Source: Acidaminococcaceae bacterium
GTDB lineage: Bacteria > Bacillota > Negativicutes > Acidaminococcales > Acidaminococcaceae
Length of the DNA stretch: 38,550 nucleotides
Assembly (NCBI GenBank): GCA_017460905.1
Contig: JAFTZZ010000033.1
Location: 1 to 38,550, forward strand
Direction: 5' to 3'
Each line of letters opens with the position of its first letter. Positions within the stretch are counted from its first letter, which is position 1. Positions 1 through 38,550 of this stretch are shown here, piece by piece. Position numbers and translations under genes: made by a program. The notes under the pieces are model-generated. The model was not told the origin of the DNA. It did no database searches and saw only the letters and a list, made by a program, of their open reading frames with translations.

Positions 1-88
1 GCCATTTTGTTATCTCCCTATTTTGATATGCGTGGCCATGTACATTTCAAGCTGGCCGCAGAAATAATCCTCAATGGCCGCCCGGTTA
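1..88. repeat. 88-bp terminal direct repeat, left copy
   Basis: Bases 1-88 are identical to 38371-38458; identity stops at base 89 (g here, t there). The repeat holds the first codon of the tape measure gene, its ribosome-binding site and the 3' end of the gp10-like gene. Joining the copies gives an unbroken gp10-like to tape measure junction and brings every module together exactly once. I read it as the overlap of a circular or concatemeric genome rather than as a physical terminal repeat. Confidence 0.9.
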
Positions 89-483
89 GATTCAAAGTAT
101 TCGCCGCGCGGCGGGTAGTGCGTGCTTTGCCGCGTTTTGTACGGCCCGTATAAAATTTCATGCTGCGTTGCGCCGGTATTGTACCAGCGGGCAAAGTAAT
201 TTGCGTATATCACAGCATCGGCAGTTAACGCATTGATTTTAAATTTGCCTTTCTGAATTTGGTGTATTGTTTTGCCTTTTGATGCTGTCGCTTTTTCATC
301 TATTAGTAAATTTTTGCCACCAAAACCCGTAGACGCATGCGTCCGCTCAATATGTGCGCGTGTCATAATCTGCGCATGACGGACGCCCGCCTCTACGACG
401 GCCTTGTACCCATGATCTATATAGTTTTCGATATCTTTCGTAAGTTCTTCCAATGTTCTCATTTTTTTATGTAAGGGCCGCAT
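10..483 (-). CDS. HK97 gp10-like tail-completion protein
   Basis: A 157-residue soluble protein resembling HK97 gp10-type tail terminators, which cap the tail tube and help join it to the head. The C-terminal half carries the family-like pattern of an aromatic YANYFARWYNTGA stretch followed by a PPRGEYFESNR segment; the N-terminus is helical. The ATG at 483 has AAGGG 8 nt upstream, but both lie in a hairpin (473-496). An in-frame ATG at 462 would give 150 residues. Its stop is 4 bases before the tape measure start, and the tape measure ribosome-binding site (GGGAG) lies inside this gene. Its place between tail tube and tape measure is unusual, since this family normally precedes the tail tube. 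Family call is by pattern only. Confidence 0.6.
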   Translation of the reverse strand: MRPLHKKMRTLEELTKDIENYIDHGYKAVVEAGVRHAQIMTRAHIERTHASTGFGGKNLLIDEKATASKGKTIHQIQKGKFKINALTADAVIYANYFARWYNTGATQHEILYGPYKTRQSTHYPPRGEYFESNRAAIEDYFCGQLEMYMATHIKIGR

Positions 484-496
484 TGCAGCGGCCCTT
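473..496. other. Perfect 9-bp hairpin between tail tube and gp10-like genes
   Basis: AAGGGCCGC (473-481) and GCGGCCCTT (488-496) form a perfect stem with a 6-base loop. It follows the tail tube gene on the leftward transcript and overlaps the ATG at 483. No uridine tract follows on the leftward strand, so it is more likely an mRNA-stabilising or start-masking structure than a terminator. Confidence 0.5.
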
Positions 497-518
497 TTCA
501 GTCCCTTCCTTTTACAAG

Positions 519-1031
519 TTACTTCTGCCCAGGCATTACAAAACCGGTTAAGTTCTCCGGCGCGCCCAGCAGCTGGGCGCTGAAACTCTTCTGGATCAAA
601 TCCTCGCTGTCCGCTGTAGTTTCAAAGCTTGTCGGAACCGCCCAGAATTTTTTGTATTTCAGGGTGTCAGTACGCACCAGCGCAAACTGCAGCGCCTTCT
701 TTTCTTTCGTGGTTTCGTCGTCTTCCACAAAATTTTCTACGGCCATCTGTCCGACATCATCCTTTTTGCAGATCATGTCCGCGGAAACTTCGCCGCTCTT
801 GCTGACGATACCGCCCTCGGCCCAGTATTCCGTATCTTTCGTCTGGACAGTGTTGACTTCCAGGGAGATATTAAAACTGTTGTTGGTAATACCGCCGACC
901 TTTTCCCATTTGGGCGATGCAGCAGTCGCGCCCTGGCCATAATTGACGAACAGCACTTCGTGCTTTCCGGATACGCCAACGCTTCCAGAAGGCGCTTCCG
1001 GGTAGTTTGCTTTCGTAATGATTGTTGCCAT
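519..1031 (-). CDS. Major tail tube protein
   Basis: A 170-residue protein with the size and features of siphovirus tail tube subunits (TP901-1/phi13 type): a short N-terminal arm, beta-rich body (VGGITNNSFNISLEVNTVQTK) and a hydrophobic C-terminal segment. Tube subunits polymerise as hexameric rings around the tape measure. The start ATG is preceded by AATGAGGT at good spacing. It lies 17 bases after the DUF3168-like gene and before the gp10-like gene. Normally the tail chaperone genes sit directly downstream of the tube gene; here they do not. Confidence 0.75.
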   Translation of the reverse strand: MATIITKANYPEAPSGSVGVSGKHEVLFVNYGQGATAASPKWEKVGGITNNSFNISLEVNTVQTKDTEYWAEGGIVSKSGEVSADMICKKDDVGQMAVENFVEDDETTKEKKALQFALVRTDTLKYKKFWAVPTSFETTADSEDLIQKSFSAQLLGAPENLTGFVMPGQK

Positions 1032-1047
1032 TGTTTTACCTCATTTC

Positions 1048-1509
1048 TCAAATCTGATTTAATTTAATAGTTAAATTGACGCCGCCAGATTGCCATGTGC
1101 CTTTATCATCCCGTACCGGCAGATTGAGCCGGTACGGTCCAATGCTCATTTTAATCGTTTCGAACCCCTCCGGAGCCAGGGCCTCATCCATGGCCTCCCA
1201 TACCCCCGGCATGCATAACGCATTAATCAATTCCTGCAGTTTCTGGGCCACAACTTTCCTGCCCGGGTAGTTAGAATATATTTCCAGCTGGATATTGTAA
1301 TCCCAAATATCCGATACCTTATCAGCCTGATCTGCATCAGCTGCGCCCAGAATGCCATAGCAAAAAGTCGCCTGGCTTTTGAATTCGTTTTCAATTTCAT
1401 CAATATCTGTGCCGCCTTCGTACCAGTCCAGACCACACGCCCGGATGCTTGACAGCGCTGTATACAGCGCCATTGTTGCTGCATATAACGGCACTTTTAT
1501 CTCGGTCAT
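1048..1509 (-). CDS. Tail completion protein, DUF3168/SPP1 gp17-like
   Basis: A 153-residue protein with an N-terminal helix (APLYAATMALYTAL-like region), a central beta segment WDYNIQLEIYSNY and a C-terminal VNLTIKL strand, the layout of DUF3168-type proteins that bridge head connector and tail tube. Its ATG overlaps the stop of the head-closure gene (ATGA at 1506-1509), so translation is coupled. Assignment rests on size, position after head closure and before tail tube, and secondary-structure pattern. Confidence 0.55.
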   Translation of the reverse strand: MTEIKVPLYAATMALYTALSSIRACGLDWYEGGTDIDEIENEFKSQATFCYGILGAADADQADKVSDIWDYNIQLEIYSNYPGRKVVAQKLQELINALCMPGVWEAMDEALAPEGFETIKMSIGPYRLNLPVRDDKGTWQSGGVNLTIKLNQI

Positions 1510-1868
1510 ATTATCCCCCCGCTTCCGTTTACGGCTGTCGCCGTAATCTGGATATACGGCGGTTTTTCTTCATCCAGCAGCTCGACCTTGTTGATGATCC
1601 ATGTATAACCGTTATACAGCAATCTCCACTTTGCATTAATGCCGGGATATATAGATCTAATGTCCCGTATCACAAAATAGCGTGTATCCGCGGTAACATA
1701 ATCGGCGACAAATTGCTGCCTCGACTGGTTCCGCTGCGTCACCTTTGCCGGAAAGCTGCGCAGGGTTTCGTAGACCGGTTCCTGCAGGCCGCCCAGTTCA
1801 TCCCGAACCGGCGGGCCAGGTCGTTGCAGTGTTATTTTGCGGTTTAGTTCCGCAGGGTTGTGTTTCAT
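1506..1868 (-). CDS. Head-tail adaptor (head closure) protein
   Basis: A 120-residue protein with the pattern of the Phage_H_T_join/SPP1 gp16 family: N-terminal LNRKITLQRP strand, a DELGGLQEPVYETL segment, FPAKVTQRNQSRQQF, then RYFVIRDI, NGYTWIINKVELLDE and a final beta strand. Such proteins close the portal channel after packaging. The start ATG overlaps the stop of the chaperone fusion frame (ATGA at 1865-1868), and its own stop overlaps the next start, giving a coupled series. Confidence 0.8.
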   Translation of the reverse strand: MKHNPAELNRKITLQRPGPPVRDELGGLQEPVYETLRSFPAKVTQRNQSRQQFVADYVTADTRYFVIRDIRSIYPGINAKWRLLYNGYTWIINKVELLDEEKPPYIQITATAVNGSGGII

Positions 1869-2229
1869 CCGATCGCCCCCAAAATCTTACGCCACTTGTC
1901 AGCAGTTTCCGGGTCAATCGTTCCGACATACCCGGGCGCACGGTTGCGGTGCGCCGTCAGTTTGCGGTATGTCGGCGCTTTGCGCCCGTACGCTGCCCGG
2001 TAAATCGGTAGCGCCACGTTGATAATTAATAAATCTTCAAGCCGTTCATGGCGTCGCCGGTACCCATTAGTCAGAGCATCCAGTTCCTGCATGGTACAGC
2101 CGGCAAACTGTTCCGGCGTCAGCTGCAGCTCGCCCAGGGCAAACGGTTCCAGCGACTCAATCAGCTGCGTGGCGTTTCTGTAGCTGTGTCCGGATCCTTC
2201 CCCGGAGTCGCCAGAACGGCCGCCGGTTT
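1865..2229 (-). CDS. -1 frame extension of tail assembly chaperone (T domain of GT)
   Basis: This frame is open from the slippery site at 2227-2233 to a TGA at 1865. After a -1 slip on A_AAA_AAA, translation of the upstream frame continues with about 120 further residues (TGGRSGDSGEG linker, then ATQLIESLEPFALGEL, LTPEQFAGCTMQELDALTN and GYRRRHERLEDLLI). The helical LTxxxF...L..GYRRR pattern is typical of the second half of siphovirus tail chaperone fusions. The combined protein would be about 231 residues. An internal ATG (2092) exists, but conserved-looking sequence begins well upstream of it, which argues for frameshift expression. Confidence 0.75.
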
Positions 2230-2559
2230 TTTTGTGGTATCCCCCAGGATTCCGCTTTTTTTGACTGCATCCAGCCCCATCCGGAACACGGTAATTACAT
2301 CGTACTCACGGACGGCCGCATAATACAGATTTTCAATGTCGCCCTCTTTGAAATCGGGGTTGCCGCCTTTAATGCCCCATTTGAATATGGTGTACATATC
2401 GGACAGGTTTGGAGGCAAGCCGTTGATTCCCTGGGCAACCGTCACCAGCAGGTTATTCTGAAAAAGCTCGCGCTCTGCGCCATGGACGGATTTCATCGGG
2501 TAGCACAGTTTATATGTTTTACCCTCAATCTCAAGCTCCACTGTTTTGTCCAGAATCAT
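2161..2559 (-). CDS. Tail assembly chaperone, short form (G)
   Basis: A 132-residue protein that would act, with its frameshifted long form, as the chaperone keeping the tape measure soluble before tube assembly. It starts with a beta strand (VELEIEGKTYKLCYP) followed by helices up to about residue 110 (LYYAAVREYDVITVFRMGLDAVKKSG), then a low-complexity PAAVLATPG tail, as usual for the non-shifted form. The ATG has AGAGGT 7 nt upstream and overlaps the connector gene by 29 nt. It lies between the head connector and head closure genes, not between tail tube and tape measure as in most siphoviruses. Confidence 0.7.
   Translation of the reverse strand: MILDKTVELEIEGKTYKLCYPMKSVHGAERELFQNNLLVTVAQGINGLPPNLSDMYTIFKWGIKGGNPDFKEGDIENLYYAAVREYDVITVFRMGLDAVKKSGILGDTTKKPAAVLATPGKDPDTATETPRS
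2227..2233 (-). promoter_or_regulatory. Slippery heptamer A_AAA_AAA in tail chaperone gene
   Basis: The leftward strand has seven adenines whose phase relative to the ATG at 2559 is exactly A_AAA_AAA (codons 110-111 are AAA AAA, preceded by ACA). The -1 frame beyond it is open for 121 codons, whereas the 0 frame stops at 2161. This is the canonical -1 slippage configuration used by tail chaperone genes. Confidence 0.8.
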
Positions 2560-2896
2560 TGTTTACCTCTTCCGCTGCGTACTCGCAGCTATACTTAAAA
2601 TGTCCAATCAGACTGTCCGCCGCATACGGGATATGGTGGAGCTGCTGCCCATCCACAGCCCCGCGCCGGTCATACCAGTGTTCTACCAGCTGGCATACGC
2701 AAATCTGGAAAAGTTCCGTTTCTTCAATGTCGACAGGTTCGCTGTTTCCATTTCCGACATACGTTTTTTTCCCGCTTTGCTCTTTAATGTACTGGGTTGC
2801 CGACCCGATCAAGCCGTTCAGCAGCGGATCGTCATCTGTGACGTCTATACGACAATACTGTTTAATTTTCGTCAGAGTGATGGCCAACTTAATCAC
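2531..2896 (-). CDS. Head-tail connector, gp6-like
   Basis: A 121-residue, mostly helical protein of the Phage_connect/HK97 gp6 type, which forms a ring under the portal. It shows the family pattern: YCRIDVTDDDPLLNGLIGSATQYIKEQSG followed by ELFQICVCQLVEHWYDRRGAV. The start is GTG at 2896, overlapping the stop (2889-2891) of the capsid frameshift extension. Its ribosome-binding site is weak, so reinitiation after the extension is plausible. The 3' end overlaps the chaperone gene by 29 nt. Confidence 0.8.
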   Translation of the reverse strand: MIKLAITLTKIKQYCRIDVTDDDPLLNGLIGSATQYIKEQSGKKTYVGNGNSEPVDIEETELFQICVCQLVEHWYDRRGAVDGQQLHHIPYAADSLIGHFKYSCEYAAEEVNNDSGQNSGA

Positions 2897-3224
2897 CCAC
2901 AGTAATTAAATATTCAATATCCGTTTCATCTTCCAATAAAATGTGGAACGTTTTTTCACCATCAGCAAGGCCGGACAAGTATTCCTTTTTAATGGTTATG
3001 CTGCCGCCGCCTTCCGCGATGGTATAATTATCCGCATTTACATTGGAGGTGTTATTTTTCAAGCCTACGATTACGCCGTCCGTGACTTCGACAACGACGT
3101 CAGCAGCAGAAGCCCGGCTGAAGGTTGTGCTGTTTTCCGTCGTCTCGGATCCGTTATCTCCGGCTCCGGAATTTCCGGAGCCGGAGTCGCCAGATCCATC
3201 CTCTACGGTCTCAGTCAGGACGAT
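2889..3224 (-). CDS. -1 frame extension of capsid protein: Ser/Gly linker plus X2/Ig-like domain
   Basis: This frame opens at the slippery site 3224-3230 and runs 111 codons to TAA (2889-2891). No ATG and no Shine-Dalgarno precede it, so it should be made only as a fusion to capsid residues 1-402, giving about 513 residues. A linker rich in Gly, Ser and Asp (GDSGSGNSGAGDNGS) leads to a beta-sandwich sequence: VVVEVTDGVIVGLKNNT, NADNYTIAEGGGSITIKKEYL, GLADGEKTFHILLEDETDIEYLITV. The G..N.T..Y.I..G..ITIKKEYLSGL.DGE pattern matches X2/Ig-like modules found on phage capsids and tail proteins. Likely role: surface-exposed domain that binds glycans or host mucus. The domain call is by pattern. Confidence 0.75.
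   Translation of the reverse strand: MVLTETVEDGSGDSGSGNSGAGDNGSETTENSTTFSRASAADVVVEVTDGVIVGLKNNTSNVNADNYTIAEGGGSITIKKEYLSGLADGEKTFHILLEDETDIEYLITVGD
3158..3186 (-). other. Perfect 14-bp hairpin in the capsid-extension linker
   Basis: Arms 3158-3171 and 3173-3186 are perfectly complementary with a single central base, so the actual loop would open by a few bases. The hairpin lies about 37 nt downstream of the slippery site, encoding the Gly/Ser linker. That distance is too long for a classical 5-9 nt frameshift stimulator, so its effect is uncertain. Confidence 0.5.
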
Positions 3225-4429
3225 TTTTTTAAGTAAGCAAACGCTTTGGTGGTCAGCGGCTGGCCATCAACCAGGGCGTAACCCATGTAATCGGTTGTGC
3301 GAGTTAAAACGTGATCCTCCTGGTACATGGTCACGTCTTCGTTAACGTTCATAGCGTAGCCGTCTGCCATATTGCCCAGCAGCACAGCGTTTGCCGGGAT
3401 CGCGTCCTCTTCCACTACAACGATACCGAAAATACGGCCAACGCCGCCGCCGGTAATATCCGGAACAAATACCGGGCGGTCGTTGCCGTCCAGTACATTG
3501 GCCAGACCGTTCCAAATGGTCGCAGCTTTTGCGTAAAATTTCGCCTTGCCGGCGTAACCGGATCTAATCAGCCCGCGAATGGCGGTCAGGTCTGCGTAGG
3601 TAATGCCATTTGCTGCAGTATAGGATCTTACCTGCGGAGTGTTGGTTTCCGCTTCCAGTTTGGTAACTACACCCACCGGCTCGGTCGGGTCCGGGCTTTC
3701 CGTGTCGGAATCAACGCCTGCGCCAGTAACCAGGCCAGCAGCCAAAGCGTTGCCCATCTTATCGGCAATACGGGTCTGGATATAGGCAATGAATTCCTCG
3801 ACGGCCATCTTTTTCAGCTTCCAGGAAACAGAAATGGCTTTTGCAAGTTCGCAGCCCTTTAAAGTGATCTTTGCGTTAGTCGCTTTTTCAGCGGTAACGG
3901 CATCCTCTTCATACCAGGCGGCATCGTTGCCAACGGAGGTTTCTACCAAAATATCGACGTCGCCGTGGATATTGGTGCGAACAACGTCCGCAATAATCGG
4001 ATGGCGCTCTTCCATTTCGTGCCAAATGCCCTGCTTCATGGTCGCAGGAATTACAACGTAATTCTCTTTTGCGGTAGTGGTCGCATTTTTGGCTGCAAAA
4101 ATCTTTTCTTCATCCGCGGACAGTTTGGCTCCCATCATATAATGCGCAAACGCATTAATATAAAGTTTTTCCTCGTCCGCTTTCGGTTCTGCCACGCCCG
4201 GAACGCCTGCAGAATTTAACACTGCAGGTACCGCCGGTACAGCAGCGACCTGGGTGCCGTTCAGGGCGGCCAGGTTCGCCGCAGCCGTAGCCAGCCTCTG
4301 AAATTTGTCATCCAGGGCCGTCACTTTCTTGTTGAGCTCTTCCGCCTCGGCTGCGTTTCCGGCTTCAATCGCCGCTTTCATCTGCGCCAGCAGCTCGGTG
4401 CGTTCTTTTTCATACTGTTTTTTGTCCAT
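3215..4429 (-). CDS. Major capsid protein, HK97 fold
   Basis: A 404-residue HK97-type capsid precursor. Residues 1-60 form a charged coiled coil (delta/scaffold domain; QYEKERTELLAQMKAAIEAGNAAEAEELNKK region), followed by an Ala/Pro-rich stretch and then the shell domain from about residue 90. The protease gene just upstream is expected to remove the delta domain. Shell-domain patterns include VVIPATMKQGIWHEMEERHPI, AWYEEDAVTAEKATNAKITLK and VDGQPLTTKAFAYLKK at the C-terminus. The final codons before TGA contain A_AAA_AAA (3224-3230), which should divert a fraction of ribosomes into the X2/Ig-like extension. The start lies 20 nt inside the end of the protease gene. Confidence 0.92.
   Translation of the reverse strand: MDKKQYEKERTELLAQMKAAIEAGNAAEAEELNKKVTALDDKFQRLATAAANLAALNGTQVAAVPAVPAVLNSAGVPGVAEPKADEEKLYINAFAHYMMGAKLSADEEKIFAAKNATTTAKENYVVIPATMKQGIWHEMEERHPIIADVVRTNIHGDVDILVETSVGNDAAWYEEDAVTAEKATNAKITLKGCELAKAISVSWKLKKMAVEEFIAYIQTRIADKMGNALAAGLVTGAGVDSDTESPDPTEPVGVVTKLEAETNTPQVRSYTAANGITYADLTAIRGLIRSGYAGKAKFYAKAATIWNGLANVLDGNDRPVFVPDITGGGVGRIFGIVVVEEDAIPANAVLLGNMADGYAMNVNEDVTMYQEDHVLTRTTDYMGYALVDGQPLTTKAFAYLKKSS
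3224..3230 (-). promoter_or_regulatory. Slippery heptamer A_AAA_AAA at the end of the capsid gene
   Basis: Seven adenines on the leftward strand are phased TTA AAA AAA TCG in the capsid frame (codons 400-403), exactly A_AAA_AAA. The 0 frame ends three codons later, while the -1 frame is open for 112 codons. The same heptamer occurs in the tail chaperone gene of this phage. Confidence 0.8.
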
Positions 4430-5129
4430 TGTTTTCTCCTTTCAAATTTAAATAATTATATTTCTGCCGGAGCAGATCCAAAGCAGCCTTTTCCTGCTGC
4501 TCTTTGGCCTTTAATTCCGCGTTCATTTTCGCGGTCAAATTCGCAACCTGGGCCGTTGTTAGCATAACAACACCGTCGGCCGCCGCCGCCGGTTGTTCTT
4601 CCTGCTGAAATAAAATTTCATCAACGAAATTTTTTTCTTTTGCCTCTTCCGGTCCCATCCAGGTCGTTACGTCCATCATTTTCAACACGTCTTCTTTGTT
4701 CATGCCGGTTTTTTCCGTGTAGGCGTTAGCGATAGCGTCGTCCAGCTTTGCCAAATCGTCGGCGGTTTTATACATATCGTTTTTATCGCCTTCCGTCCAG
4801 CTGTGCGTCCGGTGAATCATAATTTGCGATACCGGGCACATTTGCACAGTATCCGCTGCGCAAGTGATAACCGACGCTGCCGATGCCGCAACGCTCATAA
4901 TTATAGCCGTAATCTGGCCAGTGTACATTTTCAGCCGGTTGTACATTTCCATGCCGGCAAAAACATAGCCGCCCGGTGAGTTAATTTCCAGCGTCACGTC
5001 TTCCCCGCCGGCTTCGTCTAAAAACGCGGCCAGCTTCCCCGGGGACGTCCCCTCAAGGCCAAACCAATCGTAAACATCTTGGTAATTGGTCGGGATAATT
5101 GTGCCTTTAATTGCAAACTTTTTAGGCAT
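4410..5129 (-). CDS. ClpP-like prohead maturation protease
   Basis: A 239-residue serine protease of the ClpP/SppA-like phage family. It has the GG oxyanion turn at INSPGGYVFAG (about residues 50-59), the serine motif SVAASAASVI (Ser83 the likely nucleophile) and the histidine motif IMIHRTHS (His105). It should cleave the delta domain of the capsid protein during head maturation. The C-terminal 70 residues are helical and charged. The start overlaps the portal stop (TAATG), and the stop lies inside the capsid gene's first codons. Catalytic elements look intact. Confidence 0.92.
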   Translation of the reverse strand: MPKKFAIKGTIIPTNYQDVYDWFGLEGTSPGKLAAFLDEAGGEDVTLEINSPGGYVFAGMEMYNRLKMYTGQITAIIMSVAASAASVITCAADTVQMCPVSQIMIHRTHSWTEGDKNDMYKTADDLAKLDDAIANAYTEKTGMNKEDVLKMMDVTTWMGPEEAKEKNFVDEILFQQEEQPAAAADGVVMLTTAQVANLTAKMNAELKAKEQQEKAALDLLRQKYNYLNLKGENNGQKTV

Positions 5130-6322
5130 TATTTGCTACCTCCTTCCTTTACAACTTGGGTATCCAGCCGCCGGATCGGTTTGTCGCCGCCTTCAATCGG
5201 TGACAAGTTCAAAATCTGCCGCCATTCGTTAGGCAGCAATGCGCCCCGGTCTACCATCTGCACAAGGTTCAGCTTGCTGGCCATGCTTGCATACTGCAGG
5301 CTGGTGCTGTCCATTGCGATCCGGTTGCCGCGGGCCCGCTCTGCCCGAGAGAAAATTTTTCTTGTAAACTCTTCCGCCAGAGCCTGGGCAAACGGTTCCA
5401 CAACATTTTCGTAGTATGCATTCCATTCATCTTCGTTATAGGTGCTGCTCACTATCTTTTCGTTTGTGCCGAAATACGCCATTAACCGCTTGTTGACGTT
5501 ATTCATGGCCATGGCGTTGGGAACGTAGTCATGTGGTTCCACCTGTTTGGCTTCCGCGTCCGCTCCGGTCGCTGCCACGCCGATGGTCCCATCCTCCGAG
5601 TTTTCGGTATCCAGAAAACTTTTAGCAAACTCTTTGGCCCGGGTTCGCAGCTCTTCCGGCCGCATGCCGCGGGTGTATTTCAGCAGCCATTTGATGGCCC
5701 CGCCGTTTTTCACCGCCTGCACAATGGACCGGTCGGAAGCTCCGGCCACTTCCATTAATGTTTCCAGGGCTGTCCGGTTTGTGCTGCCAAACAATTCATT
5801 TCCTGCCACATCCCGCGGAACATGCAGCACATCCTCATAACTGACAACCGCCTGCTTACCTGTCTGCAGATTAAACCGCAAATACAACCGGCGCTGATCA
5901 TCCAGCAGCGCCTCCACGCTATGCCACTCCAACGGGTACAGCCGCATGGCCAGGCCGTTGGCGTCCCTGGCTATGTAGGCAAACGCGTTATTTTTTAGCA
6001 TGTACTGCCACGCCATGCGCTGCCGGAACATTACGCCGGTCATCAGTGGATTAGGTTCCTGCAGTAATACCCTGATATACGGCTCCGGGTTGACTTTAAT
6101 ATCCGGGTTTCCTTCTTTATCCACAGTTTCCCGGATATGTTTGGCGTCAAACTTCCCCGCCGCCTGGGCAAAGGGCCGGATCATGGCCCGCACGTCCCCG
6201 CTGTCCAGCAGGTCGCCGCTCCATGTGTATATCCCATTCCCTGATTCCCGGACAAGTTTTACCACTGTTTCGGTCGGGTTCCTGTCCTTGAAAAAATTCT
6301 TAAAACGTGTAAAAACGCCCAT
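5129..6322 (-). CDS. Portal protein
   Basis: A 397-residue portal of the HK97 type, forming the dodecameric ring through which DNA enters the head. Typical features are the N-terminal TWSGDLLDSGDVRAMIRPFAQAAGKF region, the LLQEPNPLMTGVMFRQRMAWQYMLKNNAFAYI segment, VLHVPRDVAGNELFG, and the C-terminal NEDEWNAYYENVVEPFAQALAEEFTRKIF helix. The ATG follows the TerL stop directly (TAAATG). Order TerS-TerL-portal-protease-capsid is the standard HK97 head cassette. Confidence 0.92.
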   Translation of the reverse strand: MGVFTRFKNFFKDRNPTETVVKLVRESGNGIYTWSGDLLDSGDVRAMIRPFAQAAGKFDAKHIRETVDKEGNPDIKVNPEPYIRVLLQEPNPLMTGVMFRQRMAWQYMLKNNAFAYIARDANGLAMRLYPLEWHSVEALLDDQRRLYLRFNLQTGKQAVVSYEDVLHVPRDVAGNELFGSTNRTALETLMEVAGASDRSIVQAVKNGGAIKWLLKYTRGMRPEELRTRAKEFAKSFLDTENSEDGTIGVAATGADAEAKQVEPHDYVPNAMAMNNVNKRLMAYFGTNEKIVSSTYNEDEWNAYYENVVEPFAQALAEEFTRKIFSRAERARGNRIAMDSTSLQYASMASKLNLVQMVDRGALLPNEWRQILNLSPIEGGDKPIRRLDTQVVKEGGSK

Positions 6323-8008
6323 TTACGCCCCTTCTTTCACAATATCCACGTCGGAAAGGTAGTCTTCTTCATGTTTTTTATAGGTTACGTACGCATTTAA
6401 CAGCGCCGCTGCGCCGTCGATACGGGCCCGCGGATTTTTTCCCTTGCAGGGTTGTATGTTTCCGTTTTTATCCATGTCTACGTTCATGTTGGTAAGGCAC
6501 CATTTTAGTATCGGGTTATTTTGGTACACGATTCGCTTCGCTGCCAGATCCGCCTTCATTTCTTTCAGTGGGATGGACAGTGTTTGTTTTCCCTGCCGTA
6601 CCGGCTCCATGCAGGACGGCCCGAAACTTTCCGCCATATCATCCACCCAGTACGCCGCTGCCCAGGCATCATATCCGATCCAGGTAATATATGTATCGGT
6701 TTCTTCCGATACTTCCAGAAACCATTCCTTTACATATTTCGGATGGAGCTTGTTTCCTGGTACCGTCCGCAGCAGCCCCTGCTGCTTCCAGATATCATAC
6801 GGCACTTTATCCTCCCGGACGCGGATCTCCAGCAGATCCTCCGGCATCCAGAACATGGCCCGGACATACAGATGCCAGTCTCCCGGCATCCGGAACAGTA
6901 CCACCGCAGCCGTCAGGTCCGTCGTTTCCGACAGATCCGCGCCGCCAATCGCATAGCGCGGCATTAAAGCATGCACGTCGTAGACTGCAGTATTGAGGAT
7001 TTCCTCGTATGTCATATAAGCCGTGCTGCCAGTTTCCCGGATGTTAAAATCTTTACATACCAGATTTTTAACTTTCAGGCTGTCGATCTGCGCCGCCTTA
7101 ACCTTATCCGCCAGCACATCATACGATTTAATGGTGCCCAGCCCCGGGTTTGCCTTTATCCAGCAATCCGGTTTTGTCCATTCGGCCCGTTCGTCCAGTT
7201 CGTAGATCAACGGCAGCAGCCTGTCGTTGATGCACTCCCCGGTATAGCTGTCTATAACACGTTCAATCTCTTCATACTTGAGATCAAAAATACCGTCCCG
7301 GACGGTGCCGGCCGTAGTCGTGACCAAAATCATCGGCTGCGTCCTGGCGCTGATACCGTCGACGATAACATCGTATAAATTGGTATCTTTCCAGGCATGT
7401 AATTCATCCATCAGCGCGCCGTGTACGTTCAGGCCGTCCAGCGTGTCGGAGTCATTGCCCAGCGGGGCAAACATCGAATCATTAAACTCGCTGCGCATTT
7501 CCGCCACGCGTGGCTTGATTAGCCGGAGCAGCTGCGGGCTCTTTTTAACCATCCGGACAGCCTCCATCCAGATGATTTTCGCCTGGTCGCGTTTTGTGGC
7601 CACGGCATATATTTCAGCGCCCGGCTCCTGATCGGCGATCATTAGGTAGATGCCGATCACGGACCCCAGTGTTGATTTACCGTTTTTTCTGGCCACCATT
7701 AGAATGACTTCCCGGAACCGGCGGAGGCCGGTTTCCTTATCAACGAAACCAAACATGGCCGCCACCATAGCGCGCTGCCACAGCTCCAGCTTTACATTCT
7801 GGCCACCGAAACGGCCCTTACTCTGCTTGCAGAAGGTTTCAATGAACAGGATGGCGTGCTCAGCTTTCCGGTCGTCATACCGCCACGGGCTTTCCTGATC
7901 CGCGATATCCGCAGCCAGCTTTTTGTATACCGCGTAGATTTTCCGGCAGACCGTCAAGCCGTGGTTCATAGCCTGCCAGTATTCCAGGACGGGATTATTA
8001 CCGGGCAT
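6323..8008 (-). CDS. terL: Terminase large subunit
   Basis: A 561-residue packaging motor subunit. The ATPase domain has Walker A ARKNGKS (residues 106-112) and Walker B with catalytic acid GALMDELHAW (about 198-206), followed by a TTTAG coupling motif (about 230-234). The nuclease domain starts near GGADLSETTDLTA (Asp358) with later acidic residues (YDAWAAAYWVDDMAE). Length and motifs fit the Terminase_1/YmfN-like group that pairs with P27 small subunits. The ATG overlaps the TerS 3' end by 11 nt. The accompanying HNH gene suggests cos-type packaging by family knowledge; no cos site could be identified by eye. Confidence 0.95.
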   Translation of the reverse strand: MPGNNPVLEYWQAMNHGLTVCRKIYAVYKKLAADIADQESPWRYDDRKAEHAILFIETFCKQSKGRFGGQNVKLELWQRAMVAAMFGFVDKETGLRRFREVILMVARKNGKSTLGSVIGIYLMIADQEPGAEIYAVATKRDQAKIIWMEAVRMVKKSPQLLRLIKPRVAEMRSEFNDSMFAPLGNDSDTLDGLNVHGALMDELHAWKDTNLYDVIVDGISARTQPMILVTTTAGTVRDGIFDLKYEEIERVIDSYTGECINDRLLPLIYELDERAEWTKPDCWIKANPGLGTIKSYDVLADKVKAAQIDSLKVKNLVCKDFNIRETGSTAYMTYEEILNTAVYDVHALMPRYAIGGADLSETTDLTAAVVLFRMPGDWHLYVRAMFWMPEDLLEIRVREDKVPYDIWKQQGLLRTVPGNKLHPKYVKEWFLEVSEETDTYITWIGYDAWAAAYWVDDMAESFGPSCMEPVRQGKQTLSIPLKEMKADLAAKRIVYQNNPILKWCLTNMNVDMDKNGNIQPCKGKNPRARIDGAAALLNAYVTYKKHEEDYLSDVDIVKEGA

Positions 8009-8474
8009 TGATAAACGCCTCTAACGGGTCCACGTCTTTGCCACGGCTTTCCTTTTTGGCATGGTCCCGATCGTGGCGGATCATATTCTCAATCTGTTCC
8101 ATCAGCGTGCTGTAAATTTTCAAAAGATCCATGTACGCCTTCAGGTACGGATTGATCCGCTGGATCACCTGGCTGCCGTTTTCAAAATCCACAATGATGC
8201 CTTCGCCATCCAGCAGGTTTTCCGTTTCTTCCAGCTTGCTGTTGATGTATGCTGCCCTGGCGATCAGTTTGCTGACTAATACCTTTTGGCTTTCCGGGAG
8301 GTCTTTGTATATCTTTTGCAGTCGCCGGATCTCACTTTTTTGGCGACGGCTCAAGTTTTCAGCATCCACGCAGTTTTCTGCGTTTTTTCCGGCAGTTTTT
8401 TCTGTTTTCCCGGTAGGCGCTCTTGTTTTGGGCTGTTTCCCGCTTGTAATGCGGCTTTCAGCTCCCTTTCCCAT
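7998..8474 (-). CDS. terS: Terminase small subunit, P27 family
   Basis: About 158 residues. A basic, disordered N-terminus (about 40 residues) precedes helices matching P27/Terminase_4 small subunits: LPESQKVLVSKLIARAAYINSKLEETENLLDGEG, then VQ-type QVIQRINPYLKAYMDLLKIYSTLMEQI. It recognises phage DNA and loads TerL. I chose the ATG at 8474, which has a purine run (AGGGGGG) upstream, over the TTG one codon earlier. Confidence 0.85.
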   Translation of the reverse strand: MGKGAESRITSGKQPKTRAPTGKTEKTAGKNAENCVDAENLSRRQKSEIRRLQKIYKDLPESQKVLVSKLIARAAYINSKLEETENLLDGEGIIVDFENGSQVIQRINPYLKAYMDLLKIYSTLMEQIENMIRHDRDHAKKESRGKDVDPLEAFINAR

Positions 8475-8545
8475 CAATACCCCCCCTATTCCAAAAATGA
8501 CCCGTGTATTAATCGGACCTCAGCCGCCGGTCTGCGACGGCGACG

Positions 8546-8567
8546 CCCCCGTTTTTCAAAACGGGGG
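8546..8567. other. Perfect 10-bp hairpin at the end of the HNH gene
   Basis: CCCCCGTTTT (8546-8555) and AAAACGGGGG (8558-8567) pair perfectly around a 2-base centre that overlaps the HNH stop codon. There is no uridine tail, so it may be an mRNA structure or a packaging-associated feature between HNH and TerS. Confidence 0.4.
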
Positions 8568-8867
8568 GGCTTTGACTTGCCGCAAATCCCCGTTTTCGTC
8601 AAAAAATAATCCATCTTTGACCGGTTTCTGATCCATGCCGCCATGTTCCAGGTTATGGCAGTCCTGGCATAAATACTCCAGATTGTCAAAGTTTAAAGTC
8701 ACATCCGGATCCTCAATGTTTGCCGGCGTCAGATAGCATTTGTGATGCACAATCCAGCCCGGCCTATGGCAACGCTCGCACAATCCATGCACATGTTCAA
8801 TGTATGCATCCCTGCAGTGCTGCCATTCCTTAGAGTTATAAAACGCCTTAGCAAAGTCTCTGGCCAT
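8556..8867 (-). CDS. HNH endonuclease next to terminase
   Basis: About 103 residues with a Zn-binding HNH fold: CERCHRPGWIVHHKCYL (first CxxC pair and catalytic HH), then NLEYLCQDCHNLEH. HNH proteins at this position cooperate with the terminase to cut at cos in HK97-like phages. I prefer the ATG at 8867, which has TTAGGAG at 8 nt; the in-frame ATG at 8900 lies within the upstream terminator hairpin. The gene is the first of the late operon. Confidence 0.85.
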   Translation of the reverse strand: MARDFAKAFYNSKEWQHCRDAYIEHVHGLCERCHRPGWIVHHKCYLTPANIEDPDVTLNFDNLEYLCQDCHNLEHGGMDQKPVKDGLFFDENGDLRQVKAPPF

Positions 8868-8883
8868 GCTTGTATCTCCTAAC

Positions 8884-8917
8884 AAAAAAGCACCAGCCAT
8901 TCAGCTGATGCTTTTTT
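8884..8917. terminator. Bidirectional intrinsic terminator before the late operon
   Basis: AAAAAAGCACCAGC (8884-8897) pairs with GCTGATGCTTTTTT (8904-8917) with one mismatch and a 6-base loop, giving a T-tract in either direction. On the leftward strand it lies between the regulator gene and the HNH start and should end early transcripts, unless antitermination occurs. Confidence 0.75.
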
Positions 8918-8962
8918 AAGAGGAAAGTATGAGAATCACATCTGGCATAACCTGCCAATTAC

Positions 8963-9022
8963 ACTATAACACATTTCGATGTTTCATCTTGTATCATCTT
9001 TGTCTCATCTTGTATCATCTTT
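8963..9022 (-). promoter_or_regulatory. Candidate late promoter with two 21-bp-spaced repeats
   Basis: An 18-bp sequence (leftward strand AAAGATGATACAAGATGA) occurs at 8984-9001 and again at 9005-9022, exactly 21 bp apart, two helical turns. Each copy contains GATGA-N5-GATGA. A -10-like TATAGT lies at 8963-8968, 16 bp from the nearer repeat, with no good -35. That is the geometry of an activator-dependent promoter. The upstream copy overlaps the 3' end of the DUF1492-like regulator gene. Confidence 0.55.
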
Positions 9023-9460
9023 TGTGGATAACTTCATTTTTCTTAAAATGTTTTTCAACGCTTTGCGCTGTATACGATAGATCTGCGCCCTGCTGTAGCC
9101 CAGCTTTGCTTCTATCTCTCTACGGCTGCAGCCGTTAACGTATATGAGCTGCAGCACTTCCCTTTCGCAGCGGTCATCTAAATAATCAATTAGTAATTCC
9201 GCTTTTACATATTTGTCCTGCAGCTTGGCCGTATCTTCTTTAATGTGATCAGACAGCTTTTCAATCTCAGTAAGTATTACGGCATGATCCGACGTCTTAC
9301 GGTCCCAGCCGGGCGCATCTTTATATGCAACCGTTACCTTACTCATACAGCTGCGCAGCCGCTGTATCTCATCCAGATTATTATTGATTTTGTTTTTGCA
9401 TTCAAGATATTGCGATAAAAGCGTAACCAGTTCAAATCTATCCATGTCATCACCGTTCAC
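9005..9460 (-). CDS. DUF1492/RinA-ArpU-like late transcription regulator
   Basis: A 151-residue helical protein. The N-terminal two thirds is a coiled-coil-rich region; the C-terminus has a sigma-region-4-like helix-turn-helix (CEREVLQLIYVNGCSRREIEAKLGYSRAQIYRIQRKALKNI). Such proteins end early operons in Bacillota phages and activate late genes. The GTG at 9460 overlaps the stop of the previous gene; the ATG at 9445 is an alternative. Its last codons (KDDTR-stop) form one of two 21-bp-spaced repeats that probably serve as its target. Confidence 0.75.
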   Translation of the reverse strand: MNGDDMDRFELVTLLSQYLECKNKINNNLDEIQRLRSCMSKVTVAYKDAPGWDRKTSDHAVILTEIEKLSDHIKEDTAKLQDKYVKAELLIDYLDDRCEREVLQLIYVNGCSRREIEAKLGYSRAQIYRIQRKALKNILRKMKLSTKDDTR

Positions 9461-9759
9461 TCATACAGAATTTCCATACCCATTTCTTCAGCCAGCTTCT
9501 TTTCTTCCCGGCAGCCAATATTTTGCTCCCAGCCATGGCACAGGTAGATAGAATCGCACGCCTTCAGTATTTCCAAACACATAGCTAAAATTTCTCCGTG
9601 TGACAATTTTATATTTTGTGTCCACATAAAATTATCCAGCGGATTAATCAGACACCATTCCTTATGCTCTTCTTTCAGATCAGAGCACAACGCTCTGGCA
9701 TCTTGCCTGTTTTCCACTTCGTTGCCAGTAAACGGATGTGATAAATAAACTAATTTCAT
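9457..9759 (-). CDS. DUF4406-like (nucleoside 2-deoxyribosyltransferase-like) protein
   Basis: A 100-residue protein with the DUF4406 pattern: an N-terminal YLSHPFTG strand-loop, NRQDARALC, a central NPLDNF, LKACDSIYLCHGWEQNIGCREEKKLAEEMG and a final MEILYE strand. Related proteins have a deoxyribosyltransferase-like Rossmann fold. Activity cannot be inferred, since the short form may lack catalytic residues. Ribosome-binding site GGAGG upstream. A truncated paralogue begins at 10613. Confidence 0.75.
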   Translation of the reverse strand: MKLVYLSHPFTGNEVENRQDARALCSDLKEEHKEWCLINPLDNFMWTQNIKLSHGEILAMCLEILKACDSIYLCHGWEQNIGCREEKKLAEEMGMEILYE

Positions 9760-9772
9760 TTAATGCCCTCCA

Positions 9773-9868
9773 TTATGCCCATGTTTCTATAATTTTAGGA
9801 TCATCATGCGGATCTCTTGGTATGCGTGTCATTGCTTCCGGAAGTGGCTCTACGGTATGCCGTTCCAT
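9773..9868 (-). CDS. Small hypothetical protein (31 residues)
   Basis: Frame reading MERHTVEPLPEAMTRIPRDPHDDPKI and ending TWA. It fills the gap between the DUF4406-like gene and the 73-residue gene. Its ATG lacks an adjacent Shine-Dalgarno: an AGGAGG lies about 20 nt upstream, better spaced for an overlapping 26-codon frame starting with MKRYIYGTAYRR. Either could be the real product; coding evidence is weak. Confidence 0.3.
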   Translation of the reverse strand: MERHTVEPLPEAMTRIPRDPHDDPKIIETWA

Positions 9869-9914
9869 AAATATATCGTTTCATGCCTTCCTCCTAACTT
9901 GTTGCAGCTCCAGT

Positions 9915-10136
9915 TTAGACGACGCTCTGCCAGCCCCTCCTGTCTTTAGCGCACAACACAAATTTATTATCTTTATGGCTAAACTTCCACGCTGCTTTTA
10001 TTACCCTGTTCGTCGCAAAATAGTTTTTCGACAGGAGTTTTCTAAAGCCTAATTTTTTGATAATGATTTCGCCAAATTTGTAACCATATGGCGTTATCTT
10101 GTAAAAAACAAATAAAATGTACTGCCTGCGTGCCAC
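9915..10136 (-). CDS. Hypothetical basic protein
   Basis: A 73-residue basic protein starting at GTG (10136), preceded by GGGAGGG at the end of the previous gene. Sequence is Lys/Arg/Tyr-rich (YILFVFYKITPYGYKFGE, ATNRVIKAAWKFSHKDNK). I recognise no family. Position in the early operon suggests a small regulatory or accessory phage protein. Confidence 0.5.
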   Translation of the reverse strand: MARRQYILFVFYKITPYGYKFGEIIIKKLGFRKLLSKNYFATNRVIKAAWKFSHKDNKFVLCAKDRRGWQSVV

Positions 10137-10139
10137 AGC

Positions 10140-10382
10140 TTACCCTCCCATTTCGTGCCTGTCGCCAATTTTAGGAAGCTCAGACCATCCGTCATCGTCT
10201 TTTTTCGTTACGCTATGTCTTTGTTCTTTCAAACGTTTGTAATCTTCCAGCGCATACAAAAAAACTTCAATTTCGTCATATTCCCAAATTTCACCGCCAC
10301 CTGGTTCGTTGACGCAGTCCTCGACTTTTGCAATCAATGCATCTATTCCGCCATATTGCTCGACTAAATCCAACGTTTTCAT
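10140..10382 (-). CDS. Hypothetical acidic protein
   Basis: An 80-residue acidic protein (QYGGIDALIAKVEDC, WEYDEIEVFLYALEDYKRLKEQ) with no recognised domain. The ATG has AGGAGG upstream, within the end of the degenerate locus before it. Length, start signal and codon use look genuine. Confidence 0.6.
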   Translation of the reverse strand: MKTLDLVEQYGGIDALIAKVEDCVNEPGGGEIWEYDEIEVFLYALEDYKRLKEQRHSVTKKDDDGWSELPKIGDRHEMGG

Positions 10383-10391
10383 GTTTTCCTC

Positions 10392-10613
10392 CTAAATCCC
10401 AGCGCACCCCGCGGCCTGTGATAGAGCCAATTTACTTCTTTGTAAAATTTGCTGCGCCGTGCAGGGCACGCCGTTCATGCTTTTCCCTGCCAGCCTTCCA
10501 AACTGGCCACATTCTGCCCCGGCATCAGGCCGATCATCGCACATTTCCCTGGCGTCGCCTTTATTGATAGATTCGTTTCCGGTATAAGGATGTGACAAAT
10601 TAACAATTTTCAT
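10392..10613 (-). pseudogene. Truncated DUF4406 paralogue, mosaic remnant
   Basis: The first 27 codons (VNLSHPYTGNESINKGDAREMC) closely match the start of the intact DUF4406-like gene at 9759, at both protein and DNA level. Similarity ends abruptly, and the remaining residues look non-coding in this frame. In another frame, segments MIGLMPGQNVASLEGWQG and SKFYKEVNWLYHRPRGALGF, separated by one TGA, look like parts of a different gene. This suggests a recombination scar. The start overlaps the ParB-like stop (ATGA). Confidence 0.55.
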
Positions 10614-12034
10614 TTTTTAACCTCCGCATCACCTAAATGATAATTAATGTCCGTCCCCTGGATCAGCCCGCGCTCCACTTCACTGATCTGATAGCCCAAA
10701 CCTTCCAGCCATTTATACAGCGCCCGCAAAGCCGGTTTGTTCCTGCCATATTTTGGCCATTCGCCGCGCCAACTGTTTTCGCTACAAATCATTTCCGGCC
10801 CGTCGTTAAATAACCCCCATATAAGTTCTGGTAGCTTTTCAACGGTCTTTGACTTGCTTAAATCTAATTTTTCGACGGCCGTAGCAGCTATTTCGTATGT
10901 ATCCATCCCCTTGCACTCTTCACCGTCCACCGCCAACAGGCCGCGCAAGTTTCCTCTGTCCCACGGGCAATAGCCGAGCACGTTGGCGACGACAGCATAC
11001 AGCGCGCCCTCCACCACTTTTTCATAATTAGCTTTTGTTACTTTAAAGTCGTCGATAAAGGTTTTTCTCAATCCATAAGTTAATTTACTCTGTTCCATCA
11101 GATAATCCCATGCGGCATTTATTTCCTTTTCCCGCTTTATTTTTTCTTCGGTTTTCTTCGGCGCCTGTACAGCTGTAAGTCCTTTTTGATACAAACGCAG
11201 GTACCCGCCTTCTGTTATGCAGTAAAACAGCTTTTTCGTTGGCGGCAACTTTTCAAGTGCCACTTCCGCCGCCCCTTTTTCTGTTTTCCACTTTTTGATT
11301 TCTATGCCAGGATACGGCATAAGGATTTCGTACTGATATGCGGTTGACTCGCTGACTTTTTCCGTTTTGTGTTTTAGCGACTGGATCCAATCCATGACCG
11401 CCGGAAGCATTTTTTTAGTTTCCTGAGCGGCTTTTGCCGCTGCCACAACATACTCAAAATTCCTTGTGCCGATTTCTTCCAGCAGCCGGTTCCGGGTCTC
11501 TACGTCGTCAATTTTAGCCAGCTTGTCAAAATCTTCGAGTGTAAGCTGTTTACCTCGGCCCTTCATAATTCTTTCCAGCTTATCCGGATCAAGTCGGCCG
11601 ATCTCCGTGCGCCGCCTTACAGTCTTTTCTGTGAAACCTGTTTTTTTAGCGATCCCTTCCACGCTGTCGCCCAGATCAAGCAGCTGCTGGAACCCCTTGA
11701 CCTGTTCATATATTGTCAAATCTGCCCGCTGCATGTTTTCCAGAATCATGGTTTCAATCTGCTTTTGTATGGGCATGTCAACAACGGCACACGGCACTTT
11801 CTCTAATCCTGCAGCCCTCGCTGCCGCCAGGCGACGGTGCCCAATAATTACCCGGTATGATTCACCGTCCCACTTCCCGGTAATTTCACCTATCGCCGGG
11901 ACGACAGTCAGGTTTTGATATATTCCGTTTTCCCGGATGCTGGCCGTCAGCTCTGACAAATCTCCCAGGTCCTTTCGCGGATTATCCGGATGCTGCCAGA
12001 TTTTATTAACCGGTATCATCACAATATTTTCCAT
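10610..12034 (-). CDS. ParB/Spo0J-like domain protein
   Basis: A 474-residue protein with an N-terminal ParB/sulfiredoxin-like domain: IPVNKIWQHPDNPRK, LTASIRENGIYQNLTV, YRVIIGHRRLAAAR (CTP/nucleotide-binding GHRR, about residues 61-73), then ILENMQRADLTIYEQ and a helix-turn-helix-like GDSVEGIAKKTGFTEKTVRRR. The C-terminal 270 residues are not recognised. No parA lies nearby, so plasmid-style partition is not supported; phage ParB-like proteins often act as regulators or nucleases in the replication module. ATG preceded by GAGGAT. Confidence 0.85.
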   Translation of the reverse strand: MENIVMIPVNKIWQHPDNPRKDLGDLSELTASIRENGIYQNLTVVPAIGEITGKWDGESYRVIIGHRRLAAARAAGLEKVPCAVVDMPIQKQIETMILENMQRADLTIYEQVKGFQQLLDLGDSVEGIAKKTGFTEKTVRRRTEIGRLDPDKLERIMKGRGKQLTLEDFDKLAKIDDVETRNRLLEEIGTRNFEYVVAAAKAAQETKKMLPAVMDWIQSLKHKTEKVSESTAYQYEILMPYPGIEIKKWKTEKGAAEVALEKLPPTKKLFYCITEGGYLRLYQKGLTAVQAPKKTEEKIKREKEINAAWDYLMEQSKLTYGLRKTFIDDFKVTKANYEKVVEGALYAVVANVLGYCPWDRGNLRGLLAVDGEECKGMDTYEIAATAVEKLDLSKSKTVEKLPELIWGLFNDGPEMICSENSWRGEWPKYGRNKPALRALYKWLEGLGYQISEVERGLIQGTDINYHLGDAEVKK

Positions 12035-12061
12035 GTTTAGATCCTCACTTTCCTCTTTCCC

Positions 12062-12499
12062 TTAAAACGGCACTTCTTCATCATATGGCTCCGGCGTGCC
12101 CATTGCGTCCCAGGCATCTGGCTGCCGGTTGCCCGCCGGCGCAGCATTCGCTGCCGGAGCCTGCTGCCCCCGCGCCGCATCCGCTTTCCGTTCAATAAAT
12201 TCCATACTTGACGCTATTACCTCGGTGATCCAACGACGCTGGCCATCCTTCCCGTCATAACTCCGGATCTGTAGCCGGCCTTCTATCAGTAACCGGTGCC
12301 CTTTTGCGCAGCTGTTCCCACACAATTCCGCGGCCTTGCCCCACAGCACCACCGGAATAAAATCAGCTTCCCGCTGGCCCTGCTGGTTTAAAAAAGGACG
12401 GTCAACAGCCAACGTAATAGCACAGACAACTTTCTGCGACGGTGTATATCGCACGTCCGGATCTTTAGTTAACCGGCCCAGAATTACAATTTTATTCAC
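12062..12499 (-). CDS. ssb: Single-stranded DNA-binding protein
   Basis: A 145-residue SSB. The OB fold covers residues 1-105 (NKIVILGRLTKDPDVRYTPSQKVV, FIPVVLWGKAAELCGNSCAKGHRLLIEGRLQIRSYD, MEFIERK). A Pro/Ala/Gln linker leads to the acidic tip DEEVPF that recruits partner proteins. It starts with GTG, overlapping the helicase-loader gene by 8 nt, and probably works with the Rad52-like protein and the replisome genes upstream. Confidence 0.95.
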   Translation of the reverse strand: MNKIVILGRLTKDPDVRYTPSQKVVCAITLAVDRPFLNQQGQREADFIPVVLWGKAAELCGNSCAKGHRLLIEGRLQIRSYDGKDGQRRWITEVIASSMEFIERKADAARGQQAPAANAAPAGNRQPDAWDAMGTPEPYDEEVPF

Positions 12500-13055
12500 T
12501 CTTTTTACCTCCTGTCAGTTTTTTCTTTTCACCGGGCAACAGGCCGATCAGCTCCGCGCCGCGGATATTTTTGAGAACATAATCAATATTTTTCTTCTGC
12601 AGGTTTCGCTGGCACGCATTTTCGTAATATCGCCGCACCTGCGACTCTACCGTCGTCCAATCTTTCGCCGGGGCCGCGCACAGATTTCGCCATCCGTATG
12701 CCTCTACCGCCATTTTGATTTCCGGCGTGCTCCACTCTAATTTCCCGTAAACAGAAACGGATTCCATTTTATCACAGATCTCTTTCCACGCTTCCGCCCA
12801 CGTTTTGACCCGGTTCCCGCTTACTTCCCCGATCAGTTCCCGGCACGCCTCCAAAATTTCGCACACGGCCGGCAAAAATTTTTTTGAGTACAGGATCAAG
12901 CTGCAGGCTTTCATCAGTACATCCTCCGGGATATCTTTCAGCGCCATCGTGTACGCTGCCAACCGTTTCGCATCCTCTGCCTGGCCATACGCAGAAAACA
13001 GCGTGGCCAGGATTTCGCTTTTTCTATCAGGCGTTGAAATCAACGATCCCACCAC
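12492..13055 (-). CDS. Replicative helicase loader-like protein
   Basis: A 187-residue helical protein resembling phage helicase loaders/inhibitors of the SPP1 G39P type: ILATLFSAYGQ, LAAYTMALKDIPEDVLMKACSLILYSKKFLPAVCEILEAC. The C-terminal half is basic with Trp-rich helices. It overlaps the replisome organizer gene by 29 nt and precedes ssb, the usual place for a loader that brings the host helicase to the origin. Family call is by pattern and synteny. Confidence 0.65.
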   Translation of the reverse strand: MVGSLISTPDRKSEILATLFSAYGQAEDAKRLAAYTMALKDIPEDVLMKACSLILYSKKFLPAVCEILEACRELIGEVSGNRVKTWAEAWKEICDKMESVSVYGKLEWSTPEIKMAVEAYGWRNLCAAPAKDWTTVESQVRRYYENACQRNLQKKNIDYVLKNIRGAELIGLLPGEKKKLTGGKKSE

Positions 13056-13917
13056 CTTCCAGTATGCGCTGCGCAGCCGCCGCCCCGGTTACCGGATCAT
13101 TTTTCCCGGAAGCCGGCGGGTCGCCCCTGTTTTTCAGCACCTCTTCCAAATACGGTATCGGCACTTTAGGCCGCGCCTTTGCGATCACGCGCAGCGCGTC
13201 ACTAAATACATCCAGCCCATACTCTTCCACCATGGCCCGGATCCGTTCCGCCTCGTATATATTTCTGATAGGGCGAACGGTATTCTGGAACATGTCCACC
13301 GCTTTTTTTATTTCGGCGTCGTCCCCTATTTGTGTATTACTGTCTCTTGTTTGATGATCATCATCTTTATCTTCTTCTTCTTCTTTTCTTATTCTTATTC
13401 TACAAGCGTTACTAACGTTATCCGTAACGTCATTCGTAACGTTATCCGTAACGTTACGCGTAACGTTACGCCCGTCATCATTCGTAACGTATTCGTTTGA
13501 AACACCTTGCATGGCCACCAGCATTTTCTGCCGGTCCCTATAACGCTGCTGGCGCAGCTTATTCTTTTCCGCTGCCGTTTCAATGGCCGCGCTGCCGCCC
13601 TGGTGTTTTGCCCAGCCGGTAATCTGGATCAGGTTATCTTCCCCGATCCGGATCATGCCAAATTTTTCAAATGTGGCCAATGCCAGGCGCACGGTATTAA
13701 TCGGCCGCCGCAGTTCTCCGGCCAGCGTTTCCTCTGTATACGGGATGTCCTTAGTTACATAAATCAGGCCGCAGTTATTTATTACCCCTGCCAGAGATAG
13801 AAGTTTAACCCATATCACCAGGATGCTGTCCCCTTCCGGAAGCAATTCAATTTGTTTTATTTTCCGGTTGTCAAAAATGCCGGTGGCTAATTTTATCCAC
13901 TTTAATCCGTCCATCAT
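13027..13917 (-). CDS. Phage replisome organizer
   Basis: A 296-residue initiator. The N-terminal domain fits the phage replisome organizer family (LKWIKLATGIFDNRKIKQIE, VIWVKLLSLAG, GLIYVTKDIPYTEETLAGEL, winged-helix-like). A middle low-complexity segment of repeated NVT(R/D/N) tetrapeptides is encoded by a 12-bp DNA repeat array (13413-13490). A Lys/Glu/Asp-rich linker and a DnaD-like C-terminal domain follow (FQNTVRPIRNIYEAERIRAMVEEYG, VPIPYLEEVLKNR). As with lambda O, the origin appears to lie within the gene. Starts at TAAATG directly after the HNH nuclease gene. Confidence 0.85.
   Translation of the reverse strand: MMDGLKWIKLATGIFDNRKIKQIELLPEGDSILVIWVKLLSLAGVINNCGLIYVTKDIPYTEETLAGELRRPINTVRLALATFEKFGMIRIGEDNLIQITGWAKHQGGSAAIETAAEKNKLRQQRYRDRQKMLVAMQGVSNEYVTNDDGRNVTRNVTDNVTNDVTDNVSNACRIRIRKEEEEDKDDDHQTRDSNTQIGDDAEIKKAVDMFQNTVRPIRNIYEAERIRAMVEEYGLDVFSDALRVIAKARPKVPIPYLEEVLKNRGDPPASGKNDPVTGAAAAQRILEGGGIVDFNA
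13413..13490. repeat. 12-bp iteron array, candidate replication origin
   Basis: The hexamer TAACGT occurs at 13413, 13425, 13437, 13449, 13461 and 13485, with a degenerate copy at 13473: seven positions exactly 12 bp apart. The flanking consensus is about TCCGTAACGTTA. The repeats encode the NVTx tetrapeptides of the replisome organizer. AT-rich sequence lies just to the left (13360-13400), a possible melting region. Periodic iterons inside an initiator gene are a classic phage origin layout. Confidence 0.7.
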
Positions 13918-14604
13918 TTACCCCCCCTGCCCTATATTGGCCAGTGTCAGGCCATACAGTTTTCCTATTTTTGTCGTCAACGGTATGGGTTCAAGATGGT
14001 ATTTCGACATAAAACTTTCCTGCCCCAGCTGGTGGCTTTCAGAGTGATGCATCCGGCACAACGGTAAAACCGGTATGCCGATCTGGTTGACCTCCCGCCG
14101 GTTCCGGCCGGCCCCGATCGCTTCCACGTGATGAAGCTCAGCATGACCACCGCACACTGCGCAGCCTTTATGCATTAAGCACTGAAATACATACCGGCGA
14201 ATGTCGTTAACATCATCCGCGCCCTGGATCAACGGCTGCTTGACCGGGATATTGTTGCTTACGACAAACTCTATCAGGTATGTTATAAACTCCCTGGCCG
14301 TCGTCATGTCGCAGTCCGCCAGGGAAAACATGCGCCGGGCAATAGCATCCAGCTGCTCAGCCATGAATTTTAATTTCATTAAATTTTTAACGACTTCCGG
14401 ATCCTGCTCCCCCATCCATTCCGCAATGTCCCGCAGCATGGCATAGATCCGTTTCCGTTGCTCCGGTGATATGAGCCGCCCATCCGGCAGGCCGATCTCC
14501 ACCACGTTGGTGCTGATCGACCGGCTCCATTCCGGCAGCCGGGCAACAATAACAGCCAAACCGTCGGGCCGGATATCAGTTATCCGTCCGCTTATGATCT
14601 CCAT
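13918..14604 (-). CDS. Putative HNHc nuclease (phage recombination type)
   Basis: A 228-residue protein matching the phage HNHc_6 type. The N-terminal half is an OB-like strand region followed by helices; the C-terminal nuclease has C148/C151 (CAVCGGHAE), LHHVEAIGAGRNRR with His158/His159, and PLCRMHHSESHQLG with Cys183, His186, His187 and His191. It lies just after the Rad52-like gene; such nucleases accompany single-strand annealing proteins and may resolve recombination intermediates. Start overlaps the previous gene by 29 nt. Confidence 0.85.
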   Translation of the reverse strand: MEIISGRITDIRPDGLAVIVARLPEWSRSISTNVVEIGLPDGRLISPEQRKRIYAMLRDIAEWMGEQDPEVVKNLMKLKFMAEQLDAIARRMFSLADCDMTTAREFITYLIEFVVSNNIPVKQPLIQGADDVNDIRRYVFQCLMHKGCAVCGGHAELHHVEAIGAGRNRREVNQIGIPVLPLCRMHHSESHQLGQESFMSKYHLEPIPLTTKIGKLYGLTLANIGQGG

Positions 14605-15370
14605 GCGCTGCCGCCTCCTTCTTTAGTGCCTCCTGCCAATTTTGATGGTATAGCACCATGTTTTCCTTTAGATCGCGCAATAAAGGTGGCGGAAGAGATT
14701 CCACTTTTTCCGTCCCGTATTTGTATTGTACGATTTTGATGATTACATTCTGGTAATGGAATTTTTTCACCGCGTCCCGCAGTTCCGCCAGAGCTTTTTC
14801 TTTTTCTTTCGTAGAATCATCCGTTACTTCCGGAACAGGTTTGGCCGGTGGCGGTTCCGGATCTGCAGCTGGCGGTTCCGGAGTTGGATTCTCCGGTGGC
14901 GCTTCCAGCTCCATGCCAATTTCAAAAAAACGCGCAGCTGCAGCCAGTGCTTTTTCCTGCGCTACATCCCAGGCGTCTAAATGTTTTTTATATGTATTCG
15001 CCGCCACGCGCTCCACCAGCATGGCGCTGCCGTACCCGACGCCAACATAATTGTTAGCTGCGTCTGATATATGTTTTGAGATAACGGCCTTTAGGCTGCA
15101 GAGTTTTTCACCGCCCCCGGCGTCAATAATTTCTTCATGGCTGTATTCCACACTCCAATACGCACCCCGCAGGCCGATAATGGCATCCAGTGCTTCCAAC
15201 AGCCAGGATAATTTCGCCCTGGGCTGGCCATCGCTGCCATACTCCTGAGCCCCTACCGGCACGGTTTTGTATTTTGCACGGCACGCTGCCATTTCATCCG
15301 GCTGTTCACTTCTTTGTTCTACATTCTTTTTAGCGCCATCCGCCCGCGTTGTAGTTTTTTTTACCGGCAT
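14576..15370 (-). CDS. Divergent Rad52/Sak-like single-strand annealing protein (candidate)
   Basis: A 264-residue protein. Residues about 50-155 follow the Rad52-like order: LDAIIGLRGAYWSVEYSHEE, a LKAVISKHI strand, NNYVGVGYGSA, then a helix AQEKALAAAARFFEIGMEL resembling the 'AvTDAlKRAlr.fG' region, though key residues differ. Residues 155-190 are a Pro/Glu-rich linker, and the C-terminus is helical. The position directly before the HNHc nuclease and near ssb is where annealing proteins usually sit. ATG has GGAGGAAG upstream. Without a profile search this stays a candidate. Confidence 0.5.
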   Translation of the reverse strand: MPVKKTTTRADGAKKNVEQRSEQPDEMAACRAKYKTVPVGAQEYGSDGQPRAKLSWLLEALDAIIGLRGAYWSVEYSHEEIIDAGGGEKLCSLKAVISKHISDAANNYVGVGYGSAMLVERVAANTYKKHLDAWDVAQEKALAAAARFFEIGMELEAPPENPTPEPPAADPEPPPAKPVPEVTDDSTKEKEKALAELRDAVKKFHYQNVIIKIVQYKYGTEKVESLPPPLLRDLKENMVLYHQNWQEALKKEAAAHGDHKRTDN

Positions 15371-15420
15371 TCTTTTCTTCCTCCGGGATTTCTGTTATAA
15401 TAGTTACGGTAATTGGTTGT

Positions 15421-15457
15421 GCCGCCCATACAGAAATGTATGAGCGGCTTCTTTTTA
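15421..15457 (+). terminator. Intrinsic terminator facing right inside the leftward operon
   Basis: GCCGCCCATAC (15421-15431) pairs with GTATGAGCGGC (15438-15448), one mismatch, followed by TTCTTTTTAT. The T-tract makes it a terminator for rightward, not leftward, transcription. A TATAAT at 15396-15401 on the same strand could start a roughly 50-nt RNA, but no good -35 is present. Confidence 0.5.
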
Positions 15458-15604
15458 TATGGACAGGATCCACGCGGCCCAGCAAAGTATCTGGTACAAC
15501 AGATCTATTACGACGGCCATAAGCAAACTGCAGAAATATATGCTATCTGTAAAAACGATAATGCTGCCCATCGTGATCTCATACGCCTTTTTTAACGATT
15601 TCAT
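15455..15604 (-). CDS. Small membrane protein (49 residues)
   Basis: Starts at ATG 15604 with AAGGAGG 5 nt upstream, a better start than the in-frame ATG at 15646. A short basic N-terminus (KSLKKAYEITMG) leads to a long hydrophobic stretch (SIIVFTDSIYFCSLLMAVVIDLLYQILCWAAWIL region), probably one or two membrane segments. No family recognised. Small membrane proteins in early operons can act in exclusion or host takeover; here that is speculation. Confidence 0.6.
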   Translation of the reverse strand: MKSLKKAYEITMGSIIVFTDSIYFCSLLMAVVIDLLYQILCWAAWILSI

Positions 15605-15614
15605 AATTTCCTCC

Positions 15615-16019
15615 TTAATAATTGTCAGTTTCAAGCAAATATACATTCATGCCATTTTTGATAAATCTCATTGTTAAATCGTGATTAATGGCATTCCCCA
15701 GTTTTTGATAAATGATTTCCATATCTTTTTCTGTAAATGCTTGACCCAGATAACTGTTTATTTCTGCAAGCAACAGCCTTCTAAACTGCTTGTTACGCCA
15801 CTCTTGACTGTACGGCTGCCCCTTACATGCGTCTCTGGACATCCATTCTAAAACCAACGCGCGCACATCGTCGCGATCCTGGCAATCGGCCAGCGAAATA
15901 AACACATTGCCTTTTGTGTGTGCAATAAATTCACAACTACTAAATCGGAAATACCCGTCATAAAATGCCCTTTCCAATTCACAAACTGCATTGTAAAATT
16001 CATTATTCATGCTAAACAT
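15615..16019 (-). CDS. Hypothetical early protein
   Basis: A 134-residue soluble helical protein (NAVCELERAFYDGYFRF, RALVLEWMSRDACKG, NKQFRRLLLAEINSYLGQAFTEKDMEIIYQKLGNAI). I recognise no domain. The ATG is preceded by AAGGAGATCG at the 3' end of the 47-residue gene. Real by start signal and amino-acid pattern. Confidence 0.6.
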   Translation of the reverse strand: MFSMNNEFYNAVCELERAFYDGYFRFSSCEFIAHTKGNVFISLADCQDRDDVRALVLEWMSRDACKGQPYSQEWRNKQFRRLLLAEINSYLGQAFTEKDMEIIYQKLGNAINHDLTMRFIKNGMNVYLLETDNY

Positions 16020-16031
16020 GCCGCGATCTCC

Positions 16032-16175
16032 TTATGCGCTCTTTTCCTTTTCTTCCTGTTCTAACGCCATGATAAAATCCACCAACGCATCCGCGAAAAT
16101 GTCTATCAACTCCTGATCCGGAAGACTGCCATCCGTCTGCAGCTGGCGGTCTGTTTTAATTTTGCCCATTCCCAT
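16032..16175 (-). CDS. Small acidic protein (47 residues)
   Basis: Starts at ATG 16175 with AAGGAGG 7 nt upstream. The sequence (GKIKTDRQLQTDGSLPDQEL, then a helix IDIFADALVDFIMALEQ and a Glu/Lys-rich end) is acidic and likely helical. It fills the gap between neighbours without overlap, and its stop lies within the leader of the next gene. Function unknown. Confidence 0.6.
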   Translation of the reverse strand: MGMGKIKTDRQLQTDGSLPDQELIDIFADALVDFIMALEQEEKEKSA

Positions 16176-16187
16176 GCCACAGCCTCC

Positions 16188-16553
16188 TTAAAAGTAAAAA
16201 CGTCTTTTCTTTAACCGAGAGCGGAGAGCCTTTTTGTAATTGGCGTTTGTTATCTCCTGCTTTTCTTTTCTTAATTGATCCAGGCCTTCTTCTGTTAAAA
16301 CTTTTTGGAAAAACAAAGGAGTCGGAATGCCCAGCCGGCGGCCCCTTCTGTTTTGTAAATTCATGGCTGCATAGTAAATTAGTTTTAAGGAGCTGCGCGG
16401 CGGAACATATGATAATTTGTTGTTACGGTTCGTAATTTTTAAAACTTTTTCCACCTGGATGATCCGGCAGGCCTTTGCCTTCCTGCGTCTCGGGCAGCAG
16501 TATTGTGGCGGAACGCGCCAGCTGGGAGCCATCATAATGCATAGCTTTTTCAC
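16188..16553 (-). CDS. Hypothetical basic protein
   Basis: About 121 residues from a GTG at 16553 that has AGAGGTG 6 nt upstream; a GTG at 16562 is an alternative. Very basic, with an N-terminal Cys/Arg cluster (YCCPRRRKAKACR) that could bind metal or nucleic acid, and a C-terminal segment LTEEGLDQLRKEKQEITNAN ending RLKKRRFYF. No family recognised. Confidence 0.5.
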   Translation of the reverse strand: MKKLCIMMAPSWRVPPQYCCPRRRKAKACRIIQVEKVLKITNRNNKLSYVPPRSSLKLIYYAAMNLQNRRGRRLGIPTPLFFQKVLTEEGLDQLRKEKQEITNANYKKALRSRLKKRRFYF

Positions 16554-16558
16554 GGTTA

Positions 16559-16843
16559 TCACCTCTTTTTCTTCCGGAAGTCATCGGCGAATGGGCACGT
16601 AGCAAAATGTGCTTCGAAGGCCACAACGCTGTCTATGCCGTCGTACCGCATGCGCTCCACCGGCAAGGCCTGCTCTGTAGAGCCGTCTACCAGGACAAAT
16701 GTGTGGCCGCCTTTTTGTACCGGATACACTTCCATGGGCCTGCGGTTTACCGGTAGCCAGTTTCCTTTTTTGGTTTTAATCCAGAAAATAGGTTCATTAC
16801 AGCTTTTGCAACGGCCTTCTTTCAGATCTGTTTCCATGCGCAT
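16559..16843 (-). CDS. Small zinc-ribbon-like protein
   Basis: A 94-residue protein with an N-terminal CKSC knuckle (CKSCNEPIFWIKTKKGNWLP) and a distant HFATC pair (EAHFATCPFADDFRKKKR) that could complete a metal site. The ATG at 16843 has GGGAGG upstream; an ATG two codons later is also possible. Similar small zinc proteins are common in Bacillota phage early regions. Role unknown. Confidence 0.6.
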   Translation of the reverse strand: MRMETDLKEGRCKSCNEPIFWIKTKKGNWLPVNRRPMEVYPVQKGGHTFVLVDGSTEQALPVERMRYDGIDSVVAFEAHFATCPFADDFRKKKR

Positions 16844-16858
16844 CGCTGCCGCCTCCCT

Positions 16859-17005
16859 TCATCTCATTTTTACAGCCATCAACTGCAGCATGATGCTGCC
16901 AATAATCCACACATGGCTTTCGATTCTGGCCAGCTCATACACTTTTGCGCCTATGGCCATACCGCCCAGCACGATGGCCAGCAATACCGTTACTGTTTTG
17001 GCCAT
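16859..17005 (-). CDS. Small membrane protein (48 residues)
   Basis: ATG at 17005, with an AAGGAGG-containing leader just upstream in the end of the XRE gene. Two hydrophobic stretches (VTVLLAIVLGGMAIGA, then VWIIGSIMLQLMAV) around a short charged loop suggest a two-pass membrane hairpin. No family recognised. Confidence 0.6.
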   Translation of the reverse strand: MAKTVTVLLAIVLGGMAIGAKVYELARIESHVWIIGSIMLQLMAVKMR

Positions 17006-17009
17006 ACGG

Positions 17010-17642
17010 TTATACCTCCTTTTGCTGGGTGTCACGCAGCTCCCGCCCGATCAATTCCACAGCGGTCTCTAAGGCCTGCAGCATGTGTTTGGCCGGCATG
17101 AGTGTGGACACGATTACGGTAATTTCGCACTCTCCCGGCAAGCCTGTTTCGAAATAGTATTGCAGGGTTTTGGACGTGTCGCGCATCCGAAGCCTTATCT
17201 CCCCGTCCGGGTTTTCGCCGTTAATTTTGCTCCGGGAGCCGTCTACAACTTCATTGCTTTCCGCAACCTCTGGCGCGGCATCGTTAATTATCGCAACCTT
17301 TTTTGCTTTTGGTTTATGCAGTTTCGGTTTTGCCGGCGCATCGTCCGGAAAATCCTCTTTTACCATCTTTTCCAATTTATCTACTGCTGCCATGACAGAA
17401 TCCTCGCTTTCTCTTCCTGTTTCATTCTCTTCCAGTACCTTCACCTGCGCGATCGCCGCGTTGATGTCTCCCGTTGAACACGATAACGCCAGAGCCAGCT
17501 TCTGCTTCGACGGCGTGGTAATAGGTTTTCCCGCTTTAATCCGCTGTATCGTCGACCAGGGCACATCGAAATCCTTCTGCAGCTTGTAAGCTGTCAAGCC
17601 CAGCTCCTGCATGCGTTTCTGCATATAATCCCATAACGCCAT
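17010..17642 (-). CDS. XRE-family transcription regulator
   Basis: A 210-residue protein with an N-terminal Cro/C1-type helix-turn-helix (LTAYKLQKDFDVPWSTIQRIKAGKPITTPSKQKLALAL, residues about 16-55). A charged linker rich in Lys, Asp and Pro follows, and a C-terminal beta/alpha region (GEIRLRMRDTSKTLQYYFETG, CEITVIVSTLMPAKHMLQALETAVELI). ATG preceded by a GGGGGG purine run. It may control the early operon in addition to the Cro-like protein. The C-terminal domain is not recognised. Confidence 0.7.
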   Translation of the reverse strand: MALWDYMQKRMQELGLTAYKLQKDFDVPWSTIQRIKAGKPITTPSKQKLALALSCSTGDINAAIAQVKVLEENETGRESEDSVMAAVDKLEKMVKEDFPDDAPAKPKLHKPKAKKVAIINDAAPEVAESNEVVDGSRSKINGENPDGEIRLRMRDTSKTLQYYFETGLPGECEITVIVSTLMPAKHMLQALETAVELIGRELRDTQQKEV

Positions 17643-18070
17643 TTTCTACTTACCCCCCCTCCTGGCACGCTGCCATCACTCTCCACAATATCAACGCCTT
17701 CGTCAATCAGTCCCAGGATAATTTCCTGCGCCGATATCTCCCGGCGATTAATGCAGTCTATGGTATTGTTCCTCCTGCTCATAAACCGGGCAAGGCGTTT
17801 TGTAGAAAAACCAAATTCGTCCTTTAGGGCCAACATGGACGCCGCTTCGCAGTCGCGCATTGCATCGTTATACAGCGCTTTCGCCCAGTCGTTCATGTCT
17901 TCCCGGTTCATGTTTTTGACTGTCTTGTATGCAGCCCGTTGGTCTTGTCTTTCCGGATCCTTGTACTGCAGGGCCTCCTCTTCATGTCGCTGCCGCCATT
18001 GCCATTCTGCTTCTGCCTGTGCCGCCCATGCCTGCGCAGCCAGCCGGTTCCGCTCCCGTTTGCTTACCAT
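17594..18070 (-). CDS. Hypothetical protein with helix-turn-helix-like middle
   Basis: A 158-residue protein. The N-terminus is a charged helix (AAQAWAAQAEAEWQWRQRHEEE). The middle (DWAKALYNDAMRDCEAASMLALKDEFGFSTKRLARFMSRRN) resembles a DNA-binding helical segment. The last 20 residues, in the 49-nt overlap with the XRE gene, look less constrained. I cannot assign a family. Confidence 0.55.
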   Translation of the reverse strand: MVSKRERNRLAAQAWAAQAEAEWQWRQRHEEEALQYKDPERQDQRAAYKTVKNMNREDMNDWAKALYNDAMRDCEAASMLALKDEFGFSTKRLARFMSRRNNTIDCINRREISAQEIILGLIDEGVDIVESDGSVPGGGVSRKWRYGIICRNACRSWA

Positions 18071-18071
18071 C

Positions 18072-18254
18072 TCAATCGCCAGCTTTCCTGTTTAGTGACT
18101 CGGCCAGGGCTTCGCACGCTTCCCGGTCGTCGGTATAACTTCCACAATATTCAACATTGCCACCGTGCAGCGGTTTGCTTTCGTCCAGCTGCCGGCCGAC
18201 GATATACATCTTACGCCCCGCCAGCTGCTGGGACATTACCTTCCACTTCCCCAT
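18072..18254 (-). CDS. Hypothetical protein (60 residues)
   Basis: I chose the ATG at 18254, which has GGAGGGCGG upstream and follows the end of the previous gene; a longer in-frame start at 18350 would lie wholly in an Arg-rich shadow of that gene. Sequence GRKMYIVGRQLDESKPLHG, then YCGSYTDDREACEALAESL, suggests a small alpha/beta protein. Unknown function. Confidence 0.55.
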   Translation of the reverse strand: MGKWKVMSQQLAGRKMYIVGRQLDESKPLHGGNVEYCGSYTDDREACEALAESLNRKAGD

Positions 18255-18552
18255 GCTTGCCGCCCTCCTTCGGATCCGTATCTGTAGCCGGAGTTTGTTC
18301 AATGTTCTGCGGCGTATCGTCCGCCAGCATCGCATAGACATGCAGGCCATTTTTGTCGCCGGCCATTAATGCCATACCCAGGGAGGCCATGGCCTTATCA
18401 ATGGCTTCTTTGCCTTTATATATTCCCAGGGTTACGTTTACGCTGCGGGTCCGGGCCTTAATTGCCGGGACCCCTCTTTCCGGTTGCTCATAAAAACATT
18501 CCACATGTTCCGCATTGACCAGGATCTCCCCGGTTTGCCCTAAAATGTACAT
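18211..18552 (-). CDS. Hypothetical protein (113 residues)
   Basis: ATG at 18552 with ATAGGAGG upstream. The N-terminal 80 residues are alpha/beta (YILGQTGEILVNAEHVECFY, VTLGIYKGKEAIDKAMASLG), resembling small phage proteins with a conserved YILxxxGxIVN opening. The C-terminal 30 residues are Asp/Glu/Pro-rich and disordered. Function unknown. Confidence 0.6.
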   Translation of the reverse strand: MYILGQTGEILVNAEHVECFYEQPERGVPAIKARTRSVNVTLGIYKGKEAIDKAMASLGMALMAGDKNGLHVYAMLADDTPQNIEQTPATDTDPKEGGKHGEVEGNVPAAGGA

Positions 18553-18570
18553 CTACTTTCCTCCTATCTT

Positions 18571-18738
18571 TTATTCGATTTCCTGCCAACCCCGTTCTTT
18601 GGCGTACCGTTTCAGTACCTTTTCAGCTTCCTTTTTAGTGCCATACCAACTGGCGCACGGCCATGGCCACCATAAATTTTTCTTAGGATTATAGCAGTGT
18701 ATTGTCCAGTACGTTTTATAGTGCAGCCCTGACCTCAC
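18571..18738 (-). CDS. Small Trp/Tyr-rich protein, uncertain start
   Basis: An open frame ending at TAA (18571) with strongly protein-like sequence: SGLHYKTYWTIHCYNPKKN, LWWPWPCASWYGTKKEAEKV, LKRYAKERGWQEIE. There is no ATG; the best start is GTG at 18738, without a clear ribosome-binding site. The frame is the same as that of the 73-residue gene upstream, whose TGA (18778-18780) separates them, so reinitiation, read-through or an ancestral single gene are possible. Confidence 0.5.
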   Translation of the reverse strand: MRSGLHYKTYWTIHCYNPKKNLWWPWPCASWYGTKKEAEKVLKRYAKERGWQEIE

Positions 18739-18777
18739 TTCAAACCGCCAGCCGCGCTTATCTTTGTGTTCCGTGTT

Positions 18778-18999
18778 TCACCTCTCCCCGTCCCATAAAT
18801 GCGTGACGGATCCATCCGGGTGATATACATTTTCATGCGGCTGCTTCCAGCCCGGCCAGCAGCAGGCTACCAGGACCGACAGGCCGGTGCTCTCTGCGCA
18901 ACCTCTTGCTATTTTCGTCGCCTGCTCACAGATTGGAGTCTGGCCGATATAGCTGCCACCGTCGTATCTTATCTTGTAAATCTCGTTCATTGTGTCCAT
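18778..18999 (-). CDS. Hypothetical protein (73 residues)
   Basis: Small soluble protein (NEIYKIRYDGGSYIGQTPIC, GLSVLVACCWPGWKQP, YHPDGSVTHLWDGER). ATG at 18999 or three codons later. No family recognised. It follows the Cro-like gene, and its frame stays open beyond its TGA for a further 69 codons. Confidence 0.5.
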   Translation of the reverse strand: MDTMNEIYKIRYDGGSYIGQTPICEQATKIARGCAESTGLSVLVACCWPGWKQPHENVYHPDGSVTHLWDGER

Positions 19000-19002
19000 A
19001 GA

Positions 19003-19254
19003 TTAGCCTGCCCTTTCAAAACTTCCGTTTTCAGAAGTTTTGACGCAAAAAAAATACAAAGGAATGTTTTCGAGCGAAACATCCAAAGCGCTACAGGTTT
19101 TTACAATTTCCTCTTGTTTGAATGCGCGCTTGTTAGCCAGCTTTAAATTAAAAGTAGATTCCGATAAGCCAACCTGTTTCGCCAGTGATGCCTGCGTGAA
19201 CCCTTTTTCTTTGATTTTGCCGAGCAATCTGCTGTAATCAAAAATCAAGGTCAT
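19003..19254 (-). CDS. Cro-like XRE regulator (DUF739-like)
   Basis: An 83-residue helix-turn-helix protein (LLGKIKEKGFTQASLAKQVGLSESTFNLKLANKRAFKQEEIVKTCSALDV) of the DUF739/Cro-like kind, first gene of the leftward early operon. It would oppose the divergent repressor. Ribosome-binding site GGGAGGA. Its C-terminal codons contain a copy of the 21-bp operator-like sequence that also covers its promoter. Confidence 0.85.
   Translation of the reverse strand: MTLIFDYSRLLGKIKEKGFTQASLAKQVGLSESTFNLKLANKRAFKQEEIVKTCSALDVSLENIPLYFFCVKTSENGSFERAG
19021..19041. promoter_or_regulatory. Operator-like 21-bp repeat, intragenic copy
   Basis: Identical to 19273-19293. The core ACTTCCGTTTTCAGAAGT is an inverted repeat (ACTTC-N8-GAAGT). 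This copy lies near the 3' end of the Cro-like gene, about 250 bp downstream of the promoter copy, suggesting a second repressor site. Confidence 0.6.
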
Positions 19255-19272
19255 TTTAAGTTCCTCCCTTCC

Positions 19273-19293
19273 ACTTCCGTTTTCAGAAGTTTT
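19273..19293. promoter_or_regulatory. Operator-like 21-bp repeat at the early promoter
   Basis: Contains ACTTC-N8-GAAGT and lies just downstream of the -10 of the leftward early promoter, over the likely transcription start. An identical copy sits at 19021-19041. Probable binding site for the repressor and/or Cro-like protein. Confidence 0.65.
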
Positions 19294-19297
19294 TTAT

Positions 19298-19326
19298 AGA
19301 ATACCACTTTTCTGTATTCGAGTCAA
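19298..19326 (-). promoter_or_regulatory. Leftward early promoter
   Basis: On the leftward strand TTGACT (19321-19326) and TATTCT (19298-19303) are separated by 17 bp, close to the sigma-70 consensus. It should drive the Cro-like gene and the whole early operon, and is followed immediately by the operator-like repeat. Confidence 0.75.
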
Positions 19327-19343
19327 GTTTTTGAAAGTTTTTA

Positions 19344-19372
19344 TTGCGAAAACAAAAGTTTTATAGTACAAT
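19344..19372 (+). promoter_or_regulatory. Repressor promoter
   Basis: TTGCGA (19344-19349) and TACAAT (19367-19372) are spaced by 17 bp, 23 bp before the repressor start. Divergent from the early promoter, completing an immunity switch. Confidence 0.65.
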
Positions 19373-19394
19373 TAGCCCGAAAGAGGTGACGCTT

Positions 19395-19784
19395 ATGTCT
19401 ACATTTGCAGAACGATTGGACAAGGCGCTAAATTTGCGCAAAATGAAGCCTGCAGATCTTGCAAGGGCGACAGGACTGACAGAGGGCCAGATCAGTGCGT
19501 ACCGCAAAGGCACATATGAGGCAAAGCAAAAAAGCATTTACTTAATTGCTAAGGCCCTTAACGTATCGGAGCCCTGGCTCATGGGATACGACGTAAACAT
19601 TGAGCGCCTGCCGGATGTGCTCAGAACATCGCCGCAAAATTTAAGTGTTTTGGAAATTGGCATTCTTTCCGATTTTCGTAAACTCAACAGCATCGGAAAA
19701 GAAAAAGCCTGCGATGCCGTCCGCGACCTGACAGAGATTTCGCGGTACACAGAGCCGGAAGAAAAGGAAAAAACGGGAACGTGA
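19395..19784 (+). CDS. CI-like XRE repressor
   Basis: About 129 residues from the ATG at 19395, which has AAGAGGTG 6 nt upstream; the in-frame ATG at 19344 lies in the promoter and is rejected. The N-terminal helix-turn-helix reads FAERLDKALNLRKMKPADLARATGLTEGQISAYRKGTYEAKQKSIYLIAKALNVSEPWLMGYD. The C-terminal half is short and helical, with no peptidase (LexA/S24) domain, so induction would not be by RecA-stimulated self-cleavage. Divergent from the Cro-like gene: the likely lysogeny repressor. Confidence 0.85.
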   Translation: MSTFAERLDKALNLRKMKPADLARATGLTEGQISAYRKGTYEAKQKSIYLIAKALNVSEPWLMGYDVNIERLPDVLRTSPQNLSVLEIGILSDFRKLNSIGKEKACDAVRDLTEISRYTEPEEKEKTGT

Positions 19785-19865
19785 TCCGGATCGATACATA
19801 CCGCAAGCGCCCCGGTTTGAAATGGAATAAATAGCTCGTCATTAAAAAGAAGGGAGAATATAAAA

Positions 19866-20519
19866 ATGAAAAAAGTTTTATCAGTATCCGCAGCCGTGGT
19901 ATTTGCAGCGTTAATTGCTTGCACATTGCCGGCAGATGCAAAGTTAATTGACAATCCTATGTACAAAACACACTACATTAAATTTACTACCCCGGCGTCA
20001 AAAATTGATGCTAACGGCGTAGAGGTTTACGTTTACAATCCAATAGGCGGCACGCGCAGTCAGGTTAATTTTGTCAATGATACGAAAACCGGGAAAATGA
20101 AAGTTACTTATGGCGCTACGCACGACTCCGACAACTATGGCGATAAAAAGGACGTAATAACTGCCGTAGGGCTTTACGTTCAATTTACAAACAACAGCTC
20201 AGCGCCGGCCGTCGTCAGCTGGAAGAGCAGCAGCATATCAGCTGGCAACAAGAATTTTGGCATTCCTTTTATAGAGGGCATGAAGTATAAAGATGCCGGG
20301 AACCCTTCCGTGACTCCGGATACTATAATCCCACCCGGGCAAAAGGTTATGAAAAGGGTGTTTATTCCAGACGTTAGTTTTGTCGGTTCAAGATGGGTGC
20401 ATAACGGCGTGACGGTTACGCCTTCAAAAGATATTAATATGACTTTAGTTTTGTCAGTGAACGGTCAATTTATAACAAATGTTACCCCAGGGATAAATTT
20501 TGTCGCAGATCGCAAGTAA
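19866..20519 (+). CDS. Exported protein, putative lysogenic-conversion (moron) gene
   Basis: A 217-residue protein with a clear signal peptide (KKVLSVSAAVVFAALIACTLPADAK; probable cleavage after ADA, about residue 25). The mature part is beta-rich (VEVYVYNPIGGTRSQVNFVN, AVGLYVQFTNNSSAPAVVSW, TLVLSVNGQF), suggestive of an Ig-like or surface/periplasmic beta-sandwich. It lies in the lysogeny strand between repressor and integrase with its own ribosome-binding site (AAGGGAG), so it may be expressed from the prophage. Family not recognised. Confidence 0.65.
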   Translation: MKKVLSVSAAVVFAALIACTLPADAKLIDNPMYKTHYIKFTTPASKIDANGVEVYVYNPIGGTRSQVNFVNDTKTGKMKVTYGATHDSDNYGDKKDVITAVGLYVQFTNNSSAPAVVSWKSSSISAGNKNFGIPFIEGMKYKDAGNPSVTPDTIIPPGQKVMKRVFIPDVSFVGSRWVHNGVTVTPSKDINMTLVLSVNGQFITNVTPGINFVADRK

Positions 20520-20539
20520 AAGAATAGGAGAAGCCAGCC

Positions 20540-21067
20540 ATGAAAAAGACTATTCTAATCGCTGCCACACTGGCCGCCCTCCTGATCAGTAACGTTGCCG
20601 CTGCCAAATACAGCGACGAATACAAGGCCCAGCATAAAAGACAGGTAGAAGTTGTTACGACCCAGCTGCCCAGTGGCCAGAAATACACCCGGGATATTTT
20701 CGAACTGTTTGACCGGCAGGTCCCCGGCGGAAAGATACGCCTGAAGGCGGAAGTCGGGCGGCCGGGTCCGCGGATCCTGTACCTGACATATGCAGCCACC
20801 GGCAAAAGTTACCCCACCGGCATCAACGAAATGACCTGGGGAGACGGTAAGGAAGCCCACAAAATGCGGGTGTTTTTCTATGATTACAGCCGGATTTCCC
20901 ATAAAAATTATACGGAGCTGGCCATAGCTACCGTCAACCCGGAGCAGTTAAAGAATGCTATTGTAATCAGTGTAGACGGCGCTGCAGTTTTTAGTGAATC
21001 GTCGAAACATTGGCCGGAATGGAAGGCAGCCCTGGAAGACGCGAAAAAGTTAATGAATGAAAAATAA
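20540..21067 (+). CDS. Second exported protein, putative moron
   Basis: A 175-residue protein with a signal peptide (KKTILIAATLAALLISNVAAA, cleavage near residue 22). Mature sequence alternates charged and beta segments (VEVVTTQLPSGQKYTRD, ILYLTYAATGKSYPTGINEM, ELAIATVNPEQLKNAIVIS). It follows the first exported gene by 20 bp with AGGAGAAG as ribosome-binding site, so the two form a pair. Their shared location and export suggest action at the cell envelope, for example superinfection exclusion or host fitness. That is inference. Confidence 0.65.
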   Translation: MKKTILIAATLAALLISNVAAAKYSDEYKAQHKRQVEVVTTQLPSGQKYTRDIFELFDRQVPGGKIRLKAEVGRPGPRILYLTYAATGKSYPTGINEMTWGDGKEAHKMRVFFYDYSRISHKNYTELAIATVNPEQLKNAIVISVDGAAVFSESSKHWPEWKAALEDAKKLMNEK

Positions 21068-21090
21068 TGTATCGTAATTATTTTTAATGT

Positions 21091-21130
21091 AAAAAGCAAA
21101 AACCGCCTGGCGTGGCCGCGCCAGACGGTT
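21091..21130 (-). terminator. Intrinsic terminator for leftward transcription
   Basis: AACCGCCTGGCG (21101-21112) pairs with CGCCAGACGGTT (21119-21130), one mismatch and 6-base loop. On the leftward strand the stem is followed by TTTTTGCTTTTT. It would stop leftward late transcripts after they have crossed the integrase gene in antisense; it may weakly stop the rightward moron transcript too. Confidence 0.6.
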
Positions 21131-21165
21131 GTTAAGAGATGTACAGATATGCCAGAAAATTGAGG

Positions 21166-21194
21166 TTAAAAAGCATAGTCTGCCCTTCTATTAT
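21166..21194 (+). promoter_or_regulatory. Candidate integrase promoter
   Basis: TTAAAA (21166-21171), 17 bp, then TATTAT (21189-21194); a further TATAAT occurs at 21200-21205 just before the GGAGG of the integrase. The -35 is weak, so the call is tentative. The 150 bp from 21068 to 21219 is also where attP of a large serine integrase could lie, but no site is recognisable by eye. Confidence 0.4.
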
Positions 21195-21219
21195 ATCAGT
21201 ATAATGGAGGTTTTACAAC

Positions 21220-22761
21220 ATGTTACGTGCTGCCATTTATGCCAGGTATTCCAGCGATAACCAGCGCCATGAAAGTATTGAAACGCAGTTCCGGATCTGC
21301 GAAGACTACTGCCGGCAAAAAGGTTATGGCGTTGTCGCCCATTACCAGGACGAAGCCAAAACTGGCACCACTTCCATCGGCCGGGACGGCTTTCATCGGA
21401 TGCTGTCCGATGCCCGGAGAGATATTTTTGACGTGCTGGTTGTGTACACCCTGGACCGGACGGCCCGGCAGGAATTAGATTATTATTTGTACAAAAAGGA
21501 GCTGCAGGCCGCCGGCATCAAATACGAATACGCAACGGAATCTTTTGACCCTTCATCCGTTGACGGTCAGTTTTTTGAAGGTATTCAGGTGGCGCAAGCT
21601 GCATGGTATTCCCGGAAGCTGTCCGTAAAGGTTCGGGACGGAAAAGATACCAATGCCCGGCAATTCCTTTTTCCGGGTGGGACCCCGCCCCTGGGATATG
21701 ACGCCACCCCGGACCATCATTATATAATTAATGAGACGGAGGCCGCAGCCGTCCGCCTGATCTTTAAAATGTTTATCGCCGGCTCCGGATACGGCCCGAT
21801 CATAGACGAATTGAACCGCCAGGGCTTCCGGACGAAACGCGGCAAAATGTTCGGGAAAAATTCCCTGCATGAGATCCTGGCAAACGAAAAATACTGCGGC
21901 ACATACGTGCACCGCCGTAGCTACGGGAAACAGCGCAGGAACCAGACGGCCGCATCCGGCACGCCTAACGCCATCCCGGCCATTATCAGCCAGGAAACTT
22001 TCATGGAAGCGGCCCGGCGCAGGGAGTTGAACCGGGGCCGATCTGCCAGCTACGCAGCTAAAGCCGTTTATTTGTTATCCGGAAAAGTCTGCTGTGGTGA
22101 ATGCGGCCACAGTTATAACGGCAACAGCATGTCAAGCCGTGGCTACCGTTATGAGTTTTACCAATGCTGTGATCAGACGAACCACGGCAGCCGCACATGT
22201 AAAAACCCCCGCATTAAAAAGAGCTGGCTGGAGCGCCATGTGGTGGACGCTATCCTGAAGATGTTTACATTGGACCGTATCAACGCCGTTGTTGATAAAG
22301 CTCTGGCCAAATACCAGGCAACGGCCGCAGCTGCTCCGGATGAAACGGCCCAGCTATACCGGCAGAAGGCCGGCGCGGAAAAACGCCTGGCCAATTTATA
22401 CAAAATGGTGGAAAACGGAGCCGCCGATGAGTTTGACTTGGAACGGATGCGCGACATTAAGAACCAGATCCGCGCCATCAATGAAAAAATCGCTGCCGCT
22501 GGCAGCCAGCCGAAAATCTCTATAAACCGGGAGCAGATAAAACGGTACTGGTATAAATTGGTAGCTGAGTTAAAAATGCAGAACCGGCCAGAATTAATCC
22601 GGCCGGTTCTGCAGAAAATTGTTAATAAAGTTATGGTTTACCCGGACCGTGTTGTCGTCAGCATCGGCAACGTGGCCGGAATCAGCGGACACAATGGCAA
22701 CGGTTTGGCGCTGCCATTGAATCCACTGCTGGAAATTAATATAGACAGAAAAGCAGCTTAG
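21220..22761 (+). CDS. int: Large serine recombinase (integrase)
   Basis: A 513-residue serine integrase. The catalytic domain starts with AIYARYSSDNQ (nucleophile Ser11), VVYTLDRTARQELDYY and the FFEGIQVAQAAWYSRKLSVKVRDG helix region. The recombinase domain follows (GTPPLGYD, INETEAAAVRLIFKMFIAGSGYGPIIDELNRQG, NEKYCGTYVHRRS). A zinc ribbon with Cys291/292, Cys295, Cys316/317 and Cys327 comes next, and a coiled coil at about 350-440. It integrates the phage at a short attB without needing host factors, excision needing a directionality factor not identified here. GGAGG ribosome-binding site 9 nt upstream. All domains look intact. Confidence 0.95.
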   Translation: MLRAAIYARYSSDNQRHESIETQFRICEDYCRQKGYGVVAHYQDEAKTGTTSIGRDGFHRMLSDARRDIFDVLVVYTLDRTARQELDYYLYKKELQAAGIKYEYATESFDPSSVDGQFFEGIQVAQAAWYSRKLSVKVRDGKDTNARQFLFPGGTPPLGYDATPDHHYIINETEAAAVRLIFKMFIAGSGYGPIIDELNRQGFRTKRGKMFGKNSLHEILANEKYCGTYVHRRSYGKQRRNQTAASGTPNAIPAIISQETFMEAARRRELNRGRSASYAAKAVYLLSGKVCCGECGHSYNGNSMSSRGYRYEFYQCCDQTNHGSRTCKNPRIKKSWLERHVVDAILKMFTLDRINAVVDKALAKYQATAAAAPDETAQLYRQKAGAEKRLANLYKMVENGAADEFDLERMRDIKNQIRAINEKIAAAGSQPKISINREQIKRYWYKLVAELKMQNRPELIRPVLQKIVNKVMVYPDRVVVSIGNVAGISGHNGNGLALPLNPLLEINIDRKAA

Positions 22762-22862
22762 TCTTTCCCCGCAAAATCGCAGTAAAACGTTTTCCAGGCG
22801 TTTTCTGCCGTGTGCATAGTTTTTATCGCGATAACGCTTTTCTGGCCGTTGTGCGGCATCCT

Positions 22863-22893
22863 GCGCTCAGGTTTTTTACCTGGGCGCTTTTTT
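22863..22893 (+). terminator. Integrase terminator
   Basis: GCGCTCAGGT (22863-22872) pairs with ACCTGGGCGC (22878-22887), one G-T wobble plus one more, loop of T, then TTTTTT. Faces right, about 100 bp after the integrase stop. It overlaps the last codon of the leftward lysis gene, marking the convergent boundary. The 130 bp from 22762 to 22891 shows no gene. Confidence 0.75.
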
Positions 22894-23353
22894 ATTTCGC
22901 TGCCGCTGCACCCACCGCTGCGCCGGCAATAAAAAACCAGAATCTATTTTGCCAGATCTGGCGGCGCTGCACCCGCCGCTCTTTTTCGATCGTGCGCCTC
23001 AATGTCTGCAAGGATGTTTTCGATGCGGCCAGCTCGCTGGATGCAGCTGTCAAGGATAGATTGACAGCTGTTAATTCCTTCTGTGATGTCTGCAGCTGCC
23101 TTTTCACTTCTTGCAATTCCTGCTGCAGCTGCTCCGACGGCCGCTTCAGCTTGCTGCACAGATCCTGCAGCTTCATTAATTCGCTCTTTTGCGCGGTCCA
23201 CTCTGCTGTCAACTGCGTCCACTGCCCGATCGGTATCTGCTTGTATGCCGTTGTTTCTCCGGCAGTCATGCACCAGCCAGATCGCGGCCATACAACACAG
23301 CACAGCAACAGCAGCGATAATACAATAGCGTGTATTTTCTTTGTAGTAGTCAT
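22892..23353 (-). CDS. Exported coiled-coil protein with C-terminal membrane segment (spanin-like candidate)
   Basis: A 153-residue protein: N-terminal signal-like segment (KKIHAIVLSLLLLCCVV), a long coiled coil (KLKRPSEQLQQELQEVKRQL, TAVNLSLTAASSELAASKTSLQTLRRTIEKE) and a C-terminal hydrophobic helix (NRFWFFIAGAAVGAAAAK). Signal plus C-terminal membrane segment resembles a unimolecular spanin, though no canonical lipobox is visible. Its ATG overlaps the amidase stop (ATGA). The frame lies +1 relative to the 137-residue frame and covers all of it. Both frames look protein-like. Confidence 0.6.
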   Translation of the reverse strand: MTTTKKIHAIVLSLLLLCCVVWPRSGWCMTAGETTAYKQIPIGQWTQLTAEWTAQKSELMKLQDLCSKLKRPSEQLQQELQEVKRQLQTSQKELTAVNLSLTAASSELAASKTSLQTLRRTIEKERRVQRRQIWQNRFWFFIAGAAVGAAAAK

Positions 23354-23357
23354 GCAT
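22944..23357 (-). CDS. Membrane-anchored coiled-coil lysis protein (i-spanin/Rz-like candidate)
   Basis: A 137-residue protein from ATG 23357: a short N-terminus, a membrane helix (YCIIAAVAVLCCMAAIWLV, residues about 11-30), then a coiled coil (TDRAVDAVDSRVDRAKERIN, EAAVGAAAAGIARSEKAAAD) and a charged tail. That is the Rz/i-spanin layout, expected in a phage of a didermic host. GGGAGGG lies 5 nt upstream. It overlaps the whole length of the other frame, starting 4 nt before it; both follow the endolysin, the canonical spanin location. Roles by layout only. Confidence 0.6.
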   Translation of the reverse strand: MHDYYKENTRYCIIAAVAVLCCMAAIWLVHDCRRNNGIQADTDRAVDAVDSRVDRAKERINEAAGSVQQAEAAVGAAAAGIARSEKAAADITEGINSCQSILDSCIQRAGRIENILADIEAHDRKRAAGAAPPDLAK

Positions 23358-23934
23358 TAGATCCCTCCCGCAGCCATTGCGCCAGGTAAAAGTTTGCGAT
23401 GCCACGCCACAAGTCGCCGCCAGGTACCATTTTGCCGCCGTTGTTAATATCCGGCAAGTACCACAGGTCCCAGCGAGTTTCCGGATCTCCGGAAAAAGGA
23501 CCGTACCCATCAATCTGCGCAGCTTCGCAGTGCGTCATAAAATGCTCCCTGTCCAGATCTATGCCCAGGACGTCAGATAATACGGCCGCAACTTGCGACA
23601 GCGCCGTTATCTGTATATCCGTGGGAGGCTCCGGGCCCAGATCCGCATCCCTGCCCTCATTGGCGATTGCTCCATACCCGCATAGCATTGCTATGCCAAT
23701 AGCGCCGAAATTGCGCCGCCATGTGTGGGATTTCTTTTCCGCCAGGTCTTCCGTGGTAACATATACGGATCCATCCCGGTCGATCAGGATATGATAATCG
23801 TCATACCCCTGGCCATAATGGCCAGCTGTCCAATGTGCATATACCCGGCTGATCAGGCCGCGCGCATCTGCAGCAATGACTTCTATGTCTTCCAGTGTTA
23901 CCTTGGTACAATCATTTAACGATATTGCTGCCAT
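23350..23934 (-). CDS. Endolysin, N-acetylmuramoyl-L-alanine amidase (amidase_2/PGRP fold)
   Basis: A 194-residue endolysin. Zinc ligands are in the expected places: His34 in VYAHWTAGHYGQG, His135 in HFMTHCEAAQIDGYGP, with conserved DYHILIDRDGSVY (core strand) and HTWRRNFGAIGIAMLCGYG. It cleaves the bond between muramic acid and the stem peptide. No signal peptide, so release depends on the holin just upstream. The catalytic domain fills the protein and no cell-wall-binding domain is present, which suits a Gram-negative-type envelope. AGGAGG ribosome-binding site. Confidence 0.93.
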   Translation of the reverse strand: MAAISLNDCTKVTLEDIEVIAADARGLISRVYAHWTAGHYGQGYDDYHILIDRDGSVYVTTEDLAEKKSHTWRRNFGAIGIAMLCGYGAIANEGRDADLGPEPPTDIQITALSQVAAVLSDVLGIDLDREHFMTHCEAAQIDGYGPFSGDPETRWDLWYLPDINNGGKMVPGGDLWRGIANFYLAQWLREGSNA

Positions 23935-23943
23935 TATATCCTC

Positions 23944-24483
23944 CTATTGTTTTAGTTTCTCTTTTTTCTTTTTAACAATTGCGATCAGCTCGCCGGCCAC
24001 GCTGACATTGCACTCGGAAAGGTTTTCCAGGCAACTGAGCAGCTCCGTGCAGCTGAGCACGGCCGTAATCACCGGAAGCAGGAACGCGATCGGGGCCTTA
24101 GCTATCATCATGGCCACGTCGCATAAAGAGGCGAATAGCAATATAACGCCATATGTCCCGATCTTGCTGATAAACTGATTTCTCATAGCTTCGCTTTTGA
24201 TGTATCGCCAGCGATGGGCCTGCCGGATAAACTTTACAGCCTGCCATACTGTGACAGGCGTTTGAGGGTACATATCCAGGTGCAATCTCATGGCCAGCGC
24301 GATCCATCTGGTAAAAACATCCAGACAGGCAAGTGCGCAGAAAATCATAAACAGCTGCACCTGCACCCCCATGGCGTCGGCCAGGGCTGCCACTCCTGTA
24401 CTGGCCGCCAGCTTTATTGGCCAGTCGGCCATAACATTTTTTAATGTATCCGCAGAAAAAAAGCTGTGCAAAATATTATTCAT
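23944..24483 (-). CDS. Holin (toxin secretion/phage lysis family)
   Basis: A 179-residue membrane protein of the phage_holin_4-like group, with hydrophobic stretches around residues 26-60 (LAASTGVAALADAMGVQVQL, FMIFCALACLDVFTRWIALA) and 105-145 (IGTYGVILLFASLCDVAMMI, APIAFLLPVITAVLSCTELL), plus a lysine-rich tail. LDVFTRW matches the D..TG/TRW signature region. The ATG overlaps the upstream stop (ATGA). It precedes the amidase, as in typical holin-endolysin pairs. Confidence 0.88.
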   Translation of the reverse strand: MNNILHSFFSADTLKNVMADWPIKLAASTGVAALADAMGVQVQLFMIFCALACLDVFTRWIALAMRLHLDMYPQTPVTVWQAVKFIRQAHRWRYIKSEAMRNQFISKIGTYGVILLFASLCDVAMMIAKAPIAFLLPVITAVLSCTELLSCLENLSECNVSVAGELIAIVKKKKEKLKQ

Positions 24484-24644
24484 TCCCCGATCTCCCTTTT
24501 CAGCGCCTCTATCTTCTCAAGCTCTTTTTCGGCGTTGTCTGCCGCGGTATGCTGCGCCAGCTCATTGTACAGATCTGCGATCAGCTGGCTCTGCAATTGT
24601 ATAATTTCGTTTTGCTTTTCAATGATCAAAACCGGCGGCGTCAT
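24480..24644 (-). CDS. Small coiled-coil protein (54 residues)
   Basis: ATG at 24644 overlaps the stop of the tail-fibre chaperone-like gene (ATGA) and its own stop overlaps the holin start (ATGA). The sequence (VLIIEKQNEIIQLQSQLIAD, then AEKELEKIEALKREIGE) is a short amphipathic coiled coil. A longer in-frame start at 24725 lies in the preceding gene and is unlikely. It may be a hemolysin XhlA-like or lysis-module accessory protein; uncertain. Confidence 0.6.
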   Translation of the reverse strand: MTPPVLIIEKQNEIIQLQSQLIADLYNELAQHTAADNAEKELEKIEALKREIGE

Positions 24645-24946
24645 GGTTTTACTGGCCACACGATCGCCAGCGGAAAGTCTTCCTGTTCCGGCACGTCCCG
24701 GAGCGCCTGCCGGTATACCTTCCACGCATCGACATCCACATTAGGCCGGTCCGGTACCAGCATATTGTCGCAATCGTCCAGCAGCCGGTTCCGGTATTCC
24801 CGCGCCGCCTCGGCCGCTTCCTCTTCATTCTGCGCCTCTACTGCGGCCTCATACCGTCGACGCAGCACTCCATCTGTATGTGAGTAGGCATACTGGAGAT
24901 AATTAGATCGTCTTGCCTCTTCAACTCCCTGCGCTTTGCATTCCAT
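24641..24946 (-). CDS. Phage tail assembly chaperone-like protein (Phage_TAC/APC type)
   Basis: A 101-residue protein ending with the hallmark of tail-fibre-associated chaperones: RNRLLDDCDNMLVPDRP, VDAWKVYRQALRDVPEQEDFPLAIVWPVKP. These proteins usually follow fibre genes and help their assembly. The ATG has AGGAGGG 6 nt upstream, inside the RT gene, so the first 36 codons overlap the RT 3' end by 109 nt in another frame. It may be dedicated to the diversified fibre protein. Confidence 0.8.
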   Translation of the reverse strand: MECKAQGVEEARRSNYLQYAYSHTDGVLRRRYEAAVEAQNEEEAAEAAREYRNRLLDDCDNMLVPDRPNVDVDAWKVYRQALRDVPEQEDFPLAIVWPVKP

Positions 24947-26148
24947 TCGGGTGCCCTCCTATTAAATAATTGATAGTATAGCCGGCGCATCTGGATAACC
25001 TGCATATAACAATCTTGCTGCAATATACCAGCCTGCCAGCATTGAAAACTGTTTGCTATGGCTGCCATGCTAATTTTTCCGGCATCCAGCAGCTTCTTTT
25101 GTTTGCGCAGCCTCCTGCGCGCTTTTCTCATACTTGACCGGTGTTTTCGGATAACAACCTTACCCGTTACGCCCACGCGGATCCGCCAGTGCAATAAGAT
25201 TATACCACGGGCCAACGGATATAATTGCGTTTTCGGGTTTAGCGTTAATTTCTTCCGGTGTAAAAACTCCGCAATTTTACCCCGGCAATATCTTAGATAT
25301 TCTTTACTTTCATGCACCAGTACAAAGTCGTCCATGTAACGCGCGTAGACTTGGATCCCTAACGTTTCCGTTATGTAATGATCCATATCATTCAACAGCG
25401 TGATCTGTGTGGTCTGCGTTACCTGACTCCCCAGCCCGACGCCTTTAAAATCGCCTTGCTGGATCCTTTTGGTTACTGCAGTAACCTGGCTGCTGTTCAG
25501 CCCTTTAATTACTCTTTTCCAGTCGCCTCCGTATATCAGGTAGCTTGAAATTCTATGTCCTGCATTATGGGCGTCTCTCTTGGCCATTCCCTGGGCCATT
25601 AAAATTTTTGTAAATTCAATTTCCGTAAAACTGCGGATGACATCCTCGCAAGCCCGCACAGTGTATGAATCCACGTATTGCGCTGTATTGCTGCATACGA
25701 CATCATGGTTGCTATTCGGAAAATATCCTTTTATGTCACATTGGAGAACATGCGCGTTATTACCGTGGATCCTCGCAAACTCCCGCAGCTGGGTCAGAAA
25801 AACATCAATGCAAAACTTTGTGCCCTTACCCTTCTGGCAGGCGCAATTTGCTTTGATGAATGTCTTTGTTACAGCCGGATATACGATATCGTCAATCAAG
25901 GCGTGCTGATACTGCCTATCTTTGATATTGGACGCGTAAATATCTCGCTGCTTGGGCTCCGTGATTGTAAACCACAAATATTTCGATATTCTGTATCGGC
26001 CTGTTTTGATGTCCTTGCGTAAACGGTATGTGTTAAGCAGCCGGTCCAACCAATATATTGCGACGCTTTTCTTCCATTTCGTTCCCCTGGTACATCTCTG
26101 TAGCCGTTTTAATAGGTTGTGATATTCAATTGCTTCCTGGTATTCCAT
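24838..26148 (-). CDS. DGR reverse transcriptase
   Basis: A 436-residue retroelement-type reverse transcriptase. Motifs: RDIYASNIKDRQYQHALIDD (RT1), ACQKGKGTK (103-111, RT2), LQCDIKGYFPNSNH (RT3, Asp138), KGVGLGSQVTQ (236-246, carrying the GxxxSQ-type sequence characteristic of DGR enzymes), QVYARYMDDFVLV (RT5, YMDD 271-274) and LNPKTQLYPLARGIILLHWRI (RT6/7). The C-terminus is basic (KHRSSMRKARRRLRKQKK), as in DGR thumbs. It makes mutagenised cDNA from the template repeat with the Avd-like protein. It lies downstream of target, Avd and TR, the canonical order. The 3' end overlaps the next gene by 109 nt. Confidence 0.95.
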   Translation of the reverse strand: MEYQEAIEYHNLLKRLQRCTRGTKWKKSVAIYWLDRLLNTYRLRKDIKTGRYRISKYLWFTITEPKQRDIYASNIKDRQYQHALIDDIVYPAVTKTFIKANCACQKGKGTKFCIDVFLTQLREFARIHGNNAHVLQCDIKGYFPNSNHDVVCSNTAQYVDSYTVRACEDVIRSFTEIEFTKILMAQGMAKRDAHNAGHRISSYLIYGGDWKRVIKGLNSSQVTAVTKRIQQGDFKGVGLGSQVTQTTQITLLNDMDHYITETLGIQVYARYMDDFVLVHESKEYLRYCRGKIAEFLHRKKLTLNPKTQLYPLARGIILLHWRIRVGVTGKVVIRKHRSSMRKARRRLRKQKKLLDAGKISMAAIANSFQCWQAGILQQDCYMQVIQMRRLYYQLFNRRAPEWNAKRRELKRQDDLIISSMPTHIQMECCVDGMRPQ

Positions 26149-26266
26149 GTCTTAGTCCGCCGTAACCAGCGGCTCAAATTTGGCTTTTACGCCGGAGAAA
26201 TAATACTCCTTGCATGTTGCATGTGCGCTGCTTTCGACGTTTCCGTCTACTCGGTCCGGCCGTCCA
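26149..26266 (-). other. Spacer between TR and RT (candidate cDNA-priming region)
   Basis: 118 bp separate the end of the template repeat from the RT start. In the Bordetella phage DGR the equivalent spacer RNA binds RT-Avd and primes cDNA synthesis. The first 20 bases still encode the Avd C-terminus (stop 26247-26249). A CAAGGAG lies mid-spacer. Function by analogy. Confidence 0.5.
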
Positions 26267-26897
26267 TGCAATCGGGGGCAACGGCGTTGCTGTTGTTCGC
26301 ATTGTTGTTGTTGACTGCGCCCGATGAGTTGACTATCCGCGCATTATTCGCGTTGCCGGGATTCGGGGAACGTAACCACTGATTTCGGGCAGTATTAGTA
26401 TTATTCTCCACAATGCCGAACGGCATTGATTTTAAACTTTGTACTTCTGTTTCTAATTTTGCCAGCCGGATGGCCCGCTGCTGCAACAATCTGTATCTGC
26501 GTTCTTTGTCTGATTTTATCCATGCTTTTAACAATCTAAGCGCGTCGTCCACCAGCCCGATCCAATGCTCCAGGCCGTCGATCTTTCTGTCGTCGTTAAA
26601 TGTGGTAAGATACCGCACCACGTCAGAAACTGCAGCCAGCGCTTTCAATTGCTTTTTGTGGCGCATTTTATACTCCAGATCGTCGTCGATTTGAAATTCA
26701 TTAGCAGCCATTATATTGTGCAACACGGCGGTCGTTGCTTTTAATAGCGGGATCCGTTTGGTGAACGTAGTCGATTTTGTAAAATACGATCCGCCTTTCG
26801 TTCCCTTCATTTTCTGCATCGTGTGATTAAGTAAATTCTCTGCAGCAATAGCAACGTTTAAATCGTTTGGTTTTCTTTTCCATGCCGGCACTGACAT
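26247..26897 (-). CDS. avd: Avd-like DGR accessory protein with TR-encoded C-terminus
   Basis: A 216-residue frame. Residues 1-150 are basic and helical (VAIAAENLLNHTMQKMKGTK, KRIPLLKATTAVLHNIMAAN, LAAVSDVVRYLTTFNDD, LRLLKAWIKSDKERRYRLL), matching the four-helix Avd bundle that binds RT and RNA. Residues 169-211 are encoded by the template repeat, in the same frame as the target protein: a stretch of 13 Asn plus QWLRSP and ARIVNSSGAV. Whether this tail is made or is only RNA template is open. In well-known DGRs avd ends before or within TR. Confidence 0.85.
   Translation of the reverse strand: MSVPAWKRKPNDLNVAIAAENLLNHTMQKMKGTKGGSYFTKSTTFTKRIPLLKATTAVLHNIMAANEFQIDDDLEYKMRHKKQLKALAAVSDVVRYLTTFNDDRKIDGLEHWIGLVDDALRLLKAWIKSDKERRYRLLQQRAIRLAKLETEVQSLKSMPFGIVENNTNTARNQWLRSPNPGNANNARIVNSSGAVNNNNANNSNAVAPDCMDGRTE
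26267..26393 (-). repeat. DGR template repeat (TR)
   Basis: 127 bp, matching the VR at 26991-27117 with 112 identities and no gaps (offset 724). All 15 differences are at adenines of the TR coding (leftward) strand: 7 A-to-T, 4 A-to-C and 4 A-to-G. AAC/AAT codons dominate, giving maximal codon diversity when mutated. The 3' part (left end) is GC-rich (CGCCGTTGCCCCCG), the expected initiation-of-mutagenic-homing-like end. Confidence 0.95.
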
Positions 26898-26961
26898 TTT
26901 ACTTTATCCTCTTAGTAGCGGCCGGGTGGGCTCGCGCCGCCGCGACCGTGTTCATTGTATT
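26898..26961 (-). other. GC-rich segment just after the VR-bearing gene
   Basis: The 64 bp between target stop and Avd start contain a GC-rich stretch (26920-26945) with short complementary arms (GCGGC/GCCGC, and GGC-GCGA-GCC with a GNRA-like loop). Known DGRs carry a hairpin downstream of VR that promotes retrohoming; this may be its counterpart, but the stem is short. Confidence 0.35.
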
Positions 26962-28125
26962 TTATCCTGCAGCCTTGCGAGCATAGATTCTGCAAGCGGG
27001 GGCAACGGCGTAGCTGTAGTACGCAGTGCCGTAGCTGACTGCGCCCGATGAGTTGACTATCCGCGCATAATGCGCGTAGCCGGGAACCGGGGAACGTAAC
27101 CACTGATGTCGGGCAGTCCCGCTGTTATCGTACATTATGCGATCTATATCGGTCGCGCCTTTGTAGTAATCCCATTGCGTTTCGTTCAGGTTTGCGCCTT
27201 CCGTGCTTCCGAAAATCTGGAATCGGGAGGGCAGCCAGAACGTGGCCCGCATCGAATAGCTGGAGCCGGTTTCGTAGCCGTCTGTTTCAAAAATATTGTT
27301 AGTGATCGTGCTAAAATCTACCGGGGAGACAATTTCCAGAAAGTCGTCCGGCAATTTACTCATGAAACCGGGCTGTGAAGCCTGCCAGGTCGGAGGGTTG
27401 TCAAACCGGTTTGTTGGTGCCCAATAGCTTCCGGCAGCTTTGTCGCTGTTCAAATATTGATGTATTGCGCTTTGTGCATAGTTGTTACTGCCGTAGGCTG
27501 CTCTGTGTATACTGTTTGCGTTTTCGTTATCCGGGTCCCCCGTGGGGTTTATAACGCAGAGTTTCGTCCCGGCGCTTCCGGATGTAATTGGCACGGTCTG
27601 GGAGGCCGTCAGCGACGCCGGTGTATCATAAACTTTAACGCTGCACGCCGTCACGCCTCCGCTTTTGCTATATACCACATCTAACCCGGCCAACCTGCCG
27701 CCGGCAGGCACAGCCTGCAGCAATGTAAAGTTGTAATTTCCAACATTTGCCTCCCCGTATTTTGTTCCTACTTCAAAATAGTATTGACCCGCAGGCAATG
27801 CCGTTTCGCAGTAAAAAAACGCTTCCGGCGAATCAAACTGCAGCAGATCTACGGCCTTACTGACTCGGATATCGGCATACGGGCGGCCGTCTTCCAGCTG
27901 GCCGTGATGCATGAATGTCCACGGATATGTATAATTCCCCTTGGTTGTCAAAAAAGTGGTCCCTACCGGGAACATCTTGGAGCCGCCTCCGGAATCAATG
28001 ATGTCCTTCATTTGCCGGAAACTGAGTTCCGACCGGTCGCGTAATATTGCGTTAAGCCCCCACAGGGCCGCTGCCATGTCCTGCCCGGTTTCGTCCAGCA
28101 GGGCCGGTTTTGTTATTTGTGCCAT
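26962..28125 (-). CDS. DGR variable protein, tail-fibre tip with DUF6273/C-type-lectin-like domain
   Basis: A 387-residue receptor-binding candidate. The N-terminal 60 residues look like a fibre attachment segment (TKPALLDETGQDMAAALWGLNAILRD). Residues 65-180 form a beta-rich domain. From about 185 the DUF6273/C-lectin-like domain has SIHRAAYGSNNYAQSAIHQYLN, WQASQPGFMSKL, RATFWLPSRFQIFG and the C-terminal QWLRSP...ARIVNSSGAVSYGTAYYSYAVAPACRI. Variable repeat residues 337-379 cover the ligand-binding face in this fold. Thirteen codons differ from TR, mainly Asn to Tyr, His, Ser, Gly, Thr or Val. The fold call is by pattern. Confidence 0.9.
   Translation of the reverse strand: MAQITKPALLDETGQDMAAALWGLNAILRDRSELSFRQMKDIIDSGGGSKMFPVGTTFLTTKGNYTYPWTFMHHGQLEDGRPYADIRVSKAVDLLQFDSPEAFFYCETALPAGQYYFEVGTKYGEANVGNYNFTLLQAVPAGGRLAGLDVVYSKSGGVTACSVKVYDTPASLTASQTVPITSGSAGTKLCVINPTGDPDNENANSIHRAAYGSNNYAQSAIHQYLNSDKAAGSYWAPTNRFDNPPTWQASQPGFMSKLPDDFLEIVSPVDFSTITNNIFETDGYETGSSYSMRATFWLPSRFQIFGSTEGANLNETQWDYYKGATDIDRIMYDNSGTARHQWLRSPVPGYAHYARIVNSSGAVSYGTAYYSYAVAPACRIYARKAAG
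26991..27117 (-). repeat. DGR variable repeat (VR)
   Basis: 127 bp at the 3' end of the target gene, 112/127 identical to TR. Differences are restricted to TR adenines. The invariant blocks encode QWLRSP and ARIVNSSGAV, the structural core, while mutated codons cluster between them and towards the C-terminus. The VR stops 29 bases before the end of the gene, whose last codons are fixed. Confidence 0.95.
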
Positions 28126-28134
28126 TTTGCCCTC

Positions 28135-28575
28135 CTACACTTCATATGTTATGCATAGCTTGCCGTCAACAACAGACAACCCCAGGTTTTCCAGTGCTAA
28201 TACCCTGGCTGCTAATCCGTCCGGGGTTGAAATCCCTGCGGCCTGATCACGTGCCTGTTCCGCTGCCGTCTTCGCGGCTTCCGCAGCAGCCTGCGCCGCG
28301 GCCGCCTGGCTGGCTTTCGTAGACGCCTCCGTTGCTTTTTCCGCTGCCACGTTTGCCTTTGCCGTCGCTTCGTTCGCCTTCTGTGTCGCGGTGCTGGCGC
28401 TCTGGGCCGCGCCGCCCACGCCATCCTTCAGGTTTTCTATATTATTGACAAGATAGTCATACAAGCCGCGGCCGTGCGGATCCGTTAATGGAGTGTTTGG
28501 CCCAAAAGCGCCGGATCTTATCAAACTCCCATTGCCGTCATATATTTCCGGGTTTTGATAACCTGTTAATTTCAT
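28135..28575 (-). CDS. Alanine-rich coiled-coil fibre stalk protein
   Basis: A 146-residue protein: N-terminal segment YQNPEIYDGNGSLIRSGAFGP, then an Ala/Thr/Lys-rich heptad coiled coil (STATQKANEATAKANVAAEK, ATEASTKASQAAAAQAAAEA) and a short C-terminal beta segment (ALENLGLSVVDGKLCITYEV). Typical trimeric fibre stalk/connector. Located between tail-tip genes and the DGR target, so it may link the variable protein to the tail tip. Confidence 0.65.
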   Translation of the reverse strand: MKLTGYQNPEIYDGNGSLIRSGAFGPNTPLTDPHGRGLYDYLVNNIENLKDGVGGAAQSASTATQKANEATAKANVAAEKATEASTKASQAAAAQAAAEAAKTAAEQARDQAAGISTPDGLAARVLALENLGLSVVDGKLCITYEV

Positions 28576-28587
28576 TTCTCCCTCCTG

Positions 28588-28926
28588 TTAATCAAAATCC
28601 TCCACACTGATAATTTCAGCCACGCAGGAATCAGACGACGCGTAATAACGGTAGTCTGCATCCCGCTGCACTTCCTTCAGGATGTCTTCCGCGGTTTCGC
28701 CGATAAACACCCCATGACCGCCAATAACTACCGTATACACAGCTTTTTTTCTTTCTTCGTCCAGATCTTCCACGGTGACAACCTCAGCCACGCAGGAATC
28801 AGACGACGCGTAATACTGGTAGTCAGCCATCCGCTGCACTTCGGCCCGAATCTCTTCCGCGGTTTTTCCAGGGAAAACGCCATGCTTCCCGATCGTGATC
28901 GTGTAAGTTGCTTTTTTCCTTGCCAT
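28588..28926 (-). CDS. Tail-region protein made of two tandem 56-residue repeats
   Basis: A 112-residue protein with two copies of one module: KKATYTITIGKHGVFPGKTAEEI... and KKAVYTVVIGGHGVFIGETAEDI..., each ending YYASSDSCVAE(V/I)(V/I)(T/S)VED. DNA copies are 168 bp apart and share a 32-bp identical stretch (28616-28647 and 28784-28815), so duplication is fairly recent. Family unknown; a small beta/alpha domain of the tail fibre region is likely. Confidence 0.65.
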   Translation of the reverse strand: MARKKATYTITIGKHGVFPGKTAEEIRAEVQRMADYQYYASSDSCVAEVVTVEDLDEERKKAVYTVVIGGHGVFIGETAEDILKEVQRDADYRYYASSDSCVAEIISVEDFD

Positions 28927-28947
28927 TATTTAATTCCTCCTTTATTT

Positions 28948-29832
28948 TTACAGATCCACGACATCCATAACGAGCCATGATCTGCTGTCAACAATAACGC
29001 CAGCGCCTTTATACCTGTGGCCGTAATTTTCCGCAGGGAGTTTGTTGGTATGCGTAGCAACAAGCCGGTCCCCGACAACGCCGCCATCTCGCACTCCGGA
29101 CGACACGACATTTGACACAATGTTGCCGCCACGCAGCTGAAAATTGTTTTCCGACCATCTGTACGTAAGGTTTTCGTAATCGTTCCAGGCAAATTCCGTA
29201 ACCGTCTGCCAGCCGCCCTGCTCAATAATCCCATATTTCTGGACGGTAACATTTTCGTATCTGTATGTTGTTTTTCCGTAAAAATCGGTGTATGGAACCC
29301 ATTGCCTTTCGGTTGTGGTGTAATATCCCCATTCCGGTGCTACATAGACCAGTCTGGTTACAGCTTCGTACCTCATATATGTGTATACGTCAGTCGTCTC
29401 CGTCCTACTGTGAGCACACACAGCCACAGCTGGTCTTGCAGCGCTGTTGGCTGGGCCCTCGCTCTGGCCAAACCCTATAACATTAGGATGCTTTGTATTG
29501 CTGTCATACGCCACGGCACCGTTTTCGTCAAAAACCTGCAGCCCGACGCCATGCACCGCAGCCGTCAATTTAGTGGAAAAGATATAGACGACCATTCCGG
29601 ATTTAAACGTGTTCACCGTGCACGACCACCCCGTCGGAGTGTTGACGCAATACGCGTCTATGGTTTGACTTGTGGTCCCGCCAACCGCAGCCAGCAGTTC
29701 ACCGTCCGCGAAACTGCCGGATACTGTCCCAATATCAGACAGCGCAACTTTTCGCGACAGATACAGGTTTTTGTATGCTCCGTCAATCTGTATTTTGTTT
29801 TTGTCGTTATATACAGTTATCCCTGCGCTCAC
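28948..29832 (-). CDS. Tail fibre/tip-associated protein
   Basis: A 294-residue beta-rich protein. Its N-terminus (GITVYNDKNKIQIDGAYKNL) echoes that of the neighbouring 113-residue protein (GLQVYDSNGKLDVDVTNRL), suggesting a shared attachment module. A second similar segment occurs near residue 97 (GLQVFDENGAVAYDS). The remainder has YMRYEAVTRLVYVAPEWGYY and many Tyr/Trp. No family assigned. Position after the tip protein suggests a fibre or host-contact component. Confidence 0.6.
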   Translation of the reverse strand: MSAGITVYNDKNKIQIDGAYKNLYLSRKVALSDIGTVSGSFADGELLAAVGGTTSQTIDAYCVNTPTGWSCTVNTFKSGMVVYIFSTKLTAAVHGVGLQVFDENGAVAYDSNTKHPNVIGFGQSEGPANSAARPAVAVCAHSRTETTDVYTYMRYEAVTRLVYVAPEWGYYTTTERQWVPYTDFYGKTTYRYENVTVQKYGIIEQGGWQTVTEFAWNDYENLTYRWSENNFQLRGGNIVSNVVSSGVRDGGVVGDRLVATHTNKLPAENYGHRYKGAGVIVDSRSWLVMDVVDL

Positions 29833-29835
29833 CTG

Positions 29836-30147
29836 TCAATATACTCCGTACAACATAGTGCATGCCAATTTCCGGCCGGATGGGAATTGCCATTTCAAGA
29901 ATCCGTTGCCTTTTGTAATTTTGGGGTATTCATATACCGGCCTTTCCGCTTCCTGGACCGCGAAATTTGTAGATGGAGTCTGCAGAAACCACCATATTTC
30001 TGTTTCCGGTTTAATTCCATCGTTATATACGACGCCAGTATCCGAAGATCCGTCAATTACGACCCGCCCCAGAAAGCGCGGCAGGCGGTTGGTTACATCA
30101 ACATCCAGCTTGCCGTTGGAATCATAAACCTGCAGGCCCTGTGCCAT
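29836..30147 (-). CDS. Small tail-tip-associated protein
   Basis: About 103 residues from ATG 30147, which overlaps the stop region of the tail tip gene; the in-frame ATG at 30189 lies inside that gene and is less likely. Starts GLQVYDSNGKLDVDVTNRLP, then RVVIDGSSDTGVVYND, IWWFLQTP and FLKWQFPSGRKLACTMLYGVY. Beta-rich. Shares an N-terminal pattern with the next gene. Unknown family. Confidence 0.6.
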   Translation of the reverse strand: MAQGLQVYDSNGKLDVDVTNRLPRFLGRVVIDGSSDTGVVYNDGIKPETEIWWFLQTPSTNFAVQEAERPVYEYPKITKGNGFLKWQFPSGRKLACTMLYGVY

Positions 30148-30148
30148 A

Positions 30149-33100
30149 TCACCACACCCCCATCCGGACACGCAGGCGCGTATCATCATATACCAGGATC
30201 TGATTGCTGCGGACCTCCAGCCGTGCGCCGCTGGTTGCCGTCCGTAGCACGCCGATCACGGCGCTGATTGCTGACAGGCTGCTTACGCTTAACTTATCAG
30301 CCGTAACCGCCCCGGTCTGAATCATATTTTTTGTGATAATGTTATTTCCAATCTTTGTGGTACCGTCAATATTAATCAGGCTGCCTTTAATGTAGAAGCC
30401 TGTATGATCCTGCTGGAACCAGCTGCTGACATCATCCTGAGTGACTTTACTGGCAATGCCATCCTGCATTGCCTGTATAGCGGTATAGTTTCGTGCGCCG
30501 CTATCGCTATTCAGATTGGCAATCAGGGCGCTCAGGCCGCCGGCTGTTTGCGTCAACCGGGAAAAAATTGTATCGTTTGTCCCGTCTTGCGCAGTCTTAT
30601 TTTGCGCAACCGTGCTGCTGATCCCATCCGCCTGTTGTTTCAATTCCGTAAAGGCTGCGTACGTTGTTCCGTCCGCGCGTGCATTAAGATTTTGCACAAT
30701 TGTATTGATATTACTGGCGTTCTGCGACACTTGTGACGACAGCACGGAAATGTCCCCGGACATACCTTGCTGCATATCGTCAATCACTTGGGTAACTTGT
30801 GATTGCAGCCCATTAACTGATATGCTCAGCTGTGTTATTGCGTTATACCCCGTCCCGTTCGGCCCTTTGTTGAGGTTTGCCACAACCGCCGTTATGCCGC
30901 TGGCGTTCTGGTCGATCCGCGTTCCCAGCGTCTGGTTAATCCCGTCCTGCGTAGTCTTATTTTGAGCGACCGTGCTGCTGATGCTGTTTGCAGTGTTTTT
31001 CAGCTCTGATATTGACCGGTACCCGTTTTGCTCCGGGCTCTTATTGAGTTCCTCTATTATTCCCTGCGTCGCAACCCGGGCATTAGCGATATTTTGTTCA
31101 ATCACCTGTGTGGTGTTATTAAGGGCGGCGATATCCTGCACGCTCCGGATCGCATTGTCAATGTTGACCTGCAACGCCAGCGATAATTTTTCTTTTGTTA
31201 CCGCCTGTTCTTCCAGCAGCGCAGCGTCCACGGTAGCCTTGACGGTCACACGGGCATCCGGAGACGCCGGGCCCTCCCCGAACATGTCTGTATATGCAAC
31301 AGTTACATCATATATGCCGGCGTCGCAGGCGTGCGTGTACACATTGTTGACAGTATGTGCTTCCACAAGTTCAGCGCCGTCTATGTATATATTCATCCCG
31401 TCGCAGCCGGCCGGAACCGGCGCGGCGGTTAACGCAAACCCGCCCAGCTTTGCCACTATGTGAGGCGCTGCTGGTCGCGGCGGTACGGTTTTGTTATATT
31501 CCAGCTTTGCCGGTGCAGAGTATTTCCCTGCCGCAGAATATGCATATAAATATAACGTGCTGGTTCGTTCCGTAAGTGGAAGCGCCGCCTTTAGCCCGGT
31601 GACTCTGGCCAGCAGGTTGGCATTTTCTATGCCCGGCGCATCGTCCTTGCGCACCTCATAAAAAGCAATATCGCTGTTAACCACTTCACGCCATGACGCC
31701 GTTGCCTGATCAGTAAAATTAATCGTAAACCCGTCCGGCGTGTTAGGCGTTTCCGTACGCAGCGCCACCAAAATTTCTACCATCGGCGAAGCATCCGGAG
31801 ACGTTTCGACGCCCCACTGGTCGACCGTAGTTACTGCAATACGGTAACGGTCCCCAACGACGGCCTGCGGAATTACCGCGGACGTCTTTCCGGATCCGCC
31901 GTAAATCCATTCCCCGGCAAACCCTAATTCGGACGCCGGGATCCCCTGCCTGACTTGGATGTATTTAGCCTGCACGTTGTTGGTTTTATACCACACCCGC
32001 GCCTCGTAAAAACTCTGCAGATCTGGCGGCTCCCATTCTGCGACGATATCATACCGCGTTACGCCATCCTTCAGCTGCCGGTACCGGTTCCGCGCCGTCA
32101 GCTGACGTACCGGCGGAATATAATACGGCTGCAACGTGTATTCGTAGGCCGGAACGTCCGCCAGCGACTGCTCCCCGCTGCCAAAAATGTTATAGCTGCA
32201 AAACTTAAAATACAGTTTTTTCCCGATATCTTCCTTAGTAAACGGGGCTCGTAACAGTGTTTCGTCGCAGCGCACCACCACGCTGCCCACCCCGTGGGTC
32301 GTAGGCGTTGTATTATACTGGCCCCGGATCAGGCCGTCCAGCCTGTAATGCCCGTTGGTCAGCAGTGTTGCCGTCTGGTAGCTCATACATTCGCCGCTGA
32401 TCCACAGCAGAGTATTTGCCCGCTGCGCATCCTGTTTGCTGCCGGACAGCATCGTCCCGTTGATATCTACCTCCAGGCTGGTAGCGGTAGCCGATAATAC
32501 AGCGGCCAGCGGGCCCAGCCTGGCGTTGTTGCTGATCCTGCCCAGGGTGCGATAATATTCGTCGTTGTCAGATACGTAGACCGTGCACCCGCCCCAGTTA
32601 TCGCCGGTGCCCTTGGCCGCAATCCAGACCTCCAGCCCTTCCGCCGTCAAATCTGCCGGCGGCTGGAAAATAGCCGGTACCGCCGTCGCGGATGGCGGCC
32701 TGTTAAAATCTACAAAAGGCCGGTCATATTCATGTACGTCGTATTCTGCAGGCCCGTAATTGCCGTCAAACCAGGAAATAGCCGTAAATTCCGGCAACCC
32801 TTTTTCGTCTTCTTTTACGGCTGTAATCAGTACGACCTGATTGATAATTCCAGAATTTTCATCTGTAATTCGCACTTTGTCACCCGGTTCCAGCCGGCAA
32901 AACGGCCAGTCAAGTTTAAAAGTGTACTGGTTTTTCCCGACTTTGTTCCGGCGCGCTGCTTCTTCCGCAATTTTGACCGCGCGGGCTTTAGTGTAGACGT
33001 ATCCGGCCTGAATCGTCGGGGCCTGATTGACGCCGCGCTCTGCGATATCCGCGACATCTTCATACGTAACGCTTTCTTTTTCGTATCCGTTTTCCCGGTT

Positions 33101-34003
33101 CTCATATTCCACGGTAAACCGGTTATACTGTTCGCTGGAATCCTTCCGGGACCAGATAACACAGCTGCTGCCATCCACAAGAAAGTCGTCCGTTGTTAAA
33201 TCATATTTAATTGTGTTATCCGGTTCCCAGCCTCCGATCGGGCGATCGGCCAGCGGCACGATCTTATACGTATCATTACTATTAAAAACGTAAGCGCCGC
33301 ACAGCTGTGCAATCTCGTTTACGATTTTCTGCGCTTCCTGGGGCCCGGTCGCATCCGCCGGCGTAGAAATCAGCAAGTCCGCATTAGCGCAATAGCTGCG
33401 GAAGCTGTCCGCGCCTTGTATTGTCACATTTTTCTGGCCCGATTTTTCCAAAACATACAAAATGTAATCCATCGGGTTGACATCGGTACCGTCCCCGGTA
33501 TCCAGTAGCTGGCCCATGACTTCAAAATTATAGGACGGCATACTGGCATTATCGCCCAGGTCAATCACGCCGGCCATGTACGCCAGGCCGGAATACGGCA
33601 ACGCTTTGTCCGGATGTTTGCCTGTTACGTAGGACCAAGGCTGCTGATTGGCAGCTCCTTTGAATAACGTCAGTCCGATCTTTTCGTCCGGATAATAATA
33701 TAAATCTTTCCCCTTCCAGACTCTATTTACCCCTTTTATGGGGCCTTCACACAGTCCCAGGATCGCGGCCACCGTGTACGTATAGCTTATTGTGGTAGTT
33801 TTGCTTTTCCCACCCTTGCCGCTGCGCTGCGTTTCCGGGTGTTCATGGGCTGTAAAGTCGTCATAATAGATAACATTGCCAGCTATGCGGGTAGTGCCCA
33901 GCACTTCCATGACGGCAGCCCCGTATTCCGCTGTGTTGACAGTAAAGGCGCTGATCTTGTCCGTCCGGATTGTTGTGTTTCTGCCCCCACCAAAAAGTCC
34001 CAT
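30149..34003 (-). CDS. Tail tip / host-specificity protein (J-like, GTA-type module)
   Basis: A 1284-residue protein, the tail tip of the lambda J/GTA host-specificity class. The N-terminal half carries the ring-forming domains (GGRNTTIRTDKISAFTVNTA, AAILGLCEGPIKGVNRVWKGK, then DFLVDGSSCVIWSRKDSSEQ and RIAEEAARRNKVGKNQYTFK-like regions). Fibronectin-type-III-like domains follow (about 660-930: VAEWEPPDLQSFYEARVWYK, APHIVAKLGGFALTAAPVPAG). The C-terminal 350 residues are repeated coiled coil (SISSTVAQNKTTQDGINQTL; SGITAVVANLNKGPN) ending in DGTTKIGNNIITKNMIQTGAVTADKL, a fibre-end-like region. It follows NlpC directly (TAAATG). Confidence 0.85.
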   Translation of the reverse strand: MGLFGGGRNTTIRTDKISAFTVNTAEYGAAVMEVLGTTRIAGNVIYYDDFTAHEHPETQRSGKGGKSKTTTISYTYTVAAILGLCEGPIKGVNRVWKGKDLYYYPDEKIGLTLFKGAANQQPWSYVTGKHPDKALPYSGLAYMAGVIDLGDNASMPSYNFEVMGQLLDTGDGTDVNPMDYILYVLEKSGQKNVTIQGADSFRSYCANADLLISTPADATGPQEAQKIVNEIAQLCGAYVFNSNDTYKIVPLADRPIGGWEPDNTIKYDLTTDDFLVDGSSCVIWSRKDSSEQYNRFTVEYENRENGYEKESVTYEDVADIAERGVNQAPTIQAGYVYTKARAVKIAEEAARRNKVGKNQYTFKLDWPFCRLEPGDKVRITDENSGIINQVVLITAVKEDEKGLPEFTAISWFDGNYGPAEYDVHEYDRPFVDFNRPPSATAVPAIFQPPADLTAEGLEVWIAAKGTGDNWGGCTVYVSDNDEYYRTLGRISNNARLGPLAAVLSATATSLEVDINGTMLSGSKQDAQRANTLLWISGECMSYQTATLLTNGHYRLDGLIRGQYNTTPTTHGVGSVVVRCDETLLRAPFTKEDIGKKLYFKFCSYNIFGSGEQSLADVPAYEYTLQPYYIPPVRQLTARNRYRQLKDGVTRYDIVAEWEPPDLQSFYEARVWYKTNNVQAKYIQVRQGIPASELGFAGEWIYGGSGKTSAVIPQAVVGDRYRIAVTTVDQWGVETSPDASPMVEILVALRTETPNTPDGFTINFTDQATASWREVVNSDIAFYEVRKDDAPGIENANLLARVTGLKAALPLTERTSTLYLYAYSAAGKYSAPAKLEYNKTVPPRPAAPHIVAKLGGFALTAAPVPAGCDGMNIYIDGAELVEAHTVNNVYTHACDAGIYDVTVAYTDMFGEGPASPDARVTVKATVDAALLEEQAVTKEKLSLALQVNIDNAIRSVQDIAALNNTTQVIEQNIANARVATQGIIEELNKSPEQNGYRSISELKNTANSISSTVAQNKTTQDGINQTLGTRIDQNASGITAVVANLNKGPNGTGYNAITQLSISVNGLQSQVTQVIDDMQQGMSGDISVLSSQVSQNASNINTIVQNLNARADGTTYAAFTELKQQADGISSTVAQNKTAQDGTNDTIFSRLTQTAGGLSALIANLNSDSGARNYTAIQAMQDGIASKVTQDDVSSWFQQDHTGFYIKGSLINIDGTTKIGNNIITKNMIQTGAVTADKLSVSSLSAISAVIGVLRTATSGARLEVRSNQILVYDDTRLRVRMGVW

Positions 34004-34462
34004 TTAGACACCTCCGCGGTAACGGTAGACGCCGCGCAGGCGGCTGCAACCGCGCGCATCATAAAACATAACGTCATCGATATCACTCAAAACCACGCCC
34101 TGCCCGACTAACGCGTGACAGACGGCATCATTTCCGCAATATACCGCAGCATGACTGACACATCGGCCATATTGGTACAGTAAAAAATCACCGGGGCGCA
34201 GATCCTGCAGCGTAATTTTTTCGCAGTACGTTTGCACATAAAATAAAAACCACTCTTCGGAATGATGCAGATGCCATTCATTGGAATACGGTTTTACTGC
34301 AATTTCATCTTTTTTAATTACGCCGGCGTCTTCCAGTGCGCCGATCAGCAGCATGCCGCAGTCAACTCCGACGCCCTTCACTTTAGCGTTATTTACATGC
34401 GGCGTGTTTAGCCATCCCTGCGCTGCGGCGGCAATTGCACGGCCATCCGCTTCCGTAATCAC
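34004..34462 (-). CDS. NlpC/P60 tail peptidase
   Basis: A 152-residue cysteine peptidase with Cys35 (GVGVDCGMLLIGALEDAGV), His104 (YGRCVSHAAVYCG) and His116 (AVCHALVGQG) as likely triad. It would cut peptidoglycan stem peptides locally during DNA entry. Starts at GTG overlapping the DUF2163 stop. Its place between DUF2163 and the tip protein is the standard GTA-like tail order. Confidence 0.9.
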   Translation of the reverse strand: MITEADGRAIAAAAQGWLNTPHVNNAKVKGVGVDCGMLLIGALEDAGVIKKDEIAVKPYSNEWHLHHSEEWFLFYVQTYCEKITLQDLRPGDFLLYQYGRCVSHAAVYCGNDAVCHALVGQGVVLSDIDDVMFYDARGCSRLRGVYRYRGGV

Positions 34463-35076
34463 AGCAACACCTCCTTACGCGGCACAAACGGCGCGATCAA
34501 ACAATAATCGTCCGTATCGCCGCTGGACGTTACCCGACCGGATGCAGCCGTCGTGTAGGCTCCCTGCGGGTAATACTTTCGCAGTGGAAACTCTTTATTG
34601 AGTCCCTGTGTCTTGCTTTTGATGGTAAGCTCCAATTTCGTGCCACCGGAATTTTTGATTTCCACATCCCCGGAAAACAGGCCGATAGTGCCAATAACCG
34701 ACGCGCCTGGAAGATCTCCCGTTTCCCGGAAAAAGGCCCGTTTCAGGCTCAATTTAGCCCCGTCCAATACGCCGGAATGCGCAGCTGCCATAATCGGCAT
34801 GCTTTCTATTGTATCCTCTGCATGGTTGCCATCTGCGTATATCGTTACAGCCAGCGTGTCGACCGTGACCTGTCCCTCCAGGCTGATCTGTTGCCGGCGG
34901 ATAATCAGGGCGTCATGCCTGTATATCCGGTTATCCAGCACAATATCGCAATCGCAATCTGCATATCGGTACGCGTTACCGTTGGCGAGCACTAACTCGT
35001 ACAGATCGCAGGATGTAAAAGTTTTTTCTGTATTCAGATGTATTGCCAGTTCTGCAGATACGACTTTCATCGCCAT
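34459..35076 (-). CDS. DUF2163-family tail tip protein
   Basis: A 205-residue protein with the DUF2163 (phage BR0599/GTA hub) order: ELAIHLNTEKTFTSCDLYEL, YRYADCDCDIVLDNRIYRHDALIIRRQQISL, the GDVEIKNSGGTKLELTIKSKT strand, LNKEFPLRKYYPQG, and a C-terminal FVPRK. Several Cys residues suit the iron-binding site seen in GTA homologues; not proven here. Overlaps the previous gene by 10 nt. Confidence 0.85.
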   Translation of the reverse strand: MAMKVVSAELAIHLNTEKTFTSCDLYELVLANGNAYRYADCDCDIVLDNRIYRHDALIIRRQQISLEGQVTVDTLAVTIYADGNHAEDTIESMPIMAAAHSGVLDGAKLSLKRAFFRETGDLPGASVIGTIGLFSGDVEIKNSGGTKLELTIKSKTQGLNKEFPLRKYYPQGAYTTAASGRVTSSGDTDDYCLIAPFVPRKEVLL

Positions 35077-35639
35077 GTCTCCAAATTCAGCGTATTAGTT
35101 TTTTTAAAATTGGTAAAAACGTGCTCCATTTTAATTTTTTTTGCCGGTATGTGTACTTTCCAGTAATAACGATAGCTGGCGGTCACGACCGCGGAGCTGG
35201 CCAGAGCTGTTTTAAAAGTAATAGCGCCGTTGGCCACGGTGTATTTACTGGACGCCTGCAAAGTCCCGTTAACATAAACCTTTAACTGATCTACCTTGTC
35301 CACAGCCTCCACATGGCCGCCCCACTTCATTACACATCGATAACTGCCGTCTGTGTTTTGCGGCAGCTGCACGCCCGTTTCTGTATTGTCATCCGGATCC
35401 AACCAAAAGAACGGGGTATTTCCGCCTTTCAGCGTTGCAAAAAAGCCCAGGATGGTTTTATAGTTTTCTTCCGACAGGATCCCGAATTTTATTTCGATGT
35501 TCCACTTGGGCAGCAGCTGGTTTGTATTGCTGCGTTTTTTTCCGCTGCCGGTAGAAACAATATCCCCGTCGTAGCTCATGCCTTTATAGCTGTGCATTTC
35601 GATGCCGGACATAACCGGCCAGGTTGCGATCGTCGCCAT
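35067..35639 (-). CDS. DUF2460-family distal tail protein
   Basis: A 190-residue protein: N-terminal beta segment (GKKRSNTNQLLPKWNIEIKFGILSEENYKTILGFFATLKGGNTPFFWLDP region) and C-terminal SYRYYWKVHIPAKKIKMEHVF, matching the DUF2460/GTA distal tail family that forms the ring at the tube end. The ATG directly follows the tape measure stop (TAAATG). Starts the DUF2460-DUF2163-NlpC-tip module. Confidence 0.8.
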   Translation of the reverse strand: MATIATWPVMSGIEMHSYKGMSYDGDIVSTGSGKKRSNTNQLLPKWNIEIKFGILSEENYKTILGFFATLKGGNTPFFWLDPDDNTETGVQLPQNTDGSYRCVMKWGGHVEAVDKVDQLKVYVNGTLQASSKYTVANGAITFKTALASSAVVTASYRYYWKVHIPAKKIKMEHVFTNFKKTNTLNLETWR

Positions 35640-38375
35640 TTACCACACCCCCGTTGCAGACCGGAAACGGCGGTTTTCCTCATACAGTGCCTGTTTAATT
35701 TTGTCCAGGCCGCCACGATCCAGAAAGCCGGCGAACGAAGCCGCATCCATCGCCGACACCTGCAGCGTGATAGTGTCGCCGCCCGTTGTTGCCGCAATCG
35801 TGTCGTCTACGCTGCCGCCGCCGGAAAATTCCGGAACCCGCCCGGCATTTAATGCATCCAGCGCCGGGCGACCGATCATATCCACGGCCGCGCTGCGGAT
35901 CACATACTCCCCGTTGCTGAGCATGGCCGGAATGCTGTCGGATGTTCCTGTCCCTGGTCCGGAGATGTAGCCGCCGGTTGCTTTTTTAATTCCGAAAACA
36001 GTTTTGTTTGCCGCATCAGCTGGAGTCATTCCGCTGGCAATCATCGGAAAAGCGGAATATATTGCAAAAACAGACAGCCACTGCGTCAGAATCCTGACGG
36101 CATTTTCTATAATACTTTTTGCAAAATCGGCCAGCGCGTCCTTTGCGCTCTTTTCACCCAGGATAAAATCGGCCATGGCGTCGCCCATACTTTTGCCCAC
36201 CTGGTTGGCATATTCACAAATTTTATTTTTCCATTGCTCTGCCGTAGTAATAGAGTTTTTTTCCGCCTCCGCTGCTTTAGCCAGGCCGTCCCTGTATTTT
36301 TCCACAAATGCGTCGAACGTCAGGCCCTGGGCCTCCATGTCCGCCTGCAGCTGTTCCGGCGTTTTTCCTAACAAAGCGGCAAAGCCCGTCATTTGATCTG
36401 TTTCCGCAGGTTGGGCCATTATGGCATTAATCTCTTCCAGATCTTTTGTCAGTTTTTGTTTCAGCGCTTCGATTTTCGCCTGCGCTTCGTCTTTGTTGCC
36501 AAAAACCTGATCAAAAATACCCTGGCTTTTTTCTTTCAGGCTGCTATAATTTGCGCTGTATTCCGCCGCTTTCGCTTTGGCTTCGTACAGTTCATTTTCT
36601 GCGTCAATCTGATCCTGGATCGTTTTTAACGTATAATCCCTGGTTTTGTCGTCCCTGATCTTGGCCGCCAGAGCCAGCTCTTTTTCCAGCCCCTCCAGCA
36701 GCTGGTTATGCGCATTATCCAATTCCAGCAGCTTGATGCGTTTTTCTTCTTGCGTCCGGGCTTCGCCGGTCAGCATGCTCATATTGACCTTGGCCAGCTC
36801 CACGGTGCTCTTGGCCATGGCCCATTTTTGTTTATCGGCGTCGCTGTATTTTTTAATCAGCGTTTCTATTGCTTTTTCTTCTTCCGTCAATTCTTTTTTG
36901 GCGGATCCGCCGCCGGACCTGCCGCCGGTTTTTGCCGCCGCCGGAGCCTTGACGGTACGTTCAACCGTCCGGAAATGATTCTGGTTTCGACTTGCCCGGT
37001 CTTCCGGTTCAATTTCCGCTTTTTTGCCAAACGTCTGGGCCCAGCTTTTATTGACTTCGCTGCTCAACCCCTTGCCGACCGATGTTAAAATAGTCTTAAC
37101 CAGATCATATATATACAACAGTCCGTCAATAACCGGCTGCAGTGCCTCGTAAACATCCCTGCCGAACGAACAAAAAGCTTCGTACGCAGAATCTAACGCT
37201 AATACGATTAACTTAAACGTGGTAATAACGGCACTCAGCGCGCCGTCAATGATGTCTAGCGCAAACGCTGCCACCTCTTTCAGATCAGAAAAAGCGCCGC
37301 AGCCTTCCCCGCGAACCATATCAACCAGATCCTGGGTAAAGCTGATCAGATCCTGTATAATTTCCGACTGATCAAACGCGTCAAAAATGCCCATGCCGAT
37401 TTCTGCGCACATAGTCTGCAGATTGCCGGTTACATCGCCCCAGGCGTCGATTGTGTTGTTTTTGCTTTCCGCCATGCTGCCATCAAATTCATGCATGTAG
37501 TCCGTCAGGGCTCCGATGGCCTTCTGGGCATCCAGCGTGCCATCATCCAGCGCCTTCATGGCCTCTTCTGCAGACATTCCGATCTTGCCGAAAGCCTTGT
37601 CTAAATCCATACCGGCCATCTGCAGACTGACAAACTGCTTGCTGGTAGCTTCCCCGGTCGCCTGCATCCGGGCAATAGTGTTAACCATGGCCTGCGCTTC
37701 CGCCTGCCCTTTTCCCAGGCCGGCGGATGTATCGGCACACAGCTGGATCATGTCCGCAGCATTCTGCGCGGAATAACCTAACGTCATCAGCTGGATCCCC
37801 ATCTGCTGGACCGCGCTTTCATCGTAGTTTGTATTACGGTATACGTCATTGAAAGTGCGATACGCTTCCGTGGCGTCGGTTGTCATGCCTTTAATGGCGG
37901 CCAGCTGGGAAACGCTCTGCTGCATTTTTGCGCCGGCAGTCAGTACGGCCTCCCCCAAAGAGGCCAGCGCTGCCACGGCTCCCGTCATTATGGTAGTGGC
38001 CAGGTTGCCCAGGGCTACAGAAAAAGCCGTGGTAAAGCCCTCTGTTACTTTAAACTTTCCGGCCAGTCCTGCAGCGCCCGCATCCGCAGCGGCGGATGCT
38101 TTGGCCATGTTTTCCATTTCTTTAATGCTGGAATTGATGGCCCTGGCGTATTGCTGGTTAGCCTGCGTCTGTTCGTTGATCTCCTGGCGCAGCTTCCGCA
38201 TGGCGTCCGCCTGCTCTTTTGTTGCAATCGTTCCCTGCTTTGTAGTCGCCTCCAGGTCCTTCAGCTGCCGCTTCATGGCGGATACGCTTTGCATCCCCGC
38301 CGCCAGCTCCGTGTTTAATTTTTTGAGGCCTTCATCTTTCGCCTCTGTTACCAGGGTGATCTTTGCGTCTGCCAT
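35640..38375 (-). CDS. Tail tape measure protein
   Basis: A 911-residue tape measure. N-terminal coiled coil (KLNTELAAGMQSVSAMKRQLKDLEATTKQ), hydrophobic segment near 130-160 (FSVALGNLATTIMTGAVAAL), then a TMP_2-like region (YRTFNDVYRNTNYDESAVQQMGIQL, NMIQLCADTSAGLGKGQAEAQAMVNTIARMQATGEAT). A second hydrophobic zone lies at 355-415, coiled coils between 500 and 720, and a Gly-rich C-terminus (GGYISGPGTGTSDSIPAMLSNGEYVI). It sets tail length, here by the usual rule of about 1.5 angstrom per residue near 135 nm. No peptidase domain seen. The ribosome-binding site lies inside the gp10-like gene. Confidence 0.93.
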   Translation of the reverse strand: MADAKITLVTEAKDEGLKKLNTELAAGMQSVSAMKRQLKDLEATTKQGTIATKEQADAMRKLRQEINEQTQANQQYARAINSSIKEMENMAKASAAADAGAAGLAGKFKVTEGFTTAFSVALGNLATTIMTGAVAALASLGEAVLTAGAKMQQSVSQLAAIKGMTTDATEAYRTFNDVYRNTNYDESAVQQMGIQLMTLGYSAQNAADMIQLCADTSAGLGKGQAEAQAMVNTIARMQATGEATSKQFVSLQMAGMDLDKAFGKIGMSAEEAMKALDDGTLDAQKAIGALTDYMHEFDGSMAESKNNTIDAWGDVTGNLQTMCAEIGMGIFDAFDQSEIIQDLISFTQDLVDMVRGEGCGAFSDLKEVAAFALDIIDGALSAVITTFKLIVLALDSAYEAFCSFGRDVYEALQPVIDGLLYIYDLVKTILTSVGKGLSSEVNKSWAQTFGKKAEIEPEDRASRNQNHFRTVERTVKAPAAAKTGGRSGGGSAKKELTEEEKAIETLIKKYSDADKQKWAMAKSTVELAKVNMSMLTGEARTQEEKRIKLLELDNAHNQLLEGLEKELALAAKIRDDKTRDYTLKTIQDQIDAENELYEAKAKAAEYSANYSSLKEKSQGIFDQVFGNKDEAQAKIEALKQKLTKDLEEINAIMAQPAETDQMTGFAALLGKTPEQLQADMEAQGLTFDAFVEKYRDGLAKAAEAEKNSITTAEQWKNKICEYANQVGKSMGDAMADFILGEKSAKDALADFAKSIIENAVRILTQWLSVFAIYSAFPMIASGMTPADAANKTVFGIKKATGGYISGPGTGTSDSIPAMLSNGEYVIRSAAVDMIGRPALDALNAGRVPEFSGGGSVDDTIAATTGGDTITLQVSAMDAASFAGFLDRGGLDKIKQALYEENRRFRSATGVW

Positions 38376-38458
38376 TTTGTTATCTCCCTATTTTGATATG
38401 CGTGGCCATGTACATTTCAAGCTGGCCGCAGAAATAATCCTCAATGGCCGCCCGGTTA
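38371..38458. repeat. 88-bp terminal direct repeat, right copy
   Basis: Identical to bases 1-88. It carries the tape measure start and the last 26 codons of the gp10-like gene. After it the sequence departs from the left copy, which continues into the intact gp10-like gene. Confidence 0.9.
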
Positions 38459-38548
38459 TTTATTAACATCTTCTAAAACGATTTCGTCATTGCATTTAAA
38501 TATGCGATTGTGTGCAAACGCATTACGAACATGAGAGAGTAGTTGTCT
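38456..38548 (-). CDS. C-terminal fragment of a HEPN-like protein (partial)
   Basis: The terminal 92 bp encode, leftward, RQLLSHVRNAFAHNRIFKCN then DEIVLEDVNK and TAA. RNAFAH is an R-x4-H motif and the surrounding LLSHVRNAFAHNRI matches the active-site helix of HEPN proteins, often ribonucleases of defence or toxin-antitoxin systems. The 5' part lies beyond the window. The stop codon falls exactly where the 88-bp repeat begins, so this piece is joined to the gp10-like 3' end: either a chimeric assembly or a variant phage. The fragment is only 30 codons long. Confidence 0.45.
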   Translation of the reverse strand, partial: RQLLSHVRNAFAHNRIFKCNDEIVLEDVNK

Positions 38549-38550
38549 TA

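Follow-up and report, generated by a model that had tools for sequence, protein, structure and literature searches.

The major capsid protein gene in the window (the whole stretch of 38,550 nucleotides that was analysed) very probably ends in a programmed −1 frameshift that yields a minor capsid protein bearing an X2 immunoglobulin-like (Ig-like) domain. The signal, the coding and the conservation of both are seen in the DNA, and from these we infer slippage and co-assembly. While decoding TTA AAA AAA, ribosomes would be held up by a stem that starts only a few nucleotides further on, its 5′ arm lying over the stop codon. Slippage by −1 on A_AAA_AAA (a step and an efficiency that we infer) would carry a minority of them past the stop and through 111 more codons, and the resulting minor capsid protein of 513 residues would end in a flexible linker and the X2 domain. 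By analogy with phages T3 and A2 and the Listeria phages, this minor form would co-assemble with the normal subunit and show X2 on the surface of the head. A slippery heptamer in the 0 frame, a covarying downstream structure and a −1 open reading frame (ORF) conserved as protein, three marks of bacterial −1 frameshifting, were all found. Together with purifying selection on the −1 ORF and the lack of any independent or in-frame capsid X2 among the relatives, they lend strong support to the frameshift first proposed in a sequence-only reading of this DNA.

The capsid gene lies on the minus strand and ends GCT TAC TTA AAA AAA TCG TCC TGA, with an exact A_AAA_AAA at 3230–3224, as had been claimed (Table 1). 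The open −1 frame and the fusion product of about 513 residues described in that reading were likewise confirmed, 111 codons being followed by TAA and the predicted fusion comprising 513 residues. The claim that the extension has no start codon of its own also held, since ATG, GTG and TTG are absent from the −1 ORF ahead of the domain in the window's lineage. Lacking a start, the X2 extension will probably be overlooked by gene callers. Taken alone, an open −1 frame of such length is not rare in this window, because neighbouring genes overlap. The −1 ORF stands above chance because of the comparative evidence, and not because of its length.

Table 1. Positions of the capsid recoding region and of the diversity-generating retroelement (DGR) in the window.
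Feature	Positions	Strand	Remarks
Major capsid protein gene	3215..4429	−	0-frame product 404 aa; HK97-fold family; Pfam Phage_capsid E = 5e-32; PHROG major head protein E = 4e-52
Slippery heptamer A_AAA_AAA	3224..3230	−	Read TTA AAA AAA in the 0 frame; kept as A_AAA_AA(A/G) in 21/21 X2-bearing relatives
TGA stop of the 0 frame	3215..3217	−	6 nt past the heptamer, within the stem 5′ arm
Conserved stem, 5′ arm	3208..3222	−	CGTCC, TGACT (over the stop), GA mismatch, GAC
Extra GC-rich hairpin in the loop	3158..3186	−	12 bp, CTCCGGCTCCGG/CCGGAGCCGGAG; codes for the Ser/Gly linker; window's own lineage only
Conserved stem, 3′ arm	3077..3092	−	GTC..AGTCA.CGGACG, in X2 codons V-E-V-T-D-G
−1 extension	2889..3224	−	111 codons (3224–2892) and TAA (2891–2889); no start codon before the domain
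X2 (CBM_X2) Ig-like domain	2892..3134	−	Pfam PF03442; AlphaFold2 pLDDT mostly >90; Foldseek
DGR reverse transcriptase (RT)	24838–26148
DGR template repeat	26267–26416
DGR variable repeat	26991–27140
DGR target, DUF6273	26962–28125

The extension codes for a linker (Ser/Gly in the window's lineage) followed by the X2 domain. The X2/Ig-like identity assigned in the sequence-only reading, for which a profile search against CBM_X2 had been proposed, proved right: the window's domain matched Pfam CBM_X2 with E = 2e-6 at 28.2–28.4 bits, just below the curated cut-off of 28.9, and CBM_X2 was also matched by each of the 20 related domains (best E = 2e-13). An AlphaFold2 model based on 20 sequences is an Ig-like β-sandwich with pLDDT mostly >90 across the domain, and its top matches among solved structures (Foldseek) were the Ig-type modules of GH5 glucanases. 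Profile matches were also obtained to the X2 module of a scaffoldin (PDB entry 1ehx; E = 0.0015) and to a module of an IgA protease (PDB entry 9qa6; E = 3e-14); these modules belong to the same domain family by profile, although they occur in secreted or surface proteins and not in virions. What is found here is an HK97-type capsid protein with a C-terminal, out-of-frame Ig-like domain. A search of PHROGs with the extension returned weak matches only, and no match to the X2 extension was found in cultured phages.

Capsid relatives were gathered from genomes and viral contigs, and their 3′ ends were read in all frames. A_AAA_AA(A/G) stands in the correct frame in all 21 distinct relatives with a −1-frame X2 domain, compared with an in-frame heptamer in four of the 71 distinct relatives without X2 (Fisher p = 4e-17, for sequences that share ancestry and counts that are not independent events). 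Apart from the four heptamer carriers, the X2-less relatives with a Lys-Lys pair at the site, 13 in number, never have A as the preceding base. The −1 frame encodes one X2 domain in the window, L001, L006–L010, L066, L067, L069, L079, L107, L120 and others, two in L095 and L104, and three in L005, L064, L065 and L068. An X2 profile search added L165, as well as capsid-like genes that lie outside the family or at a distance from it: those of L153 (four X2 domains), L154 (two) and L164. None of the relatives examined carries X2 in frame on the capsid gene or as a separate gene beside one; a relative with the domain as an independent gene with its own start, named beforehand as the case that would speak against a frameshift, was sought among them and was not found. 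The cultured capsid relatives (Caldibacillus CBP1, Paenibacillus PG1, and C. difficile and Lactobacillus phages) are without the X2 extension. The nearest named host record is L042, an Acidaminococcaceae genome from goat reticulum. In some of the C. difficile phages an A-run lies near the capsid end, but the −1 frame there spans only 21 codons and was taken as chance.

The conserved stem begins about 6 nt past the heptamer; the 5′ arm overlies the stop codon, and the 3′ arm falls among the codons of X2. RNAalifold predicted a stem 3′ of the heptamer in the short-linker group. When the register was anchored on the heptamer and on the Asp codon of the X2 motif DVV, the same pairing was found in the window's, L001, L005 and short-linker types, the two anchored blocks being 34 to 103 nt apart. 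Across 14 distinct sequences with the loops removed, 89.6% of cells were paired and 36 were double-change cells, with compensatory double changes in 8 of the 11 stem pairs. The covariation score of the stem was 0.688, versus 0.238 after shuffling and at most 0.10 after sliding, and the register ranked first among 170–180 in each of the 13 sequences tested. Furthermore, 131 of 140 pairs were observed, against 96 ± 4.7 (maximum 111 in 2000) under resampling of synonymous codons, and the pairing is thus not explained by the protein alone. The register is kept in L165 and in L164, the capsid gene of which is distant; in L153 a stem is present in a shifted register, and L154 has no clear stem. L006 and L008 gave weak folding scores against synonymous shuffles, yet have the stem in register. 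In the window's lineage the stem is interrupted by a mismatch of 2 nt, has a large loop and is a longer-range pairing that encloses the GC-rich linker hairpin. This hairpin was itself considered as the stimulator and was rejected, as only the window's lineage has it and it is a long way downstream of the heptamer. A search of Rfam gave nothing above chance.

Frameshifting by the ribosome has to be weighed against slippage of the polymerase, which would add an A on the A7 tract and produce an A8 mRNA with the domain fused in frame. The homopolymeric site would suit such a process, and the run reaches nine A in L008 and L154 and ten in L153. However, the site of L009 is A_AAA_AAG, with a run of only six A that is still a proper tandem-slippage site, and the covarying stem lies at ribosomal spacing and has no obvious role for a polymerase. 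Ribosomal tandem slippage is preferred for these two reasons, and transcriptional slippage is considered improbable. A_AAA_AAA or A_AAA_AAG with a stimulating stem-loop is also the arrangement described in insertion-sequence cases (PMC4066793).

Re-initiation at a non-standard start past the capsid stop, which would make the X2 ORF an independent gene, could make use of a GTG or ATG within the linker of some relatives. No start codon exists in the window's lineage or in L006–L009, however, no obvious ribosome-binding site lies upstream in the remaining relatives, and the heptamer and stem would be left unexplained, so that this reading has very little probability. Runs of A7 are error-prone, and the frame relation might in principle reflect a homopolymer error in sequencing or assembly, or a decayed in-frame fusion. 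The same relation recurs, however, in 21 distinct sequences from many assemblies, and both frames are under purifying selection, which leaves error or decay a next to negligible chance.

The extension is under purifying selection in the −1 frame, as is the gene in the 0 frame. Its dN/dS is mostly 0.05–0.3 (0.05–0.07 in the window's own type and 0.06–0.3 in other pairs, with the pair L007/L107 set aside as too close to judge). In own-type pairs, dS is near 0.3 in the extension and about 1.5 in the capsid core. The capsid genes of L001 and L002 are near-identical at the start and in the extension and divergent in the core, which may represent recombination or a chimeric assembly. The low dS of the extension and the L001/L002 pattern would fit modular exchange, and RNA constraint could partly lower dS. 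On the capsid tree, X2 requires 4–5 changes, one of them being L071 (an X2 carrier left unlabelled in that count), and therefore repeated gains or losses.

Among the relatives examined, X2 on tail-tube genes is always in frame, whereas on capsid genes it is always reached by a −1 shift. A tentative explanation, which we regard as possible but somewhat short of probable, is that X2 travels among phage capsid genes as a self-contained recoding cassette consisting of the heptamer with the adjacent 5′ arm, the linker and the 3′ arm in the first X2 strands. A recipient capsid gene would then gain the domain and its low dose together, tail-tube genes would acquire X2 in frame and at full dose, and the selected trait would be control of the dose on the capsid. 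With the 3′ arm located in X2's own codons, the signal could travel along with the domain. Through the difference between capsid (out of frame) and tail tube (in frame), the question of why phages ration Ig-like domains on the capsid can be tested directly. In-frame C-terminal X2 domains were observed on apparent tail-tube proteins in L042 (9912+), L065 (7939+), L074 (7312+), L104 (7284+) and L120 (6620+), with further such fusions in L155–L163, L166, L168–L169 and L171–L173; the window's own tail-tube protein (519–1031) has no X2.

Frameshifted minor capsid proteins are already known as a kind from T3, A2 and the Listeria phages. To our knowledge, the domain on the capsid extension of A2 is not that of the present phage. 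Some of the Ig-like domains found in phages arise by frameshifting, as in T3 and A2 (−1), in A118/A500 (−1) and in PSA (+1, with a capsid pseudoknot), and the choice of frame has been viewed as chance (relayed in PMC5009743). In Lactobacillus phage A2, another phage with another host, a −1 shift in the capsid gene also produces a minor form of the capsid protein that is extended at its C-terminus by an Ig-like domain (Garcia 2004, as summarized in PMC5009743). A −1 shift in gene 10A/10B of T3/T7 also gives a longer minor capsid protein, Ig-like in T3 (PMC5009743); unlike in the present phage, these are T7-like capsids without an X2 domain. The Listeria phages PSA, A118 and A500 have frameshifted capsid extensions too, with a 3′ stimulatory pseudoknot in PSA (PMC5009743), but the PSA shift is +1 on a proline codon, whereas that proposed here is −1 on A_AAA_AAA with a long-range stem. 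In the SPP1 tail tube (gp17.1/gp17.1*), a frameshift adds a β domain (FN3) to a minority of the copies of a repeated virion protein (PMC6316719); this is a +1 shift in a tail, whereas the tail-tube X2 domains of the present phages are in frame. A literature search of limited scope found no report of X2 on a capsid. The new aspects are the X2 domain, the range of uncultured phages, the conserved stem that reaches into the domain and the contrast between capsid and tail: a conserved RNA-plus-domain cassette, with one to four domains, is present on several capsid types in many uncultured phages. A guess from one genome has in this way become a broad family of uncultured phages that share a conserved recoding signal.

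By analogy, the displayed X2 domain would serve as an adhesion or decoration module. In phage K1F, a site homologous to that of T7/T3 has been used for display, the frameshifted minor capsid protein presents Ig-like domains on only some of the subunits, and binding of such domains to mucus and epithelium has been reported (PMC13370021). The capsid X2 might adhere to mucus or glycans and be paired with the DGR-diversified fibre as two adhesion systems, as the sequence-only reading had suggested. The DGR that it described is present, with an RT and with template and variable repeats of 150 nt that are 83% alike; 18 of their 26 differences fall at template adenines.

Other −1 extensions were also observed. 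In L010, an acidic tail of GEDP repeats lies behind the X2 domain. L128, one of the four X2-less heptamer carriers, has a different −1 domain; the capsid genes of L128 and L129 carry A_AAA_AAA, a stem 3′ of the site and a 96-codon −1 extension that, read by eye, resembles a SAP/HeH-type helical domain rather than X2. In L049, L050 and L054 (Lachnospiraceae), the capsid gene ends with GGGGGAATAA and a −1 frame of 140–208 codons encodes another, apparently β-rich domain, possibly through a separate frameshift.
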